This document shows, in pieces, positions 1 to 64,000 of a stretch of 64,000 nt of DNA. Under the pieces are notes generated by a model that saw only the letters and a program-made list of their open reading frames with translations, was not told where the DNA came from and ran no database searches. The translations under genes and the position numbers were made by a program. Location: NCBI RefSeq assembly GCF_003660165.1, contig NZ_CP032829.1, positions 124,001 to 188,000 on the forward strand, read 5' to 3'. The stretch's first letter is position 1. Each line of letters opens with the position of its first letter. Origin of the DNA: Sphingomonas paeninsulae (GTDB lineage: Bacteria > Pseudomonadota > Alphaproteobacteria > Sphingomonadales > Sphingomonadaceae).

Positions 1-609
1 GTCGGTCCCAATCGAGCGGATGACGATGGCCGCGGCTCCCATCTGTGCCGCGATCGCCGGACTCTTGCGCCGGACATCACCGAAAAAACCGTATCCCGAA
101 CCATCTTGAGTCGCGGCCATGTGGTGGGTGACATAGACGATCTTGCCGCGCACCTTTGCCGGATTGGCAGCCTGTAATGCAGCCAGACCGTCGAACGCGA
201 CGATTTGGGCAGTTATGCCCTCAGCCGGAGTCGCGCCGCTGTTTCCCAGTGCCGCGAGGACCAGCTTTTGCGGAAAGGGAGACACGATCTCTGCCGTTTC
301 CGCTCCACGCACCCAGACAGGCATGGCGAAAGGCTCGATATGGACGTTGGAGAAACCCAGCGATTTCAGCTTTATCACCGCCCATACCCGCGCTCGCGCT
401 TCTGCATCGGTCGCGGCGAGGCGCTGGCCGATTTCGGTCGTCAGCCCCTCTACGATATCATAGGCGACGGTATCGTTCAGCGCAGCATCGCGCAGCTTTC
501 CGATATGGAGATCAGCAGTCGGTGTACGCACAGAGGCGGGAGCAGCGTTTGCGGGGACGATCAGGGCCAGAGTCGGCAACATCGCGACGAACAGAGTAAT
601 GTGCTTCAT
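1..609 (-). CDS. M28-family-type metallopeptidase, N-terminal part (runs off the window)
   Basis: Reading leftward from ATG 609, 203 codons stay open to the window edge. The product begins with a signal peptide (MKHITLFVAMLPTLALIVPANA, cleavage likely after ANA), so it is exported. The next stretch (YDIVEGLTTEIGQRLAAT, then a block ending NVHIEPFAMPVW) resembles the N-terminus of carboxypeptidase Q-like M28 zinc peptidases. It is followed by a PA-domain-like part (GKIVYVTHHM, GAAAIVIRSIGTD). The zinc-binding catalytic domain would lie outside the window, so catalytic residues cannot be checked. It is divergent from ettA with about 100 bp between them, which must hold both promoters. The family call is from memory of the pattern. 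Confidence 0.75.
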   Translation of the reverse strand, partial: MKHITLFVAMLPTLALIVPANAAPASVRTPTADLHIGKLRDAALNDTVAYDIVEGLTTEIGQRLAATDAEARARVWAVIKLKSLGFSNVHIEPFAMPVWVRGAETAEIVSPFPQKLVLAALGNSGATPAEGITAQIVAFDGLAALQAANPAKVRGKIVYVTHHMAATQDGSGYGFFGDVRRKSPAIAAQMGAAAIVIRSIGTD

Positions 610-710
610 GGACAAAGGGCTATCGGGTTCCCATTTGTTTGCCAATATCGCTGTCACCGTCTAACGGCGGCACGAAATTCATATCCTCCAAACGCAGAGA
701 ACCGACCCCG

Positions 711-2389
711 ATGGCCGTGCAATATTCCTATGTCATGAAGGGTCTGACCAAGACCTTTCCCGGTGCCGCCAAGCCGATCCTGAACAATGTGAACCTGCAA
801 TTCCTGCCGGGAACAAAGATTGCGATCATCGGTGTCAACGGCGCGGGTAAGTCCACGCTGATGAAGATCATCGCGGGCTATGACACTGAATTCAACGGTG
901 AAGCCTGGGCAGGTGAGGGTATTCGTGTCGGTTATCTGGAGCAGGAACCGCGCCTGAACCCAAAGAAGAACGTCCGCGAAAACGTAATGGATGGCGTCCG
1001 CGACGTCGCCGACATGATGGACCGCTTCAACGAAATCTCTAATTTGATGGGCGATCCGCCCGAAGATGCGGATTTCGATGCTCTGTTGGCCGAAATGGGT
1101 GAGCTTCAGGAAAAAATCGACGTGGTCGATGGCTGGACGCTCGATAACCAGCTTGAAATCGCGATGGAGGCACTGCGGTGCCCACCAGGTGACGCGCTAG
1201 TCGACAATCTGTCGGGTGGTGAGCGTCGCCGTGTCGCGCTGTGCCGGTTGCTGCTTGAGAAGCCCGAAATTCTGCTGCTCGATGAGCCTACCAACCATCT
1301 CGATGCCGAAAGCGTCCAGTGGCTTGAAAAGCATCTGATCGATTATGCGGGTAACGTGATTCTCGTCACCACGATCGCTATTTCCTCGATAACGTCGTCG
1401 GCTGGGTGCTCGAAATTGATCGCGGCAAGGGCTTGCCGTTCGAAGGCAATTATTCCGCGTGGCTCGAATCCAAGGCCAAGCGGATGGAGCAGGAAGACCG
1501 CGAGGATGAGGGTCGTCAAAAGGCGATCAAGGAAGAACTTCAATGGATTCGCCAGTCACCGAAGGCGCGGCAGACCAAGTCAAAGGCGCGTATCCGTGCA
1601 TTCGACGAACTGGTCGAAAAGCAGGCGGATCGTCGTCCGGGTGGCGCGCAGATCCTGATCCAGATTCCTGAGCGGCTGGGTGGTAATGTCATCGACGCCG
1701 AGGGTTTGTCGAAATCCTATGGCGATAAATTGCTGTTCGAGGGGCTGAATTTCACTTTGCCGCCGGGCGGTATCGTGGGTGTGATCGGGCCGAACGGTGC
1801 GGGTAAATCGACGCTGTTCAAGCTGATTACGGGACAGGAAAAGCCCGACGCGGGGACGATCAAAATTGGGTCCACAGTGAAGCTCGGCTTTGTCGATCAG
1901 AGCCGCGACGATCTGGACCCCAAGTATACGGTTTGGCAGGAAGTTTCGGGCGGCAACGACCGGTTCTATTTCGGTAAACATGAAGTGAACACGCGGGCCT
2001 ATGTCGGCGCGTTCAACTTCAAGGGCACCGACCAGCAGAAGAAGGTCGGCGAACTGTCAGGTGGTGAGCGCAACCGTGTTCACATGGCCAAGATGCTGGC
2101 GGCGGGCGGCAACGTGCTGCTGCTGGATGAGCCGACGAACGATCTGGATGTGGAGACGCTGCGCGCTTTGGAAGAAGCGCTGGAGTCTTTTGCAGGCTGC
2201 GCGGTGGTTATTTCGCATGACCGTTTCTTCCTCGATCGACTGGCGACGCATATCCTCGCGTTCGAGGGGGATTCGCATGTCGAGTGGTTCGAGGGGAACT
2301 TCGAAGCTTATGAGGAAGATAAGCGGCGGCGTCTGGGCGATGCGGCGGATCGGCCTACTAGGTTGGCTTATAAGAAGCTGACTCGATAG
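711..2389 (+). CDS. ettA: Energy-dependent translational throttle protein EttA (ABC-F), single-base frameshift
   Basis: ABC-F ATPase that binds the ribosomal E site and gates the first elongation step according to ATP/ADP. Two ABC cassettes are visible: Walker [10 protein letters not shown] (residues 41-49), signature LSGGERRRV and Walker [13 protein letters not shown] in the first; [18 protein letters not shown] and [11 protein letters not shown] in the second. The start ATG 711 gives the family N-terminus ([18 protein letters not shown]). The reading frame breaks after LVT at about 1370: the sequence reads GTCACCACGATCGC, where GTCACCCACGATCGC would give [10 protein letters not shown] and continue in the frame that ends at 2389. 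Restoring one C gives 559 residues, the normal EttA length. The rest of both cassettes is intact, so a missing base in the assembly is more likely than a dead gene. Confidence 0.9.
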
Positions 2390-2397
2390 GCGGAGCG

Positions 2398-2917
2398 ATG
2401 ATTTTAGGAGTTGCGCAATCTCAAGCGTTAATACCGCTGAAAAGGGAGATTGCTGCTCGCTTCAATCATAATCATTGGCTTGAATTGGGTGCAATGACAG
2501 GCGCACTCGACTTGATACAGCATCACCCGCGCCTTTTACGCTCTCTGAGCTTCGGTGAAAGATTATGAGAGCTGTATTCTCCAAGTTTTGATTTCACTTT
2601 GCGAGCGTGATCCGGAAAGTCTGTCGCGCGTTGAAAGCTATCTGCAACAGACCTCGCTGATTGTTCGCAAAATATTTCAAGTACAGTCAGTGATCCGAGA
2701 ATCGTGTTCTCTCCGTCGGTTTTTTCGATTCCCGATGACCTCATCGATTTGCACCTTGTTTCGGTGATGATAGCATTCTCGGCTAAAATGAATCCAGTTT
2801 ACGATGCAATAACGGGCAACCTTGCATCAAGGTCTATTGTGCCAACGGGTTGACGATCTTTGGGAAAGCTCAACAGTGATCCAAGACGTGTTCGCGCTTA
2901 ACTATAGGTCGTTTGTC
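2398..2917 (+). pseudogene. Decayed remnant of a TIR-like / nucleoside-deoxyribosyltransferase-like protein
   Basis: Stitching frames gives a coherent protein: MILGVAQSQALIPLKREIAA from ATG 2398 in one frame up to about 2537, then DYESCILQVLISLCERDPES in the next frame to about 2632, then SDPRIVFSPSVFSIPDDLID and VSVMIAFSAKMNPVYDAI in the first frame to about 2815. It ends GLLCQRVDDLWESSTVIQDV and FALNYRSFV (2831-2917) in the second frame. The last blocks match my memory of a family with the pattern (V)MMPF-x-PVY-x-I followed by C-x-R-x-DD-x-W-x-IQDVF-x-L-I-YRS, whose proteins have a Rossmann-like TIR/deoxyribosyltransferase fold. The expected following block (VVCDF-x-GRNPNV-x-YEAGIAH) is absent. 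At least three indels plus truncation indicate a pseudogene. Base composition is visibly more AT-rich than the neighbours, suggesting transfer. The family assignment is tentative. Confidence 0.5.
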
Positions 2918-3045
2918 GCCCTCCGATGGTCGCGACGCAGTTGAAGTCCTTGACGAAATCATGGCCAAGAACCGCGCCGAACCCGCAATTCCGACCGGCC
3001 AACACCGGCTATGGCACCTTAACCCCACCGCGCTAAGCCCTTGTC
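2918..3045. other. Non-coding stretch before ppk2
   Basis: No supported gene between the end of the remnant and the ppk2 start. Short open stretches exist on both strands but none has a ribosome binding site or recognisable content. The ppk2 promoter presumably lies here; I could not identify a convincing one. Confidence 0.4.
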
Positions 3046-3815
3046 ATGGCTATCAACCTCTCCGACTTCGAAAAGGGTGCCGATTACGACGGCGACTATA
3101 GTGACGACCTGAAAGCGCTGACCGAGCGGTTGGCGCGGATACAGGCCGCCTATATCACTCATGGGCGGAGTGCGATTATCGCGTTCGAGGGTTGGGACGC
3201 GAGCGGCAAGGGCGGCGCGATTTCGCGGCTGACGGCGTCGTGGGACCCGCGCTGGTATGAGGTGTGGCCCATCGGTGCGCCGACCGATGAGGAACGCGAA
3301 CGGCATTTTTTGTGGCGGTTCTGGAAAGGGCTACCTGCGAAGGGCGAAATCAATATTTTCGACCGGACCTGGTATGGGCGCGTGCTGGTTGAGCGGGTCG
3401 AGGGCTTTTGCACCGAAACCGAGTGGAAGCGCGCCTATGACGAGATCAACGAGTTTGAGGCGCAGCAGAAGGATAACGGCGTCACGTTGATCAAGCTGTT
3501 CATGCACATCACGCAAAAGAACAGGATCGGCGGTTCAAGGACCGGCTCGACTGTTACTGGAAGCGGTGGAAGACGGGCAAGGACGACTACCGCAACCGGG
3601 CGCGACGTGACGATTATCTAAAAGCTTATCATACGATGTTCGAGCGCACCGATACACGCTGGGCTCCATGGAAAGTCGTGGATGCAAATAACAAGAAAGC
3701 CGCGCGGATAACGGCGATGACCTATTTGGCCGATCGGCTGGAGGCGGGGGTCGATATGAAACCCGTCGATGCCGACCCCGAACTGCTGGCGCTTGCCAAG
3801 GCTGCGTTCGGGTAA
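3046..3815 (+). CDS. ppk2: Polyphosphate kinase 2, single-base frameshift
   Basis: PPK2 transfers phosphate between polyphosphate and nucleoside diphosphates. Visible motifs are the Walker A-like GWDASGKGG, the lid-region block RWYEVWPIGAPTDEERERHF, and the Walker B block NIFDRTWYGRVLVERVEGF. The frame breaks at about 3519: CAAAAGAACAGG should read CAAAAGGAACAGG to give ITQKEQDRRFKDRLDCYWKR. After adding one G the protein runs on through RNRARRDDYLKAYHTMFERT and DTRWAPWKVVDANNKKAA to TAA 3813-3815, 256 residues, a usual PPK2 length. The 3' end overlaps the convergent greB-like gene by 94 bp. A missing base is the likely cause, because both halves keep strong family conservation. Confidence 0.88.
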
Positions 3816-4288
3816 CTGACGCGCAAGACTTCATATTCGACTTCGCCGCTGGGTAGCTGCACGCGTTTGACGTCGCCGACGGCGGCTCCGCGAAGCGCGC
3901 GAGCAATGGGCGAACTCCAGCCGATCTGACCTGCGCTGGCATTGCTTTCATCGTCGCCAGTCAGCGTAAGCACCCGTTCGTTATCGTCAGGGTCGGCGAT
4001 CGTGACAGTTGCGCCGAACCAGATACGAGCACGGTTTTCCTGAGCCGACGGATCGATGACCTGCGCGGCCTTCATACGACGGGCAAGGAAACCAGCGCGG
4101 CGGTCGATATCACGCAGTTTCTGGCGACCATAGATATAGTCGCCGTTTTCAGACCTGTCGCCATTGCCTGCTGCCCAGCTAACCACATCTACGATGGCCG
4201 GGCGGTCGATACTCATCAACTGGTGGTATTCGGCCTGCATTGCGGCGAAGCCGACAGGGGTTATCGGATTGATTCGCTCAGTCACCAT
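3722..4288 (-). CDS. greB: GreA/GreB-family transcription elongation factor
   Basis: Gre factors enter the secondary channel of RNA polymerase and stimulate cleavage of backtracked transcripts. The N-terminal coiled coil carries the acidic tip region (AAGNGDRSENGDYIYGRQKL), and the C-terminal FKBP-like domain ends in LPSGEVEYEVLRVSY, both typical. ATG 4288 is preferred; TTG 4297 would add three residues and overlap the upstream stop. After the usual end of the fold the frame continues about 29 residues (Ser/Ala-rich) antisense to the ppk2 3' end. That tail is unusual and may be a local extension or the result of another sequence error. It follows the lytic transglycosylase gene by 5 bp and is probably co-transcribed with it. 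GreB rather than GreA is chosen from the RSENGDY block. Confidence 0.82.
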   Translation of the reverse strand: MVTERINPITPVGFAAMQAEYHQLMSIDRPAIVDVVSWAAGNGDRSENGDYIYGRQKLRDIDRRAGFLARRMKAAQVIDPSAQENRARIWFGATVTIADPDDNERVLTLTGDDESNASAGQIGWSSPIARALRGAAVGDVKRVQLPSGEVEYEVLRVSYPNAALASASSSGSASTGFISTPASSRSAK

Positions 4289-4293
4289 GGCGT

Positions 4294-6267
4294 TCAACCG
4301 GGGTTCGATTTGCCGAGATAGGTGGACAAAGCGTTACGCTTCGCAGGACCAGCCCGTGGGTTCAGCAAGTCATAAACGACAGCGTTTTCAAGCACGCGCT
4401 GAACATAGTCGCGCGTTTCCTTGAACGGAATTGCTTCAATCCATGCCAGCACATCCGCGCCGGGCAGCCGTGGGTCGCCGTTCGCCACCAACCATTTGTT
4501 CACGTTACCCGCGCCAGCATTATAAGCAGCAACCGACAGGACGTAATTGCCACCGTATCGATCCATCAAGCGGCCGAAATACCATGACCCAAGCGATGCG
4601 TTGAATGTCGGGTCATCGAGACTGGCAGCATTATAAGCCACGCCGGTCTTGCCAGCGACATCACGCGCGGTGCCGGGCATCAATTGCATCAGACCGCGAG
4701 CCCCCGCACGGCTGACGATCTTGCGGTCGAACTGGCTCTCCTGACGTGCGATTGCGTGGATCATCGTCCAGCTTGGCTGGTTTTCAGGGGTGATGGGTAC
4801 AATCGGAAAACCGGTCCGAACATAATCACGCAAGCCGTTGATCCCGGCACTACGCCCGATCATCACGCCAAGATCGGGCCGATTGATACGGATGGCCAGT
4901 TCGGACGCCAGAACGTGATCTTTGTCACTCTCGGCCGCAGCAGCGATTGCGCGGACGAACAAACTCTGATTGGCCCAGTCGCCGGTCTGTCCAAGGTAAG
5001 TCGCGGCACGGACGATCTCGCGACGGAAAAAGGCATCCCGGTCGTTTGCCGATATGTCGATGGTGCGGGTGACCACCGGAATGGTCAGCGGTGTGCCGAT
5101 CCGCTCGCTGGCAAGTTGGCCGTAGAACTGGTCGAAATAAGCGGCGGCGCGACGGTAATAGCTGTTGGCATCGCTGCGGCGGCCAGCGGCTTCGGCAGCG
5201 CGACCAGCCCAGTAAATGCCCTTTACCTGCGTCTGCGGAGACCGAGCGGCTTGCGAATATTTATCGAATAACGCGATGGCATCGGCGGGACGGCCAAGAC
5301 GGTTCAGGGCTGCTGTGCCTGCCAGCCATGTCAGGTTGGTATAATCGTCGCGCTCGCTGAGCGGGCGGTCACGGATGACCGTGCCTGCGGGATATGTGTC
5401 GTCCACCTGCCGCGCGATGTCATAAGCGACCTGCCACTGGCCTGCATCGGCGGCACCCTTGGCAAAGCTGTACAGCGTGTCGAGCCAGCGATCGGGATCA
5501 AGCGGGGTATAGTTCAGGCGGCGCGGGGCAGACAGCAGAGCGCGAGCTGCAAACTCCTGACCAGTGGCCCGCAACCAACTTGCCTGATCTACCAAATAAC
5601 CGGCGTCTCCGCGTGCGGTGCCAGACGTTAGCGAAACTTTCGTCAAGGCTTCGGGTGAGCGCGTCTGCATGGCAATCCGGGCGTCGAAAACCGGTTGGCG
5701 TGTGGGGGAGGCCAGCGAGATTTGGCGTCCGGCGCTAGCGGTCGATCGCACCCATAAGAGGCGATCCTCGCGTTGATCCTGATCCTGGGGGGTTAGCGCG
5801 CCAGAAAAACGGGAGATCAGCCGAGTCTCGTCGTCGATCGACAGTGAACCGGTAGTCCAGGCACGCCGCGCCATGTCCCGTGCTGCATCACGCTGGCCGG
5901 TGGCATCCAGCGCCTCGGCATAGCGGAGCGCTGCCGATGGCGACTGCGCGGGATAACGCGTGAAATAGGCAAGTATCTGGGTTGGGGAAACGCTATCGGG
6001 GCGCAATTGACGTTCGGCGGTCTTCCTCAGCGCGGCTTCGCCCGGCCAACCGGGATGACGGAGCAGAAAATCGGCATAAGACTGAAACGGTAGCGAGTCC
6101 GACTGCCGCACGGCCATCCACTGCGCCAGCGCGTCGGATAATCCCGCATTGCTGGGTGCGACAAATGATCGTGGCGGAGGGGGAGCCATCAAATCCTGCG
6201 CAAAGGCCGGAAATGCGGTGAATATGGCCATTCCGGCGACTATTGCGGGGGTCAGATACTTTGTCAT
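4294..6267 (-). CDS. slt: Soluble lytic murein transglycosylase (SLT family)
   Basis: Periplasmic enzyme that cleaves the MurNAc-GlcNAc bond of peptidoglycan to leave 1,6-anhydro ends. ATG 6267 gives a clean signal peptide (MTKYLTPAIVAGMAIFTAFP, then AFAQ); an upstream in-frame ATG at 6342 would put 25 polar residues before it and is less likely. A long alpha-helical, superhelical region of about 480 residues precedes the catalytic domain. The catalytic motif IARQESQFD (Glu near residue 510), followed by GARGLMQLMPGTA and VAAYNAGAGNV, is the SLT signature. The length of 657 residues matches Slt70-type enzymes. It is divergent from dapA and upstream of greB in the same direction. Confidence 0.9.
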   Translation of the reverse strand: MTKYLTPAIVAGMAIFTAFPAFAQDLMAPPPPRSFVAPSNAGLSDALAQWMAVRQSDSLPFQSYADFLLRHPGWPGEAALRKTAERQLRPDSVSPTQILAYFTRYPAQSPSAALRYAEALDATGQRDAARDMARRAWTTGSLSIDDETRLISRFSGALTPQDQDQREDRLLWVRSTASAGRQISLASPTRQPVFDARIAMQTRSPEALTKVSLTSGTARGDAGYLVDQASWLRATGQEFAARALLSAPRRLNYTPLDPDRWLDTLYSFAKGAADAGQWQVAYDIARQVDDTYPAGTVIRDRPLSERDDYTNLTWLAGTAALNRLGRPADAIALFDKYSQAARSPQTQVKGIYWAGRAAEAAGRRSDANSYYRRAAAYFDQFYGQLASERIGTPLTIPVVTRTIDISANDRDAFFRREIVRAATYLGQTGDWANQSLFVRAIAAAAESDKDHVLASELAIRINRPDLGVMIGRSAGINGLRDYVRTGFPIVPITPENQPSWTMIHAIARQESQFDRKIVSRAGARGLMQLMPGTARDVAGKTGVAYNAASLDDPTFNASLGSWYFGRLMDRYGGNYVLSVAAYNAGAGNVNKWLVANGDPRLPGADVLAWIEAIPFKETRDYVQRVLENAVVYDLLNPRAGPAKRNALSTYLGKSNPG

Positions 6268-6389
6268 GCTGGACACAGTGGCACAGGCATCCTTATCAGG
6301 CCCTGAACGCAGCTCTTTAGAATACGGCTTCTTCATGATCATGATTGCGCTTATGGCGCGTGGCCGCTGTTTGGTGAAGGATTAATACA

Positions 6390-7265
6390 ATGTTTTCCGG
6401 CTCGATTCCGGCACTAGTGACGCCGTTTCGTGACGGTAAGGTCGATGAAGACGCGTTTCGCGCTTTTGTCGAATGGCAAATCAGCAACGGCACCAATGCG
6501 CTCGTGCCCTGTGGGACGACCGGCGAAAGCGCCACCTTGTCTTACGAAGAACATTATCGGGTGATCGAACTCTGCATTGAAATCGCGGCGGGCCGAGTCC
6601 CCGTGATTGCCGGTTGCGGGTCGAACGATACCGCGACCGCAGTTCGGCACATGGCATTTGCGGCACAAGCCGGTGCCGATGCCGCACTGGTCGTGGCCCC
6701 CTATTACAACCGTCCCAATCAGGACGGCATATTCGCGCATTACGAGCATCTGACCCAGCACAGTGACCTGCCGATCATCGTCTATAACGTGCCTGGACGG
6801 ACGGTCACCGACATATTGCCCGAGACGATGGCGCGACTGTCCAACCTTCCGACGGTAGTCGGCGTTAAGGATGCGAGCGGCGTTTTAGGGCGGGTTACAG
6901 CGCATCGACTCGGCTGCGGCGACCATTTCTGTCAATTGTCGGGCAATGATGAAACCGCGCTGGCCTTCAACGCGACCGGTGGAGTCGGGTGTATTTCTGT
7001 CACTGCAAACGTTGCACCAAAACTATGTGCGGAATTTCAAGCCGCTTGCAAAAGTGGCGACATGAAAGTGGCGCTCGAAATAAACGATCGACTTTTTCCG
7101 CTGCATACCGCGCTGTTCAGTGATGCGTCTCCAGGTCCGGTTAAATATGCACTCAGCAGGGTGTTCGGACAGGTAAGTGCAGAATTGCGCCTGCCGATCA
7201 CGCCGCCTTCGGAAAGCGCTCGCCGCGCCGTCGATGCCGCGCTGGAGGCGGCGGGTCTGGTCTGA
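6390..7265 (+). CDS. dapA: 4-hydroxy-tetrahydrodipicolinate synthase
   Basis: Condenses pyruvate with aspartate semialdehyde, the first committed step of lysine and meso-diaminopimelate synthesis, in the cytoplasm. Key residues are visible: the CGTTGES loop (Thr43, Thr44), the YNVPGR block with catalytic Tyr132, and the Schiff-base lysine Lys160 in VVGVKDASG. The length of 291 is standard. The TGA overlaps the smpB ATG (TGATG-type junction, ATG at 7265), so the two are translationally coupled. A divergent slt promoter shares the roughly 120-bp upstream region. Confidence 0.95.
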
Positions 7266-7747
7266 TGGCACGACCACGGCACCCCGAATTCGACAAGGTA
7301 AAGACCGTCGCCGAGAACCGACGCGCGCGGTACGACTATGCCATCGAAAGCACGGTCGAGGCGGGCATCATGCTGACTGGCACAGAGGTGAAATCGCTGC
7401 GCTTTGGCGAGGGGTCAATTGCCGAAAGCTATGCCGAGGTGAAGAATGACACGGTGTGGCTGGTCAATTCCACTATCCCCGAATTCAGCCACGGCAACCG
7501 TGAAAACCACGAACCCAAACGCCCGCGCAAACTGCTGTTGCATGAGCGTGAGATCACAAAGCTGTACAACGCCGTGTCGCGTAAGGGCATGACACTGGTT
7601 CCGCTCTCTATCTATTTCAACAGCCGGGGCCGCGCAAAGATCGAACTGGCGCTGGCGAAGGGGCGCCAGCATCAGGACAAGCGCGAATACGAAAAGGAAA
7701 AGGACTGGAAACGCGACGCTGCGCGCATCCTTCGGGACAAGGGCTGA
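7265..7747 (+). CDS. smpB: SsrA (tmRNA)-binding protein SmpB
   Basis: Binds tmRNA and delivers it to stalled ribosomes for trans-translation. The 160-residue protein shows the family N-terminus ([20 protein letters not shown]), the GTEVKSLR block, the SYAEV stretch, the [13 protein letters not shown] block, and a basic tail rich in Lys and Arg ([18 protein letters not shown]). It is coupled to dapA upstream, and its TGA overlaps the ATG of the DUF2062 gene at 7747. The tmRNA gene itself was not seen in the window. Confidence 0.95.
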
Positions 7748-8306
7748 TGACCCGGCGCGGAAGTCAGGTGCGGGTGTTGCCGACTGGCTCCGCGGCCATA
7801 TTCCAACGCGTGAGAACATAGCCGCTAACCGTTGGCTCGCGCCATTTGCGCATCGGCTTTTGAAACCCGATCTGTGGCACTTCAACCGTCGTTCCGTGCC
7901 GCGCGCGGTGGCGTTGGGGTTGTTCGTAGCGCCGATTATTCCGGTGGCCCACACCGTCGTCGCGGCGTTGCTTGCCCTGCCGGCCCGCGCGAATATCGTG
8001 ATCGCGCTGATGATGACGCTGGTCATCAACCCGCTGACCATCCCGCCATTTTATTACGCCGCTTTCCACGTCGGGCGGATTTTGTTGCGATTGGACAAGG
8101 CAGCGCCGGGGGCGGTTGTCCTGCCACCGGTTCATACAGCCAACCACTGGGTGGCATGGGTCCTCCACGTCACCGGTCCCGCAGCGCTCGGCACACTCGT
8201 CCTGGCGACCATTACATCGGCAGCGGGATATTTTGTTTCCGGCTGGATCTGGCGATTCCGCATCGCACGCAAATGGCGACACCGACACGGACGCCCGCAT
8301 GGCTGA
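7747..8306 (+). CDS. DUF2062 membrane protein, single-base frameshift near the start
   Basis: The body reads GVADWLRGHIPTRENIAANR, then RSVPRAVALGLFVAPIIPVA and LPARANIVIALMMTLVINPL, the conserved core of DUF2062 membrane proteins. These have unknown function and two to three hydrophobic segments. As written this frame has no start codon. ATG 7747, overlapping the smpB stop, is one base out of frame and stops after 24 codons. Adding one G in the run at 7759-7760 joins MTRRGKSGAG to the body and gives 186 residues. TTG 7860 is the only in-frame alternative but would remove the conserved N-terminal block. The gene lies between smpB and cckA and overlaps both by a few bases, so it belongs to the same operon. 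Confidence 0.8.
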
Positions 8307-10676
8307 TCGAAACCTGCTGGCCGGCCGAAACCGCGCGATCGGTGCCATTGTCGCGGCTGCGGCAGTCGCGTCGGCAGGGGCTATCCTTAAGGCTACCGCG
8401 TCTTTGGCGATTGCAATTGGATTTGGGGGACAGTCGTTTGCGTCGCTGCCCTGCTGCTGCTGTTCCGCCAGCTATACCCGCCGCCATCAGAGGCCGGAAC
8501 CAATGCCGTCGACTGGTCGCTAGTCCGTGAAGCCGCTGAACAGGGTGGCACGGCCATCGCGATCACCGATCGACAAGGACGGCTGGTTTGCACCAATGAC
8601 CTGCACGACAGGATGTTCGATGGTCCGGCCACGCCGCCGGGATTGCCAGTCGATGCGGCGGGCATCAATCTGATGACAGCTGCCGGGCGTACCGCATGGC
8701 GCGATGGGCAGGCGAGTGCTGCCGGAATCAGGCGCGACGGGCGAGTGCTGAACGTCGATATCGTTCGTGCCGGCGCGGCTCAGGATTGCCTGATCTGGCG
8801 GTTTAGCGCCGCGCCGGGCACCGACACTCTATTCGACCCATCGGAGATTATCGACGGAGCCTGGGGCGAGCGCATGGGCGAGGCTGGCGTGATGATCGCT
8901 CTGATCGGCAGCGAAGGCCGGGTGCGCGCCGCCAACCGGCCGATGGTGAAACGCGCGACCGGGCGTGGCGATGCGCCGATTGCCGGGCGCGATCTGGCAA
9001 GCCTGCTATCGTCGGACAGTCACGGGCAAACGCGCTTCAAGCTGGAGGGGCCACTCGGTACGCCATTGCGGCTGTTCACGATCCCGGTTGCCGCAGAAGC
9101 AGAGAATGGCCCGCAACTGGTCGCCCTGATCGACGATGATTCGTTACGCGCAGGCGAGGGGGCCGATATCCCCCTTCAGAAGCTGCTGGCGATGTTGCCG
9201 CTCGGACTGGCGCTCGCCGATCGCGACGGCCGGTTTCTCTATATGAATCAGGCATTTATCCGCGCGGCCAATGTCGCAGCGGGATCGACCCCGGTTTATC
9301 CAGGGGATCTGGTCATCCGTGACGATAAAACGGCGGTGGCCGATGCTGTTCGGCGGTTTGCGTCAGGACAGACGAGTTCGGGCGACATGTCGGTGCGATT
9401 GCGCGATCGACCCGATGAACCCGTGGCACTAACGATGGCAGGCGCGCGCGGGCTGGGCGAGGCTGCGGTTCTGCTCAGCCTGAAGGACAATACCGAGGAG
9501 TCGCGCCTGAAACGCGAAGTAGCTCAGGCCACGAAGATGCAGGCCGTCGGTCAGCTTGCCGGCGGTGTGGCGCATGATTTCAACAATATCCTGACCGCGA
9601 TCATCGGGCATTGCGACCTCATGCTGATGCGCCACACGCCGGGCGACAGCGACTATGACGACATAACTCAAATACGGATCAATTCGAATCGTGCAGCAGG
9701 GCTGACGCGGCAATTACTGGCATTTTCCCGGCAGCAGACATTGCGCCCGCAAATCCTGCAACTCCCCGACGTTATCGCCGAAGTTTCGCATCTGCTCCAG
9801 CGTTTGCTGGGTGAAACGGTAACGCTGGCGGTCAATCACGGGCGCGCTTTGGGGTCGGTCCGCGCCGATCCGGGGCAGTTGGAACAGGTCATCGTCAATC
9901 TGGCGGTGAACGCCCGCGATGCGATGCCAAACGGTGGCACGGTGACATTGCAAACCTATGCCGTGTCTGCTGCCGATGTGCGTAAACTTGGCAGCGATAT
10001 CATGCCCGTTATCGATTATACGGCGCTGCGGCTGAGCGATACCGGGACCGGAATCCCGCCGGAAATCCTGTCGAAAGTATTCGAACCGTTCTTTACGACA
10101 AAGGAAATCGGCAAGGGGACCGGGCTTGGCCTCTCGACTGTCTATGGCATCGTCAAACAGTCGAACGGATTTATCTTCGCCGATTCCAAGGAAGGCGTCG
10201 GCACCAGTTTCGTGATCTATTTGCCCGTCCACAAGGCTGAGGAACCGGCGCAGATCGAGGCTCCGGTCAAGGTCGAAAAACCGGCAGACCTATGGGGTAA
10301 TGAGACCGTTTTGGTGGTCGAGGACGAGGACATGGTGCGCACCGTCGCCGAACGTGCGCTGTCGCGGCATGGCTATACCGTGCTCACCGCGTCGCATGGT
10401 GAGGAGGCGCTCGAGATTCTGGGGCAGGGTACGCAGATCGACCTGCTGATTTCCGACGTGGTTATGCCGACAATGGACGGGCCGACGCTTGTTCGCCACG
10501 CCCGAGAGCGGTTTCCCGACCTGCCGATCCTGTTCATGTCGGGGTATGCCGAGGAGCAATTGCGCAAGTCGATCCATATCGACCGAGTGGCGTTTTTGCC
10601 GAAACCGTTTTCGGTGAAGCAACTGGCCGAAGCGGCGCGTGACGCGCTTGCGGGTACGAAACCCATAATAACATAA
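8299..10676 (+). CDS. cckA: Hybrid histidine kinase/phosphatase CckA, single-base frameshift
   Basis: CckA controls the master cell-cycle regulator CtrA through the phosphotransferase ChpT in alphaproteobacteria. From ATG 8299 there are two hydrophobic segments (around [18 protein letters not shown] and [11 protein letters not shown]), then PAS-like sensing regions and the HisKA H-box [17 protein letters not shown]. The ATPase follows ([26 protein letters not shown]), and a C-terminal receiver has phospho-acceptor Asp in [12 protein letters not shown] and KPFSVKQL. The frame breaks at the G5 run 8425-8429; a sixth G joins both halves to give 792 residues. The order smpB-DUF2062-cckA is continuous by overlap. 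No other copy of the kinase is visible, and CckA is essential in several relatives, so a missing base is the likely cause. Confidence 0.85.
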
Positions 10677-10688
10677 TCGGAACATATC

Positions 10689-10703
10689 GTTCTACTCTTG
10701 TTC
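10689..10703 (+). promoter_or_regulatory. LexA box upstream of recA (GTTC-N7-GTTC)
   Basis: GTTC TACTCTT GTTC matches the established alphaproteobacterial SOS operator GTTC-N7-GTTC. It lies 75 bp upstream of the recA ATG. Extra GAAC half-sites flank it at 10680-10683 and 10709-10712. This predicts LexA repression of recA with induction by DNA damage. Confidence 0.85.
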
Positions 10704-10778
10704 TTTTGGAACAAACCAGATACGAAGCCAATCAGCGCGTTGACCGGATGCGCGTAACGGCTACGAGGGAACAACGAC

Positions 10779-11879
10779 ATGGCAGCTCAGTTGAAAGTCA
10801 TCGGCAGCGATATGGCATCCAAGACAGATAAAGCAGAAAAAGCAGAATCCAGCGACCGGGCACGCGCTCTGGAAGCAGCGCTCGCGCAGATAGATCGTGC
10901 GTTCGGCAAAGGCTCGGCAATGAAGCTGGGCAGCCGCGAGAAGATGGAGATCGAGGCGGTTTCGACCGGCTCGCTCGGGCTGGATATTGCGCTCGGTATC
11001 GGCGGACTTCCGCGCGGTCGGGTGATCGAGATTTTCGGACCTGAATCGTCGGGTAAGACGACACTGGCCTTGCACGCGATTGCCGAAGCTCAGAAAATCG
11101 GTGGCACGGCGGCGTTTATCGACGCCGAACACGCGCTCGACCCGAGCTATGCGAAGAAACTGGGCGTGAACATCGACGAACTGATCGTTTCGCAGCCAGA
11201 TACCGGTGAGCAGGCGCTCGAGATTTGCGACACTTTGGTCCGTTCCAATGCAGTCGATGTTCTGGTGATCGATTCGGTCGCAGCACTCGTGCCGCGCGCT
11301 GAAATCGAAGGAGAGATGGGCGACAGTCACGTCGGCCTGCAGGCACGTCTGATGAGCCAGGCGCTGCGCAAGATCACCGGGTCGATCAGCCGCTCACGCT
11401 GCACGGTTATCTTCATCAATCAGATTCGCATGAAGATCGGTGTAATGTACGGTTCGCCCGAAACGACGACGGGCGGCAACGCGCTGAAATTCTATGCCAG
11501 CGTCCGTCTCGACATTCGCCGCACCGGCCAGATCAAGGAACGCGACGATATCGTCGGCAACACGACTCGCGTGAAGGTCGTGAAGAACAAGGTCGCGCCA
11601 CCGTTCAAGCAGGTCGAATTCGACATCATGTACGGCGAAGGCATTTCAAAGACCGGCGAAATCCTCGACCTCGGCGTGAAGGCCGGGATCGTTGAGAAAT
11701 CGGGTTCGTGGTTCAGCTATGATTCGATTCGCATCGGTCAGGGTCGCGAAAATTCGAAGACTTATCTGAAGGACAATCCGGAAGTTGCCGACCGGCTTGA
11801 AAAGGCCATCCGCCAGCGCACGGACAAGGTTGCCGAGGAGCTGATGGTCGGCCCCAGCGAAGACGATGATTCGGAATGA
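10779..11879 (+). CDS. recA: DNA recombinase RecA
   Basis: Forms the ATP-dependent filament on single-stranded DNA for strand exchange and stimulates LexA self-cleavage. Seen: Walker [10 protein letters not shown] (residues 87-95), the [12 protein letters not shown] Walker B, the L1/L2 DNA-binding regions ([40 protein letters not shown]) and an acidic C-terminus (PSEDDDSE). ATG 10779 is preceded by GAGGGA at a suitable distance; ATG 10812 is an alternative without a ribosome binding site. At 366 residues it is slightly longer than E. coli RecA because of a charged N-terminal extension. The LexA box upstream shows SOS control. The stop overlaps the next ATG. Confidence 0.97.
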
Positions 11880-12220
11880 AAATCGGTCTGCCTAATTACG
11901 TCGAGCTACCGGCGGCCGATATAGCCGCCGCCAAGACGTTTTATGCAGACGTATTTGGCTGGGGCCTTGTTGATTATGGTCCCAGCTATGCTTGCACGAC
12001 GACCGGAACAGTCGATGTCGGACTTCAGGGTGACCCCGACGAAGCATCCAAGGCTCCGTTGCCGGTGTTGCCCGTAACTGACATCGACGCTGCGCTGGCT
12101 GCGGTAATCAAAGCAGGCGGCCAAATTGTTCGACCGATCTTCGCATTTCCGGGCGGCCGCCGTTTTCAGTTTCTCGATCCGAATGGCAATGAACTGGCGA
12201 TCATGCAGGCCGATGATTGA
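11876..12220 (+). CDS. VOC-superfamily (glyoxalase/bleomycin-resistance type) protein
   Basis: A 114-residue single-domain protein. It has the VOC pattern: [20 protein letters not shown] at the N-terminus with FGWGLVDYG, and [20 protein letters not shown] at the C-terminus with the usual Asp-Pro-Asn-Gly-Asn-Glu metal/substrate loop. The substrate cannot be predicted. Its ATG overlaps the recA TGA (ATGA), so it is translated with recA and probably rises with it in the SOS response. Confidence 0.85.
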
Positions 12221-12287
12221 ACTTGGTTTACGGGGAACTTAGCGCGTCATCTTCCCAAGCGCGATGCTCTTCCCTACATCGCTGGCC

Positions 12288-14950
12288 ATGACATCGACCA
12301 ACGACATCCGCCGCTCGTTCCTCGACTATTTTGCAGGGGAAGGTCACGAGCGCGTCGCGTCTTCGCCGCTCGTGCCACACAACGATCCAACGTTGATGTT
12401 CGTCAACGCGGGAATGGTGCCGTTCAAGAACGTCTTCACCGGCCTCGAACATCGAGCTTATAGCACCGCGACATCCAGTCAAAAGTGCGTTCGCGCTGGC
12501 GGCAAGCATAACGATCTCGACAATGTCGGCTATACCGCCCGCCATCACACATTCTTCGAAATGCTCGGCAATTTCTCGTTCGGCGATTATTTCAAGGAAC
12601 GCGCGATCACGCTCGCATGGGCGCTGCTCACAAAGGATTGGGGCCTTGATCCGAACCGGCTGACCGTCACCGTCTATCATACCGATGACGAGGCCTTTGA
12701 CCTTTGGAAAAAGATCGCGGGGCTTCCCGATCACCGTATCATTCGCATCCCGACTTCGGACAATTTCTGGGCGATGGGTGACAGCGGACCGTGCGGGCCG
12801 TGCTCCGAGATTTTCTATGACCATGGCGACCATATCCCCGGCGGACCTCCGGGAAGCCCCGACGAAGACGGCGACCGTTTTGTCGAGATCTGGAATCTGG
12901 TGTTCATGCAATATGACCAGATCGCAGGCGGTCCCCGCCTCGACCTGCCGAAACCATCGATCGATACCGGAATGGGACTGGAGCGCGTCGCCGCCGTCAT
13001 GCAGGGCGTTCACGACAATTACGATACCGACACTTTCCGCGCACTGATTGCAGAATCGGGCAATCTGACCAAGACACTGACGACGGGCGCTACCCAGGCA
13101 TCGCACCGGGTCATTGCCGACCATCTTCGCGCATCCAGCTTTCTGATCGGCGACGGCGTCCTGCCCGCGAGCGAGGGGCGCGGCTATGTCCTGCGACGGA
13201 TCATGCGCCGTGCGATGCGCCATGCCCAGTTGCTCGGTGCAGCCGAACCGCTGATGTATCGCCTCGTGCCTTCGCTGGTTGCAGAGATGGGCAGCGCCTA
13301 TCCCGAACTGGTGCGCGCACAACCGCTGATCGAAGCAACGCTGCTTCAGGAAGAGACGCGCTTTCGCCAGACCCTCAATAATGGGTTGAAACTGCTCGAC
13401 GAGGCGACCGCGACGCTCGGTGAAGGCGATACGCTGCCCGGCGAAACGGCCTTCAAGCTCTATGACACCTATGGTTTCCCCTATGATTTGACCGAGGACG
13501 CGTTGCGCGGGCGCAATATCGGCGTCGATAAAACTGGTTTCGATGAAGCAATGGGCCGCCAGAAGGCAGCCGCGCGCGCCGCATGGAAGGGTTCGGGAGA
13601 CGCCGCATCCGCCGACATCTGGTTCGACATAGTCGACACGCTCGGTGGCACGGAATTTACCGGCTATTCGAGCGACGCCAGCGATGGTCAGATCGTAGCG
13701 ATCATCAAGGACGGTGCTCAGGTCGATCGTGCGACTGCAGGCGACAAGGTCATCGTCCTGACCAATCAAACGCCATTTTACGGCGAAAGCGGCGGGCAGG
13801 CTGGCGACGCGGGGACAATCACCGGCGACAACGGACTGTCGGCTAAGATCAGCGATACCGGCAAGCAATTGGGCCGGTTGCACACACACCAGACCATTAT
13901 CGACAGCGGTAACATCGCGGTCGGCGATACGGTGCATTTAAGCATCGATACCGAACGACGCGATCAATTGCGTGCTAACCATAGCGCAACGCATCTTTTG
14001 CACGCGGCGCTGCGGAACCGGCTTGGCGGGCATGTTTCGCAAAAAGGCAGCCTTGTCGCTGCGGATCGTTTGCGGTTCGACTTTTCGCACTCCGCCGCAC
14101 TGTCGAGCGAAGATATTGCCGTCATCGAGCGCGAGGTTAACGCCCGCATTCGCGAAAACGATGCCGTCACAACGCGGCTTATGACCCCCGACGATGCGGT
14201 CGCGGCAGGCGCGCTTGCCTTGTTCGGTGAAAAATATGGCGATGAAGTCCGCGTGCTGTCGATGGGCAGGGATAGTGGCGACGGGCATTATTCGGTCGAA
14301 CTGTGCGGCGGCACTCACGTCGCGGCGACGGGCGACATCGCTTTGTTCAAAATCGTTTCCGAAAGCGCCGTATCCTCTGGCATCCGACGTATCGAGGCAT
14401 TGACCGGGGAAGCGGCCCGACTGTGGCTGACCGCCCGCGAAGATCGCCTGAAGGAAGTTGCCTCCGCGCTCAAGGCGTCGCCCGACGACGTGCCGAATCG
14501 TGTCATGGCTCTGATCGAAGCGCAGCGAAAGCTGGAGCGCGAATTGGCGGATGCGAAAAAGGCGCTGGCACTCGGTGGCGGTGGCGGGATTGTGACGGAG
14601 CCTGAAAAGATCGGTGATTATCAGGTTCTGACGCAGGTTTTCGAAGGTCTGGACGGCAAACAACTCAAATCGCTTGCCGATGAAAAGCGCGCTCAGATCA
14701 CGTCGGGCATTGTTTTCCTCGTCGCGAGTAACCCTGGGGCAAATACCTATGTCGCGTCAGTGACTCCCGATCTCAGCGATACGCTGAGTGCGGTGGAAAT
14801 CGTGCAAAAAGGCGTTCTCGCCGGCGGTGGCAAAGGCGGTGGCGGACGTCCCGACATGGCGCAGGGGGTGGACCCGGCGGTCAGGAAGCGGCCGACCTCG
14901 CTGTAAAGGCCGCCCGCGCACTTGTCGAAGAGTTGACCGTCTCAGCCTGA
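12288..14950 (+). CDS. alaS: Alanyl-tRNA synthetase, single-base frameshift at the C-terminus
   Basis: Charges tRNA-Ala. ATG 12288 gives [20 protein letters not shown], the family N-terminus; ATG 12264 is less likely. Visible parts: class II catalytic core ([33 protein letters not shown]), the editing domain zinc motif ([12 protein letters not shown] and [13 protein letters not shown]), a coiled coil, and a C-Ala domain ending [14 protein letters not shown]. At the G5 run 14864-14868 the frame slips and would stop at 14906. A sixth G gives [20 protein letters not shown] and a natural end at TGA 14948-14950, 887 residues in all. The restored end is the usual C-Ala tail, and the gene is essential, so the missing base is probably an assembly error. 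The 3' end overlaps the convergent antiporter gene by 9 bp. Confidence 0.95.
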
Positions 14951-16705
14951 ACGCGCCGCGCGCAGGCTGCCAAGCCTTGGCAGCGTATCGAGGTGTCCCG
15001 AAGCCTTGATCTGCGCGCGGAGTTCGTCGCGTTTCTCGTGGATCGATGCGATGACCGGCCCCATTGCGACACCCAGATCGACGAGAACGGCTTCGGAAAG
15101 CTGCAACGAGCTTTCCAAGGTTTCGGGCACAGCATCGGTGCAACCCGCGCGATACAGTTCGCCCGCATGTTCGGGGTCGCGCGCACGGGCAACGATCTTC
15201 AAGTCGGGATGCGCCTGGCTCAGGCGACGCGCAAGACGAACTGCCTGCACGGGATCGTCCATGGTCATCACAAGTGCGGAAGCGTTTTCGATCCCAACGC
15301 TTTCGAGTACGCCATCGCGCCCCGCATCACCAAACCTAACATGTTTTCCCTCACGACGAGCCGCCGCAACGATATCGACATCGGCCTCGAGAGCGAGCCA
15401 CGGCAGATTATGGGTGTCCAGCATAGCGGCAACCATCTCACCGACGCGGCCATATCCGATGATAATCGTGCCCGCCTCCGCGACCGGGTCGGTGCTGGCA
15501 AAAGGCACATCACGCCATTCGGTCCGGCGCGCGAACTCATGGCCGACCCACGCCAGCAGAGGCGTAATGGTGAGGCCGATCGCGGTAACCACCTGCCAGA
15601 AAGCGGCTGTATCCGCCGCGATCAACCCGGCAGTTGCCGCCGCGCCGAGCACGATCAAAGTCGTTTCAGACGGGCTAGCCATCAACACACCCGTTTCGGT
15701 CGCGATTCCACCGCGTACACCGCCAATGCGTAGTGCAAGCGTAGTAACGACAGCCTTGATGATTACGACCCCGGCGATCGCCGCCAACAGGGCGGGCCAT
15801 TGCTGCAATACCATCACCAGATCAAGGCTCATGCCGACGGTGATCAGGAATATTCCGAGGGCAAGGCCACGGAAGGGGGCTACAACCGATTCGACTTCAT
15901 GGGCATAGTCGGTTTCGGCAATCAGCAGTCCGGCGACGAGCGCACCGACGATCGGCGAGAGGCCGACCGCGACTGTCGCGACGCTGGCGAGGATGACGAC
16001 GAGCAAACTGGCGGACAGGAACAATTCGGGCGTTTTTGTGCGCGCGGCCTGGGCAAACAGGCGAGGGAGAACGAATGGGCCAGCAATCAGCATCGCTCCA
16101 ACCGTCAAGCCGCCACCCAGCAACAGTTTCAGAACGCCATCGAACCCCGCGGCCGAGCCCCCCAACGCCCCCAGCGCGAATACGATTGGGACCAGCGCAA
16201 GATCTTCGAACAGCAACATGGCAAAGGCAAGCTTGCCGACGGCGCTGGTCGATCCCGCAATCGGAAGCACCAATGCGGTCGATGACAGGGCGAGCGCGAT
16301 CCCGAGCCCTGCCGCTGCCCCGGTTGTTTCACCGGTTATCAACAACACCGCTGCGATAAGGATGGCCGAAATGATAAGTTGCGTTGCGCCAAATCCTACA
16401 ACACGCTTTCGCATTGACCACAGCCTACGAAAAGACAGCTCCAACCCTATGGAAAACAAGAGTAATATGATGCCAAGTTCGGCAAATGGCTCGACCGCAT
16501 GGGGGTCGGTTATCGAAAGATGATAAAGCCACGGAAATTGCGGCTGCAGCGCGCCAAGTCCGTGGGGACCCACCAAAATTCCGACCAGAATGAATCCGAT
16601 GATCGGTGTTATTCGGAAACGGGCAAAGGCGGGAATAACCAGCCCGGCCGCTCCGAGAATTACAAGGGCGTCGCTTGCTGCTGCTGAGGGTATTCCATTG
16701 CTCAT
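14942..16705 (-). CDS. CPA2-family cation:proton antiporter with TrkA-N domain (KefB/YbaL-like)
   Basis: Inner-membrane monovalent cation/proton antiporter of 587 residues. About twelve hydrophobic segments fill residues 15-390, including the CPA2 blocks GFILVGILVGPHGLG, GIILLLFSIGLELSFRRLW, LALSSTALVLPIAG and FLITVGMSLDL. A cytoplasmic RCK/TrkA-N domain follows, with its nucleotide-binding motif GTIIIGYGRVGEMVAAMLD. The last 60 residues are charged. Kef-type systems protect against electrophiles by potassium efflux, while YbaL-like ones are less defined; I cannot tell which from sequence alone. It stands alone, with about 110 bp between its start and the icd stop upstream of it. Confidence 0.88.
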   Translation of the reverse strand: MSNGIPSAAASDALVILGAAGLVIPAFARFRITPIIGFILVGILVGPHGLGALQPQFPWLYHLSITDPHAVEPFAELGIILLLFSIGLELSFRRLWSMRKRVVGFGATQLIISAILIAAVLLITGETTGAAAGLGIALALSSTALVLPIAGSTSAVGKLAFAMLLFEDLALVPIVFALGALGGSAAGFDGVLKLLLGGGLTVGAMLIAGPFVLPRLFAQAARTKTPELFLSASLLVVILASVATVAVGLSPIVGALVAGLLIAETDYAHEVESVVAPFRGLALGIFLITVGMSLDLVMVLQQWPALLAAIAGVVIIKAVVTTLALRIGGVRGGIATETGVLMASPSETTLIVLGAAATAGLIAADTAAFWQVVTAIGLTITPLLAWVGHEFARRTEWRDVPFASTDPVAEAGTIIIGYGRVGEMVAAMLDTHNLPWLALEADVDIVAAARREGKHVRFGDAGRDGVLESVGIENASALVMTMDDPVQAVRLARRLSQAHPDLKIVARARDPEHAGELYRAGCTDAVPETLESSLQLSEAVLVDLGVAMGPVIASIHEKRDELRAQIKASGHLDTLPRLGSLRAARSG

Positions 16706-16816
16706 GGCTCCTCCTAACGCGGTTTTCGTTCAGAAGGCAGGCCAGTTGTTCGCTTTTTCGAAATGAATACCGCTCGGCAAAAAGGGTGCGGCCCAGTCGC
16801 CACCCCCTCTGTTTGA

Positions 16817-18040
16817 TTACTTATTCCAGTCGTTCATTGCGTTTTCGAGGTTCTGGCGGATGGCCTCGAAGAACTGCTCGGTCGTCATCCACGGCTGATC
16901 CGGGCCGATCAGAATGGCGAGATCCTTGGTCATGCCACCCTGTTCGACAGTGTAGATGCAGGCACGCTCGAGCGTTTCAGCAAACTTCACCACGTCCGGC
17001 GTGTCGTCGAACTTGCCGCGATATTTCAGGCCGCCGGTCCATGCGAAGATCGATGCGATCGGGTTGGTCGAGGTCGCCTTGCCCTCTTGATACATACGAT
17101 AATGGCGGGTCACGGTACCGTGCGCGGCTTCGGCTTCAACGGTTTTGCCGTCTGGCGTCAGCAGGACCGAAGTCATCAGGCCGAGAGAGCCGAAGCCCTG
17201 TGCGACCTGATCCGACTGCACGTCGCCGTCATAGTTCTTGCAGGCCCAAACGAATTTGCCCGACCATTTCAGCGCGGACGCAACCATGTCGTCGATCAGG
17301 CGATGTTCGTAAACGATCTTGGCTTCAGCGAACTGGGTTTTGAATTCAGCGTCGAACACTTCCTGAAACAGATCCTTGAAGCGGCCATCATAGGCTTTCA
17401 GGATGGTGTTCTTGGTCGACAGGTACAGCGGCCAGCCACGTCCCAGCGCATAGTTCATGCTGGCACGGGCAAAGTCGCGGATCGAATCGTCCAGGTTGTA
17501 CATCGCGAGCGCGACGCCTGCCGATGGATACTGGAACACTTCCTCGTCAATGACCGTGCCGTCATCGCCTTCGAATACGAGGCGCAATTTGCCGGGGCCG
17601 GGGACGAGGAAATCGGTCGCGCGATACTGATCACCGAATGCGTGACGACCGATAACGATAGGATCGGTCCAACCGGGAATCAGGCGTGGGACGTTCTTGA
17701 TTACGATAGGTTCGCGAAAAACGCAGCCACCGAGAATGTTGCGAATCGTGCCGTTCGGCGACTTCCACATCTTTTTCAGGTTGAATTCGGTAACGCGCGC
17801 TTCGTCGGGGGTGATCGTGGCGCACTTAACGGCAACACCATATTGTTTGGTCGCGTTGGCCGATTCCACGGTGACGCGGTCGTCGGTTGCATCGCGATTT
17901 TCGACAGCAAGATCATAATATTTCAGGTCGATATCAAGGTAAGGCAAGATCAGCCGTTCGCGAATCCACTGCCAGATGATCCGGGTCATCTCGTCGCCGT
18001 CGATTTCGACGATTGGGTTTTTTACCTTAATCTTGGCCAT
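16817..18040 (-). CDS. icd: NADP-dependent isocitrate dehydrogenase
   Basis: Oxidative decarboxylation of isocitrate to 2-oxoglutarate in the TCA cycle. ATG 18040 gives [20 protein letters not shown], the N-terminus of the homodimeric eukaryote-like NADP-IDH found in alphaproteobacteria (407 residues). The substrate- and metal-binding blocks [56 protein letters not shown] and GTVTRHYR are present. An in-frame extension upstream to 18103 has no family match. It is divergent from psd, with about 110 bp between the starts for two promoters. Confidence 0.95.
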
Positions 18041-18148
18041 GTGTTGTTTGCTCCTGGGGATGGAATTTGCGCCGTCGTTAGAGGCGGAGGCGCAGGCAAT
18101 CAACCACGCGCATTGTCTTGGCCGGTCTGGTTGCTTACAAAAGGCAAC

Positions 18149-18919
18149 ATGGCATCACAAATTCCCGGCTCGCCCGGCTCGACACCCCCAAGTTCTGCTC
18201 CCAATTCGAGCCAGGTCGCAAATGGCGTGAAATGGCGATTTCCGCCGGTACACCCCGAAGGTCGCAAATTTGCTGCCATCGCCGCAGGCATAACGTTTAT
18301 CGCTTTCATCTGGATTCACTGGCTGACCTGGCCGTTGATAATCGTGACAGCATGGGTTGCTGCATTTTTTCGCGATCCGGTGCGGTCTGTACCCCAGGGC
18401 GATGATCTGATCGTCGCACCTGCAGACGGCCTGATCACCTTGATTGAGACGGTTCCGGTTCCACGCGAGTTGAGTGGAGAAGGCGGGCTGGGCGATCTGC
18501 CCGTAACCCGTGTCTCGATTTTCATGAGCGTGTTCGACGTTCATATCAATCGCACCCCGATCTCAGGCACCGTTACGCGCGTCGTTTATATTGCGGGCAA
18601 GTTTCTCAACGCCGATCTCGACAAAGCCAGTGAAGAGAATGAACGCCAGCACCTGTTGGTCGAGCGTCGTGATGGTGTGCGGATCGGATTTACGCAGATC
18701 GCGGGGCTGGTTGCCCGCCGCATCATGCCATTCGTAAAGCCGGGTGACATGGTTGCCGCTGGTCAGCGTATCGGACTTATCCGCTTCGGCAGCCGCGTCG
18801 ATGTGTTCCTGCCCGCTGGCACAGCACCCCGCGTGGCTTTGGGTCAGCGCAGCGTTGCGGGAGAAACCGTCCTCGCGGTGATCGGCAACCCGAATCCGGC
18901 CAGCGGCATCAGCCAGTGA
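18149..18919 (+). CDS. psd: Phosphatidylserine decarboxylase (short, proteobacterial type)
   Basis: Makes phosphatidylethanolamine from phosphatidylserine at the inner membrane. A proline/serine-rich N-terminus is followed by a hydrophobic hairpin (around [20 protein letters not shown]) and the core [22 protein letters not shown] and [15 protein letters not shown]. The self-processing site is seen as RFGSR, with the pyruvoyl group expected from Ser215. ATG 18149 was chosen because the open frame upstream is antisense to icd. The stop overlaps the GTG start of pssA, so both steps of PE synthesis are translated together. Confidence 0.93.
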
Positions 18920-19716
18920 AGTCGACGGCACCTGTCGGTGCGCGACGCGGTATCCCGCTGCGTGCGGTCGCACCCAATGCGGTTACGGCGCTGGCATTGT
19001 GTTCGGGCCTGACGGCGGTTCGGTTTGCCATTGCCGGTGAATGGGAACGCGCACTGGCTGCGATCATTATTGCGGGCGTTCTCGATGGACTGGATGGGCG
19101 GATTGCGCGGCTTTTGAAAGGCGAAAGCCGTTTCGGAGCTGAGCTTGATTCGCTGTCCGATGTAATCGCTTTCGGTGTTGCTCCGGCGCTGGTGACGTTT
19201 TTGTGGTCACTGAATGCGGTGCCGCGATATGGCTGGATATTCTCGCTGGCCTATACTGTTTGCGCCGCACTTCGCCTCGCACGCTTTAATGCTGCGATCG
19301 ATACCGCGGATCAGCCGCATAAATCCGCCGGGTTTTTGACGGGGATACCTGCGCCCGCTGCAGCTGGCCTTGCTCTGCTGCCAATATATTTGTGGCTCGT
19401 TACCGAATCGCACTGGTTCCGCGAACCTTATGTCGCGGGTCCATGGCTGGCCTTCGTTGCTTTCCTGATGATTTCGAATCTGGCGACATTTAGCTGGGGA
19501 TCGCTCCGGCTCCGGCGTCGTATCAGGCTCGAAGCGCTTGCTGGCATCGCAATTCTGTTCGGCGCTTTGTTATCTGCACCATGGCCCACCCTGACGCTCG
19601 TCTGTGTTGTCTATCTAGCCCTCATCCCAATGGGGATGAGGAGCTATGCCAAGATCAAGCGGCTGCGCGCCACTGCGGCGATGCAGCAACAGGCTGAATT
19701 CCCGACAACGTCCTGA
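18916..19716 (+). CDS. pssA: CDP-diacylglycerol--serine O-phosphatidyltransferase
   Basis: Integral membrane CDP-alcohol phosphatidyltransferase that makes phosphatidylserine, the substrate of Psd. The family signature DG-x2-AR-x8-G-x3-D-x3-D appears as [20 protein letters not shown] followed by [17 protein letters not shown]. About seven hydrophobic segments are visible. GTG 18916 overlaps the psd stop (GTGA). 266 residues, normal for the subclass II enzyme. The 3' end overlaps the convergent small membrane gene by about 60 bp. Confidence 0.93.
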
Positions 19717-19885
19717 AACGAACGGCACGACGTACGCGTGGTGCCGATGGAGCCGGATTAAACAGCGCCTGACCAGCGAGCGCTGACAGCACAGCCGTGC
19801 CCGATTCGCGCACGGTGTAGGTGATAATACTCATGCCAAAAACAATCAGCCCGAATGACGTCATGGCAGCCAAAAGATGAACCAT
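19655..19885 (-). CDS. Small membrane protein, predicted SOS-inducible
   Basis: A 76-residue frame from ATG 19885. Residues 3-23 are a strong hydrophobic segment (HLLAAMTSFGLIVFGMSIIT), followed by a polar, Arg-rich tail ([15 protein letters not shown]). I do not recognise the family. What supports it as a gene is the upstream layout on the same strand: TTGACA at 19966-19971, a -10-like CATAAC at 19944-19949, a GTTC-N7-GTTC LexA box across that -10, then AGGGAG about ten bases before the ATG. Small single-span membrane proteins induced by LexA (SidA of Caulobacter) block division in alphaproteobacteria. A similar job is possible but is inference. The 3' end lies antisense to the pssA end, so the true C-terminus deserves checking. 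Confidence 0.62.
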   Translation of the reverse strand: MVHLLAAMTSFGLIVFGMSIITYTVRESGTAVLSALAGQALFNPAPSAPRVRRAVRFRTLSGIQPVAASPQWRAAA

Positions 19886-19937
19886 GTCACAAACTCCCTA
19901 GTGCCGATCAAACTTCGGCGTTGCGTCTTTGTTCCAT

Positions 19938-19952
19938 GTTCTTGTTATGTTC
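19938..19952 (-). promoter_or_regulatory. LexA box over the promoter of the small membrane protein
   Basis: On the plus strand GTTC TTGTTAT GTTC, an exact GTTC-N7-GTTC match; a third GTTC half-site begins at 19931. On the minus strand it covers the -10-like CATAAC (19944-19949), downstream of a consensus TTGACA (19966-19971) with a 16-bp spacer. It is 53 bp from the minus-strand ATG and about 140 bp from rpsB, so the small gene is the likelier target. Confidence 0.75.
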
Positions 19953-20093
19953 TAGACTATCCGCTTGTCAACAACCAAATACAGGGCTACGGGGACCATC
20001 CATTCCACATGGGAAGCACCAAACCGGTGTTCGAGCGGCGACCGTTCGAATCATCGCTTCCCAGAGGTTAAACCGGGTTAAGGAGAACTGATT

Positions 20094-20894
20094 ATGGCGG
20101 CACCAGTCGTCACGATGCACCAGCTGTTAGATGCAGGCGCACATTTTGGACACCAGACACACCGCTGGAACCCAAAGATGAAACCATACATCTTTGGCGA
20201 CCGCAACGGCGTCCACATTCTCGATCTTTCGCAGACCGTACCTTTGATGGCGCGCGCGCTCGATTTCGTTTCGCAGATTTCTGCGGGCGGCGGCAAGGTT
20301 CTGTTCGTTGGCACCAAGCGCCAGGCTCAGGAGCCTATCGCTGACGCTGCTCGTGCTTCGGGCCAGCATTTCGTCAACCATCGCTGGTTGGGCGGCATGC
20401 TCACCAACTGGAAGACAATCTCCGGTTCGATCAAGCGCTTCAAGGCGCTGGAAGAGCAGCTTTCCGGCGACACGACGGGCCTTACCAAGAAGGAAGTCCT
20501 TCAGCTTACCCGTGAGCGCGACAAGTTCGAGCTTTCGCTCGGCGGCATTCGCGACATGGGCGGCATCCCCGATGTCATGTTCGTGATCGATGCGAACAAG
20601 GAAGAACTGGCGATCAAGGAAGCCAACACGCTCGGTATTCCGGTCGTCGCGATCCTCGATTCGAACGTTTCGCCTGACGGTATCGCATTCCCGATCCCAG
20701 CCAACGACGATGCAAGCCGGGCAATCCGCCTGTATTGCGAAGCTATCGGCGCTGCTTCGACCCGCAATGGGCAGCAGAAGGGCATTGATTTCGGCGCAAT
20801 GGTCGAGCCTCCGGTCGAGCCAGCATTGGCTGCACCTGAAGCAGCGCCAGTTGCCGAAGCTGCGCCTGCCGAGGCAGCACCAGCTACCGTCTAA
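20094..20894 (+). CDS. rpsB: 30S ribosomal protein uS2
   Basis: Small-subunit protein needed for binding of bS1. Strong ribosome binding site AAGGAG nine bases before ATG 20094. The family core is clear: [52 protein letters not shown] and [21 protein letters not shown] typical alphaproteobacterial Ala/Pro/Glu-rich tail (about 30 residues) ends the 266-residue protein. First gene of the translation/outer-membrane run, 86 bp before tsf. Confidence 0.97.
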
Positions 20895-20980
20895 GCCGTC
20901 ACCGGCTAGTCATAACGACGGGGCAGGGCGCGTGAACACGTGTCCGCCCCGTCTGCATATCAGATAAAGGAATTAGGCAA

Positions 20981-21912
20981 ATGGCAGAGATCACAGCCGC
21001 TAGCGTCAAGGAACTGCGCGAGATTTCCGGCGCAGGCATGATGGATTGCAAGAAGGCACTGAACGAAACCGACGGCAACATGGATGCAGCGGTCGATTGG
21101 CTGCGCACCAAGGGGCTGGCGACTGCGGCTAAAAAGGCCGGTCGTGCGGCTTCCGAAGGTCTCGTCGGCGTGGCCGTCAGCGGCAACACGGGTGCCGCTG
21201 TCGAAGTCAACTCCGAGACCGATTTTGTTGCAAAGAACGAGCAGTTCCAGAACTTCGTGCGTTCGGCGACCGAACTCGCGCTGACCAACGGCACGATCGA
21301 GGCACTTGGCGCGGCGACGATGCCACAGGGCGGATCGGTTCAGGACGTGCTGACCGCGAACATCGCCACGATCGGTGAGAACCAGTCGCTGCGTCGCGTT
21401 GCCACTGTTTCCGTGAACGAGGGCGCTGTCGTGTCCTATGTCCACAATGCGGCGGCTCCCGGCCTCGGCAAGATCGGTGTTCTCGTCGCGCTTGAAGGCA
21501 ATGCCGACAAGGCGAAGATCGAAGCACTCGGTAAGCAGTTGGCGATGCATATCGCTGCTGCCAGCCCTGCTGCACTTCACGAGGAAGGCCTTGATGCCGC
21601 ACTCGTCGAGCGTGAGCGTGCGATTGCCATGGAAAAAGCAGCCGAAAGCGGCAAGCCAGCCAACATCATCGAAAAGATGGTCGAAGGTGCAATCGCCAAG
21701 TTCCGCAAGGAAAACGCGCTGTTGAGCCAAGTGTTCGTCATGGACAACAAAACCAAAATTTCGGACGTCGTTGCTGCGGCTGCAAAGGACGCAGGGGCAG
21801 CATTGCGCTGACCGCCTATGTCCGTTTCCAGCTTGGCGAAGGCATTGAGAAGGTTGTCAGCGACTTTGCCGCTGAAGTTGCCGCTACTGCGGGCGTCAAA
21901 CAGCCCGCCTAA
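20981..21912 (+). CDS. tsf: Translation elongation factor Ts, single-base frameshift near the 3' end
   Basis: Guanine-nucleotide exchange factor for EF-Tu. The N-terminal UBA-like domain ([35 protein letters not shown]) and the EF-Tu contact block [19 protein letters not shown] are intact. As written the frame stops at 21811 after DAGAALR. Adding one base near 21800 gives [20 protein letters not shown] and continues to TAA 21910-21912, for 310 residues, the normal length. The restored tail ([18 protein letters not shown]) is clearly EF-Ts. The gene is essential, so a missing base in the assembly is by far the likeliest reason. Ribosome binding site AAAGGAA before ATG 20981. Confidence 0.95.
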
Positions 21913-22004
21913 TCTGATTAGCTGAGCCTCGGCGCTTGGAATCGGCGCGTACCCAATCTAGGGTGCGCGCCGCCTGCCTCCTATTCGAAAGCACCCCGCG
22001 CGCC

Positions 22005-22730
22005 ATGAGCCGCTCCAGCTACAAACGAATATTACTGAAACTGTCGGGCGAAGTCCTGATGGGGCCAGGTCAGTTCGGTATCGATTCCGAAACGGTCGCG
22101 CGACTTGCTCAAGAGGTTAAAGCGGCCAAGGATTCGGGCTTTGAGCTGTGCCTTGTCATTGGTGGCGGCAACATCTTTCGCGGAATCGCCGGTGCAGCAT
22201 CGGGCATGGATCGAACCGCTGCCGACTACATGGGTATGCTGGCGACAGTGATGAACGCGCTGGCATTTCAGGATGCGCTCGAGAAAATCGGTGTCGATAC
22301 CCGTGTGCAGTCGGCAATTCCGATGGCGACGGTTTGCGAACCCTATATCCGGCGCCGCGCGATGCGGCACATGGAGAAGGGGCGGATCGTTATTTTTGCC
22401 GCGGGAACGGGCAATCCATTCTTCACAACCGACACGGCATCCGCATTGCGCGCTGCCGAAATGGGCTGTGATGCTTTGTTCAAGGGGACGAGCGTCGATG
22501 GTGTTTACAACGCCGATCCGAAGCAGGATCCGACTGCGACCCGTTATGAATCCTTGAGTTTTAATCGCGTCCTGTCAGACAATCTGAAGGTCATGGATGC
22601 GGCAGCTGTCGCGCTGTGCCGCGACAATCATATTCCGATCGTGGTGTTCAATATCCGCGAACAGGCTAATCTAGCGCTCGTATTAAGCGGGCAGGGCACG
22701 GCGACAATCGTCGGCAAAGAGGACAGTTAA
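22005..22730 (+). CDS. pyrH: UMP kinase
   Basis: Phosphorylates UMP to UDP in pyrimidine nucleotide synthesis; a hexameric amino-acid-kinase-fold enzyme. ATG 22005 gives [20 protein letters not shown], the family N-terminus; the upstream in-frame ATG 21936 adds unrelated residues. Blocks seen: [53 protein letters not shown] and [20 protein letters not shown]. 241 residues. Three bp separate it from frr. Confidence 0.95.
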
Positions 22731-22733
22731 GTT

Positions 22734-23291
22734 ATGGCCGCATACGACAAAGCCGATCTGGAACGCCGGATGCTCGGTGCCGTTGAATCGCTAAAGGGCG
22801 ATCTTGGCGGACTACGCACCGGGCGAGCTTCGGTGAACCTGCTCGATCCCGTCACGGTCACGGTTTACGGCGCGAATATGCCGTTGAACCAGATTGCCAC
22901 CGTTTCGGCACCGGAGCCCCGGATGCTGTCGGTTCAGGTCTGGGACAAGGGCAATGTCGGCCCCGTCGACAAGGCGATCCGTTCGGCCGGCCTTGGCCTG
23001 AACCCGATCGTCGACGGCACGAACATCCGCCTTCCAATTCCCGATTTGACAGAGGAACGTCGCAAGGAGCTGGCTAAGCTAGCCGGTCAATACGCAGAAA
23101 AAGCACGTATCGCAGTGCGCAATGTTCGTCGCGACGGTATGGATGCGCTGAAGATAGACGAAAAGAAGAGCGAAATCAGCGAGGACGATCGCAAAAAACG
23201 CGAGACCGAAGTGCAAAAGATGACCGACAGCACGATTGCCGATATTGATTCGACGTCGGCTGCCAAGGAAAAGGAAATCCTCGGCAAGTGA
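22734..23291 (+). CDS. frr: Ribosome recycling factor
   Basis: Splits the post-termination ribosome together with EF-G. The 185-residue protein has the standard features: [60 protein letters not shown] and [19 protein letters not shown]. The helical tail [20 protein letters not shown] ends the protein. The TGA overlaps the GTG start of uppS. Confidence 0.96.
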
Positions 23292-24025
23292 GCGCTGTTG
23301 CCGCCACAACGGGAACCTCCGGGGCGACCGCGTGCGGCAAAACGTCCGGCGAGCTGCGCCACGTTGCGATCATTATGGACGGCAATGGCCGCTGGGCGAA
23401 AAAGCGATTTTTGCCACGGATTGCTGGTCATCGCAAAGGCATCGAAGCCGTTCGCGCGGTCAGTAGAGGAGCTCGCGAACAGGGTATCGACGTCCTGACG
23501 CTCTATGCGTTTTCATCGGAAAACTGGCGACGCCCGGCAGAGGAAATCAGCGACCTGATGGGTTTGCTTCGCCATTTCATCCAGACCGACATTGACGAGC
23601 TGGACGAGAGCAACGTCCGTTTGCGCGTAATCGGCGATCACAATGCGTTTGCGCCCGATCTTGTCGCGTTAATCGATGCGGCGGTTGAACGAACATCGAC
23701 GAACAGCGGATCGACGCTGGTAATCGGCCTGAATTATGGGTCGCAGGACGAGATCGTTCGTGCAGCGCGTAAATTGGCCGGTCGTGATCCTGCGACGATC
23801 GATGCGGCGGCGCTTGAAGCTGAGCTTGATACCGGCGACCTGCCACCGGTCGATCTTCTGATCCGCACGTCGGGCGAACAACGGCTGTCCAACTTCATGC
23901 TGTGGCAGGCTGCATATGCCGAACTGCTGTTTGTCGATACGCTGTGGCCCGATTTCGGCAAGGCGGCGCTGGCGGAAGCGGTTGCGACATACAATCTGCG
24001 CGAGCGGAGGTTTGGCGGGCTTTGA
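23288..24025 (+). CDS. uppS: Isoprenyl (undecaprenyl) diphosphate synthase
   Basis: Cis-prenyltransferase making the C55 lipid carrier for cell-wall and polysaccharide synthesis. The catalytic block [20 protein letters not shown], the [14 protein letters not shown] block and the C-terminal [20 protein letters not shown] are all present. GTG 23288 overlaps the frr stop. The first 25 residues are variable. 245 residues. The stop overlaps the likely TTG start of cdsA. Confidence 0.95.
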
Positions 24026-24714
24026 CGATCGACGGTTCAGTGAAGAGCTCCGATCTTCGGACGCGTTTTCTTTCGGCATTTGCAATGGTCGTCGTGGCTT
24101 TTGCGGCGTTCTGGCTGGGCGGCTATGTGTTCCTGGCGTTCGTCGGACTGCTCGCCGTGGGCCTATTGTGGGAATGGTGGGGTCTTGCTCGGCGTATCAC
24201 GATAAACCCTGTCGGAAGGGCAGGCTGGCTGCTCGCCGGACTGATCTATATCGGCCTGTCATGCACGATGTTTGCTGCTTCTTACTTCCTCGGCATCCTC
24301 GCGCTGCTCCCGGCCATAATCGCAGTACTCCTTGTCATAGCGACTGACGTAGGCGCGTACTTCGTCGGGCGGACAGTCGGCGGCCCAAAGCTCTGGCCCA
24401 GGGTCAGCCCCAACAAAACGTGGTCGGGCCTCGCGGGTGGCATGATCGCTTCCGCAATCGCGTTACTACTGTTGTCCACACCGAATTCGATTGGCCGCGC
24501 AATATATCTGATCGTTTTCGGATTTCTGGTGGCGATCATCGCGCAAGCGGGTGACTTATTTGAAAGCAGAATGAAACGAATGGCTGGGGTAAAGGATTCG
24601 GGGCGCCTATTGCCTGGTCATGGCGGGCTGTTCGACCGGCTCGACGGACTGCTCGCGGTTCAGTTCGTTCAGGCGCTGCTGATGCTGGTCGCCACCGGGG
24701 CGGTGCTGCGATGA
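24022..24714 (+). CDS. cdsA: Phosphatidate cytidylyltransferase (CDP-diglyceride synthase)
   Basis: Makes CDP-diacylglycerol, the precursor of all phospholipids including those made by PssA in this window. Integral membrane protein with about six hydrophobic segments. The Cds signature is complete: SRMKRMAGVKDSGRLLPGHG followed by GLFDRLDG. Start choice is uncertain: TTG 24022 overlaps the uppS stop, giving 230 residues, and GTG 24040 is the next candidate. Longer in-frame options lie inside uppS. The stop overlaps the dxr ATG. Confidence 0.92.
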   Translation: MTIDGSVKSSDLRTRFLSAFAMVVVAFAAFWLGGYVFLAFVGLLAVGLLWEWWGLARRITINPVGRAGWLLAGLIYIGLSCTMFAASYFLGILALLPAIIAVLLVIATDVGAYFVGRTVGGPKLWPRVSPNKTWSGLAGGMIASAIALLLLSTPNSIGRAIYLIVFGFLVAIIAQAGDLFESRMKRMAGVKDSGRLLPGHGGLFDRLDGLLAVQFVQALLMLVATGAVLR

Positions 24715-25871
24715 CGCGTTCGGTTTCTATCCTTGGAGCAACGGGATCGGTCGGACAATCGACTCTGGATCTAGTATTGCGCGAGCCAAACAAGTTCGAT
24801 GTCGTGGCACTGACCGCCCATCGCGATGTGGCGGGACTGGCAAAGGCGGCGCGCGCGACGAATGCAAAGCTGGCGGTAATTTCCGACCCGACGCTTCATG
24901 GCGCGCTTGTCGATGCGCTCAGCGGAACGAATACCGAAATCGCGAGCGGCGACGAAGCCGTTACCGATGCCGCCTGCCGCGACGCCGACTGGCTGATGGC
25001 GGCGATCGTCGGATGCGCTGGCCTCAAATCGACAATGGCCGCGCTAAAGTGCGGTCGGACCGTGGCGTTTGCAAACAAGGAATCGCTGGTCTCCGCCGGG
25101 TCGTTGATGATCAGTGCGGCCGAAGCCTCGGGAGCAACGCTGCTTCCCGTTGATTCAGAACATAACGCGATATTTCAGTGCCTTGCAGGAAACTCTGCCA
25201 AGACCGTCCGAAAGATTGTACTGACCGCGAGCGGTGGCCCATTTCGGACATCTACACTCGAGCAAATGGCTGCTGCCACGCCGGAAACCGCGGTGAAGCA
25301 TCCCAACTGGTCGATGGGCGCAAAAATCTCTGTGGATTCTGCGACGATGATGAACAAGGGTCTCGAGTTGATCGAGGCGCATTATCTGTTCGCGACCGAA
25401 AGCGCACGGCTCGGTGTGCTATTTCACCCGCAGTCCGTGGTGCACTCGATGGTCGAATATATCGACGGGTCGGTGCTGGCACAGATGGGATCGCCCGACA
25501 TGCGAATCCCCATCGCATCGACGCTGGCTTGGCCCGATCGCATGGAAACGGGTGCAGAACCGTTGAACCTTGCCGCAATCGGGCGGCTGGATTTCGAAGA
25601 ACCTGATCTGGCGCGCTTTCCAGCGCTGACCCTAGCGCGCGACGCTCTTGAAGCAGGTGGCGCACGTCCGGCGGTGTTGAACGCGGCAAACGAAACTGCG
25701 GTCGCCGCGTTTCTGGCCCGTCGTATCGGCTTCCTCGCAATCGCCGATGTTGTGAAGGCCGTGCTTGACCGCTATGATCCGGCCGATCCTGCGACGATCG
25801 AAGACGTGCTGGCAATCGATGCCGAAGCACGCCGCGTTGCAGAAACCGCCATGAAGGGCCTGACTGCTTGA
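24711..25871 (+). CDS. dxr: 1-deoxy-D-xylulose-5-phosphate reductoisomerase
   Basis: Second step of the MEP isoprenoid pathway, supplying UppS with prenyl precursors. NADPH-binding GATGSVGQSTLDLVL at the N-terminus; metal and substrate blocks VDSEHNAIFQCL, LTASGGPFRTSTLEQM, HPNWSMGAKISVDSATMMNK and LELIEAHYLF are visible. 386 residues, normal. ATG 24711 overlaps the cdsA stop (ATGA), and its own stop overlaps the rseP TTG. Confidence 0.96.
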   Translation: MTRSVSILGATGSVGQSTLDLVLREPNKFDVVALTAHRDVAGLAKAARATNAKLAVISDPTLHGALVDALSGTNTEIASGDEAVTDAACRDADWLMAAIVGCAGLKSTMAALKCGRTVAFANKESLVSAGSLMISAAEASGATLLPVDSEHNAIFQCLAGNSAKTVRKIVLTASGGPFRTSTLEQMAAATPETAVKHPNWSMGAKISVDSATMMNKGLELIEAHYLFATESARLGVLFHPQSVVHSMVEYIDGSVLAQMGSPDMRIPIASTLAWPDRMETGAEPLNLAAIGRLDFEEPDLARFPALTLARDALEAGGARPAVLNAANETAVAAFLARRIGFLAIADVVKAVLDRYDPADPATIEDVLAIDAEARRVAETAMKGLTA

Positions 25872-26992
25872 TCGAAACTCCCGGCATACTCTGGTCGATC
25901 CTCTTCTTTGCGCTCGCCATTGCGCCGCTCATCTTCATTCACGAGATGGGGCATTACCTGGTCGGACGCTGGTGCGGCGTGAAGGCTGAGGTGTTTTCAA
26001 TCGGATTCGGCAAACCTCTTGCCAAATGGTCGGACAAACGTGGCACACGCTGGCAGATCGGTTGGATGCCGTTGGGCGGCTATGTCCGCTTTGCCGGTGA
26101 CATGACCGCAACAAGCGAGCCGACCGCCGAATGGCTGTCCCTGCCCCCCGAAGAGCGCAACCGGACGTTTCAGGCAAAGCCGGTATGGCAGCGCGCACTC
26201 ATCGTGCTGGCGGGGCCGGCAACGAATTTTTTGTTCGCGATCATCGTTTTCGCTGGGCTTTTCAGCTTTTACGGCGAACCCCGCGTCGACCCGGTGATCG
26301 GTGCGGTCGTTCCCGGTTCCGCCGCTGCGCAAGCTGATCTGCGTGCCGGGGACCGTATCGTTGCGATCGATGGCAATCCCATCAGTCGGTACGACCAGAT
26401 TGCGATGATCGTTCAGGTTCGCGCGAACCAGGTCACGGTATTTTCCATCCAGCGTGGGTCGGTGCCGCTCAACATTTCGGTGACACCGAAAGCGGAAAAG
26501 GTGGATAATCCCGGCGGCGCTCCCGTGTTGCTCGGTCGCGCAGGGATCATGTCCGGCCCCGTTCGTATGGTGAAGCTACAGTTTTGGGAGCTTCCGGGCG
26601 CTGCTGTGAAATTTACGGGGCAAGCGGTCGGCGGCATGATGACCGGACTGCGTCAGATAATCGTCGGTCAACGCTCGGTCGATGAACTTGGCGGCCCCGT
26701 GAAGATGGCGCGCATATCCGGCGAAGTCGCGATGGGCACGCCGATCCAGTTCCTATTCTTCATGACGATGATCTCGATTAATCTGGGATTCATCAACCTG
26801 TTGCCAATTCCGACGCTCGATGGCGGACATCTTGTATTTTATGTCGCCGAAGCGGTTCGACGCAAACCGGTGGGTCTGCGCGCTCAGGAATGGGCGTTCA
26901 AATCGGGACTTGTCATGCTGCTGGCGTTCATGTTGTTTGTGACAGTCAACGATCTCGGCCTGTGGAATCGTCTAGCCGGGTTGATTGGCTAG
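25868..26992 (+). CDS. rseP: RIP metalloprotease RseP (site-2 protease)
   Basis: Inner-membrane zinc protease that cleaves anti-sigma factors and leftover signal peptides. The zinc motif HEMGH is in the first membrane segment (LIFIHEMGHYLVGRWCG), the third zinc ligand lies in NLLPIPTLDGGHL, and one PDZ-like domain (VVPGSAAAQADLRAGDRIVA) sits between. Start TTG 25868 overlaps the dxr stop; no better start is available. 374 residues with four membrane segments. Sits directly before bamA, the usual arrangement. Confidence 0.94.
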   Translation: MIETPGILWSILFFALAIAPLIFIHEMGHYLVGRWCGVKAEVFSIGFGKPLAKWSDKRGTRWQIGWMPLGGYVRFAGDMTATSEPTAEWLSLPPEERNRTFQAKPVWQRALIVLAGPATNFLFAIIVFAGLFSFYGEPRVDPVIGAVVPGSAAAQADLRAGDRIVAIDGNPISRYDQIAMIVQVRANQVTVFSIQRGSVPLNISVTPKAEKVDNPGGAPVLLGRAGIMSGPVRMVKLQFWELPGAAVKFTGQAVGGMMTGLRQIIVGQRSVDELGGPVKMARISGEVAMGTPIQFLFFMTMISINLGFINLLPIPTLDGGHLVFYVAEAVRRKPVGLRAQEWAFKSGLVMLLAFMLFVTVNDLGLWNRLAGLIG

Positions 26993-27047
26993 TGCGCATC
27001 GGGCAGGGCGATGCACCATTTTTATTTCTGAGTAAGGGCCGGACCGC

Positions 27048-29723
27048 GTGACAGCGAACAAGTCAGTTTTTCAAGGCGGCCGCTATTTATCCGTCCTGCT
27101 CGTAGGAACCATGCTTGGCGGCGCTCCAGCGCTTGCGCAGCGGAATCGGCCCACGCCTCAGCCTGCGACAAGCCTGCTGTCGCCCGCGCCACCAGCGCCT
27201 GCACCGGTTACAGACGGCGGCACGATCAAATCGATCGCCGTCAGTGGTGCCCAACGCATCGAGCCGGAAACGGTTCGATCTTATGTGAAACTGCGGATCG
27301 GCGGCGCGTACACTCGCGAATCGCTTGATCAGGCGTTGCAGGATCTTTTTGCGACCGAACTTTTTGCCGACGTCCAAATTCGCGACGAAAACGGTGCTCT
27401 AACGATTATCGTTAAAGAAAACCCGGTCATTAACCGGATCGTGTTCGAGGGTAACAAGCGCATCAAGGAGGATAAGCTCTCCAAGGAACTGAAGCTTGCT
27501 CCGCGCCAGATCTTTACGCGGTCGAAGGTGCGTGCCGATATCGCGCGCATCATCGAACTTTATCGACGCCAGGGCCGGTTCGCTGCCACCGTCGAACCAA
27601 AGATGGTCATGCTCGACCAGAATCGCGTCGATGTGGTGTATGAAGTTTCGGAAGGGCCAAAGTCCAAGGTCCGGCAGATCAACATCATCGGGAACACTAA
27701 GTTTTCGGATGGCGAGCTCCGCAGCGAGATGGTGACGAAGCGTTCGAGTCTGTCGCGGATGCTCTCGTCGAATACGAGCTACGATCCTGACAAACTTGCC
27801 TATGATCAAGGCAAGCTGCGCCAATTTTACCTGACCAATGGTTACGCCGATTTCCGGGTCGTTTCAGCCGTGTCAGAACTGACGCCAGACAAGCGTGATT
27901 TCATCATCACCTATGTCGTGGAAGAGGGCGAACGCTATAAATTCGGCGATATCGACGTCGAAAGCGACATTCGCGATTTCAAGGCGACAACCGTCAAGAC
28001 GTTGCTGCCGATGCATAAAGGCGAATGGTATAACGCCAAGCTTGTCGAGGACACGGTCGACAATGTGACAAAAACTGCGGGCCTGCTCGGTTACGCATTT
28101 GCGCAGATCGATCCACAATTCGACCGGCAAAAAGACACACGGACGATGAACATCACGTTCCGCGTTGCCGATGCACCGCGCGTTTATGTCGAGCGTATCG
28201 ACGTGAACGGCAATACGCTTACGCAGGACAAAGTCGTGCGTCGCGAATTCCGACTGGCAGAGGGCGACGCATTCAACAGCTATTCGGTCAAGCGTTCGGA
28301 AGATCGCATCAAGTCACTGGGCTTTTTCCAGGAAAAGCTGGAAATCGCGCAAACACAGGGTTCGGCACCCGATCGCGTCATTCTTCAGGCGAATGTCGAA
28401 GAAAAATCGACGGGTGAACTTCAGTTGTCGGCCGGTTATTCCAGCCTTGAAAAGTTCATCATCAATGCCTCGATCAAGCAGCGTAACTTCCGCGGCAAGG
28501 GCCAGGAACTGCGTGCCTCGGTCAGCTATTCGACTTATTCGAAGTCGGTGGAAGTTGGCTTCACCGAACCGTATCTTTTCGACAAGAATATCGCGCTGGG
28601 CGGCGATATTTTCCGCCGGGATTACAACTCGTTCAACTACACCAACAACGGTGACCGCAACACGACCTATTCACAGTTGACGACGGGGTTCCAGCTTCGA
28701 ACCGGCGTTCCGCTGACCGAGTTTGTGTCGGTCGCAGGACGGTTTGGAGTCAGCTACGATCAGGTTACGCTCGATCAGAATACATATTATATCAACGGCC
28801 AATGTAGCCCACTCATTGCCGGTCGCTATTTGTGCGATGCACTGGGCAACCGTCTGACATCGTCGATCGGTTACAGCATCGTTTACGACAATCTGAACAA
28901 CGGCATCCACCCGACTAAGGGTCAGCGCGCTGTCTTCAGTCAGGACTTTGCCGGACTTGGCGGTGACGTCCATTATCTGCGGACAAGGATCGAGGCGTCG
29001 AAATATTGGGATCTTGGGGCTAAGTTCATTGCATCGGCAAGGATGGAAGCCGGATATATCAAGTCTTTCGATTCGAGCGTTAACGGTGCAGATCCAATCC
29101 GCCTGACAGATCGTTTCTTCCTCGGTCAGCCGCAACTTCGCGGTTTCGACATTCGTGGTGTTGGTCCCCGTGTGGTGCGAACTCCATATGTCACGGATCC
29201 AGTAACCGGCCTTCAGACGAAATCGACCGATACCAGCACTCAAACCGACGATGCACTGGGCGGCCGCGCTTATTATCTGGGTCGGCTTGAACTTGAGATT
29301 CCGCTGGGAGCGGGTGCAAAAGAACTCGGGTTGCGGCCTTCGATATTCATTGACGCAGGCGCCGTTTTTGGGACGACCAAACCTGAGCTACAAGACTATA
29401 TGAATGGCGACACCCGATTGATACAGCCGCTTTTAAGTTCAAGCGGCGGCAAGCAGTGTATCGATACTGCAACATCATCGACCGTGACGCCTATCCCTAC
29501 CTCCGGTGCCTGCGCTGCTGGAACAACCTTGTATCAGAATGTTATTCCCGGCTTTAGCGAGGCATATTATGGCGACTCTCCCAGCCCTCGTCTCTCGATC
29601 GGCTTCGGCGTCAACTGGAACTCGCCATTCGGTCCTTTCCGTATAGATATTGCCAAGGCTCTCTTGAAACAGCCAGGCGATCAAACCAAACTGTTCACAT
29701 TCAACGTAGGAACCCAATTCTAA
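27048..29723 (+). CDS. bamA: Outer membrane assembly factor BamA
   Basis: Inserts beta-barrel proteins in the outer membrane. After a signal region (cleavage near ALAQ) come five POTRA domains (about residues 65-440; e.g. IKSIAVSGAQRIEPETVRSY, INRIVFEGNKRIKEDKLSKE) and a 16-stranded barrel with the conserved FFLGQPQLRGFDIRGVGPR lid motif. The C-terminal residue is Phe (FNVGTQF), the barrel recognition signal. Start GTG 27048. 891 residues. Its TAA overlaps the ompH ATG. The barrel includes a Ser/Thr-rich insertion near residue 800. Confidence 0.95.
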   Translation: MTANKSVFQGGRYLSVLLVGTMLGGAPALAQRNRPTPQPATSLLSPAPPAPAPVTDGGTIKSIAVSGAQRIEPETVRSYVKLRIGGAYTRESLDQALQDLFATELFADVQIRDENGALTIIVKENPVINRIVFEGNKRIKEDKLSKELKLAPRQIFTRSKVRADIARIIELYRRQGRFAATVEPKMVMLDQNRVDVVYEVSEGPKSKVRQINIIGNTKFSDGELRSEMVTKRSSLSRMLSSNTSYDPDKLAYDQGKLRQFYLTNGYADFRVVSAVSELTPDKRDFIITYVVEEGERYKFGDIDVESDIRDFKATTVKTLLPMHKGEWYNAKLVEDTVDNVTKTAGLLGYAFAQIDPQFDRQKDTRTMNITFRVADAPRVYVERIDVNGNTLTQDKVVRREFRLAEGDAFNSYSVKRSEDRIKSLGFFQEKLEIAQTQGSAPDRVILQANVEEKSTGELQLSAGYSSLEKFIINASIKQRNFRGKGQELRASVSYSTYSKSVEVGFTEPYLFDKNIALGGDIFRRDYNSFNYTNNGDRNTTYSQLTTGFQLRTGVPLTEFVSVAGRFGVSYDQVTLDQNTYYINGQCSPLIAGRYLCDALGNRLTSSIGYSIVYDNLNNGIHPTKGQRAVFSQDFAGLGGDVHYLRTRIEASKYWDLGAKFIASARMEAGYIKSFDSSVNGADPIRLTDRFFLGQPQLRGFDIRGVGPRVVRTPYVTDPVTGLQTKSTDTSTQTDDALGGRAYYLGRLELEIPLGAGAKELGLRPSIFIDAGAVFGTTKPELQDYMNGDTRLIQPLLSSSGGKQCIDTATSSTVTPIPTSGACAAGTTLYQNVIPGFSEAYYGDSPSPRLSIGFGVNWNSPFGPFRIDIAKALLKQPGDQTKLFTFNVGTQF

Positions 29724-30352
29724 TGAAAATGATGTTCAAGGCAGCCCTTCTTGCTGCAACTCCATTCGCCGTTGCCGCTGGTATCGTTCCCGTCGCGGTT
29801 GCTCAGGCTGCCGGTAACGTCGGCGTTGCCGATGTGCAGGGTGCTATCCAGAAAACAAATGCCTTCACGACTGCAATGACGCAGATGAAGACCACCTATG
29901 CCGCTCCGATCGCAGCTTTCGATGCGCGGTCGAAGGCTCTGCAAGCTTCGCTTCAGCCTGAGATCGTTGCGTTCCAGGCGGCGCAAAAAGCTCCCAACGC
30001 CAATCAGGCAACTCTGCAGACACAATATGCTGCCATCCAGCAGAAGCAGCAGGCCGCACAGGCCGAATTGCAGCGTTTGTCGGCTCCGATCGCCCGCGCT
30101 CAGGCTTATGTCGAAGAACAGATTGGTGCGAAGCTCGATGCTGCCATCAAGACTGCAATGACAGCTAAAGGCATTACCCTTGTAGTCGCTCCACAGGCAG
30201 CAATTTCCTATGTGCCATCGGTCGATCTGACGGACGCCATCGTTGCCGAATTGAACAAGAGCGTACCGACCGCAAGCATCACGCCACCAACTGGCTGGGC
30301 ACCTAATGGACAGGGCGCTCCTGGGAACTCCGCAGCACCACAGGGTCGCTGA
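29723..30352 (+). CDS. skp: OmpH/Skp-family periplasmic chaperone
   Basis: Periplasmic holdase that escorts unfolded barrel proteins to BamA. Signal peptide at residues 1-30 ([16 protein letters not shown]), then a long Gln/Ala-rich coiled coil (residues 55-140: [36 protein letters not shown]) typical of Skp tentacles, then a short C-terminal strand region. 209 residues, longer than the E. coli protein because of a Pro-rich tail. The ATG shares a base with the bamA TAA, so both are made together. Confidence 0.88.
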
Positions 30353-30353
30353 C

Positions 30354-30797
30354 TTGAGCATCGACATTCGGGGAGTGATGGCGGCGTTGCCCCATCGCTT
30401 CCCGATGTTGCTGGTTGATCGCGTCGAGGAACTCATCGTCGATGAGAGCATCGTCGCAATCAAGGCGGTGACAATCAACGAGCCTTTTTTTGCCGGTCAT
30501 TTCCCGGGACGGCCAATCATGCCCGGCGTTCTGATCGTCGAGGCACTGGCGCAGGCCGCAGGAATCCTTGCGGTCGAATCACTTGGTCTCGCGGGAACGG
30601 GCAAGCTCGTTTACTTCATGGCAATCGACGGCGCGAAGTTTCGCAGTCCGGTCGAGCCGGGCGTCCTGCTCCGGCTCGAAGCCAGCTTCGTTCAAAAGCG
30701 CGCATCGGTCTGCAAATTTGCGGGTCGGGCGCTGGTCGATGGCAAGCTGGTTGCCGAAGCGAACTTTACCGCAATGATTGCCGATCCACCAAAATAA
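30354..30797 (+). CDS. fabZ: 3-hydroxyacyl-[acyl-carrier-protein] dehydratase FabZ
   Basis: Dehydrates 3-hydroxyacyl-ACP in fatty acid elongation. Hot-dog fold with catalytic His14 ([14 protein letters not shown]) and Glu63 ([14 protein letters not shown]), and the [11 protein letters not shown] loop. TTG 30354, one base after the ompH stop, is preferred and gives 147 residues; ATG 30306 would add 16 unrelated residues inside ompH. In most alphaproteobacteria this gene sits between lpxD and lpxA; here neither is present. Confidence 0.93.
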
Positions 30798-30899
30798 GTT
30801 TCGCCAATCACTTCGGTTGCGAACCCGTGCATCTCCCGCTATTGGCCGCGCTTCCTTTCAGGCTGGTCGGAACCAGCCGCTTACTCGAAAGTCACGTTG

Positions 30900-31127
30900 A
30901 TGAAAAAAGACCTGCATCCCGAATATCACACGATCAAGATCAAGATGACCGACGGCACCGAGTTCGAAACACGTTCGACCTGGGGCAAAGAAGGTGATTT
31001 GATGACGCTTGAAATCGATCCTTCCTCGCACCCGGCATGGACCGGTGGCAAGGGCGCAATGCTCGATGCCGGTGGTCAGGTTGCACGCTTCAACAAGCGT
31101 TTCGGCGGACTTTCGCTCAAGAAATAA
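30900..31127 (+). CDS. rpmE: 50S ribosomal protein bL31
   Basis: Large-subunit protein of 75 residues ([20 protein letters not shown]). The zinc-binding Cys residues of the C+ form are absent, so this is the zinc-independent C- form usual in alphaproteobacteria. ATG 30900 is favoured over TTG 30897. About 100 bp after fabZ, so possibly with its own promoter. Confidence 0.93.
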
Positions 31128-31167
31128 CTGTCATACCGGGGCAGTGTTGGCGTTTAGCCAGGAGTTT

Positions 31168-32355
31168 GTGTTGACTGCCCCATTCGACAAATCGACCGGA
31201 CATCGGCGCCGCCGTATCTTTCGCGCGGCGCTGGTGACTGTTCTCGCCGGCTCCATCCTCGGTGGATGTTCGAAGCCCGCAAAGAAAACACCGCCCACGC
31301 CCGAGGCCGGGTTTGTCGTGGTCAAAACACAGACCGTGCCTTTAACGGTCGAACTGGCTGGCCGCACATCCGCTTATGAGACATCGGAAGTGCGCCCGCA
31401 GGTGTCGGGCATCGTGCGTGAGCGATTATTTACCGAGGGTAGCGTCGTTCACGCTGGACAGACGCTCTATCGGATTGACCCGAGCCTTTATCGGGCCGCC
31501 GCCGCACAGGCGCAGGCCAATTTGCAAAACGCCAACGCAGTGCGCGAAGCCGCAGAGGCAAAAGCTAATCGCTATCGTCCGCTCGCAAAGATCGAAGCGG
31601 TCAGTCAGCAGGATTTGACCGACGCGTCGGCAGCAGCACGGCAAGCGGGGGCGGGTGTCGCCCAGAACCGGGCCGCACTCGATACCGCCAACATCAACCT
31701 GCGCTTCACAAAGATTGCTGCCCCCATCACCGGACGCGTCGGGCGATCAATTGTGACGACGGGCGCACTCGTGACATCATCGCAGGCTGATCCGATGACG
31801 ACAATCCAACGGCTCGACCCGATGTTTGTCGATATTCAACAATCGAGCGCCGACCTTCTGGCTTTACGTCGCGCTCTGGCTTCGGGTGGACTTGGTGTTT
31901 CGTCCGCTGCGGTCAAGCTGACTTTGGAAGATGGCAGCGACTATGGTCCGACGGGAACGGTGCAGTTTGCCGAAGCCATGGTCGATGCAAACACCGGCAG
32001 TGTCACGCTTCGGGCCAAGTTCCCCAACCCTAACGGACTCCTGCTGCCCGGCATGTATGTGCGCGCAAAGCTGGCGCAAGGAACGGCCCAATCAGCCATT
32101 CTCCTGCCGCAGCAGGGAGTGTCCCGTGATGCCAAAGGCGGTGCGACGGTACTGGTCGTAGGGCCGGACAACAAAGCGGTGCAACGTAACGTCACGGCCG
32201 ATCGCGCAATTGGCGCACAGTGGCTAGTCACTTCAGGCCTGAAGCCGGGTGATCGCGTTATCACCGAGGGGCTAATTCGGATCAAGGCTGGGCAGGCGAT
32301 TAAGCCGGTCCCCGCAGGATCGAAGCCCGCACAGCCCGAACACGCTGCTTCCTGA
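31168..32355 (+). CDS. RND efflux periplasmic adaptor (AcrA/MexA-type lipoprotein)
   Basis: Links an RND pump to an outer-membrane channel. Lipobox LGGC with Cys near residue 34, after an unusually long charged N-region (HRRRRIF), marks it as a lipoprotein. The lipoyl half (VRPQVSGIVRERLFTEGSVV), helical hairpin (AAAAQAQANLQNANAVREAA), second lipoyl half (KIAAPITGRVGRSIVTTGAL) and beta-barrel (GLLLPGMYVRAKL) are in normal order. GTG 31168 and TTG 31171 are both possible behind GGAG at 31161-31164. It is followed within 4 bp by the outer-membrane factor, with no pump gene between. Confidence 0.9.
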   Translation: MLTAPFDKSTGHRRRRIFRAALVTVLAGSILGGCSKPAKKTPPTPEAGFVVVKTQTVPLTVELAGRTSAYETSEVRPQVSGIVRERLFTEGSVVHAGQTLYRIDPSLYRAAAAQAQANLQNANAVREAAEAKANRYRPLAKIEAVSQQDLTDASAAARQAGAGVAQNRAALDTANINLRFTKIAAPITGRVGRSIVTTGALVTSSQADPMTTIQRLDPMFVDIQQSSADLLALRRALASGGLGVSSAAVKLTLEDGSDYGPTGTVQFAEAMVDANTGSVTLRAKFPNPNGLLLPGMYVRAKLAQGTAQSAILLPQQGVSRDAKGGATVLVVGPDNKAVQRNVTADRAIGAQWLVTSGLKPGDRVITEGLIRIKAGQAIKPVPAGSKPAQPEHAAS

Positions 32356-32359
32356 ATCC

Positions 32360-33841
32360 GTGTTGATGCGCGCTTTCATCGGGCTGGTTTGCGCAACCGC
32401 ACTCACTGGCTGTAGCTTCGAGCCGAAATATATTCGGCCTGCTCATGCTGTTCCGCTGAGTTGGCCAGCGGGGGATGCCTATTTGCGCAATAGCGAGGCT
32501 ACGCTTCCCAGCGTAACCTACAAAGACCTGTTCCGTGATCCCAAACTCCAGGCCATTATCGGTCGTGCGCTAGTCGATAATCAGGACATCGCGATCGCAC
32601 TGGCCAATGTCGCTTCGGCCCGCTCGCAATACCGCGTTCAGCGTGCTGCGTTGCTTCCCGGCATCGATGCTTCTGCGGGCGTAACTACTGGGGATTCGGG
32701 CAGTTCATCGACGAACATAAACAACGGGACCGGCACGACAGTTTCAGGCGGAAGCAGCCGGCGAACGTCATACACAGCTCAGGTCGGGATATCCGCGTTC
32801 GAAGTCGACCTGTTCGGCCGTGTTCGCAATCTGACCAAAGCATCACTTCAGGAATATCTGGCGACTGAAGCTGGGGTGCGCGCCGCGCGTCTAACCCTCG
32901 TCAGCGAAATCGCCAGCACTTACCTGACTCTTGCAACCGATCGCAGCCTTCTTGGCATCGCCAATGATACGCAGGTCAGCGCATCGAAAAGTGTCGACCT
33001 GACCCGCGCCCGACTAAAGGGTGGCATCGCGCCCCGGACCGATTTACGACAGGCGGAAACCATTCTGGATCAGGCGCGGTCCGATGCTGCCAATTTGACT
33101 ACTGTCGTTGCGCAAGATCGCAACGCGCTCGAACTGCTGGTCGGCGGCCCCGTCGCCGATGCCGAACTGCCTTCCTCGATCGAGAGCATCGACACGCTTT
33201 TGGGCGAGCTTCCCGCCGGATTGGGTTCTCAAATCCTGTTGCGTCGCCCCGATGTTGTCGAGGCAGAATATCGGCTGCGTGCAAACAACGCGCGTATCGG
33301 CGCTGCCCGTGCCAATTTTTTCCCGACGATCAGCCTGACCGCACTGGCCGGGTTTGCCAGCACAGCGCTGTCATCACTGTTTACAGGCAATGCCTTCGCA
33401 TGGTCCGTTGCCCCATCCGCTTCATTGCCACTGTTCGATGGTGGGGCAAATCGCGGCAATCTGGCATTTGCCAACGCGCAGCGTGATCTGACCGTCGCTC
33501 AGTATAAACAAACAGTGCAGACGGCTTTTCGCGAGGTTGCCGATGCTCTTGCCCGGCGCGGTACTATCGACAGGCAGACGCAGGCTCAGATCGACTTGGA
33601 AACGGCAGCGCGAGACAGCGATTTTCTCGCCGAGGCACGCTACAAAGAAGGCATCGACACTTTCCTCAATCGCCTGGATTCACAACGCACGCTCTATACG
33701 GCGAGACGCGCACTTGCCTCGGCAAGGCTGCTGCGCGCCGACAATCTCGTGACGCTTTACCGTGTCCTTGGTGGCGATATGCTGATCGACGGCGAGCCGG
33801 CCCCATCGCTCCCTGCTGGAACGGTCAAAGCAAAGGGCTGA
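32360..33841 (+). CDS. RND efflux outer-membrane lipoprotein (NodT/OprM type)
   Basis: Trimeric outer-membrane channel. Lipobox LTGC (Cys18 from GTG 32360; ATG 32366 also possible). Two repeats of the OEP domain are seen, with characteristic FEVDLFGRVRNLTKASLQEY, LTLVSEIASTYLTLATDRSL, ILLRRPDVVEAEYRLRANNA and IGAARANFFPTISLTALAGF. The low-complexity Gly/Ser/Thr loop near residue 115 is surface-exposed in this family. 493 residues. Four bp after the adaptor. The 3' end overlaps the convergent cardiolipin synthase by 17 bp. Confidence 0.92.
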   Translation: MLMRAFIGLVCATALTGCSFEPKYIRPAHAVPLSWPAGDAYLRNSEATLPSVTYKDLFRDPKLQAIIGRALVDNQDIAIALANVASARSQYRVQRAALLPGIDASAGVTTGDSGSSSTNINNGTGTTVSGGSSRRTSYTAQVGISAFEVDLFGRVRNLTKASLQEYLATEAGVRAARLTLVSEIASTYLTLATDRSLLGIANDTQVSASKSVDLTRARLKGGIAPRTDLRQAETILDQARSDAANLTTVVAQDRNALELLVGGPVADAELPSSIESIDTLLGELPAGLGSQILLRRPDVVEAEYRLRANNARIGAARANFFPTISLTALAGFASTALSSLFTGNAFAWSVAPSASLPLFDGGANRGNLAFANAQRDLTVAQYKQTVQTAFREVADALARRGTIDRQTQAQIDLETAARDSDFLAEARYKEGIDTFLNRLDSQRTLYTARRALASARLLRADNLVTLYRVLGGDMLIDGEPAPSLPAGTVKAKG

Positions 33842-35234
33842 CAAGACGGGCGATGTTCTCGCCGACCTTGTGAAGCGCCGGTCGTCGCTTCCAACGTGCA
33901 GCTTCTACTGGATCACTCGCGTTCAGATACCCGCGCTGAATAGCCTCCAGCGGTTCCACGGCATCGCGACCATAGAGCACAAGGCTGACCTCCTCGTTAA
34001 GCTGAAACGAACGAATGTCGACGTTGCTCGATCCTATCACCGCGACCGAACCGTCAATGCTGACGTTCTTTGCGTGCAACAGGAAGTGGCGAAACCGGTG
34101 GATACGAACGCCGCCGTCCAACAGTTCCTGATAATAGGAGCGCTGCGCCAAGTTGACGAGTTTCTGATCGGCGATGGCCGACACGACGAGATCGACGACC
34201 ACCCCGCGAAGAACAGCGGTGCGCATTGCGCTCAGCAAATCCTCGTCTGGAATAAGATATGGGGTCGTTATCAGGACATGACGTTCGGCCCGGTGGATTT
34301 TCCACACCAGAAAGGTCTGAAACCCCTCACATTTATAATCCGCGCCACTAGGCAGGAGTTGCGCGGTAACGTTACCGATTGTTGGGGGCAGGGCGATGTC
34401 CTCCTCCAGCATGACTTCGGTTTCCAGATACCAGTCCGCCATGAATGCCCCGGTCATTTCCGCAACAATGGGTCCGGTTACGCGCGCGACGAGTTCGTGA
34501 TTGGTTACGCCGGGACGAAAATCCTTGGCGACGATGTTCTGCGACCCGGCGTATCCGATGATACCATCGATCAGGAACAGTTTACGGTGATTGCGCATAT
34601 CGCGCCGCGTCCGTCTGCGCAGAAGGCGAAACGGCAAAGCTTCACGTATCTCTATCCCTGCGGCCTGCAAATCGCGGCGCGTACCCTTTAGCCATTTGTA
34701 TGAACCGACTGGATCGATCAGCACATGGCAATCCACGCCACGCGCTTTGGCCCGGCCCAGCGCTTCGATCACCTTCATTCCCGTCGCATCGTTTGCGAAG
34801 AGGTAAACGAGAATGCGAACGTGAAATCTGGCGCCGTCGATATCTCTTATCAGGCGATCGAACACATCATCATAATCGTCGATAAGCTCGACGGCATTGC
34901 CGCCGACCTTTGGCATACCGCCGACACGCTGGACAAGGGCCGCGCTTTCTTCAAAGCCATCGGCCCGGACTGCCGGGGTAAGCCTAGTCCGCAAACGATC
35001 GTAAAACCCTGAAAGATTCGCAAATCTTTCGGTCCGCCATTGTGGAAATTTGGGACGTCCGATCGCCGCATAGAATAATGCCCCCGGCACCGGCAGAAAA
35101 TAAATCAGCAGAAGCCAACTGCGCGTTGCTCCGGGTGAACGGCGGAACGGCACGACCAGCGTCATTCCGATGCGAATGATCCATTCGACTATCAGATAAC
35201 CAGTGCCGAGATCGGGAGACAAAGGGATGAACAT
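33825..35234 (-). CDS. cls: Cardiolipin synthase (phospholipase D superfamily)
   Basis: Makes cardiolipin from phosphatidylglycerol. Two N-terminal hydrophobic segments (LIVEWIIRIGMTLVVPF; WLLLIYFLPVPGALFYAAIG) anchor it in the membrane. Both HKD motifs are intact: His216/Lys218/Asp223 (NHRKLFLIDGIIGYAGSQN) and His387/Lys389/Asp394 (LHAKNVSIDGSVAVIGSSN). 469 residues, standard for Cls. It stands alone with an upstream gap of about 125 bp before the next plus-strand gene. Confidence 0.9.
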   Translation of the reverse strand: MFIPLSPDLGTGYLIVEWIIRIGMTLVVPFRRSPGATRSWLLLIYFLPVPGALFYAAIGRPKFPQWRTERFANLSGFYDRLRTRLTPAVRADGFEESAALVQRVGGMPKVGGNAVELIDDYDDVFDRLIRDIDGARFHVRILVYLFANDATGMKVIEALGRAKARGVDCHVLIDPVGSYKWLKGTRRDLQAAGIEIREALPFRLLRRRTRRDMRNHRKLFLIDGIIGYAGSQNIVAKDFRPGVTNHELVARVTGPIVAEMTGAFMADWYLETEVMLEEDIALPPTIGNVTAQLLPSGADYKCEGFQTFLVWKIHRAERHVLITTPYLIPDEDLLSAMRTAVLRGVVVDLVVSAIADQKLVNLAQRSYYQELLDGGVRIHRFRHFLLHAKNVSIDGSVAVIGSSNVDIRSFQLNEEVSLVLYGRDAVEPLEAIQRGYLNASDPVEAARWKRRPALHKVGENIARLVSPLL

Positions 35235-35361
35235 GCTTCACGATAGCCAAAGCATGGAACCATGATACCCCCAGTCATTCTGCCGACCAATCAGATTGCG
35301 CTTCTCAAAATGTGATGATTGCGTCACAGGCCACCAACTCGGTTTTTTGGAAGATTGAAAC

Positions 35362-35562
35362 ATGGCAAAGATGCTCGAACAGTTTACCGTCAAGCGCGCG
35401 AAAGATGGCTTTCTGCTGACGATCGAAGATGAGTCCGGGTCAGTGACGAAGCTTTTGGCCGACGAAGATCAGCTTGTTGAAATCGTTGATGAGATCGAGC
35501 GCGCGCAGGAACTGGAAGAAGCCGATGGCGACGAGGACGATGCTGACGAAGACGACGAATAG
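35362..35562 (+). CDS. Small acidic protein of unknown function
   Basis: 66 residues: a compact N-terminal half (EQFTVKRAKDGFLLTIEDES) that looks like a beta-hairpin, then a helix ending in a run of Asp/Glu (EEADGDEDDADEDDE). No signal peptide. I do not recognise a named family. Acidic tails of this kind occur in chaperone-like or histone-binding-like proteins, and the next gene encodes a very Lys-rich protein 80 bp downstream. ATG 35362 is the first in-frame ATG. Confidence 0.7.
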   Translation: MAKMLEQFTVKRAKDGFLLTIEDESGSVTKLLADEDQLVEIVDEIERAQELEEADGDEDDADEDDE

Positions 35563-35643
35563 CACTTCGATCTGATGGCTTCCGGGAGCAAGATGGAACC
35601 GTCATAGGGTTTGGCGCTTTGCCGTTCTGACAAGGAGAAACCA

Positions 35644-36543
35644 ATGTCCGATACACCTCCCGAAAAGCCAGCCGTTAAAAAACGTGCCCCGGCTGTAAAG
35701 AAAGCAACTGCGACCACTGCTGCAAAGCCTGCGGCAGCGAAGCCAGTTGGGAAAGCGGCCCCTAAAGCTGCTGCGGTAACTCCGGCTATTGCAGCACCGG
35801 CCTCCGCACCCCCCGCGAAGGTCGCGGCCAAGCCTGGACCGAAACCCAAGGTTCCGACGCGTCATCGGGCAAAACCAGCATCGCGCGCACCGGCAAAACC
35901 TCGTACAACCCCGGTGGCGAAACCGGCACTCCTCGCCAAACCGTCAATTAAACAGGCTGCTGTCGTTGCAGCGGGGACCGGCGGTGTGCTCGCGGCACTT
36001 GGCGCGGCTTTCTTTCTCTGGCGCGCGAGTAAAGCCGATCAGCCCGACTATAAGCTGATCGAACGCGACGGTGATTTCGAAATCCGCGAATACCCCGGCC
36101 TCGTCACAGCGGCGACCGAAGCGCGCGGCCCCCGCGATGCGGCGCTGGAACGGGGATTCAAAATCCTTGCCGATTATATCTTTGCAAAGTCCCGGAATGG
36201 CGAAAAAATCGCGATGACTGCTCCGGTGCTGTCGGATGGCAGCAGCAAATCGGGATGGCGCACGCGTTTCATTATGCCGGCAGGTAAGACGCGTGCCGAC
36301 CTGCCAACGCCACCATCGGGTGTTACGCTCGCAAACGAGCCACCGCGTCGCGTCGCTGCCGTTCGTTTTTCTGGACGGGCCGACGACGCCGATCTTGCCG
36401 CCAAAGAAGGTGCGCTGCGGTCGTGGCTTGAACTCAGAACCTTCCCTAGCGAAGGCCTCGCCGAACACGCGTTTTACAATTCGCCAGTGATGCCCGGCCC
36501 CTTGCGCCGTAACGAAGTCATCATCACCCTCAGCACGCGCTGA
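35644..36543 (+). CDS. SOUL heme-binding domain protein with Lys/Ala/Pro-rich N-terminal region
   Basis: AAGGAG seven bases before ATG 35644. Residues 1-105 are a low-complexity basic stretch rich in Ala, Lys and Pro (e.g. KPAVKKRAPAVKKATATTAA). A single membrane segment follows (AVVAAGTGGVLAALGAAFFLW), then a SOUL/HBP domain (YKLIERDGDFEIREYPGLVT, NGEKIAMTAPVL, EHAFYNSPVMPGPLRRNEV). The arrangement predicts a cytoplasmic basic tail and a periplasmic SOUL domain, or the reverse. SOUL proteins bind heme in some cases, but no heme-ligating residue can be assigned here. The tail resembles histone H1-like regions, so nucleic-acid or polyphosphate binding is possible. That is inference. Confidence 0.82.
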   Translation: MSDTPPEKPAVKKRAPAVKKATATTAAKPAAAKPVGKAAPKAAAVTPAIAAPASAPPAKVAAKPGPKPKVPTRHRAKPASRAPAKPRTTPVAKPALLAKPSIKQAAVVAAGTGGVLAALGAAFFLWRASKADQPDYKLIERDGDFEIREYPGLVTAATEARGPRDAALERGFKILADYIFAKSRNGEKIAMTAPVLSDGSSKSGWRTRFIMPAGKTRADLPTPPSGVTLANEPPRRVAAVRFSGRADDADLAAKEGALRSWLELRTFPSEGLAEHAFYNSPVMPGPLRRNEVIITLSTR

Positions 36544-36544
36544 C

Positions 36545-39500
36545 CTATTCGGCGGCGGTGGGAACGCCCTCAGGCGCTCTCCCACCGCCATTCGTGAACC
36601 GCCGCCTCAAACGGGGACCAATGCGGGCTTCGAACCCGATTGCAAGGCTGAACAGCGGCGGCACAATGACCAGCGTCAGCACGGTCGACAGCAACAGTCC
36701 GCCGATCACGACAATTCCCATTGGCGCGCGCCAACTCCCGTCCCCGGAAAAGCTGAGAGCAATCGGCAGCATTCCCGCGACCATCGCCACCGTTGTCATG
36801 ACGATCGGCTGTGCCCGTTTATGACCGGCGTCCAGAATAGCGGTGGTCCTGTCTATCCCCTTGTTCATTTCCTCGAGCGCAAAATCGACGAGTAGAATCG
36901 AGTTCTTCGCGACGATGCCGAGCAGCATCAACAGCCCGATCAACACGGGAAGTGACAGGGGATTACCCGTCAGATGCAGCGCGATTGCGCCCCCCAATGG
37001 CGCGAGCAACAGCGACCCCATGTTCACGAATGGCGGAAGAACGCGGCGATAAAGCAGCACCAGTACCGCAAAGACCAACAATACCCCTGACAGGACAGCC
37101 TTGATAAAATTGCCCATCATTTCGGCCTGAAACTTGTCATCGCCAAAACTGACCCGTGCAACACCCTGCGGCAGATTCTTCATCGTCGGAAGCGCGTCGA
37201 TCTCTTTCGATGCAGTGACCACACCCGGCGCAAAATCCGCTCCGATCGCAAGTCGTCTGTTTTGATTATACCGGCGCAGGACTGAAGGGCCGGCCCCAAA
37301 TCCGATTTCGGCCACCACCTTCAACGGCACCGACCCGCCACTGACTGTCGGTACCGGCATATTTTCGATGGTGGAAAGGTTCGTCCGCGCAGTTTCGTCG
37401 AGCATGACGCGGATCGGTATCTGGCGATCCGACAATGAGAATTTCGCCGCATTCTGATCGATCTCGCCCTGCGTGGCGATCCTGATCGTCTGGCTGAGTG
37501 CGGTGGTCGTCACCCCAAGATCGGCAGCGACATCGAGCCGTGGCTTGATCGTCACCTCTGGTCGCTGCAGGTCGCCGTCGATCCGTGGCGCGCGCAATTC
37601 CTTCAGATGGCTCATTTCCTCGACAAGCTTTTGGGCTGTACGGGTAACGACATCAGGATCGCTGCCCGCCAACATGATTGACACGTCACGGCCAAGGCCA
37701 CCGCTCTGGCTTTGAAAGGTCACGCGCGCGTCCGGTATTTCGCGCAGCTTCGCGGCCATGCTGCGCTCGAACTCGACACTCGTGACGGTGCGATCTTTCC
37801 TCAGAGTAATGAAGACGTTGGCGCTGCCGACGCTGACATCGCTGAATGCGGCCGCAACTTCCGGCGCACGGTGCAGCACACGCGACACCTGATCGGCAAC
37901 GACCTCTGTCTGGTGGAGGGTCGCGCCCGGCGCCATCTCGATCTTGACCTGGCTATAGTCAGTGTTGACCGTCGGCTGTCCCGTGAACTGGAGCGTTCCA
38001 AACGCCAATATAGTCAGCAGAAACGCAGCAAAGCCAATGCCCATCACCCATGTCCGATGATCGGCAAGTCGCGCGAAATGACGTTTGAATCCAACTTTCT
38101 GACGAACCGCAGCGGACTTCCCCTTGTCCAGCGACCAGCGCAGCAACGCCATATAGCGGTGCATCAGCGGGCTCTCACCGTGGCTGGCCGCTCCGTGACT
38201 TTTCAGGAAATAGGCCGCCACCATCGGCGTAATCAAGCGCGCGACGGCAAGGCTGACAAGCACTGCGGCAACGATTGTCAGACCGAATTGCTTGAAAAAT
38301 TGGCCCGACACACCCGGCATCAACCCGACCGGCAGGAACACGGCAACGATGCTCATTGTCGTCGCCATCACCGCCAGCCCGATCTCATCCGCCGCGTCGA
38401 TAGATGCCTGATACGCCGTCTTGCCCATGCGCATATGTCGCACGATATTCTCGATCTCGACGATGGCATCATCGACCAAAACGCCCGCCACAAGGCTGAG
38501 TGCCAGCAGGCTGATACCGTTCAGCGTAAAGCCCATCAGGTTCATGAACCAGAACGCCGGGATAGCCGACAATGGAATTGCCAGCGCCGATATGGCCGTG
38601 GCCCGCCAGTCGCGCAGGAACAGGAACACGACCAAAACGGCGAGGACGGCCCCCTCCCACATCGCATCAATCGCTGAGTGGTATTGCTCCTTGGTATAAT
38701 CAACGCTCGTATAAAGCTGCGTGAAGTGGATTTTCGGGTTCTCTTTCTCCAGCGCTTTCAGGACGGCCAATCCTTCGTCGTAAACCGCGACGTCGGACGC
38801 CCCCTTCGATTTCGCCAACGAAAAGCTCAGTACCTGTCGACCGTTCATCTTCGCGACCTGGCGCTGTTCGGCATAAAGGTCGCGCACCGTTGCGATATCG
38901 CTGAGCTTGACCGAGCGCCCGCCGCCAATGGAAATCATCGTCTCACCAAGCGAAAACGCATTCTTGGCATTGCCGATAACGCGAACCGCCTGTTCTGACC
39001 CGGCGATTTCGGCCCGCCCGCCCGCGGCATTCAGGTTCATCGAACGCAACTGTGCGTTGACCTGAGCAGCGGTAATCCCCTGACCCTGCATAAGAACGGG
39101 ATCGAGGACCACACGAATTTCGCGGCTGACACCACCCGAACGCTGGATTGCGGCCATTCCTGAGACAGTCAGCAGTCGTTTTGCTACGGTGTTATCGACA
39201 TACCAGCTTAGCTGTTCGAGCGTCATATCCACCGCTTCTGCAGAGAAGAAGGCGATCGGGCCGCCATCGATATCGATCCGCGTCACCTGAGGTTCGAGTA
39301 TCCCATCGGGCAAGTCGCCACGGATATTGGCAATGGCATCGCGCACATCATTGACGGCACGATCGACCGATGTTCCGATGTTAAACTGGACGAACGTCTG
39401 CGAACTGCCTTCGTCGATACGCGTCGACATATCCTCGACGCCATTGATCCCACGAAGAGCCGCTTCGACCTTTTGCGCAACCTGCGTTTCCATTTCCGTG

Positions 39501-39676
39501 GGTGCGGCACCGGGTTGATTGACGACAACCTGTGCGGCGGGAAAGGCAATGTCGGGGTTATTGTTCACGCTCATCTGCATGAAGCTGACGATTCCGGCGA
39601 GCGTCAGGGCGACAAACAGCACGATCGGGGCAACGGGATTGCGGATCGCCCAAGCGGAAATGTTGCGGAAGCTCAT
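36545..39676 (-). CDS. RND-family efflux pump permease, solitary
   Basis: Inner-membrane proton-driven pump of 1043 residues with the RND layout: a first membrane helix (PIVLFVALTLAGIVSFMQM), a periplasmic loop, helices 2-6 with the proton-relay pair in LSLVAGVLVDDAIVEIENIV, and a repeat of the pattern in the second half (LIGLLMLLGIVAKNSILLVD). The pre-helix block NNNPDIAFPAAQVVVNQPGA is typical of HAE1-type drug pumps. No adaptor or outer-membrane gene adjoins it. The nearest unpartnered adaptor/channel pair is at 31168-33841 on the other strand and may supply them. Confidence 0.92.
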   Translation of the reverse strand: MSFRNISAWAIRNPVAPIVLFVALTLAGIVSFMQMSVNNNPDIAFPAAQVVVNQPGAAPTEMETQVAQKVEAALRGINGVEDMSTRIDEGSSQTFVQFNIGTSVDRAVNDVRDAIANIRGDLPDGILEPQVTRIDIDGGPIAFFSAEAVDMTLEQLSWYVDNTVAKRLLTVSGMAAIQRSGGVSREIRVVLDPVLMQGQGITAAQVNAQLRSMNLNAAGGRAEIAGSEQAVRVIGNAKNAFSLGETMISIGGGRSVKLSDIATVRDLYAEQRQVAKMNGRQVLSFSLAKSKGASDVAVYDEGLAVLKALEKENPKIHFTQLYTSVDYTKEQYHSAIDAMWEGAVLAVLVVFLFLRDWRATAISALAIPLSAIPAFWFMNLMGFTLNGISLLALSLVAGVLVDDAIVEIENIVRHMRMGKTAYQASIDAADEIGLAVMATTMSIVAVFLPVGLMPGVSGQFFKQFGLTIVAAVLVSLAVARLITPMVAAYFLKSHGAASHGESPLMHRYMALLRWSLDKGKSAAVRQKVGFKRHFARLADHRTWVMGIGFAAFLLTILAFGTLQFTGQPTVNTDYSQVKIEMAPGATLHQTEVVADQVSRVLHRAPEVAAAFSDVSVGSANVFITLRKDRTVTSVEFERSMAAKLREIPDARVTFQSQSGGLGRDVSIMLAGSDPDVVTRTAQKLVEEMSHLKELRAPRIDGDLQRPEVTIKPRLDVAADLGVTTTALSQTIRIATQGEIDQNAAKFSLSDRQIPIRVMLDETARTNLSTIENMPVPTVSGGSVPLKVVAEIGFGAGPSVLRRYNQNRRLAIGADFAPGVVTASKEIDALPTMKNLPQGVARVSFGDDKFQAEMMGNFIKAVLSGVLLVFAVLVLLYRRVLPPFVNMGSLLLAPLGGAIALHLTGNPLSLPVLIGLLMLLGIVAKNSILLVDFALEEMNKGIDRTTAILDAGHKRAQPIVMTTVAMVAGMLPIALSFSGDGSWRAPMGIVVIGGLLLSTVLTLVIVPPLFSLAIGFEARIGPRLRRRFTNGGGRAPEGVPTAAE

Positions 39677-39930
39677 CGGTCTTATCCTCGTTCCGCGACT
39701 GTATTATCTCGGCAATACAGCGGCTGCAAGAACTTTGATTTTGATTTCCTTGAACAACGCCGGGACGGTTGCAGCCAGTGGAAGTGGTTACCGGCTCCTT
39801 CAAGGTAGGGGAAAGGCAGTCAGACAGTCGACCGATAACATCTGCACATTCCGCCGATAAAACGCCCCAAGACGATGTTAAGGGTTGTTTGACACGAAAG
39901 GACTATCATCCCTCCAGCGAGGGAATAGCT

Positions 39931-40266
39931 ATGGCTTCTAACGTGTGGCGAATACTTCCGGTTTTACCGGGTATGGACGAAAAACGATCGGCACCGCGTC
40001 TGGTCGTTTCCGTGACCAGAGCAAGCGTCCGAAAGATTACCGAGCAACCTGCAGAGGCTTCACTCGCCGACCTTTCGATCTATGGATGCAAAATCGAATC
40101 CCCGCTCGATCACGATGCAGGAGAGTCTGTCTGGCTGCGCTTTGTCGGCGCAAATCCCATCCATGCGACGATCGTCTGGAACGAAAAGGGATATGCCGGA
40201 TGCCGTTTCGACGAGCCCATCGAGAATAGCCTGTTCAGGTCGTTGACCCAGTCCATGACCGGATAA
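39931..40266 (+). CDS. PilZ-domain protein
   Basis: 111 residues from ATG 39931, with a GAGGGA ribosome binding site. The PilZ pattern is recognisable: DEKRSAPRLVVSV with the Arg-containing loop, then ADLSIYGCKIESPLDHDAGE and a closing strand TIVWNEKGYAGCRFDEPI. The canonical c-di-GMP motif is RxxxR...D/NxSxxG. Here the D-x-S-x-x-G part is present and the RxxxR part looks reduced (KRSAPR), so nucleotide binding is uncertain. Longer in-frame starts upstream exist but carry no match. Confidence 0.78.
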   Translation: MASNVWRILPVLPGMDEKRSAPRLVVSVTRASVRKITEQPAEASLADLSIYGCKIESPLDHDAGESVWLRFVGANPIHATIVWNEKGYAGCRFDEPIENSLFRSLTQSMTG

Positions 40267-40272
40267 TTGCCG

Positions 40273-40302
40273 GCCTGATCATCGCCGGCCTGATTATCGG
40301 GC
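40273..40302. repeat. 15-bp tandem repeat between convergent genes
   Basis: Two adjacent copies, GCCGGCCTGATCATC and CCGGCCTGATTAT with its flank, differ at one base. GCCGGC is itself a palindrome and the two copies can pair into a short hairpin. It sits between the convergent pilZ and tetR ends, so a role as a weak two-way terminator is possible. Confidence 0.4.
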
Positions 40303-40319
40303 ACCTGAAAAACGGCCCA

Positions 40320-40913
40320 TCATTTCGATGCCGCCGCGATAGCTTCCTGCACGCGGGCATAGGCAGCACCCAATGGGTCGCTTTCGCCCAGCAGCGCGAA
40401 CGTGCCGTTCAATGTAAAAAAGCAATGCCCGTGAACGGTAGCGAGCAGCGAGCGCGCCAGTGCATCGGCCTGCGACTGTGCATGATCGGGCAGGGCGGCG
40501 GCAACTTCCGCAACCACGATATCGATAATGGCGGTCAGCTTCGCTTCGTACCCCTCCGGCAGCCTTTGTTCCTGTGGAAGGCGAAAGTCGTAAAGCGCCG
40601 CCCACGCATGGCGATGGATAATGGCATATTCGAAATACGCCTCGATTGCCGCGTGAAGACGGTTGTCGCTGGTCGTTTCAAGACGTTGTTCAAGGTGATA
40701 GCGCCACTGGTCGAGCGTCCGCCCGTTGATCGCAACCACCAGCATATCGAGCGAACCGAAAACGTTATAGATCGTGCCAACCGAATAACCGATGCGCTTG
40801 GCTACCTCTCGCGCAGAGAAATGCGCATAGCCGACCTCGGACATCTGGCGATGGCCTTCTGCCACGATCATCGCCTGCAATTCGGCACGGCTATGGTCGG
40901 ATCGACGTCCCAT
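40320..40913 (-). CDS. TetR/AcrR-family transcriptional regulator
   Basis: 197 residues. N-terminal helix-turn-helix (FSAREVAKRIGYSVGTIYNV, residues 33-52) with the usual GTIYNVF recognition helix, then a ligand-binding domain in which HAWAALYDFRLP and LARSLLATVHGHCFF fit the WHG-domain group. The start lies 3 bp after the stop of the hydroxylase gene, so it is the second gene of a two-gene operon. It probably represses that operon, possibly in response to a lipid. Confidence 0.88.
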   Translation of the reverse strand: MGRRSDHSRAELQAMIVAEGHRQMSEVGYAHFSAREVAKRIGYSVGTIYNVFGSLDMLVVAINGRTLDQWRYHLEQRLETTSDNRLHAAIEAYFEYAIIHRHAWAALYDFRLPQEQRLPEGYEAKLTAIIDIVVAEVAAALPDHAQSQADALARSLLATVHGHCFFTLNGTFALLGESDPLGAAYARVQEAIAAASK

Positions 40914-40916
40914 CGA

Positions 40917-42059
40917 TCACGACTGCTTTCGAACGAATGGGTATTTTAACTGGGCAAGATAACCGGTCGGCACTTTTTCGGGAACGCCATAGCCCTTGGG
41001 CCAAACGCTCTTCGGCAAATAATATGTACCGAAAATGCGGTCGAGCCACGGGAAATGTATCGCGAAATTCTTGTCCACACCTTCGGCCTCGATCGCGTGA
41101 TGCCAATGGTGGAAACGCGGCACGACCAGCCAGCGGCCAAGACCATCGAAATCCCCGCGCAGATTGGCATGGATCAGCGACGAATAGACATAAACCACCG
41201 CGACATAGGTCTGCATTACTGAGGGCAAAAAGCCGAACGTCAACAACGGAAGCGACGTCACGCCGCGCAACAGGATGATCTCGACGAAATGCATCCGCGC
41301 ACCCGCCAGCCAGTCCATCGACTTTGCCGAATGATGGACCGCGTGGAAGCCCCAAAGGAACGGGACGCGGTGAAACATGCGATGGAACCAGTATTGGCAA
41401 ATGTCGGTCAGAACCATCGCCATAATGAACTGGACGACCCACGGGAGCGCACCGATCCATGCCCGCATCGCACCGAAATTGCTGGTGTTGGCATTGATAT
41501 ACCCGGACGGCGCGAGAGCCAGGAAGGTGATTATCTGGACAAGCATCGAGCTGAGCAGATAATAGAACAGGTCTTCGCGCCATTCGCTACGGAACAGGCG
41601 CTGGCTGGCCTGATGCGGGAAAATACGCTCGATCGGCGCGAACATCAGTCCTGTTGCGACCATATTTACCGCAAAGAAGTCGATTCCGAAGAATATTCCC
41701 CAGCTTTGCGTGTCGTGCGGCTGGACGTTGGCTCCGCCAAGGAACGACGCCACGAGCGCGATCACCAGTGCGGTCATACCGATCGATTTGCGGGGACGCA
41801 GCAACAGGCTGAGCAGGGCAAGCGCGTAACTGGTCAGCAGGGTTACGTGGACAAGCAGGCGAAAGCCCGTCCAGTCCCGGATAACGACAAGCTGGGGCAT
41901 CGCGAACCATTCAGGCCAGCGCAGGGCGGCCACAAAGCACAGGCCGACGACCGCAAGCACGATCGCAAAAAACCCCGAAAACCAGCCGGAACCGAATCCC
42001 CGCGCTTCGATAGGGGCCTCCAGATCATGAGCCAGTCGTTTGATAAATGATTGGGCCAT
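40917..42059 (-). CDS. Fatty acid hydroxylase/sterol desaturase-superfamily membrane enzyme
   Basis: Membrane di-iron oxygenase superfamily member of 380 residues from ATG 42059 (GTG 42074 would add five). The His boxes are complete: HRMFH (226-230), HAVHH (239-243) and HHWHH (317-321), with further His residues between. About seven hydrophobic segments. The superfamily hydroxylates or desaturates fatty acids, sterols, carotenoids or sphingoid lipids; the substrate cannot be read from sequence. In a sphingomonad a role in modifying sphingolipid acyl chains or carotenoids is worth considering. It is co-transcribed with the downstream TetR gene. Confidence 0.85.
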   Translation of the reverse strand: MAQSFIKRLAHDLEAPIEARGFGSGWFSGFFAIVLAVVGLCFVAALRWPEWFAMPQLVVIRDWTGFRLLVHVTLLTSYALALLSLLLRPRKSIGMTALVIALVASFLGGANVQPHDTQSWGIFFGIDFFAVNMVATGLMFAPIERIFPHQASQRLFRSEWREDLFYYLLSSMLVQIITFLALAPSGYINANTSNFGAMRAWIGALPWVVQFIMAMVLTDICQYWFHRMFHRVPFLWGFHAVHHSAKSMDWLAGARMHFVEIILLRGVTSLPLLTFGFLPSVMQTYVAVVYVYSSLIHANLRGDFDGLGRWLVVPRFHHWHHAIEAEGVDKNFAIHFPWLDRIFGTYYLPKSVWPKGYGVPEKVPTGYLAQLKYPFVRKQS

Positions 42060-42195
42060 GAACCGCGCTCCCACTGTTGACCGGTCATACCCTATACCGA
42101 TCGCACTATGGATAAGCGGTTAATTGAGCAGCGTCCAATATTTTAATTGAACAATGATTATTTTGCGTGTAGCGCGGCAGGATAGGGAGCAGCCC

Positions 42196-45114
42196 ATGTT
42201 TATTCTGTTCGTTGGATTGGTCATCGGTTTCGTCTTGCTGATGGATGCACGGTCGAAGATTTCCCGGCTCCAGACGCGGGTGAATTTACTCGAACAGGGA
42301 GGCTCCTTCGAAAGCGCTGCACCGCTCAGGGTTGAAGCCAGTGAAACTCCAGTTGCGCCGGAACCAATCAATCTCGAATTGAAACCAATTCCGGTCGAGA
42401 TACCTGCCATCGCACAACCTCAAATCACGCCTGACCGTGTGCACTCGTTTGCCCCTGACCCCAAACCGAAACAGAGCTGGTCGTTCAACTTCGAAGATCT
42501 GTTCGGCCGCCGTCTGCCGATCTGGGCCGGTGGTATCACCCTTGCCATCGCCGGTGTGCTGATCGCCAAATACGCGATCGACGCAGGGGTCATGAAAATA
42601 TTTACGCCTTGGGTTCGCGTCGTCGGCGGTCTGCTTTTCAGCGCGGGTCTAATCGCTGGAGCCGAACTGGCATCGCGGCACGAAAAGTACGTCAATGATC
42701 CGCGCATCCGTCAGGCACTGTCGGGCGCAGGCATCGCGACACTGTATGCCACGGTCCTTGTCGCTGCGAACGTCTATGCGCTGATCGGTCCCTTTGCCGC
42801 GTTCGTCGCACTTGCCGCCGTCACCGCAGGTGCACTCGCACTGTCGATCCGTTTTGGCGCGCCCAGTGCGGTGCTGGGGCTGGCCGGTGGCCTTGCCGCA
42901 CCCGCAATGGTCGGCGGGATGCAACCTAATGTGCCGATGCTCGCAGTCTATCTCGCGCTGACGATCGCCGGTCTTGCGGGCGTATCGCGGATGCAGCGCT
43001 GGGCATGGCTTGGCATTATCGCGCTTGCAGGGGGTGCTGGCTGGAGCTTGTGGATGATCGTCGCGTCGAGCGCGTTGGACACTATGGCGTCGCTGTCCCT
43101 TGGCGGGCTAGTGCTTTTGCTGGCGATCGGCCTGCCGATGCTTGTGCTCAATGGTCCGCGCGCCACGCTATTCCGTTCGGCCACCACGCTGGTGGGCGCG
43201 GCACAGCTCGCGTTAATGGTCGCACTCGGCGGGTTCTCGATGCTCAACTGGGGATTATTTGCGCTACTCGCTGCGGCGGGTCAGTGGCTGAACTGGCGCG
43301 AGCGTGGCTTTGCGATTGTTCCCACGATCGGGCTTGTCTTGTCGGCGGCGCTGCTGATTGCGTGGCCTGATCCTGCACTATCGGATTTCGTGATCGTTGG
43401 CTTGGCACTCGCGCTGATCCATGGCGGACCGCTAATGCTCTCTGTGTGGAAGACGCCGCCTGTCCTTCAACGCATGGTCGAACTGTGCGGGCTGGCGCTT
43501 GCGGTTCTGATGGTGCCCTTTGTCCATTATTATCCGTTCTTTTTCCACCAGACGCCACGTGATATGGAGTTTGCGTGGCTCTCGTTAGGGGCCAGCTTGA
43601 TCCCCGCAACGGCGCTCGCGCTGGGTTGGACGCGTGATGATCGTGGTGGCGACCGTCGCTTTGCCCTGGCAACGGCCACGACAGCGATACTTCTGGGTGT
43701 AGCGTTCTGTTTTGCGACTCCTGATTGGCTGTGGCCGATCGGGCTCGCTGCAATCGGAGCCAGCATTCTGTTCTTTGGCGAGCAGGCTAAAGATGTTCGG
43801 ACGCAAACTGTGGCGGGCGTGTTTGCGGCAATCGCAGTCCCTTTGCTCGCAGTCACCGGCATCGCCTCGTTCAACGATTGGGAGCGACTGGCGGGAATCG
43901 AGCATGAGATCACCGAGCCTATGGCATTTGTGCGCTGGGCATTCCTTGCCGGCGTGGCGGTGATCTTTGCGATTAGGGCGCGACCGGGACGGGTGGCAAA
44001 GCTGGCCCAGATTTTTGCAACGCTGCTGATCTATGGAGCCATGGCTCAGATCCTGCCTGTCGGGTTGCTACCGTTGGTGCCGCCCATCGCACTGGTTTGT
44101 CTTGCCGCGGTACATTCACGGATCGGCTGGCCACAATTGGCACCAGCTTCCGGAACACTCGGCATCTTGATTACCGCATGGGCACTCTGGCCGGCCGGAA
44201 TCTGGTTGACTGGGGCGCTGGCATCGCTTGGCGGCGTTCCGATGGTCCTCGACCCTAATACGCTCACGGCAGCCATGATCGGAAAACAGTTGCTGATCCC
44301 GGCGCTGCTGGTTGGCGTCGCCCTGTGGCTATGGCGGGCGCAGATGGGTCAGGTGGCTTTACGCGTTTCAGCCACAGGTGCGGCGATTATGGGAATAATT
44401 GCGGTCCATGCCCTTTACCGGATCGGCTTTGCGAGCGCCTTAGGAGCCGACTTTACCCGCTATGGAATGACACAGCGGATCATGTGGGAGGCATTACTGA
44501 TCGGAGCGGGCTGGGGTCTGTCGCGCGGATCAGGAACGTTCGGTCGTCGCCTCGCCGCGATTATGCTGATCGCTGCGGGGGCATTGCACACGGCTTGGTA
44601 CACGTTGTTGGTGTACAATCCCTTGTGGGCGACACAGGCCGTCGGTGGCTTACCTGTCATAAATCTGATCGCTCCGGCGTTCGGGCTTTTGTTTGCCAGC
44701 GTCTTGCTAATTCGGCGGATGCTGCCTGATCGGGGCGAGCGGTCCTTTCAGTGGCTCATCATGATACTGGTTGCCGGGTTCACCTGGGCGACATTACGAC
44801 AGGCTTTCCACGGCACATTGCTGGTCGCGCCGGGAGTGTCCGGGGCCGAAGACATCCTGCGCTCGATCCTTGCCATCGGGCTGGCGGTTGGTTTCCTCCT
44901 ATGGGGTATCCGTACACAGAGCCGGGATTGGCGGATCGCGTCGCTCGTCCTGTTGATCGGTGCCGTCGGCAAAGTATTTCTGTTCGACGCTTCCGGCCTT
45001 GAAGGACTGATGCGGATCGGTTCGTTCATCGCACTTGGTTTCAGCCTGATCGGGATCGGCTGGCTATACAGTCGACAATTGACCCATGATGCCGCCGCAA
45101 AGATAACCGAATAA
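42196..45114 (+). CDS. DUF2339 multi-span membrane protein
   Basis: 972 residues. An N-terminal membrane segment (MFILFVGLVIGFVLLMDARS) is followed by a short coiled coil (KISRLQTRVNLLEQ), a linker, then the DUF2339 start (FEDLFGRRLPIWAGGITLAI, AGVLIAKYAIDAG) and some 25 or more hydrophobic helices to the end. DUF2339 proteins have no established function. ATG 42196 is preferred behind GGGAGC over the upstream in-frame ATG 42154. It is divergent from the hydroxylase gene. Confidence 0.85.
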   Translation: MFILFVGLVIGFVLLMDARSKISRLQTRVNLLEQGGSFESAAPLRVEASETPVAPEPINLELKPIPVEIPAIAQPQITPDRVHSFAPDPKPKQSWSFNFEDLFGRRLPIWAGGITLAIAGVLIAKYAIDAGVMKIFTPWVRVVGGLLFSAGLIAGAELASRHEKYVNDPRIRQALSGAGIATLYATVLVAANVYALIGPFAAFVALAAVTAGALALSIRFGAPSAVLGLAGGLAAPAMVGGMQPNVPMLAVYLALTIAGLAGVSRMQRWAWLGIIALAGGAGWSLWMIVASSALDTMASLSLGGLVLLLAIGLPMLVLNGPRATLFRSATTLVGAAQLALMVALGGFSMLNWGLFALLAAAGQWLNWRERGFAIVPTIGLVLSAALLIAWPDPALSDFVIVGLALALIHGGPLMLSVWKTPPVLQRMVELCGLALAVLMVPFVHYYPFFFHQTPRDMEFAWLSLGASLIPATALALGWTRDDRGGDRRFALATATTAILLGVAFCFATPDWLWPIGLAAIGASILFFGEQAKDVRTQTVAGVFAAIAVPLLAVTGIASFNDWERLAGIEHEITEPMAFVRWAFLAGVAVIFAIRARPGRVAKLAQIFATLLIYGAMAQILPVGLLPLVPPIALVCLAAVHSRIGWPQLAPASGTLGILITAWALWPAGIWLTGALASLGGVPMVLDPNTLTAAMIGKQLLIPALLVGVALWLWRAQMGQVALRVSATGAAIMGIIAVHALYRIGFASALGADFTRYGMTQRIMWEALLIGAGWGLSRGSGTFGRRLAAIMLIAAGALHTAWYTLLVYNPLWATQAVGGLPVINLIAPAFGLLFASVLLIRRMLPDRGERSFQWLIMILVAGFTWATLRQAFHGTLLVAPGVSGAEDILRSILAIGLAVGFLLWGIRTQSRDWRIASLVLLIGAVGKVFLFDASGLEGLMRIGSFIALGFSLIGIGWLYSRQLTHDAAAKITE

Positions 45115-45172
45115 CTACAAAGTCGCATTAGATCCATTCGAGGTTAGGGCGTCCAAACGGGGAATTGTTCGA

Positions 45173-48100
45173 ATGTCTGCACCTGATCTGTCGTTGCTCG
45201 GCAAGCGCCGCTTTGCGCCCTTGTTCGTCGTTCAATTCCTAGGGGCGTTCAACGATAACGTCCTTAAGTTCTCGTTGCTGTTTCTTGCCAATTTCACGAT
45301 TTATGCAGGGCAGTCGGGCAAGGCGGAGATGCTGGCAACGCTCGCTACCGGACTCTTCATACTCCCATATTTCCTGTTCTCGTCGATTGCGGGACAAGTG
45401 GCCGACGCCTGGGACAAGGCCAAACTGGTCCGGCTGGTGAAGGCGGCCGAAGTTGTCATAATGGCTATCGGGCTGGGCGGGTTCTGGTGGGAATCGATAC
45501 CCGTCATCATGGCCGCGCTGTTTTTAATGGGCTGCCATTCGACAATCTTCGGGCCGGTCAAATATTCGATCATGCCGCAGCATCTGCGCGCCGATGAGGT
45601 AATGGGCGGGACTGGACTGATCGAGGCGGGGACGTTCCTTGCGATCCTCGGCGGCCAATTGCTCGCAGGAATTCTCTTGCCGCGCGATGCAGCAATGACG
45701 GCACTGGCCCTTGCTGTCGTGGGGTTTGTCGTCAGTCTGGCAGTCCCCTCGGCGCCATCAACTGCTCCCGGGCAAAAGATCGAGCTGAATATTTTCAAAG
45801 GAACATGGGCAATTCTGAAGTCGGCGCAGGGCGGCCGCGGGGTTTGGCTGAGCATTCTCGGGATAAGCTGGTTTTTCGCGGTAGGTGCCGTGATCCTGTC
45901 CGAATTCGCGCCGCTGGTGAGTGGAACGCTCGCCGCCAAACAGGAAGTCGTCACACTATTCCTGCTCGTGTTCTCGATCAACATCGCAATCGGATCGCTT
46001 GTCGTGAACCGTTTACTGAAGGGAGAAGTCTCGGCGCGCTTCGTTCCAATTTCCGCGCTGGTAATGGCAGTCTGCATGATCGACTTGTGGATCGCGACCC
46101 GTGGTTACGACATTCAGGCTCGCGATGCTTCTATCGCAATGTTCCTGAACAGCGCGGGGTCGTGGAACATCCTGTTAGCGTTGGCGGGGGTCGCCTTCGC
46201 CGGTGGTATGTTCATCGTGCCACTTTACGCGATCCTGCAAACACACAGCGCTCCCGAAGCGCGGTCGCAGATCATTGCCGCCAACAATATCGTTAATGCG
46301 GTACTGACGGTTGCAATCGTAGCGGTCACGGCGGGATTGCTTGCGGCTGGTGTAAGCGTGCCGGGAATTATCGGGGCACTGGGGTTTGCGACGCTGTTCG
46401 TGGCGCTGATTGCGTGCTGGCTGCTGCCCGAGACGATCTTCAAAAGCATGGTGAAAGCGATGTTGCGCTTCGCCTATCGCGTCGAGATCGCAGGGTCGGA
46501 GAACATGCCGAAACCGGGGGAGGGCGCTGTTGTCGTCGTCAATCATGTGTCGTTTCTCGACGGGTTGCTATTGGCGGCATTTCTACCGGGCAAACCAACG
46601 TTTGCGGTGGCAACCTCAATTGCAAAGACTTGGTGGATCAAACCAATGCTAAAGCTGTTCGATGCGTTTCCGGTTGATCCGACCAACCCGATGTCGGCCA
46701 AGCGGATGGTCAAAGCCGTGCGTGAGGGGCGAACGCTTGTGATTTTCCCCGAAGGCCGGATCACGGTGACCGGCGCACTGATGAAGGTGTTCGATGGCCC
46801 CGGAATGGTCGCCGACAAATCGGACGCGCCGATCATACCGGTGCGGATCGACGGGGCGCAGTTTTCGTCGTTTTCCTATCTGCGCGGCAAGGTACGGCTG
46901 CGTGCGTTTCCAAAGATCAAGCTGACGATATTGCAGCCGCGCCGGTTCGTGATCGAGGGCGAAATGTCGGCACGAACCCGGCGTGCGATTGCCGGACGCA
47001 AACTGTACGATGTGATGAGCGAGATGATTTTCGCGACGTCGGATATCGACCGTTCGCTGTTCGGCGCGCTGATCGACGCGCGCAAGATACACGGGCGCAA
47101 GGCGAAAGTTGTCGAAGATATCAAGCGCGAACCCATGAGCTACGACCGGCTGATTATTGCCAGCTATGCGTTGTCGCGGCCACTTGCTGCGGTGACGAAA
47201 CCGGGTGAAGCGATTGGCGTATTGCTTCCAAACGTCGCGGGCGTCGTAGTGACTTTGTTCGGGTTGCAGGCAATAGGTCGGGTACCGGCGATGCTGAATT
47301 ACACGGCGGGCCTGACGAACATTCGTGCTGCCTGTAGGGCGGCTGGCGTCCAGATCATCGTTACAGCGCGTGCATTTGTTGCGCAGGCCAAGTTGGACGA
47401 TGTCGTTGCGGGATTAATCGCCGATGGGCTGCGGGTTCTCTATCTGGAGGACATCGGCGCGACCATCGGCATCGGCGCAAAACTGCGCGCGCTGATCGTT
47501 TCGAGATTTGCGGAAAGCAATCTTCGTCGTCAGCGGATCGACCCCAACGCCCCTGCGGTGATCCTGTTCACCAGCGGGTCGGAGGGATTGCCGAAAGGCG
47601 TTGCGCTGTCGCACCGCAACCTGATCGCCAACATCCAGCAGCTTGCGGCGCGGATCGATTTCAACAGTTCGGATACCGTGCTGAATGCGCTGCCGGTATT
47701 TCACAGTTTCGGACTGACAGGCGGCACTTTGCTGCCGGTACTGAACGGCATCGAGACGCTGTTATATCCAAGCCCGCTGCACTATCGGATCGTTCCGGCG
47801 CTCGCGTACGACAGCAATGCGACGATCCTGTTCGGAACCGACACATTCCTGTCCGGCTACGCAAGAATGGCGCACAGTTACGACTTTTATTCGCTGCGCT
47901 ATATTTTTGCCGGCGCCGAACGCGTGCGTGATGAGACGCGTAAAATCTATGCCGAGAAGTTTGGGTTACGCATCCTCGAAGGTTACGGCGCGACCGAGGC
48001 GGGCCCGGTGATTGCGGTCAACACGCCGATGCACTTCCGCGCCGGAAGTGTCGGTCGCTTGTTACCGGGCATCGAAGGCCAATTGGAGGCGGTACCGGGT

Positions 48101-48565
48101 ATAGAAGAGGGCGGCCGACTTTCGATCCGGGGGCCAAACATCATGGCCGGATATTACAAGTCGGATGCGCCGGGATTGTTGCAGCCTCCAAAAGGCGGCT
48201 GGCATGACAGTGGCGATATCGTGACGATCGATGACGATGGCTTCGTGACGATCCGGGGACGGGCAAAACGCTTTGCCAAAATCGGCGGTGAGATGATCTC
48301 GCTGCCGGCCGTCGAGGGCTATGCGGCGGCTTGCTGGCCGGGGTTCGACCATGCCGTCGTAACGCGGCCCGACCCACGAAAAGGCGAGCAACTGGTGCTG
48401 TTCACGACCAATCCAGCGGCTAAGTTTGGCGCCTTGTCTATGTGGGGGAAGGCCAACGGGATTGCGGAGATTTCTATTCCGCGTGACATTCGGAACGTAG
48501 AGGCGCTGCCTGTGCTGGGGACGGGCAAAATCGATTATGTAACGATGGGGGAAATGGTCGGTTGA
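45173..48565 (+). CDS. aas: Aas-like fusion: LplT-type transporter, PlsC acyltransferase, acyl-ACP/CoA synthetase
   Basis: One 1130-residue polypeptide with three parts. Residues 1-410: MFS-type lysophospholipid flippase (FAPLFVVQFLGAFNDNVLKF). Residues 430-620: PlsC acyltransferase with the NHVSFLD and FPEGRITVTG motifs. Residues 650-1130: AMP-binding synthetase with VILFTSGSEGLPKGVALSHR, YGATEAGPVI and a C-terminal Lys in GTGKIDYV. In E. coli, LplT and Aas are two proteins that import and re-acylate lysophospholipids. The fusion puts import, acyl activation and transfer in one protein. No close partner gene; about 60 bp from DUF2339 upstream. Confidence 0.9.
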   Translation: MSAPDLSLLGKRRFAPLFVVQFLGAFNDNVLKFSLLFLANFTIYAGQSGKAEMLATLATGLFILPYFLFSSIAGQVADAWDKAKLVRLVKAAEVVIMAIGLGGFWWESIPVIMAALFLMGCHSTIFGPVKYSIMPQHLRADEVMGGTGLIEAGTFLAILGGQLLAGILLPRDAAMTALALAVVGFVVSLAVPSAPSTAPGQKIELNIFKGTWAILKSAQGGRGVWLSILGISWFFAVGAVILSEFAPLVSGTLAAKQEVVTLFLLVFSINIAIGSLVVNRLLKGEVSARFVPISALVMAVCMIDLWIATRGYDIQARDASIAMFLNSAGSWNILLALAGVAFAGGMFIVPLYAILQTHSAPEARSQIIAANNIVNAVLTVAIVAVTAGLLAAGVSVPGIIGALGFATLFVALIACWLLPETIFKSMVKAMLRFAYRVEIAGSENMPKPGEGAVVVVNHVSFLDGLLLAAFLPGKPTFAVATSIAKTWWIKPMLKLFDAFPVDPTNPMSAKRMVKAVREGRTLVIFPEGRITVTGALMKVFDGPGMVADKSDAPIIPVRIDGAQFSSFSYLRGKVRLRAFPKIKLTILQPRRFVIEGEMSARTRRAIAGRKLYDVMSEMIFATSDIDRSLFGALIDARKIHGRKAKVVEDIKREPMSYDRLIIASYALSRPLAAVTKPGEAIGVLLPNVAGVVVTLFGLQAIGRVPAMLNYTAGLTNIRAACRAAGVQIIVTARAFVAQAKLDDVVAGLIADGLRVLYLEDIGATIGIGAKLRALIVSRFAESNLRRQRIDPNAPAVILFTSGSEGLPKGVALSHRNLIANIQQLAARIDFNSSDTVLNALPVFHSFGLTGGTLLPVLNGIETLLYPSPLHYRIVPALAYDSNATILFGTDTFLSGYARMAHSYDFYSLRYIFAGAERVRDETRKIYAEKFGLRILEGYGATEAGPVIAVNTPMHFRAGSVGRLLPGIEGQLEAVPGIEEGGRLSIRGPNIMAGYYKSDAPGLLQPPKGGWHDSGDIVTIDDDGFVTIRGRAKRFAKIGGEMISLPAVEGYAAACWPGFDHAVVTRPDPRKGEQLVLFTTNPAAKFGALSMWGKANGIAEISIPRDIRNVEALPVLGTGKIDYVTMGEMVG

Positions 48566-48632
48566 GATTCCGGCCCGGAGATTGGAAGCTGTAGCCGCGT
48601 CCCTGATGGCAAAACTCTTGGAAGGAATGGAG

Positions 48633-49280
48633 ATGAACAAATATTTCCAGGCCACGCTGACCGGATTGTTGTTGGCCAGCCCAGGAACCAGCTTTGCAGC
48701 GGGATCGCCGATCGGCACATACAGATTGCAGGATGGTCCTGATGTAGCGTCCGAAATTGCGCTGCATGCGGACGGGACTTTTCAATATTTCCTGATGGCG
48801 GGTTCGTTGGACGAGGCTTCCAAAGGGCGATGGACGGCAAAGGGCAAGGCGTTGCATCTGGTGACCATACCCAAACCTGTGGCGGCGGTCTTTTCTGCTG
48901 GGACGGTTGCCAGATCGACCGATGCGCCTCTGATCCTGCACGTTGTGGGACAGAAAGGCGGCGGCATTGCTGCGGTAGATCTGAAGGTCGGCTTCGATGC
49001 TGGGAAGCCAGTTGAGGATTATACGCAGGATTATGGCTGGACGCTTTCGACGGATGAAAAGCGGGTACCACGCTGGGTAGAGTTCGGCGTGCCAATCTAT
49101 CAGCTTCGATCGCAGCGATTTGTGATCGAAGTCAGCAAGGGCAATGTGCTCACGTTCGTGCTGACGCCCAACGATCTGGGTGTGATCGATTTCACTGGCT
49201 GGCAGATTGACATCCAGCCGGGGAAACTGATCGTCCATCGGGGTGAGCAGTTGCTGACCTATGAAGCAGCGGGGCGGTAA
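48633..49280 (+). CDS. Secreted protein of unknown function
   Basis: 215 residues from ATG 48633, with GAAGGA six bases before. A signal peptide (MNKYFQATLTGLLLASPGTS, then FAAG) shows export. The mature part is beta-rich: GTYRLQDGPDVASEIALHAD, GTFQYFLMAG and KGRWTAKGKALHLVT resemble the lipocalin-like/copper-resistance NlpE-style strand pattern seen in many 'hypothetical' periplasmic proteins. I cannot name the family. The stop codon lies inside a 13-bp hairpin stem. Confidence 0.72.
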   Translation: MNKYFQATLTGLLLASPGTSFAAGSPIGTYRLQDGPDVASEIALHADGTFQYFLMAGSLDEASKGRWTAKGKALHLVTIPKPVAAVFSAGTVARSTDAPLILHVVGQKGGGIAAVDLKVGFDAGKPVEDYTQDYGWTLSTDEKRVPRWVEFGVPIYQLRSQRFVIEVSKGNVLTFVLTPNDLGVIDFTGWQIDIQPGKLIVHRGEQLLTYEAAGR

Positions 49281-49306
49281 GATGCGATCCAGTATCTTAC
49301 CGCCCC
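49271..49306. terminator. 13-bp perfect hairpin between convergent genes
   Basis: Arm GGGGCGGTAAGAT (49271-49283), 10-base loop, arm ATCTTACCGCCCC (49294-49306). The TAA of the preceding gene (49278-49280) is inside the left arm. No run of T follows in either direction, so it may end transcription with help from Rho or protect the 3' end. Confidence 0.65.
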
Positions 49307-49348
49307 TAAAAGGCAATATCAGGCCACTGTATTAGCTCGATAAAGCTT

Positions 49349-49969
49349 TTAAACTTTGGCTAGAGCTGGCGTTGCACGGCGACGTCTCAACGTCCCTCCT
49401 GCAACACCGAAGCCACCGATCATCATTGCCCATGTCGCTGGCTCAGGAGCCGCACCTACCGCGCCCGTGCCACCACCTGTTTGAGTTGCCTCGCCAACGT
49501 TAAGTAAATCGAATGCCCAGTCTGTATTGCGCCCGTTGAAATTGCCGCTGTCTTGAAATCCGTCAGAAAGGTTCGGGCCAACGGCGAAGTTACTGTAAGC
49601 CTGAATCGAAACCGTGTAATCTCCCACTCCAAGAGCAGAAGAGAAAAACGTATCGTAATGCGCGCCCGTTACGCTGTCGGCCGCGACATTTGAGCCACCG
49701 TCATCATTCTCTCCTATTTTAGCGCCAGTAGAATCGAACAGAGCGAGAATTGGATCGAATCCCCCTTCTGGGATCGCAGCGCCGGCTGCATTGGTTCCAC
49801 CGGCATACGACCAGGTTCGTAATGTAACGGTCGACGGCGAACCAACGGCGAAGGTGAAAGTCTGGACGTCATTCGGATTGGTGAACGCGCCGGTAAAAGA
49901 GAAATCGGCCGCCAAAGCGGGCGTTGCCGCCGTGGCAGCTAACAACAAAAGTGCATAACGGAATTTCAT
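49349..49969 (-). CDS. PEP-CTERM sorted, DVUA0089-like exported protein
   Basis: 206 residues from ATG 49969. A signal peptide (MKFRYALLLLAATAATPALA) is followed by a beta-sandwich domain with NPNDVQTFTFAV, TLRTWSYAGGTNAAG and GGFDPILALFDSTGAKIGEN, the pattern of DVUA0089-type proteins. The C-terminus is a complete PEP-CTERM sorting signal: PEPATWAMMIGGFGVAGG, then RRRR. Such proteins are processed by exosortase and usually linked to exopolysaccharide export. Two glycosyltransferase genes follow nearby. No exosortase is in this window. Confidence 0.85.
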   Translation of the reverse strand: MKFRYALLLLAATAATPALAADFSFTGAFTNPNDVQTFTFAVGSPSTVTLRTWSYAGGTNAAGAAIPEGGFDPILALFDSTGAKIGENDDGGSNVAADSVTGAHYDTFFSSALGVGDYTVSIQAYSNFAVGPNLSDGFQDSGNFNGRNTDWAFDLLNVGEATQTGGGTGAVGAAPEPATWAMMIGGFGVAGGTLRRRRATPALAKV

Positions 49970-50081
49970 AAAATATCCCCTCATTGCGATAAGCGCGAAC
50001 GATGCGCGAAATATTCGCCGGCATGCATAACCTTTGCCTCGCCGGGCTTCGGGGTCATTGCCCCATACGCGATACGACTCG

Positions 50082-50100
50082 TTAATTTAACGTTAACCAT
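50082..50100 (+). promoter_or_regulatory. Candidate CtrA binding site (TTAA-N7-TTAACCAT)
   Basis: TTAA TTTAACG TTAA followed by CCAT matches the CtrA consensus TTAA-N7-TTAA, with the fuller TTAACCAT half-site. It lies between two divergent starts, about 110 bp from the PEP-CTERM gene and 80 bp from the glycosyltransferase. The AT-rich context makes a chance match possible. Confidence 0.5.
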
Positions 50101-50177
50101 GATATGGCCGAATGCAATAATGAGCGATCAATCAATCGTGCCATCATGGGATTGCAATTGCCTAACAAAATAGAGCG

Positions 50178-51155
50178 ATGCTAGCGGGGGTTATGACCGC
50201 ACCGCATCCAACCGACACATATCAGGGCCAGATAATACATCATGGATGCCCCGTCCTGATGCTTGTTTATAACGGCTGGGACGACGTTATCGCTGGGCTG
50301 ACCGCTATGCAGTCGAATGTCCAAAATCTGTGGCTCATCGATAATGGTTCGACGATAGATAGAATCGACGAAGTGCGGCAGTCATTCCCTGACGTGCGGA
50401 TCATATCGACGGGCGCAAACCTCGGTTGGGCGGGCGGGTATAATCATGCGATTAGCATTGCCGACGCGGAGGGTTTGGACACCGTCTATCTTCTGAACAG
50501 TGACGCAATCCCCCGCGCAGGTGCTGTCGATCAAGCCATAAAAACATTGCTTTCGGGTCCGGACATAGCGGCAGTGGGCAGCATGATGCTCCACCACAAC
50601 GGCACACGCGCGTTTTTCGATGGCGACTGGCATTGGGACAACAAGCAGGCCACGCCATCTTTAAGGGAAGATGTGCGTGAGGTTCGGACCATTCATGGCG
50701 GAGGCTTCGCGCTTAACCTCAGCGCTTACCGCGACATCGGCCCCTTTCATGAGGATTACTTCCTGTATCACGAGGAAACCGACTGGTGTCTGAGAGCTAG
50801 AGCGGCAGGTTGGCAACTATTGGTCGATTGCAAATCGCGGGTCGACCATGAAGGGGAGGGGTCGAGCACCGGTTTCAACCGCCTTTATTACATCGCGCGT
50901 AATCGTTTTTTGGCGAAACGCCGCGGGATCGCCCTGCGAGATCGCAAGGAAAGCGCAATGTCGATCATAGAATACGAATACCTCGGATCAATCGGGCAAA
51001 GCCATTCCGAACGGATTGCGATAACCAATGGGCTGATCGATGGCCTGCGTGGTCGGTTCGGACAGCGCAAGACCATCTATCCGGCGATGGTCACAGCGCC
51101 ACTTGCCGCGCTATTGCCTTCTGTTTTCAGGTTAAAACGCAAATTGGGTTTATGA
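50178..51155 (+). CDS. Family 2 glycosyltransferase
   Basis: 325 residues, GT-A fold. The N-terminal nucleotide-sugar region reads LMLVYNGWDDVIAGLTAMQS, with LGWAGGYNHAI and VYLLNSDAIPRAGAV carrying the donor-binding Asp. The acceptor region has TIHGGGFALNLSAYRDIGPF and FLYHEETDWCLRARAAGW, as in rhamnosyltransferase-like GT2 proteins. No membrane anchor is obvious. ATG 50193 is an alternative start. Likely acts on a surface polysaccharide. Convergent with the next glycosyltransferase. Confidence 0.85.
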   Translation: MLAGVMTAPHPTDTYQGQIIHHGCPVLMLVYNGWDDVIAGLTAMQSNVQNLWLIDNGSTIDRIDEVRQSFPDVRIISTGANLGWAGGYNHAISIADAEGLDTVYLLNSDAIPRAGAVDQAIKTLLSGPDIAAVGSMMLHHNGTRAFFDGDWHWDNKQATPSLREDVREVRTIHGGGFALNLSAYRDIGPFHEDYFLYHEETDWCLRARAAGWQLLVDCKSRVDHEGEGSSTGFNRLYYIARNRFLAKRRGIALRDRKESAMSIIEYEYLGSIGQSHSERIAITNGLIDGLRGRFGQRKTIYPAMVTAPLAALLPSVFRLKRKLGL

Positions 51156-51163
51156 ACCGATAA

Positions 51164-52177
51164 TCAAACTGATTGCCGTGCCTTTATCCTGTCGTAAACC
51201 TCTCTAAAACCAGCACCGATCGTTGACGCAGCAGCGAGCTTGTCCATGCGCTGTCCGAAATAACGCCGATCCTCCTCAATCAAACTAAAGCAACCAAGCT
51301 CGTCCTTAATTTCCTGCGCCAACGCGGTCTTGAATGGCTTGACGCTGCGCCAGTGCGAATACCAGGCCATGTGGCATCGATCAGCAAACTTTGCGAATAT
51401 CTGCCGGTCAGCAAACGGTACGATATTCGAACGTCCGAGATACGATAGCACTAACCAGAACTTCAGTCGCAACGCGCGTTGATTTAAGAATGCCTCACGG
51501 ATCAGCGCCGCCGATAAACGTCCAGGGTCGGTGGTCATATCAAGATTATTGACCTGATTTCCCCCGTGTATCCGATGAAAAACGATCGCGTCATCGACAT
51601 AGACAAGGCCGTCCGAATAAATAGCATCAAGCGCCATCAGCCAATCAAACGTCAAAGGTGACGCGAAGGCAGCCGGATTAAGTGATGACCGCCGGACAAC
51701 CATTGCATGGCCAGAGAACATCGGCTCGATCAACGCGCGCAACTTCAATGCAGGATCCAGCGGGCGGTTCAGCCTGTCCAGTAACGACGTCCCCAGACGC
51801 TTCCCGTCCTTATCGATCAGCTCCGATCGACCGATGGCCATCGCACCATCGCCAATTGCCGCTAACAACTTGTTATTGCGCTCAGGATCCCAGATGTCGT
51901 CCTGATCGGCGATCGCCACAAACTCTCCACATGCGGCCTGCGACAAGGTGAGCAGTCGGTTTGCTTGTCCAGCCCTGCCAGAGGCGGCCAGCACCGAAAC
52001 CCGCTGATCGGCCGCAGCATAACTATCCGCAATGACCATACTAGCGTCGCTTGAGCCATCATCGAGGATCAGAAGTTCGAAATCTTGATGGGTCTGCGTC
52101 AGGATCGAATCGATCTGCTCCCGCAAAAACAAGCCGCCATTGTAGGTCGGCAAAATGATCGAAAGCAGCGGGGTCAT
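51164..52177 (-). CDS. Family 2 glycosyltransferase
   Basis: 337 residues. Classic GT2 start (LLSIILPTYNGGLFLREQID, SILTQTHQDFELLILDDGSS) with the DxD-like element in FVAIADQDDIWDPERN. This group (WcaA/rhamnosyltransferase-like) builds surface glycans. The two neighbouring glycosyltransferases are only distantly alike. The start ATG 52177 is directly upstream of the broken SDR gene remnant. Confidence 0.87.
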   Translation of the reverse strand: MTPLLSIILPTYNGGLFLREQIDSILTQTHQDFELLILDDGSSDASMVIADSYAAADQRVSVLAASGRAGQANRLLTLSQAACGEFVAIADQDDIWDPERNNKLLAAIGDGAMAIGRSELIDKDGKRLGTSLLDRLNRPLDPALKLRALIEPMFSGHAMVVRRSSLNPAAFASPLTFDWLMALDAIYSDGLVYVDDAIVFHRIHGGNQVNNLDMTTDPGRLSAALIREAFLNQRALRLKFWLVLSYLGRSNIVPFADRQIFAKFADRCHMAWYSHWRSVKPFKTALAQEIKDELGCFSLIEEDRRYFGQRMDKLAAASTIGAGFREVYDRIKARQSV

Positions 52178-52224
52178 CGAATGCAGCCTGGTATCCTACG
52201 GAGCAAACGCGCCCTAGCCCGAGT

Positions 52225-52600
52225 TTAACAGCGTCCCCCAACTTGGCTATGTGAGGGGGCAAAACCAATGCTGAGGCCACCGTCGCATTCGATTGTCGCG
52301 CCCGTCATGCACGAGGATGCCCGACTGGCCAAGAAGATCGCAGTTCCGTGTCGCCTTGTTTCCCAGTTCTGATAGCACGGATGCGGTCATCTTAGTGTGA
52401 AAGAAGCCCGAAGCGATCGCGTTTACGAGGATGTTGGCTGGCGCAATCTGCTTTGCGAAATATCGCGTAAGCATGAGCACGCCAGCTTTGGAAGCTGCAT
52501 AAGCATATGATTCAAAGGATGGCGGACGAATTTCGTCAATTGGCGCAATGTTTATAACGCGCTGGCGCTTGTTTGGTCGCGTCGCGATCCTGCACTGTAT
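52225..52600 (-). pseudogene. Broken short-chain dehydrogenase/reductase gene
   Basis: Reading leftward from about 52600: RVINIAPIDEIRPPSFESYA, then YAASKAGVLMLTRYFAKQIA and PANILVNAIASGFFHTKMTA, an SDR core with the catalytic Tyr-x3-Lys (YAASK). The Rossmann N-terminus (about 130 residues) is missing. After LSELGNKA the frame shifts, and the correct end appears in another frame as TAIFLASRASSCMTGATIEC and DGGLSIGF, stopping at 52225. The block expected between (PLGR-x-PEDVAG) is deleted. So both a truncation and an internal deletion with frameshift have occurred. It looks like a 3-oxoacyl-ACP reductase-like gene. Confidence 0.75.
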
Positions 52601-52627
52601 CTGGCCGCGCCTAACGGTCCGCTAGCT

Positions 52628-52665
52628 CAGTTCCAATGATTGGGAATTCCCAATCATTGGAACTG
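52628..52665. repeat. Perfect 38-bp palindrome upstream of the TonB receptor
   Basis: Left arm CAGTTCCAATGATTGGGAA (52628-52646), right arm its exact reverse complement (52647-52665). Each arm contains CCAAT-N-ATTGG, itself a short inverted repeat, centred at 52638 and 52655, 17 bp apart. A -35-like TTGGAA (52657-52662) lies in the right arm, with TTTAAG at 52680-52685 after a 17-bp spacer. This looks like an operator; a hairpin or old insertion scar are alternatives. Confidence 0.7.
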
Positions 52666-52741
52666 TAACAAACTCGCAATTTAAGTGTCACTCGCCCCCC
52701 GTAGGCGCGGCATCGATCGACAGGATCCGGGGAAATAAACC

Positions 52742-55024
52742 ATGAAAATGATGACCGCAGGGCGTGGGCACCTGCTTAGTGCCAGCGCACTCGCTCTCGC
52801 AATAATTTGTGCGCAACCTGCTTTCGCGGCGGATGACGCTTTACCATCGGAAAGCGCTCCCGACGCGGCGAGTGCCGACCAGAAAACCGCCGAGGGGTCG
52901 GATATCCTCGTGACCGGTACCAAGGCGAATGAGATCGCGCCTGTCACCGCGTCGCTGCAAACGACCCAGCCGCAGGCGATCGTGTCGCGCTCTTTTATCG
53001 AGGAGTCGCTACCTGCGACTGTCGACTTCAACCAGATCGCGCTGATTACGCCGAGCGTGTCCAATTATGGCGGTAATAACGGTATCGGCCTGTCCGAATC
53101 CAAGGCGCAGATTCGTGGCTTTCAGGACGGCGAATATAACATCACCTATGACGGCGTGCCCTTCGGCGACACCAACGATCCAACCCACCATTCAACAACC
53201 TTCTTCCCGTCGAACACGATCGAAACTCTGGTCGTCGATCGCGGCCCCGGCAACGCCAGCCAGCTTGGTCAAGCGACCTTCGGTGGCACGTTCAACCTGT
53301 TCTCACGCGCGACGCGCGATGATTTCGGCGGCCAGTTGGTCGCCAGCTACGGCAGCTTCAACACCTACCTTGCGCGTGGCCTGCTTGAGACCGGGGCCAT
53401 CAAGGGGCTGGGCGGGACCGAAGCGGTGTTCAGCGGGCAATATGTCCACAGCGACGGGCGCTCGTCGGATTCGAAATATCAGAACTACAATCTCTTTGGG
53501 AAAGTCATGGTCCCGATCAGCCCCGACGTGCGGCTGACCTTCCTCGCGACCTACAACAAGAACCGCTTCAATCAGGCGGACAGCGATGGCTCGACGCTGG
53601 CCCAGCAGGCGCTTTTCGGTAAATATTACGCGCTCAACGATGACCCGAAGTCGTCGCAATATTATGGCTATAACTATACCAACAAGACCACTGATTTCGA
53701 GATCATCAAGCTGGAAGCGAACCTCTCGCCGAATGCGGTGTTAGAAAATCGCGCCTATACATATTACTACGATAACGAGACGCTGTCGGCTAATGACGTG
53801 ACGACGCTGCCGGGCACCCTCTACACCACGAAGTCGGCGACCGGAGCGACCATCAAGGGCGACATTCCGGGCTATACCAAGACGAACAAATACCGCGTCT
53901 TTGGCGACATCGTGAAGGCGCGGATCGATTTCGGCTTCGGTGCGCTGACCGCAGGTGCTTGGCTAGAGTTCAGCAACACCTATCGTCAGCAGCGCGACGT
54001 CGATCTCACATCAGGTGGGTTCAACTATGCCGAAAAGGTCGTGGTTGCGCCCTCGACCGGGCTCAATCCCGGACAGGTGACGCCACAGTACATCAAATTC
54101 GACCAGAATTCGCAGGGCAATCATACTGAGGAATTCATCGAGCTCGAGCTTCGCCCTTTTGCCGGCCTCAAGATCACGCCCGGATTCAAACATGTCGATT
54201 TCAATCGCAAGGTCGATGCCACGTATAATCAGACGACCCGCTATGCCCAGCGGCTGTCCAACACTTACACCGCCAATCTGCCGTTTCTGACGGTCAATTA
54301 TCAACCGTTTTCGAACCTGTCGGTGTACGGGCAATATGCCAAGGGTTTCCTGATCCCGTCGCTCAGCCAGCTCTACGTTGCAAACCCCAGTTTCTCGAAC
54401 GCCGTGCCGCAGCGGTCCACCAATTATCAGGCCGGGGCGGTCTATCACGGCAGCCATCTGTCGCTCGATGCTGATGTTTACGTGATCAACTTTACCAACA
54501 AATTCTACAGCTATACCGACACCAGCCCCGATAAGCTGGGCACTATCTTCACCAACATCGGCGGTGCACTGTACAAGGGCGTCGAGGCACAGGCGACTTA
54601 CGCATTCGGCAATGGCTTTGCCGTGTTTGCAAACGGCTCGCGCAACTATGCCAAGACAAACGCCTATACCGATCCTGTCAGCGGGCTCGTCATCCTACGG
54701 ACGATCATCGCCAAGGCACCCCTTTCCACCGCCGCAGCGGGCGTGCTCTACAAACATGGACCGATCCGTTTTTCGCTCACCGACAAGTGGACGGGCGCAC
54801 AATATGCCGACCTGACCAACCAGACCCGTATTTCGCCCTATAACTCGGCCAATCTGGGAGTGAGCTACGACATCGGGCGGATGCGGGTTGGTCTGGACGT
54901 GACCGATTTGTTCAACTCGGAGAAGATCAATCAGATCTCGGGCACGCCGATCGTCGCGACGACCTCGCAAATCTATTATCAGCCGGGTCGCGCGATCACC
55001 GGCCAGCTCACCTATAACTTCTGA
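52742..55024 (+). CDS. TonB-dependent outer-membrane receptor
   Basis: 760 residues. Signal peptide (LLSASALALAIICAQPAFAA), then a TonB-box-like SDILVTGTKANEIAPVT, the plug domain (SESKAQIRGFQDGEYNITYD, GVPFGDTNDPTHHSTTFFPS) and a 22-strand barrel ending in Phe (AITGQLTYNF). It takes up a specific ligand across the outer membrane using the proton motive force. The ligand is unknown; the two phosphatases directly downstream (the first ATG overlaps this stop) suggest a phosphorylated compound. GGGGA before ATG 52742. Confidence 0.93.
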   Translation: MKMMTAGRGHLLSASALALAIICAQPAFAADDALPSESAPDAASADQKTAEGSDILVTGTKANEIAPVTASLQTTQPQAIVSRSFIEESLPATVDFNQIALITPSVSNYGGNNGIGLSESKAQIRGFQDGEYNITYDGVPFGDTNDPTHHSTTFFPSNTIETLVVDRGPGNASQLGQATFGGTFNLFSRATRDDFGGQLVASYGSFNTYLARGLLETGAIKGLGGTEAVFSGQYVHSDGRSSDSKYQNYNLFGKVMVPISPDVRLTFLATYNKNRFNQADSDGSTLAQQALFGKYYALNDDPKSSQYYGYNYTNKTTDFEIIKLEANLSPNAVLENRAYTYYYDNETLSANDVTTLPGTLYTTKSATGATIKGDIPGYTKTNKYRVFGDIVKARIDFGFGALTAGAWLEFSNTYRQQRDVDLTSGGFNYAEKVVVAPSTGLNPGQVTPQYIKFDQNSQGNHTEEFIELELRPFAGLKITPGFKHVDFNRKVDATYNQTTRYAQRLSNTYTANLPFLTVNYQPFSNLSVYGQYAKGFLIPSLSQLYVANPSFSNAVPQRSTNYQAGAVYHGSHLSLDADVYVINFTNKFYSYTDTSPDKLGTIFTNIGGALYKGVEAQATYAFGNGFAVFANGSRNYAKTNAYTDPVSGLVILRTIIAKAPLSTAAAGVLYKHGPIRFSLTDKWTGAQYADLTNQTRISPYNSANLGVSYDIGRMRVGLDVTDLFNSEKINQISGTPIVATTSQIYYQPGRAITGQLTYNF

Positions 55025-55734
55025 TGCGCGGCTTGTTGGCATTTGCGGTGCTGCTGGTCGCTGCTGCACCGGTGCCCAAAACTGCTCCCCTCTTGACGGC
55101 GCGGGATCTTGATCCCGCGCTCGTTTTGCCGCCACCTCCTGCGTCCGGCAGCGCGCAGGCGGTGGCGGAGCTTGCCGAATTGCACGCTCAGGAATTGACG
55201 CGCACGCCAGCCGAGGAAGCGACAGCACGGCGCGACGGCGATACCAAGAATGCAACGATCTTCGCCGAAGTGCTCGGCTCGAAATTCGTGCTGGAACAAC
55301 TGCCCGCCACAACCGCAATGTTGGCGCTGGTGCGGGCCAGTGAAAAAGACGTGGTCGATCGCGGTAAAGACCATTTCCGGCGGATGCGGCCCTATGCCGT
55401 CGATACGACGCTGAAAAGCTGCAAGCACAGTGACGAGATCTACACGAGCTATCCCAGCGGCCATACGTCAATGGCCTTTTCGATGGGCGAAGTTCTCGCG
55501 CGACTGGTACCCGAAAGCGCCGACGCGATCCTCACTCGAGCGGCGCGATACGGACAAAGCCGGATCGTTTGCGAACAGCATTTCGGTAGCGACATAACCG
55601 CCGGGCAACAACTCGGCACGCTGATTGCCGAACGGCTGATGGGCAAGCCGGACTTTCGTATCGCCTTCGATGCCGCCCGCATGGAACTCATTCAGGCAGG
55701 AATAGCGCGCGCGAGTACCCCTTTGAGGAATTGA
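55024..55734 (+). CDS. Class A acid phosphatase (PAP2 superfamily), periplasmic, copy 1
   Basis: 236 residues with a signal peptide (MRGLLAFAVLLVAAAPVP). The three-part PAP2 signature is complete: K-x6-RP (KDHFRRMRP), PSGH (SYPSGHTSMAFSMG) and SR-x5-H-x3-D (SRIVCEQHFGSD). This makes it a vanadium-haloperoxidase-fold acid phosphatase like PhoC, acting on phosphomonoesters in the periplasm. The ATG overlaps the receptor stop (TGATG) and the next phosphatase starts 2 bp after its stop, so all three are translated as a unit. Confidence 0.9.
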   Translation: MRGLLAFAVLLVAAAPVPKTAPLLTARDLDPALVLPPPPASGSAQAVAELAELHAQELTRTPAEEATARRDGDTKNATIFAEVLGSKFVLEQLPATTAMLALVRASEKDVVDRGKDHFRRMRPYAVDTTLKSCKHSDEIYTSYPSGHTSMAFSMGEVLARLVPESADAILTRAARYGQSRIVCEQHFGSDITAGQQLGTLIAERLMGKPDFRIAFDAARMELIQAGIARASTPLRN

Positions 55735-55736
55735 CC

Positions 55737-56453
55737 ATGACGCCATCTAAATATCTCGCGACACTGGCCGGTACGGCGCTCATGCTCGGTGGCGGCGCAC
55801 ATGCGGCGCAAAAAGAAACCCTGCACTATCTCACCAGTGCCGATGTCGAGCCGGTCATGATCCTGCCCAAACCCTTTGCACCGGGTTCGGATGGCGAAAA
55901 TGCCGAACTCGCCGAATTGCACCGGATCATCGCGTCGGCCAGCGCCGCGCGCATGGCGCAGGCCAAATGGGACGATGCGCATGAAGATCCCGCGCTGTTC
56001 GACGATGTGCTTGGCGTCAAACTGGAGGTGATGCCTGCAACCTGGGCGCTGCTGAGCGAAGTGCAGGAAGAAGGCGAAGTCGCCGCCGATGTCTCGAAAA
56101 ACTATTTTGACCGTGCTCGCCCCTGGGCGACCGACTCTACGCTGGCGAATTGCGATGCAGGCAAGAACGCAAATCCACGCCGCTCCTACCCGAGCGGCCA
56201 TTCGACCCTAAGCTATTCGGTCGGTTTCGTCCTTGCGCGTCTCGTGCCCGAAAAGGCGGACGTGATCCTGTCGCGCGCTGCAGATTATGCCATGAGCCGT
56301 CAGGTCTGCGGCGTTCACTATCCCTCCGATACCGAGGCAAGCCATGTCCTTGCCACGATCATCGGAACCAAACTTCTCGCCAATCCGTCCTTTGTTGCAA
56401 AGATGGCTGCCGCACGGAGCGAACTCCGGGCGGCTCATCTGACACATTGGTAA
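55737..56453 (+). CDS. Class A acid phosphatase (PAP2 superfamily), periplasmic, copy 2
   Basis: 238 residues. Signal peptide (YLATLAGTALMLGGGAHAA). Motifs: K-x6-RP (KNYFDRARP), PSGH (SYPSGHSTLSYSVG) and SR-x5-H-x3-D (SRQVCGVHYPSD). It is clearly a paralogue of the preceding gene (same layout, similar blocks such as NAELAELHRI versus VAELAELHAQ) but well diverged, so the two probably differ in substrate. ATG 55737 is chosen over TTG 55731. Convergent with the beta-propeller gene. Confidence 0.9.
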   Translation: MTPSKYLATLAGTALMLGGGAHAAQKETLHYLTSADVEPVMILPKPFAPGSDGENAELAELHRIIASASAARMAQAKWDDAHEDPALFDDVLGVKLEVMPATWALLSEVQEEGEVAADVSKNYFDRARPWATDSTLANCDAGKNANPRRSYPSGHSTLSYSVGFVLARLVPEKADVILSRAADYAMSRQVCGVHYPSDTEASHVLATIIGTKLLANPSFVAKMAAARSELRAAHLTHW

Positions 56454-56476
56454 ACGGCGGGACTAAATATCCCGCC

Positions 56477-57490
56477 TCAGTGACGCGACATCACGGCCAC
56501 ATGGAACGAACCGGGAATTGCCGCTGGTCGCGCGCCAGCGGTTGCGGGGGGAGAAAAATGCGCTGTCGGCAAATAGAGCATCCCATCCGCTGGATTGAGA
56601 GCGCCGGTTCGCGCCCCGACTTCCGATTTTGCCGTGCTCACGACTTTGGCTCCGCCCGCTGCGTCCAGCGCGATGATGCTCAGTGTCCCATCCCGCCCGT
56701 TGGGAATAATGGCGGTCCGCCGCGCCATATCCATGATGACGGCATCAGGGCCGCTGCCAATCGGCAACAGCGCCACCATCTTGTGCGATGTGACGCTGAC
56801 CAGCGCAGCCTTGCCATTGGCACACGCGCTGATGAGCTGGCCCGTCTTGCCGTCAAAGCCGAGACCCGTTGGCCCCGTACAGCCAGGCAGCGGAATTGCA
56901 GCACCAATCTTGCCAGTGGTGAGGTTCGCGCTCTCGATCTCGTTCAAATCTTCATTGTTCACATACAGCATATTGTTGTTGCCAAGCACGCCGAATTCGA
57001 GCGCAGGCTTCAGCGTGATCGTGCGAATGACCTTGCGGGTTGCGACGTCGATAATAGACACCGTTCCGCTCTTCGCATTCATCACCATCGCATGGCCGGT
57101 AGCGGGATCATAAAAGGCCGCGTCAGGGTCGTTTCCCACGGCGATCTGAGCCAGTTCGTGGCCGTCGCCCGTGTCGAGTAAACGCACGCTATTGTCGTGA
57201 CCGCTCGTCACCAGCAGCATCGATTTGCCGGGGATGGGGACAACTGCGTGTGCTCTGGCGATGGCGCCGAATAAGCGGATCGTGTTGCTATGGGCCAGAT
57301 CGACAGCCAGCACAGTGTTGCCATGTGCGACATATAGCCGGTGCGCCGCGCCATCGACGCTCGCATAATCCCACCCGCCATCGGGTCCGGCAATCGAACC
57401 ACTGGCAACATAAGTAGGTGCCGGGCCCGCCGAAACCAGCGTGGCAGCACCAATGGAGACGAGCAGCATCTTGAAAGCAGTGCGCAGCAT
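56477..57490 (-). CDS. YncE-like periplasmic beta-propeller protein
   Basis: 337 residues with a signal peptide (MLLVSIGAATLVSAGPAP). The mature protein is built of repeats of the YVTN type (YASVDGAAHRLYVAHGNTVL, KSMLLVTSGHDNSVRLLDTG, AMVMNAKSGTVSIIDVATRK), a seven-bladed propeller as in YncE. YncE-type proteins bind DNA or metals in some cases, but the role is not settled. Divergent from the response regulator, with 158 bp between. Its place inside the receptor/phosphatase/TCS cluster suggests a joint function. Confidence 0.82.
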   Translation of the reverse strand: MLRTAFKMLLVSIGAATLVSAGPAPTYVASGSIAGPDGGWDYASVDGAAHRLYVAHGNTVLAVDLAHSNTIRLFGAIARAHAVVPIPGKSMLLVTSGHDNSVRLLDTGDGHELAQIAVGNDPDAAFYDPATGHAMVMNAKSGTVSIIDVATRKVIRTITLKPALEFGVLGNNNMLYVNNEDLNEIESANLTTGKIGAAIPLPGCTGPTGLGFDGKTGQLISACANGKAALVSVTSHKMVALLPIGSGPDAVIMDMARRTAIIPNGRDGTLSIIALDAAGGAKVVSTAKSEVGARTGALNPADGMLYLPTAHFSPPATAGARPAAIPGSFHVAVMSRH

Positions 57491-57648
57491 GAACGGACTC
57501 GATTTTGATTTGGAGTGAGGCGTTCAGAGTGACGATGGGTGCGCGCGGATGCCAGCAACTTTGCCGGACATTGGGAAGATTTATAACTAAGCTGCGACTT
57601 TCGGGCTATCGCGTCCTTCGTTCACAATGATCACTAAAGGCCATTCGA

Positions 57649-58335
57649 ATGCGGGTATTGGTTGCTGAGGACGACGCCGATACGACCGACATCGTCGTGC
57701 GCGCTTTATCCAAACTCGGCCATATCGTGACAGCGGTAGCGACCGGTGGCGACGCGCTCCATGCCGGGGTGGCGGGCGCTTATGATGTCATCGTGCTCGA
57801 TCGGATGCTTCCCGGAATCAATGGAGTGGAAGTCCTGCAACGCTGGCGCGCAGCGGGCATTCATACGCCGGTCCTGATGCTCACCGCGCTTGGCGGTATT
57901 GCTGACAGGGTAGGGGGGCTGGAGGCTGGCGCGGACGACTATCTGGTTAAACCCTTTGCGACCGTCGAACTCGCAGCGCGACTGACCGCATTGCAGCGAC
58001 GCCCCGTTATTGCCGACCTGCCGACCCGGCTTCAAGTGGGGTCGATCACATTGGATCTGCTAAAGCGAGAGGTGAGGCGCGCTGGACGAGAGGTTCACCT
58101 GCAACCGCGCGAATTTGCCCTGCTCGAACAGCTCATGCGACACGCCGGGGAAGTGGTGACGCGCTCGATGTTCCTCGAACGGGTTTGGGGCTTTCACTTC
58201 GATCCGCAGACCAACATCGTCGAGAGCCACCTCAGTCGATTGCGATCGAAACTGAAAGATGGCTTTACCACGGATCCGATCGAAACATTGCGTGGTGTTG
58301 GTTATCGAATGCGTCTCGATGTCGAGGATGGCTGA
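57649..58335 (+). CDS. OmpR-family response regulator
   Basis: 228 residues. Receiver domain with acidic pair (EDDADT), phospho-acceptor Asp51 (VIVLDRMLPG) and Lys101 (YLVKPF). The C-terminal winged helix has LQPREFALLEQLMRHAGEVV and NIVESHLSRLRSKL, an OmpR/CusR-like effector. The stop overlaps the kinase ATG. It probably controls the efflux genes downstream and perhaps the receptor operon. Confidence 0.92.
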   Translation: MRVLVAEDDADTTDIVVRALSKLGHIVTAVATGGDALHAGVAGAYDVIVLDRMLPGINGVEVLQRWRAAGIHTPVLMLTALGGIADRVGGLEAGADDYLVKPFATVELAARLTALQRRPVIADLPTRLQVGSITLDLLKREVRRAGREVHLQPREFALLEQLMRHAGEVVTRSMFLERVWGFHFDPQTNIVESHLSRLRSKLKDGFTTDPIETLRGVGYRMRLDVEDG

Positions 58336-59717
58336 TGTCTAGAAACACCAGCGCGGCTTATCGGATTGCCTTCACCTATTCCTGCGCCTTTGCGCTCGCG
58401 ATTCTCGCTTTGGGGGTGACGGTTTACTATGCGGCCGACGCCCAGTTCCGTAACCAGCAGGACGTCGGAATCGCGGAGGGAAGCACGCTCCTCCTGCGCG
58501 AATATTACGAAGGCGGTATTCCTGACCTCAGCGCCGCGATCGCTCAGCGCGAAGAACAGCTTAACAGTGCCGGCTATCGCTATGCGCTTTTCGATCCATC
58601 CGGGGTCCGGCGCGCGGGAACGCTTGCCACGACCAGGCCGAGGGTGGGAAAACAGGATCTGATTGTCGCAGTCTCGCATGGCAAGACCAGCGACGCACGC
58701 GCGCTCGTGACGGAATTGCCAGGGGGGTATCGTTTTGTCACCGCGGTCGATCTTACGGCGCTTGAACGTATCGACACGATCATATTCGAACTGTTCACGG
58801 TGGCGTTCGTCCTCGTCATTCTGATGGGGGTGGGGGCCGCTTTGCTCCTTGGCGGGTATCTGCGAAGCCGTCTCAGCAGGATCAGCGGTACCGCACAGGC
58901 GATCGTCGCGGGCGACCTTGACCACCGCATTCCGGTCAGCGCACGTAACGACGAATTCGATCAGTTGGGCGCGGTCCTCAATGCGATGCTCGACCGGATT
59001 GCACGGCTGCTCGAAAATCTCCGTCAGGTATCGAGCGACGTCGCTCATGACCTGCGGACGCCGCTCGCAAGGCTGCGCGGCCAGATCGAGGCAGCCCTAG
59101 ATGGGGATCAGGATGCGGCGGTTCTCCGCCGCAGTCTGAAGCGGTCCCTCGCGCAAAGCGATGAACTATTGTCGCTATTTGCCGCAATTCTCCGCATTGC
59201 AGAGGTTGAGTCCGGGGCACTGACGCGTCATTTCATCCATATCAGCCTGTCCGAACTCGCGACTGATTTGTACGATTCCTATGCACCGGCGGTGGCGGAT
59301 ACCGGCCGGTTGATCGAAAGCGCGATCGAACCCGGAGCGGACATCGTTGGTGATCGCGAACTTCTCGCTCAGGCGCTGATCAACTTACTCGACAATGCCC
59401 AGCGCCACACGCCACCATCGACGCGGATATCACTCGGCGTAAGGGCCACGGACCGGCATGTGATCGTGACCGTCGCGGATAATGGGCCAGGTGTCGCGCC
59501 CGGCAACCGATCCGTCATCGTGCAGAGATTTGCGCGTTTGGACACAAGCCGAACGACACCGGGGCATGGCCTTGGCTTGAATCTGGTGTCGGTAATCGCC
59601 GAGGCGCATGGCGGAAGTTTGATAATCGAGGACAACGCTCCCGGCCTGCGTGTGTCGATAGTTCTGCCACGCCAAACATTGCGATTTCCCAATCTTGCCC
59701 CAAACCGCCCGGTGTGA
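58335..59717 (+). CDS. Sensor histidine kinase
   Basis: 460 residues from ATG 58335 (TGATG with the regulator). Two membrane segments (SCAFALAILALGVTVYYAAD; FTVAFVLVILMGVGAALLLG) enclose a periplasmic sensor of about 115 residues. Then HAMP (ISGTAQAIVAGDLDHRIPVS), the H-box with His238 (SSDVAHDLRTPLARLRGQ), N-box (ALINLLDNAQRHTPP) and G-boxes (VADNGPGV, GHGLGLNLVSVI). The layout is that of CusS/PmrB-like kinases. Confidence 0.92.
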   Translation: MSRNTSAAYRIAFTYSCAFALAILALGVTVYYAADAQFRNQQDVGIAEGSTLLLREYYEGGIPDLSAAIAQREEQLNSAGYRYALFDPSGVRRAGTLATTRPRVGKQDLIVAVSHGKTSDARALVTELPGGYRFVTAVDLTALERIDTIIFELFTVAFVLVILMGVGAALLLGGYLRSRLSRISGTAQAIVAGDLDHRIPVSARNDEFDQLGAVLNAMLDRIARLLENLRQVSSDVAHDLRTPLARLRGQIEAALDGDQDAAVLRRSLKRSLAQSDELLSLFAAILRIAEVESGALTRHFIHISLSELATDLYDSYAPAVADTGRLIESAIEPGADIVGDRELLAQALINLLDNAQRHTPPSTRISLGVRATDRHVIVTVADNGPGVAPGNRSVIVQRFARLDTSRTTPGHGLGLNLVSVIAEAHGGSLIIEDNAPGLRVSIVLPRQTLRFPNLAPNRPV

Positions 59718-59789
59718 GGTTTCAGGAGTCGGTATGATTAGATAGTGCGCAATGATGTCAGGCATCTGCGACAAGCGAATGGAAAATGA

Positions 59790-61139
59790 ATGAAGCGTCG
59801 CTTGGTACTTCTAAGTGTCTTGCTCATGACTGCTCTTTCGGCTTGCGCATCTTATAATGCCGCGCCGCTCGATCCCCTCACAGCAGTCCTCGCGAAACCT
59901 GACATGGCGATATTGTCGGCGGATGCGGGCAAGATCGACCGTCCGTGGCTGACGCCGCAGTCAATCGACCTCGCCCAGCCTTTGACGCCCAACGCGCTGG
60001 CAGTAATCGCGATAATCGAAAATCCCGACCTGAAAGCGTTGCGCACGAAGTCTGGGGTTGCGGCCGCTCAGGCTTTTGCCGCGCGGCTTTTGCCTGATCC
60101 GACGGCACAACTTGGCTTTGATAAATTGCTGTCCGGTCCCGACGCATTCAACGGTTTTGCGGGACAGCTTGGCTTCGATCTGAACGCATTGCGCACGGCG
60201 CGGGTCACGCGCGAAAGTGGGGAGGCGGCAAAGCGTCAGGTTCGGCTCGATCTGGCATGGGTGGAATGGCAGACAGCGGAGCAGGCACGGCTTCAGGGGG
60301 TTAGGATCGTTGCGTTAGAGGCACAAATCGACCTCGCGAAAGCCAGCGCGACAGCGGCGGAACACCTGTTCCGAGCGGTAGAAAACGCCGCCGGGCGCGG
60401 TGATCTGGCGGCCGGCGAAGTCGATGCGCGTCGTTTGGCGACGCTCGATGCCGACGAGAAATACCAAGCGGCTGCGCGCGACCTGACGACGGCGCGGGGG
60501 GAGTTGAACAAACTGCTCGGCCTGCCTCCCGAAACGACCCTCCACCTCGCCACCCCGCCCCAACCAGCGATTGCTCCCGCGAGTTCGGTACTGGTTACCC
60601 AGGCGATCGACCGTCGCCTCGACCTTCAGGCGCTGCGCGCCGGATATGACGTGGCCGAGGGTGAGATGCACCGGGCGATCCTGAACCAGTTTCCCAATCT
60701 GTCGCTAACCATCGCATCCGCCCGTGACACCGCCGGAAATTATACGCTGGGTCCGCAAGTCGGCTTCACCCTGCCGCTCTGGAATCGCAACCGTGGCGGG
60801 ATCGCGGTGGTCGATGCCACGCGCGCGCAACTTCGAGCCGAATATGACGCGCGATTGTTCCAGACCCGCGCAGAGATTGCGGCAGCGGTCGCAGGACTTG
60901 CAACCATCCGCCAGCAGCGCGCCGAATTGCTCACCAAGCTCCCCGCAATCGAACGCTTCGCCGCCAGCTCGACCCGCGCAGCCCAACGTGGCGACCTCGC
61001 GCTCGCCCTTGCCGCAACCGCCGCGCAATCACTGCGCGATCGAAAGACGACACTTCTCCAACTCGACCAGCAGGCAGCCGAAACGACGATTGCGCTCGAA
61101 CTGCTGTCAGGCGGCCCCAGCGAAGGATGGACCCGTTGA
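59790..61139 (+). CDS. TolC-family outer-membrane channel of an RND efflux system
   Basis: 449 residues. Lipobox LSAC (Cys19) suggests a lipoprotein, as in CusC. Two OEP repeats with long helices (LDLAWVEWQTAEQARLQGVR; ALAATAAQSLRDRKTTLLQL) and LGPQVGFTLPLWNRNRGGIA. First gene of an adaptor/pump operon, 72 bp after the kinase, so the whole run from 57649 may be one transcript. Confidence 0.9.
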   Translation: MKRRLVLLSVLLMTALSACASYNAAPLDPLTAVLAKPDMAILSADAGKIDRPWLTPQSIDLAQPLTPNALAVIAIIENPDLKALRTKSGVAAAQAFAARLLPDPTAQLGFDKLLSGPDAFNGFAGQLGFDLNALRTARVTRESGEAAKRQVRLDLAWVEWQTAEQARLQGVRIVALEAQIDLAKASATAAEHLFRAVENAAGRGDLAAGEVDARRLATLDADEKYQAAARDLTTARGELNKLLGLPPETTLHLATPPQPAIAPASSVLVTQAIDRRLDLQALRAGYDVAEGEMHRAILNQFPNLSLTIASARDTAGNYTLGPQVGFTLPLWNRNRGGIAVVDATRAQLRAEYDARLFQTRAEIAAAVAGLATIRQQRAELLTKLPAIERFAASSTRAAQRGDLALALAATAAQSLRDRKTTLLQLDQQAAETTIALELLSGGPSEGWTR

Positions 61140-62164
61140 AAACGCTCGCACTCATGGCCTTTTTGATGCTCGGCGCGTGCGGCGCAGCGACCGAACCCAC
61201 GACCGAGGCAAGCCCAACCGCGACGATCAGGTCCGCCGTCGCAACGCTCGGCGCGTCGCGCGACGACGTGACCGTCTATGGCGCAGCGGAAGCGGGGCCG
61301 GGCGGCGAACGTTCGGTAATCTCAATGCGTGAAGCGTTATTGGTCGCAATCCTTGCTCCCACCGGCACCGCCGTCAGCGCAGGGCAACCGATCGCCACCC
61401 TGAAACCAAGCCCCTCCGCCGCCCTCGATCTCGCCAGGGCATCCAGCGACGCCACCACCGCCAACGCCGCCCTTGCGCGGGCATTGCGCTTGCGCGCCGA
61501 CGGTCTGGTTAGCGATGCCGACGTCGAAACCGCCCGCGCCGCCGCCCGCACCGCCACGGCTGCAAAGGCCAGCTCAGGCAGCGGCAGCGGCGTCCTGCGC
61601 GCACCCGTTGCAGGCACCGTGCAAAGCCTGACCGCCAAACCCGGCGATCAGATCGCCGCCGGTGCCTCGGTCGCATCGGTTGCCGCCACCGGAGAACGCC
61701 GCGCGCGTTTCGGTGTCGATCCAGCGGTCTCCGCGCGCATCCATCCGGGTCAGCAGATCAGGATCGAGCCGATCAGCGGTGGCGCACCGATCATCGCAAC
61801 CGTCGTCGGCGTCGATCCGGCAGTCGATGCGGCCACACGCCTCGCCTCTGTTTTCGCCCGTGTCCCGGCATCGGTCAGCGTCGGCACCCCGCTTCGCGGC
61901 CATGTCGCGGTCGGCGCATCGGTTTCTGGTGTGACTATCCCCTATGCCGCGTTGCTCGACGAAGCAGGCCAGAGCTTTGTGTTCGTCGTGAACAAGGGCG
62001 CGGTCAAAAAACGTAATGTGTCGCCCGGCAGTACGTCGGGTGAAGCCGTGACCATATTGACCGGACTGCAACCCGGCGAACGCGTCGTTACCGAAGGGGG
62101 CACCGCGCTCGAAGACGGCATGAAAGTGCGCGAAGACCGGCTTGAAAACGGCGCTTCCAGATGA
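61127..62164 (+). CDS. RND efflux periplasmic adaptor
   Basis: 345 residues from ATG 61127; TTG 61136 has better spacing to GAAGGA and overlaps the upstream stop (TTGA), so it may be the true start. Lipobox LGAC. The adaptor order is visible: short lipoyl part, hairpin (LDLARASSDATTANAALARA), lipoyl return (SGVLRAPVAGTVQSLTAKPG) and barrel/membrane-proximal part (AGQSFVFVVNKGAVKKRNVS). ATGA overlap with the pump gene. Confidence 0.88.
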   Translation: MDPLKTLALMAFLMLGACGAATEPTTEASPTATIRSAVATLGASRDDVTVYGAAEAGPGGERSVISMREALLVAILAPTGTAVSAGQPIATLKPSPSAALDLARASSDATTANAALARALRLRADGLVSDADVETARAAARTATAAKASSGSGSGVLRAPVAGTVQSLTAKPGDQIAAGASVASVAATGERRARFGVDPAVSARIHPGQQIRIEPISGGAPIIATVVGVDPAVDAATRLASVFARVPASVSVGTPLRGHVAVGASVSGVTIPYAALLDEAGQSFVFVVNKGAVKKRNVSPGSTSGEAVTILTGLQPGERVVTEGGTALEDGMKVREDRLENGASR

Positions 62165-64000
62165 AGGAACTGATGCGGCGTCACAGCCGCTCGATCTGGC
62201 TAAGCGTCTTCCTCATCACGCTCGCAGGGCTCGTCGCCGCAACACGCCTGCCGGTCGCGCTGTTCCCGCATATCGATTATCCACGCGTTGTCGTGGCAAT
62301 CGATGCCGGCGACCGCGATGCGACCCAGATGGCGGCGGTCGTCACGCGCCCCGCCGAAATCGCCCTGCGGGCAATTCCGGGTGTTACGCAAATCCGTTCC
62401 GTCACCAGTCGCGGCTCCGCAGAAGTCTCGCTGACCTTTGGCTGGGGCGACGATATGGTTGCGGCGACGCTGGCGACACAGGGCGCGCTGGCGACGATCA
62501 TCCCCGATTTGCCTATAGGAACGCGGTTCAGCGTGCGTCGCTCCGACCCGTCGATTTTCCCGGTCGTCGGCCTGTCGCTGACTTCGACAAAACGCAGCGA
62601 CACCGAACTGGCGCAACTCGCCCAGTTAAAGTTGCGGCCTGTGCTTTCGACGGTGCCCGGCGTCGCGGGCGTGGACGTGCTTGGCGGATCGGTCCCGGAA
62701 CTGGAGGTCGAAGTCGATCCGGCCAAACTGCAATCACTCGGCATTACGACGAATGACGTCGCAACGGCGCTCGCCAGCGCAAACAGCATCTCCGCTGTCG
62801 GCAGGCTTGAGGATCGCCACCGCCTCTATCTCGCACTGGTCGAGGACAGGATCGGGAACGAAGCCGACATTGCCGCAATTCCGGTCAAATCGGGGGCAGG
62901 GGCGGCAAGTGGTATTGTCACGATCGGACAGGTTGCAAGCATCCGCCGCGCCACCGCACCCGCATGGACGAAAGTGACATTGAACGGCACCCGCGCGGTG
63001 CTGGTTAACGTCCGTCAGACGCCCACCGCCGACGCAGTCGCGTTGGTCAAGGCGGTCGATGCGCGGATCAAGAGCGCGGCACTTCCCGCCGACGTGAAGA
63101 TCAGCTTTTTCTACGACCAGTCCGAACTCGTCACCGGTGCCGCCAACGCCGTCCGCGACGCCATTTTGCTGGGTGCCGTGCTTGCGGGAATCGTGTTGTT
63201 CGTCTTCCTGCGCAGTTGGCGGTTGATGGTCATTACTGCGTCGATGCTGCCCGCCGTGCTCGCCGCGACCTGCCTGATCCTTTACGTTTTGGGCATGAGT
63301 TTCAACATGATGACCCTCGGCGGTATGGCCGCGGCGGTCGGGCTGGTCGTCGACGATGCGGTCGTCATGCTCGAACATCTGATGCGCCGGCTTCAGGAAT
63401 CTGAGCATGACGGCGAAGGAACCAGACCGTCGATGCTGGCCGCCGCGCGCGAAATGGCGCGACCCCTGTTTGGATCGACAGTGGCAACCATCGTCGTGTT
63501 CTTGCCACTGGCCTTCATCACAGGTGTCACCGGCGGCTTTTTCAAGGCGCTCGCGATCACCATCGTTGCAGCACTCGGCATCTCGCTGCTTTACGCGCGA
63601 TATGTCCTGCCGCTGGTCGCCGACCACTGGTTGACCCCAAAGGATGCAGAGGCCACCGAAAAGGCCGACGGCTTTATGGGCGGCATCATCCGGCGCTACG
63701 AAGGGGGCGTCACACGCGCCCTGAAGCGACCCGGATTGTTCGCTGCCGTTATCGCTACGGTATTGATCGTCATCGGCGCGGTGTCGTGGAACCGGGTCGA
63801 ATCCGGCTTCATGCCAAAGATGGACGAGGGCGGCTTCATCCTCGATTATAAGGCAAAGCCAGGTGCTGCGCTGAGCGACACCGACCGGCTTTTGCGACAG
63901 GTTGAAAAGATCATTCAGGCCACGCCCGAAGTTGCCAGCTATTCGCGGCGCACGGGCATCCAATTGGGTGGAGGGCTGACCGAAGCCGATGAGGGCGATT
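62161..64000 (+). CDS. RND efflux pump permease, 5' part (runs off the window)
   Basis: 613 codons are open from ATG 62161 to the end. First helix IWLSVFLITLAGLVAATRLP, then the RND porter start (DYPRVVVAIDAGDRDATQMA). Helix 4 carries the proton-relay Asp pair (AAVGLVVDDAVVMLEHLMRR), and further helices lead to the second periplasmic loop (ESGFMPKMDEGGFILDYKAK). The FMPKMDEG block resembles heavy-metal (CusA/CzcA) pumps, but the metal-binding Met residues of CusA lie outside the window, so the substrate is open. Third gene of a complete channel-adaptor-pump set. Confidence 0.9.
   Translation, partial: MKELMRRHSRSIWLSVFLITLAGLVAATRLPVALFPHIDYPRVVVAIDAGDRDATQMAAVVTRPAEIALRAIPGVTQIRSVTSRGSAEVSLTFGWGDDMVAATLATQGALATIIPDLPIGTRFSVRRSDPSIFPVVGLSLTSTKRSDTELAQLAQLKLRPVLSTVPGVAGVDVLGGSVPELEVEVDPAKLQSLGITTNDVATALASANSISAVGRLEDRHRLYLALVEDRIGNEADIAAIPVKSGAGAASGIVTIGQVASIRRATAPAWTKVTLNGTRAVLVNVRQTPTADAVALVKAVDARIKSAALPADVKISFFYDQSELVTGAANAVRDAILLGAVLAGIVLFVFLRSWRLMVITASMLPAVLAATCLILYVLGMSFNMMTLGGMAAAVGLVVDDAVVMLEHLMRRLQESEHDGEGTRPSMLAAAREMARPLFGSTVATIVVFLPLAFITGVTGGFFKALAITIVAALGISLLYARYVLPLVADHWLTPKDAEATEKADGFMGGIIRRYEGGVTRALKRPGLFAAVIATVLIVIGAVSWNRVESGFMPKMDEGGFILDYKAKPGAALSDTDRLLRQVEKIIQATPEVASYSRRTGIQLGGGLTEADEGD

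Follow-up and report, generated by a model that had tools for sequence, protein, structure and literature searches.

Known SOS division inhibitors are small and share little sequence, so that similarity searches miss them. In Caulobacter, SidA and DidA are reported to act on FtsW and FtsN with Z-rings left undisturbed (PMC4211646). Like the candidate presented here, SidA is a small inner-membrane protein of an alphaproteobacterium under LexA control (predicted in the present case), and it acts on late division; it is, however, 29 amino acids (aa) long (PMC4211646), whereas the candidate has 76 aa (family median 79 aa), and its long basic tail ends in Ala-Ala (AA). DidA, a small damage-induced membrane protein blocking division via FtsN, is SOS-independent and driven by DriD (PMC4211646), while the candidate gene carries a conserved LexA box, which argues against induction of the LexA-independent DidA type.

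Staphylococcus SosA resembles the candidate in length (77 aa) and in its single N-terminal membrane segment; it is SOS-induced, and its C-terminus is tied to turnover by CtpA (PMC6851548). Reporter fusions place the SosA tail outside the cell (PMC6851548), whereas here charge alone suggests a cytoplasmic tail, a difference that speaks against the checkpoint reading favoured below. Bacillus YneA also has one membrane segment, is SOS-induced and CtpA-controlled, and binds FtsW through its transmembrane segment (PMC13396833), but it carries a LysM domain, whereas the candidate has no known domain. LysM after one transmembrane segment marks the YneA/ChiZ type, and no LysM occurs among the Pfam matches of 9 and 25 members of the candidate's family. 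SulA (PF03846) was found in none of 59 genomes of the sphingomonad family, the organism's own included, with a positive E. coli control; on these two results the candidate falls outside the SulA and YneA/ChiZ classes. E. coli TisB and DinQ are likewise LexA-controlled membrane peptides, but they are membrane-depolarising type I toxins, DinQ being a toxic single-span peptide (PMC3567139).

In the literature covered, with preprints and most subscription journals outside its scope, no SOS division inhibitor described for sphingomonads was found, nor any experiment on such a protein in any sphingomonad. The SOS genes named in the passages covered of an anaerobic transcriptome study of Sphingopyxis granuli, among them lexA, recA and imuAB-dnaE2, include no small gene of this kind (PMC6472365).

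Layout of the locus at the pssA 3′ end

The window analysed here is a 64,000-nucleotide (nt) stretch of the Sphingomonas paeninsulae genome (contig NZ_CP032829.1). At the 3′ end of pssA it contains the following features:

19655..19885, minus strand: small membrane protein gene, 76 aa, stop included (open reading frame, ORF; conserved family; signs of purifying selection among relatives)
19938..19952, minus strand: LexA box, GAACATAACAAGAAC on the gene strand, which is GTTCTTGTTATGTTC on the plus strand (exact GTTC-N7-GTTC; orientation fixed in relatives)
19966..19971, minus strand: −35 element TTGACA (from sequence; TTGAC kept on the gene strand in relatives)
19944..19949, minus strand: −10-like CATAAC inside the LexA box (weak consensus match)
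19894..19899, minus strand: ribosome-binding site AGGGAG, 8 nt 5′ of the ATG (Shine-Dalgarno-like 4-mer in 91/129 relatives)
19655..19669, minus strand: codons for the C-terminal RAAA plus stop (antisense to the pssA motif around IKRLRA)
18916..19716, plus strand: pssA, convergent neighbour (62-nt overlap with the small gene at 19655–19716)
20094..20894, plus strand: rpsB, divergent neighbour (not the lasting partner of gene and box)

On the minus strand, the small gene starts with the ATG at 19885 and stops at 19657–19655, and a spacer of 16 nt separates TTGACA (19971–19966) from CATAAC (19949–19944). The protein would consist of one transmembrane helix from residue 2, followed by a basic, disordered tail ending in Ala-Ala. 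The initial annotation had read TTGACA, CATAAC, the box, AGGGAG, the ATG at 19885 and the 76 codons correctly, and the same box type that it noted before recA, a plus-strand gene, is confirmed at 10689–10703. It had placed the small gene between pssA and rpsB; this adjacency holds in the window, but the enduring partner is pssA, not rpsB. The 62-nt pssA overlap, pssA as the lasting partner and the C-terminal RAAA as a family hallmark go beyond that annotation.

Taken alone, the box does not stand out from chance in the window: exact GTTC-N7-GTTC boxes number 5, against 2.55 ± 1.68 in shuffled sequences, with 5 reached in 13 of 100 shuffles. Three more exact matches stand at 945–959, 4292–4306 and 30962–30976. 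The case for the locus is made by conservation: relatives retain the frame, the orientation of the box, the −35 element and the C-terminus.

A simple sigma-70 scan returned no promoter in 19500–20200; the small-gene promoter was missed because CATAAC is a weak −10. Among 123 aligned relatives, the small gene's strand carries TTGAC no more than 40 nt upstream of the box in 116, against 2/123 on the opposite strand (25 nt examined). It mostly starts 9–12 nt before the box in these 123 cases, and therefore the box would sit between −35 and −10 in most genomes, unlike that of the window, which covers the −10. Two Caulobacter genes that are induced early by mitomycin are reported to carry a box identical to the window 15-mer GTTCTTGTTATGTTC (PMC12700426).

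Elsewhere in the same genome, the one LexA-domain match over the cut-off has the box GAACGAACTAGGAAC just upstream, and the longer pattern GAACAN6GAACAT occurs at 8 sites, against 0 for a backward control; beside the other seven, no known SOS gene was recognised by eye. One such box, on an 850-kb contig (L360, G000:C2:442366-442382), precedes a 352-aa frame that by eye resembles a ParB-type partition protein.

Conservation beside rpsB and pssA

Sequence similarity is a poor guide to this family. With the window protein as sole query, a peptide-pattern search of the named genomes returned no relative, the protein being too divergent, and a single-sequence search across 298 genomes was mostly noise outside the genus, with three same-genus relatives below E 0.002 (60, 53 and 39% identity) and few others. 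A nine-member profile (A1) matched 78 of the 298 family genomes at E ≤ 0.01, many matches (uncounted) lying beside rpsB by position. Position was then used in place of similarity, and synteny proved decisive.

The rpsB gene was located in 149/149 genomes. Of these, 140 supplied upstream stretches; G018 and G121, whose rpsB lies close to a contig start, and the final seven regions were left out. The exact box occurs within 450 nt 5′ of rpsB in GTTC orientation in 104/140 genomes, and in the reverse orientation in 2/140. From the 4378 ORFs of these 140 stretches, an iterated profile (six rounds, not converged) retrieved 94 at E < 1e-3. Every one of them is antisense, and the sense strand gave 0. 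Profiles of membrane helices may drift on iteration, and here the sense strand, which encodes the membrane protein PssA, serves as a built-in control. At E < 0.01, the 140 regions divide into 92 with gene and box, 7 with the gene but no box in the examined range, 14 with the box only and 27 with neither, and in most of the 14 box-only regions a small hydrophobic frame is visible by eye after the box. The initial annotation had named a lack of conservation of frame plus box as one finding that would refute its proposal; both are retained in relatives.

Other elements are found upstream of rpsB. Two small genomes of one genus (L141 and L151, from G030 and G114) have exact boxes about 218–346 nt 5′ of rpsB, with hydrophobic frames of 74 and 82 aa that are not recognisably of the small-gene family and lack an AA end. 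The motif CCACATGG (20000–20012 of the window; rpsB leaders in L070–L209) recurs within 250 nt 5′ of rpsB in 65/140 genomes, and the longer CCATNCCACATGG in 17/140; CCACATGG is possibly part of an S2 leader. Rfam gave no match at the gathering threshold in 9500–24000 of the window.

Among the 27 regions with neither gene nor box near rpsB, pssA was recognised in only one (G029). A pssA search of these 27 genomes and of two with doubtful matches found it in 28/29, and in 21 of the 28 the distance from pssA to rpsB exceeds 10 kb or the two are on different contigs, although draft assemblies may hide a true pssA–rpsB neighbourhood in these 21. In all, 141 stretches were assembled from the 140 genomes (G058 twice), with pssA recognised in 137 (136 genomes). 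Between −50 and +700 of the pssA stop, the exact box stands in the fixed orientation in 129/137 stretches and in the opposite one in 3/137. Like the counts near rpsB, these are independent of the gene-picking rule described below. The 21 split genomes include 18 that keep the box at pssA, 14 of them also with a picked gene behind it, and one (G056) that has the gene without an exact box; G093 and G156 have pssA without box or convincing gene. Outside the family, 40 post-pssA stretches from other families of the class, drawn from 98 such genomes with a pssA match, hold the box in the small-gene orientation in 0/40 cases and in reverse in 1/40. Found at pssA where rpsB is distant, and absent in this orientation from the stretches outside the family, the box therefore appears to travel with the small gene. 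On this comparative evidence it is pssA, and not rpsB, that gene and box stay with, and within the sample the trait seems restricted to the sphingomonad family.

A set of 80 named pssA loci, partly from the same genomes, yielded a picked small gene in 61 (including Sphingomonas, Sphingobium, Rhizorhabdus, Tsuneonella and Novosphingobium), 55 of them with the exact box and 51 ending in AA. The remaining 19, Sphingorhabdus-like, gave no small gene, one of these loci ending 25 nt after pssA. The box itself is present in 73/80 loci, only 55 of which have a picked small gene, and the figure of 73 was dropped as support for the small gene, since 18 lack it. These are 18 of the 19 Sphingorhabdus-like loci (among L295–L317), where the box, in the cases inspected by eye, faces an rmuC-like gene. 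In L295, L299, L306, L313, L317 and similar loci, an exact LexA-type box stands 10–21 nt after the pssA stop, before the rmuC-like gene in the pssA direction. By these counts the small gene appears to be kept beside pssA in most sphingomonads sampled and absent from some, and so not universal.

The protein and its C-terminus

Members were picked by a helix near the start and a length of 50–130 aa, with a bonus for ATG and box, the C-terminus playing no part. The 137 stretches gave 133 picks, and 129 remained after four were dropped (G093 and G156, spurious; G114, not adjoining pssA; G058, second entry). They are 52–117 aa long (median 79 aa), and 126/129 overlap pssA, by a median of 50 nt. An exact box lies 15–230 nt upstream in 123/129, a count that the bonus given to boxes by the rule may favour, and not in the other 6. 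A GTTC-N7-GTTC box located in the promoter and conserved in front of the gene is what would be expected of a LexA regulon member, and the predicted LexA regulation of the small gene is well supported by these comparisons.

Outside the overlap, dN/dS is below 1 in 16/16 pairs of at least 55% identity (0.08–0.61; pooled pS 0.479, pN 0.190); picking similar pairs favours low dN, yet synonymous change is large in the same pairs. These ratios argue that the small gene encodes a translated protein under purifying selection. Beyond the helix and the last residues, the family sequence is hardly conserved, which fits a binding peptide and points to no target. AlphaFold predicts one confident helix, residues 2–36 (block means 96, 98 and 87 over residues 1–30), and a low-confidence tail. 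Family members have a mean of 0.00 Lys/Arg before the helix and 2.36 in the 15 aa after it, which by the positive-inside rule suggests an N-out, C-in topology.

At E ≤ 0.1, no Pfam, NCBIfam or PHROGs model matches more than two of 25 members, and the best match of a PDB profile search has E 0.24. Four hits were judged meaningless: PHROG 34790 (function unknown; E 0.001, window protein only), NF051484 (E 0.001, one member), Pfam MgtE (E 0.013, one member) and EPS_HpsP (two of 25 members, best E 0.0037). With no convincing model in these three collections, the family can still be called undescribed. The initial reading, an undescribed SOS-induced small membrane protein and at most a functional analogue of SidA, is supported, its SOS part resting on the conserved box.

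The AA end is found in 116/129 picked proteins, against 17/329 long ORFs in neighbouring DNA and 0/47 in the window. As it lies antisense to the pssA motif V/I-K/R-R-Q-R, the RAAA end could be a mere shadow of that motif, a reading countered by codon bias and by non-overlapping members. The third pssA codon of the motif sets the penultimate residue of the small protein (121 in-phase cases). Where that codon encodes Arg (n = 104), it is CGG in 98 cases, CGA in 5, CGT in 1 and CGC in 0, although Arg codons just upstream in the same pssA genes (n = 249) include 104 CGC and 74 CGG; CGC at this position would change the penultimate Ala to Gly. The AA end also occurs in 16 of 18 distinct members that do not overlap pssA, a set that excludes the TTG-start picks L297 and L309 as well as L258, a duplicate of G056; several are close Sphingobium relatives, and the 18 are not independent cases. 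In these members the end is often LAA, as at the end of the ssrA tag. Codon choice and non-overlapping members together argue that the AA end is selected on the small gene's strand.

Many ClpXP substrates of Caulobacter are described as characteristically ending in AA, and CdnL was stabilised there when its AA was masked or replaced by DD (PMC5324124). By this analogy, the AA end is likely a self-destruct tag. Were the topology reversed, its reader would be a periplasmic C-terminal protease.

Proposed role and competing readings

On balance, we consider it probable, if only somewhat better than even, that the gene encodes a LexA-repressed, short-lived, single-span inner-membrane checkpoint protein, like SidA, DidA and SosA in function, with no homology to them implied. 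Upon DNA damage, LexA would be cleaved, the box over the promoter freed, and the protein would accumulate. Comparison among relatives lends its weight to the gene, its box, the strand of the promoter and the selection on protein and AA end, and the presence of lexA in the same genome, with a box beside it, counts for this explanation. Precedent supports LexA repression. The uncharged N-terminus would probably face outwards, with helix 2–36 spanning the membrane and the basic tail probably in the cytoplasm, a topology predicted from charge. The most likely job would be to keep FtsW/FtsI/FtsN, the late divisome, from acting until repair is complete, in the manner of Caulobacter SidA and DidA; this middle step, target and arrest alike, we infer from the class of SOS-induced small membrane proteins, and the absence of a SulA match leaves room for such an inhibitor without proving it. 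The Ala-Ala end would give the protein a short life, probably via ClpXP, a turnover likewise backed by precedent, and division would resume once synthesis stops.

An SOS-induced, membrane-depolarising peptide of the TisB/DinQ kind, lowering ATP and slowing growth with no divisome block, would equally account for LexA control and a single hydrophobic helix. We hold it unlikely, given members of 52–117 aa (median 79) whose basic tail is long and whose AA end is selected, and a gene that stays beside pssA across the family. Toxin-antitoxin genes typically spread rather than hold a fixed place, and we know of no selected AA-ended tail in TisB or DinQ. Another SOS service at the membrane, for instance tethering a repair or signalling protein or restraining envelope synthesis, is compatible with a sequence that names no target and with a basic, low-confidence tail that could bind lipids, nucleic acid or protein, but nothing speaks positively for any specific role of this sort, and we regard it as quite unlikely.

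It is also very unlikely, in our estimate, that phosphatidylserine synthesis is lowered after damage by the SOS transcript, antisense over the pssA 3′ end, or by an action of the small protein on PssA. The linkage to pssA does outlast separation from rpsB (box in 18/21, gene and box in 14/21 split genomes), and nearly all picked members overlap pssA; the 18 distinct members without overlap, four of them 100–187 nt away, and the protein-level selection, by which the product should matter, weigh against this reading. Just as doubtful, and frankly speculative, is a wider scheme in which a degradation tag antisense to the PssA C-terminal motif constrains the pssA frame, and the convergent locus of this sphingomonad SOS checkpoint links DNA damage to membrane-lipid synthesis as well as to division arrest. 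Chance, with the box accidental or belonging to rpsB and the frame not a gene, fits the box count of the window but deserves almost no credence, being refuted in the main by the conserved box orientation, −35 strand, codon selection and synteny, and by boxes kept at pssA in 18 of the 21 split genomes.

No SulA match occurs in the family genomes sampled, and the small protein, as a probable LexA-repressed checkpoint protein, looks like the brake of sphingomonads on cell division after DNA damage. The locus offers one gene, together with its predicted switch and off-signal, in bacteria that are easy to grow, and it illustrates how a degron under selection can be revealed by the codons of a gene that overlaps it.
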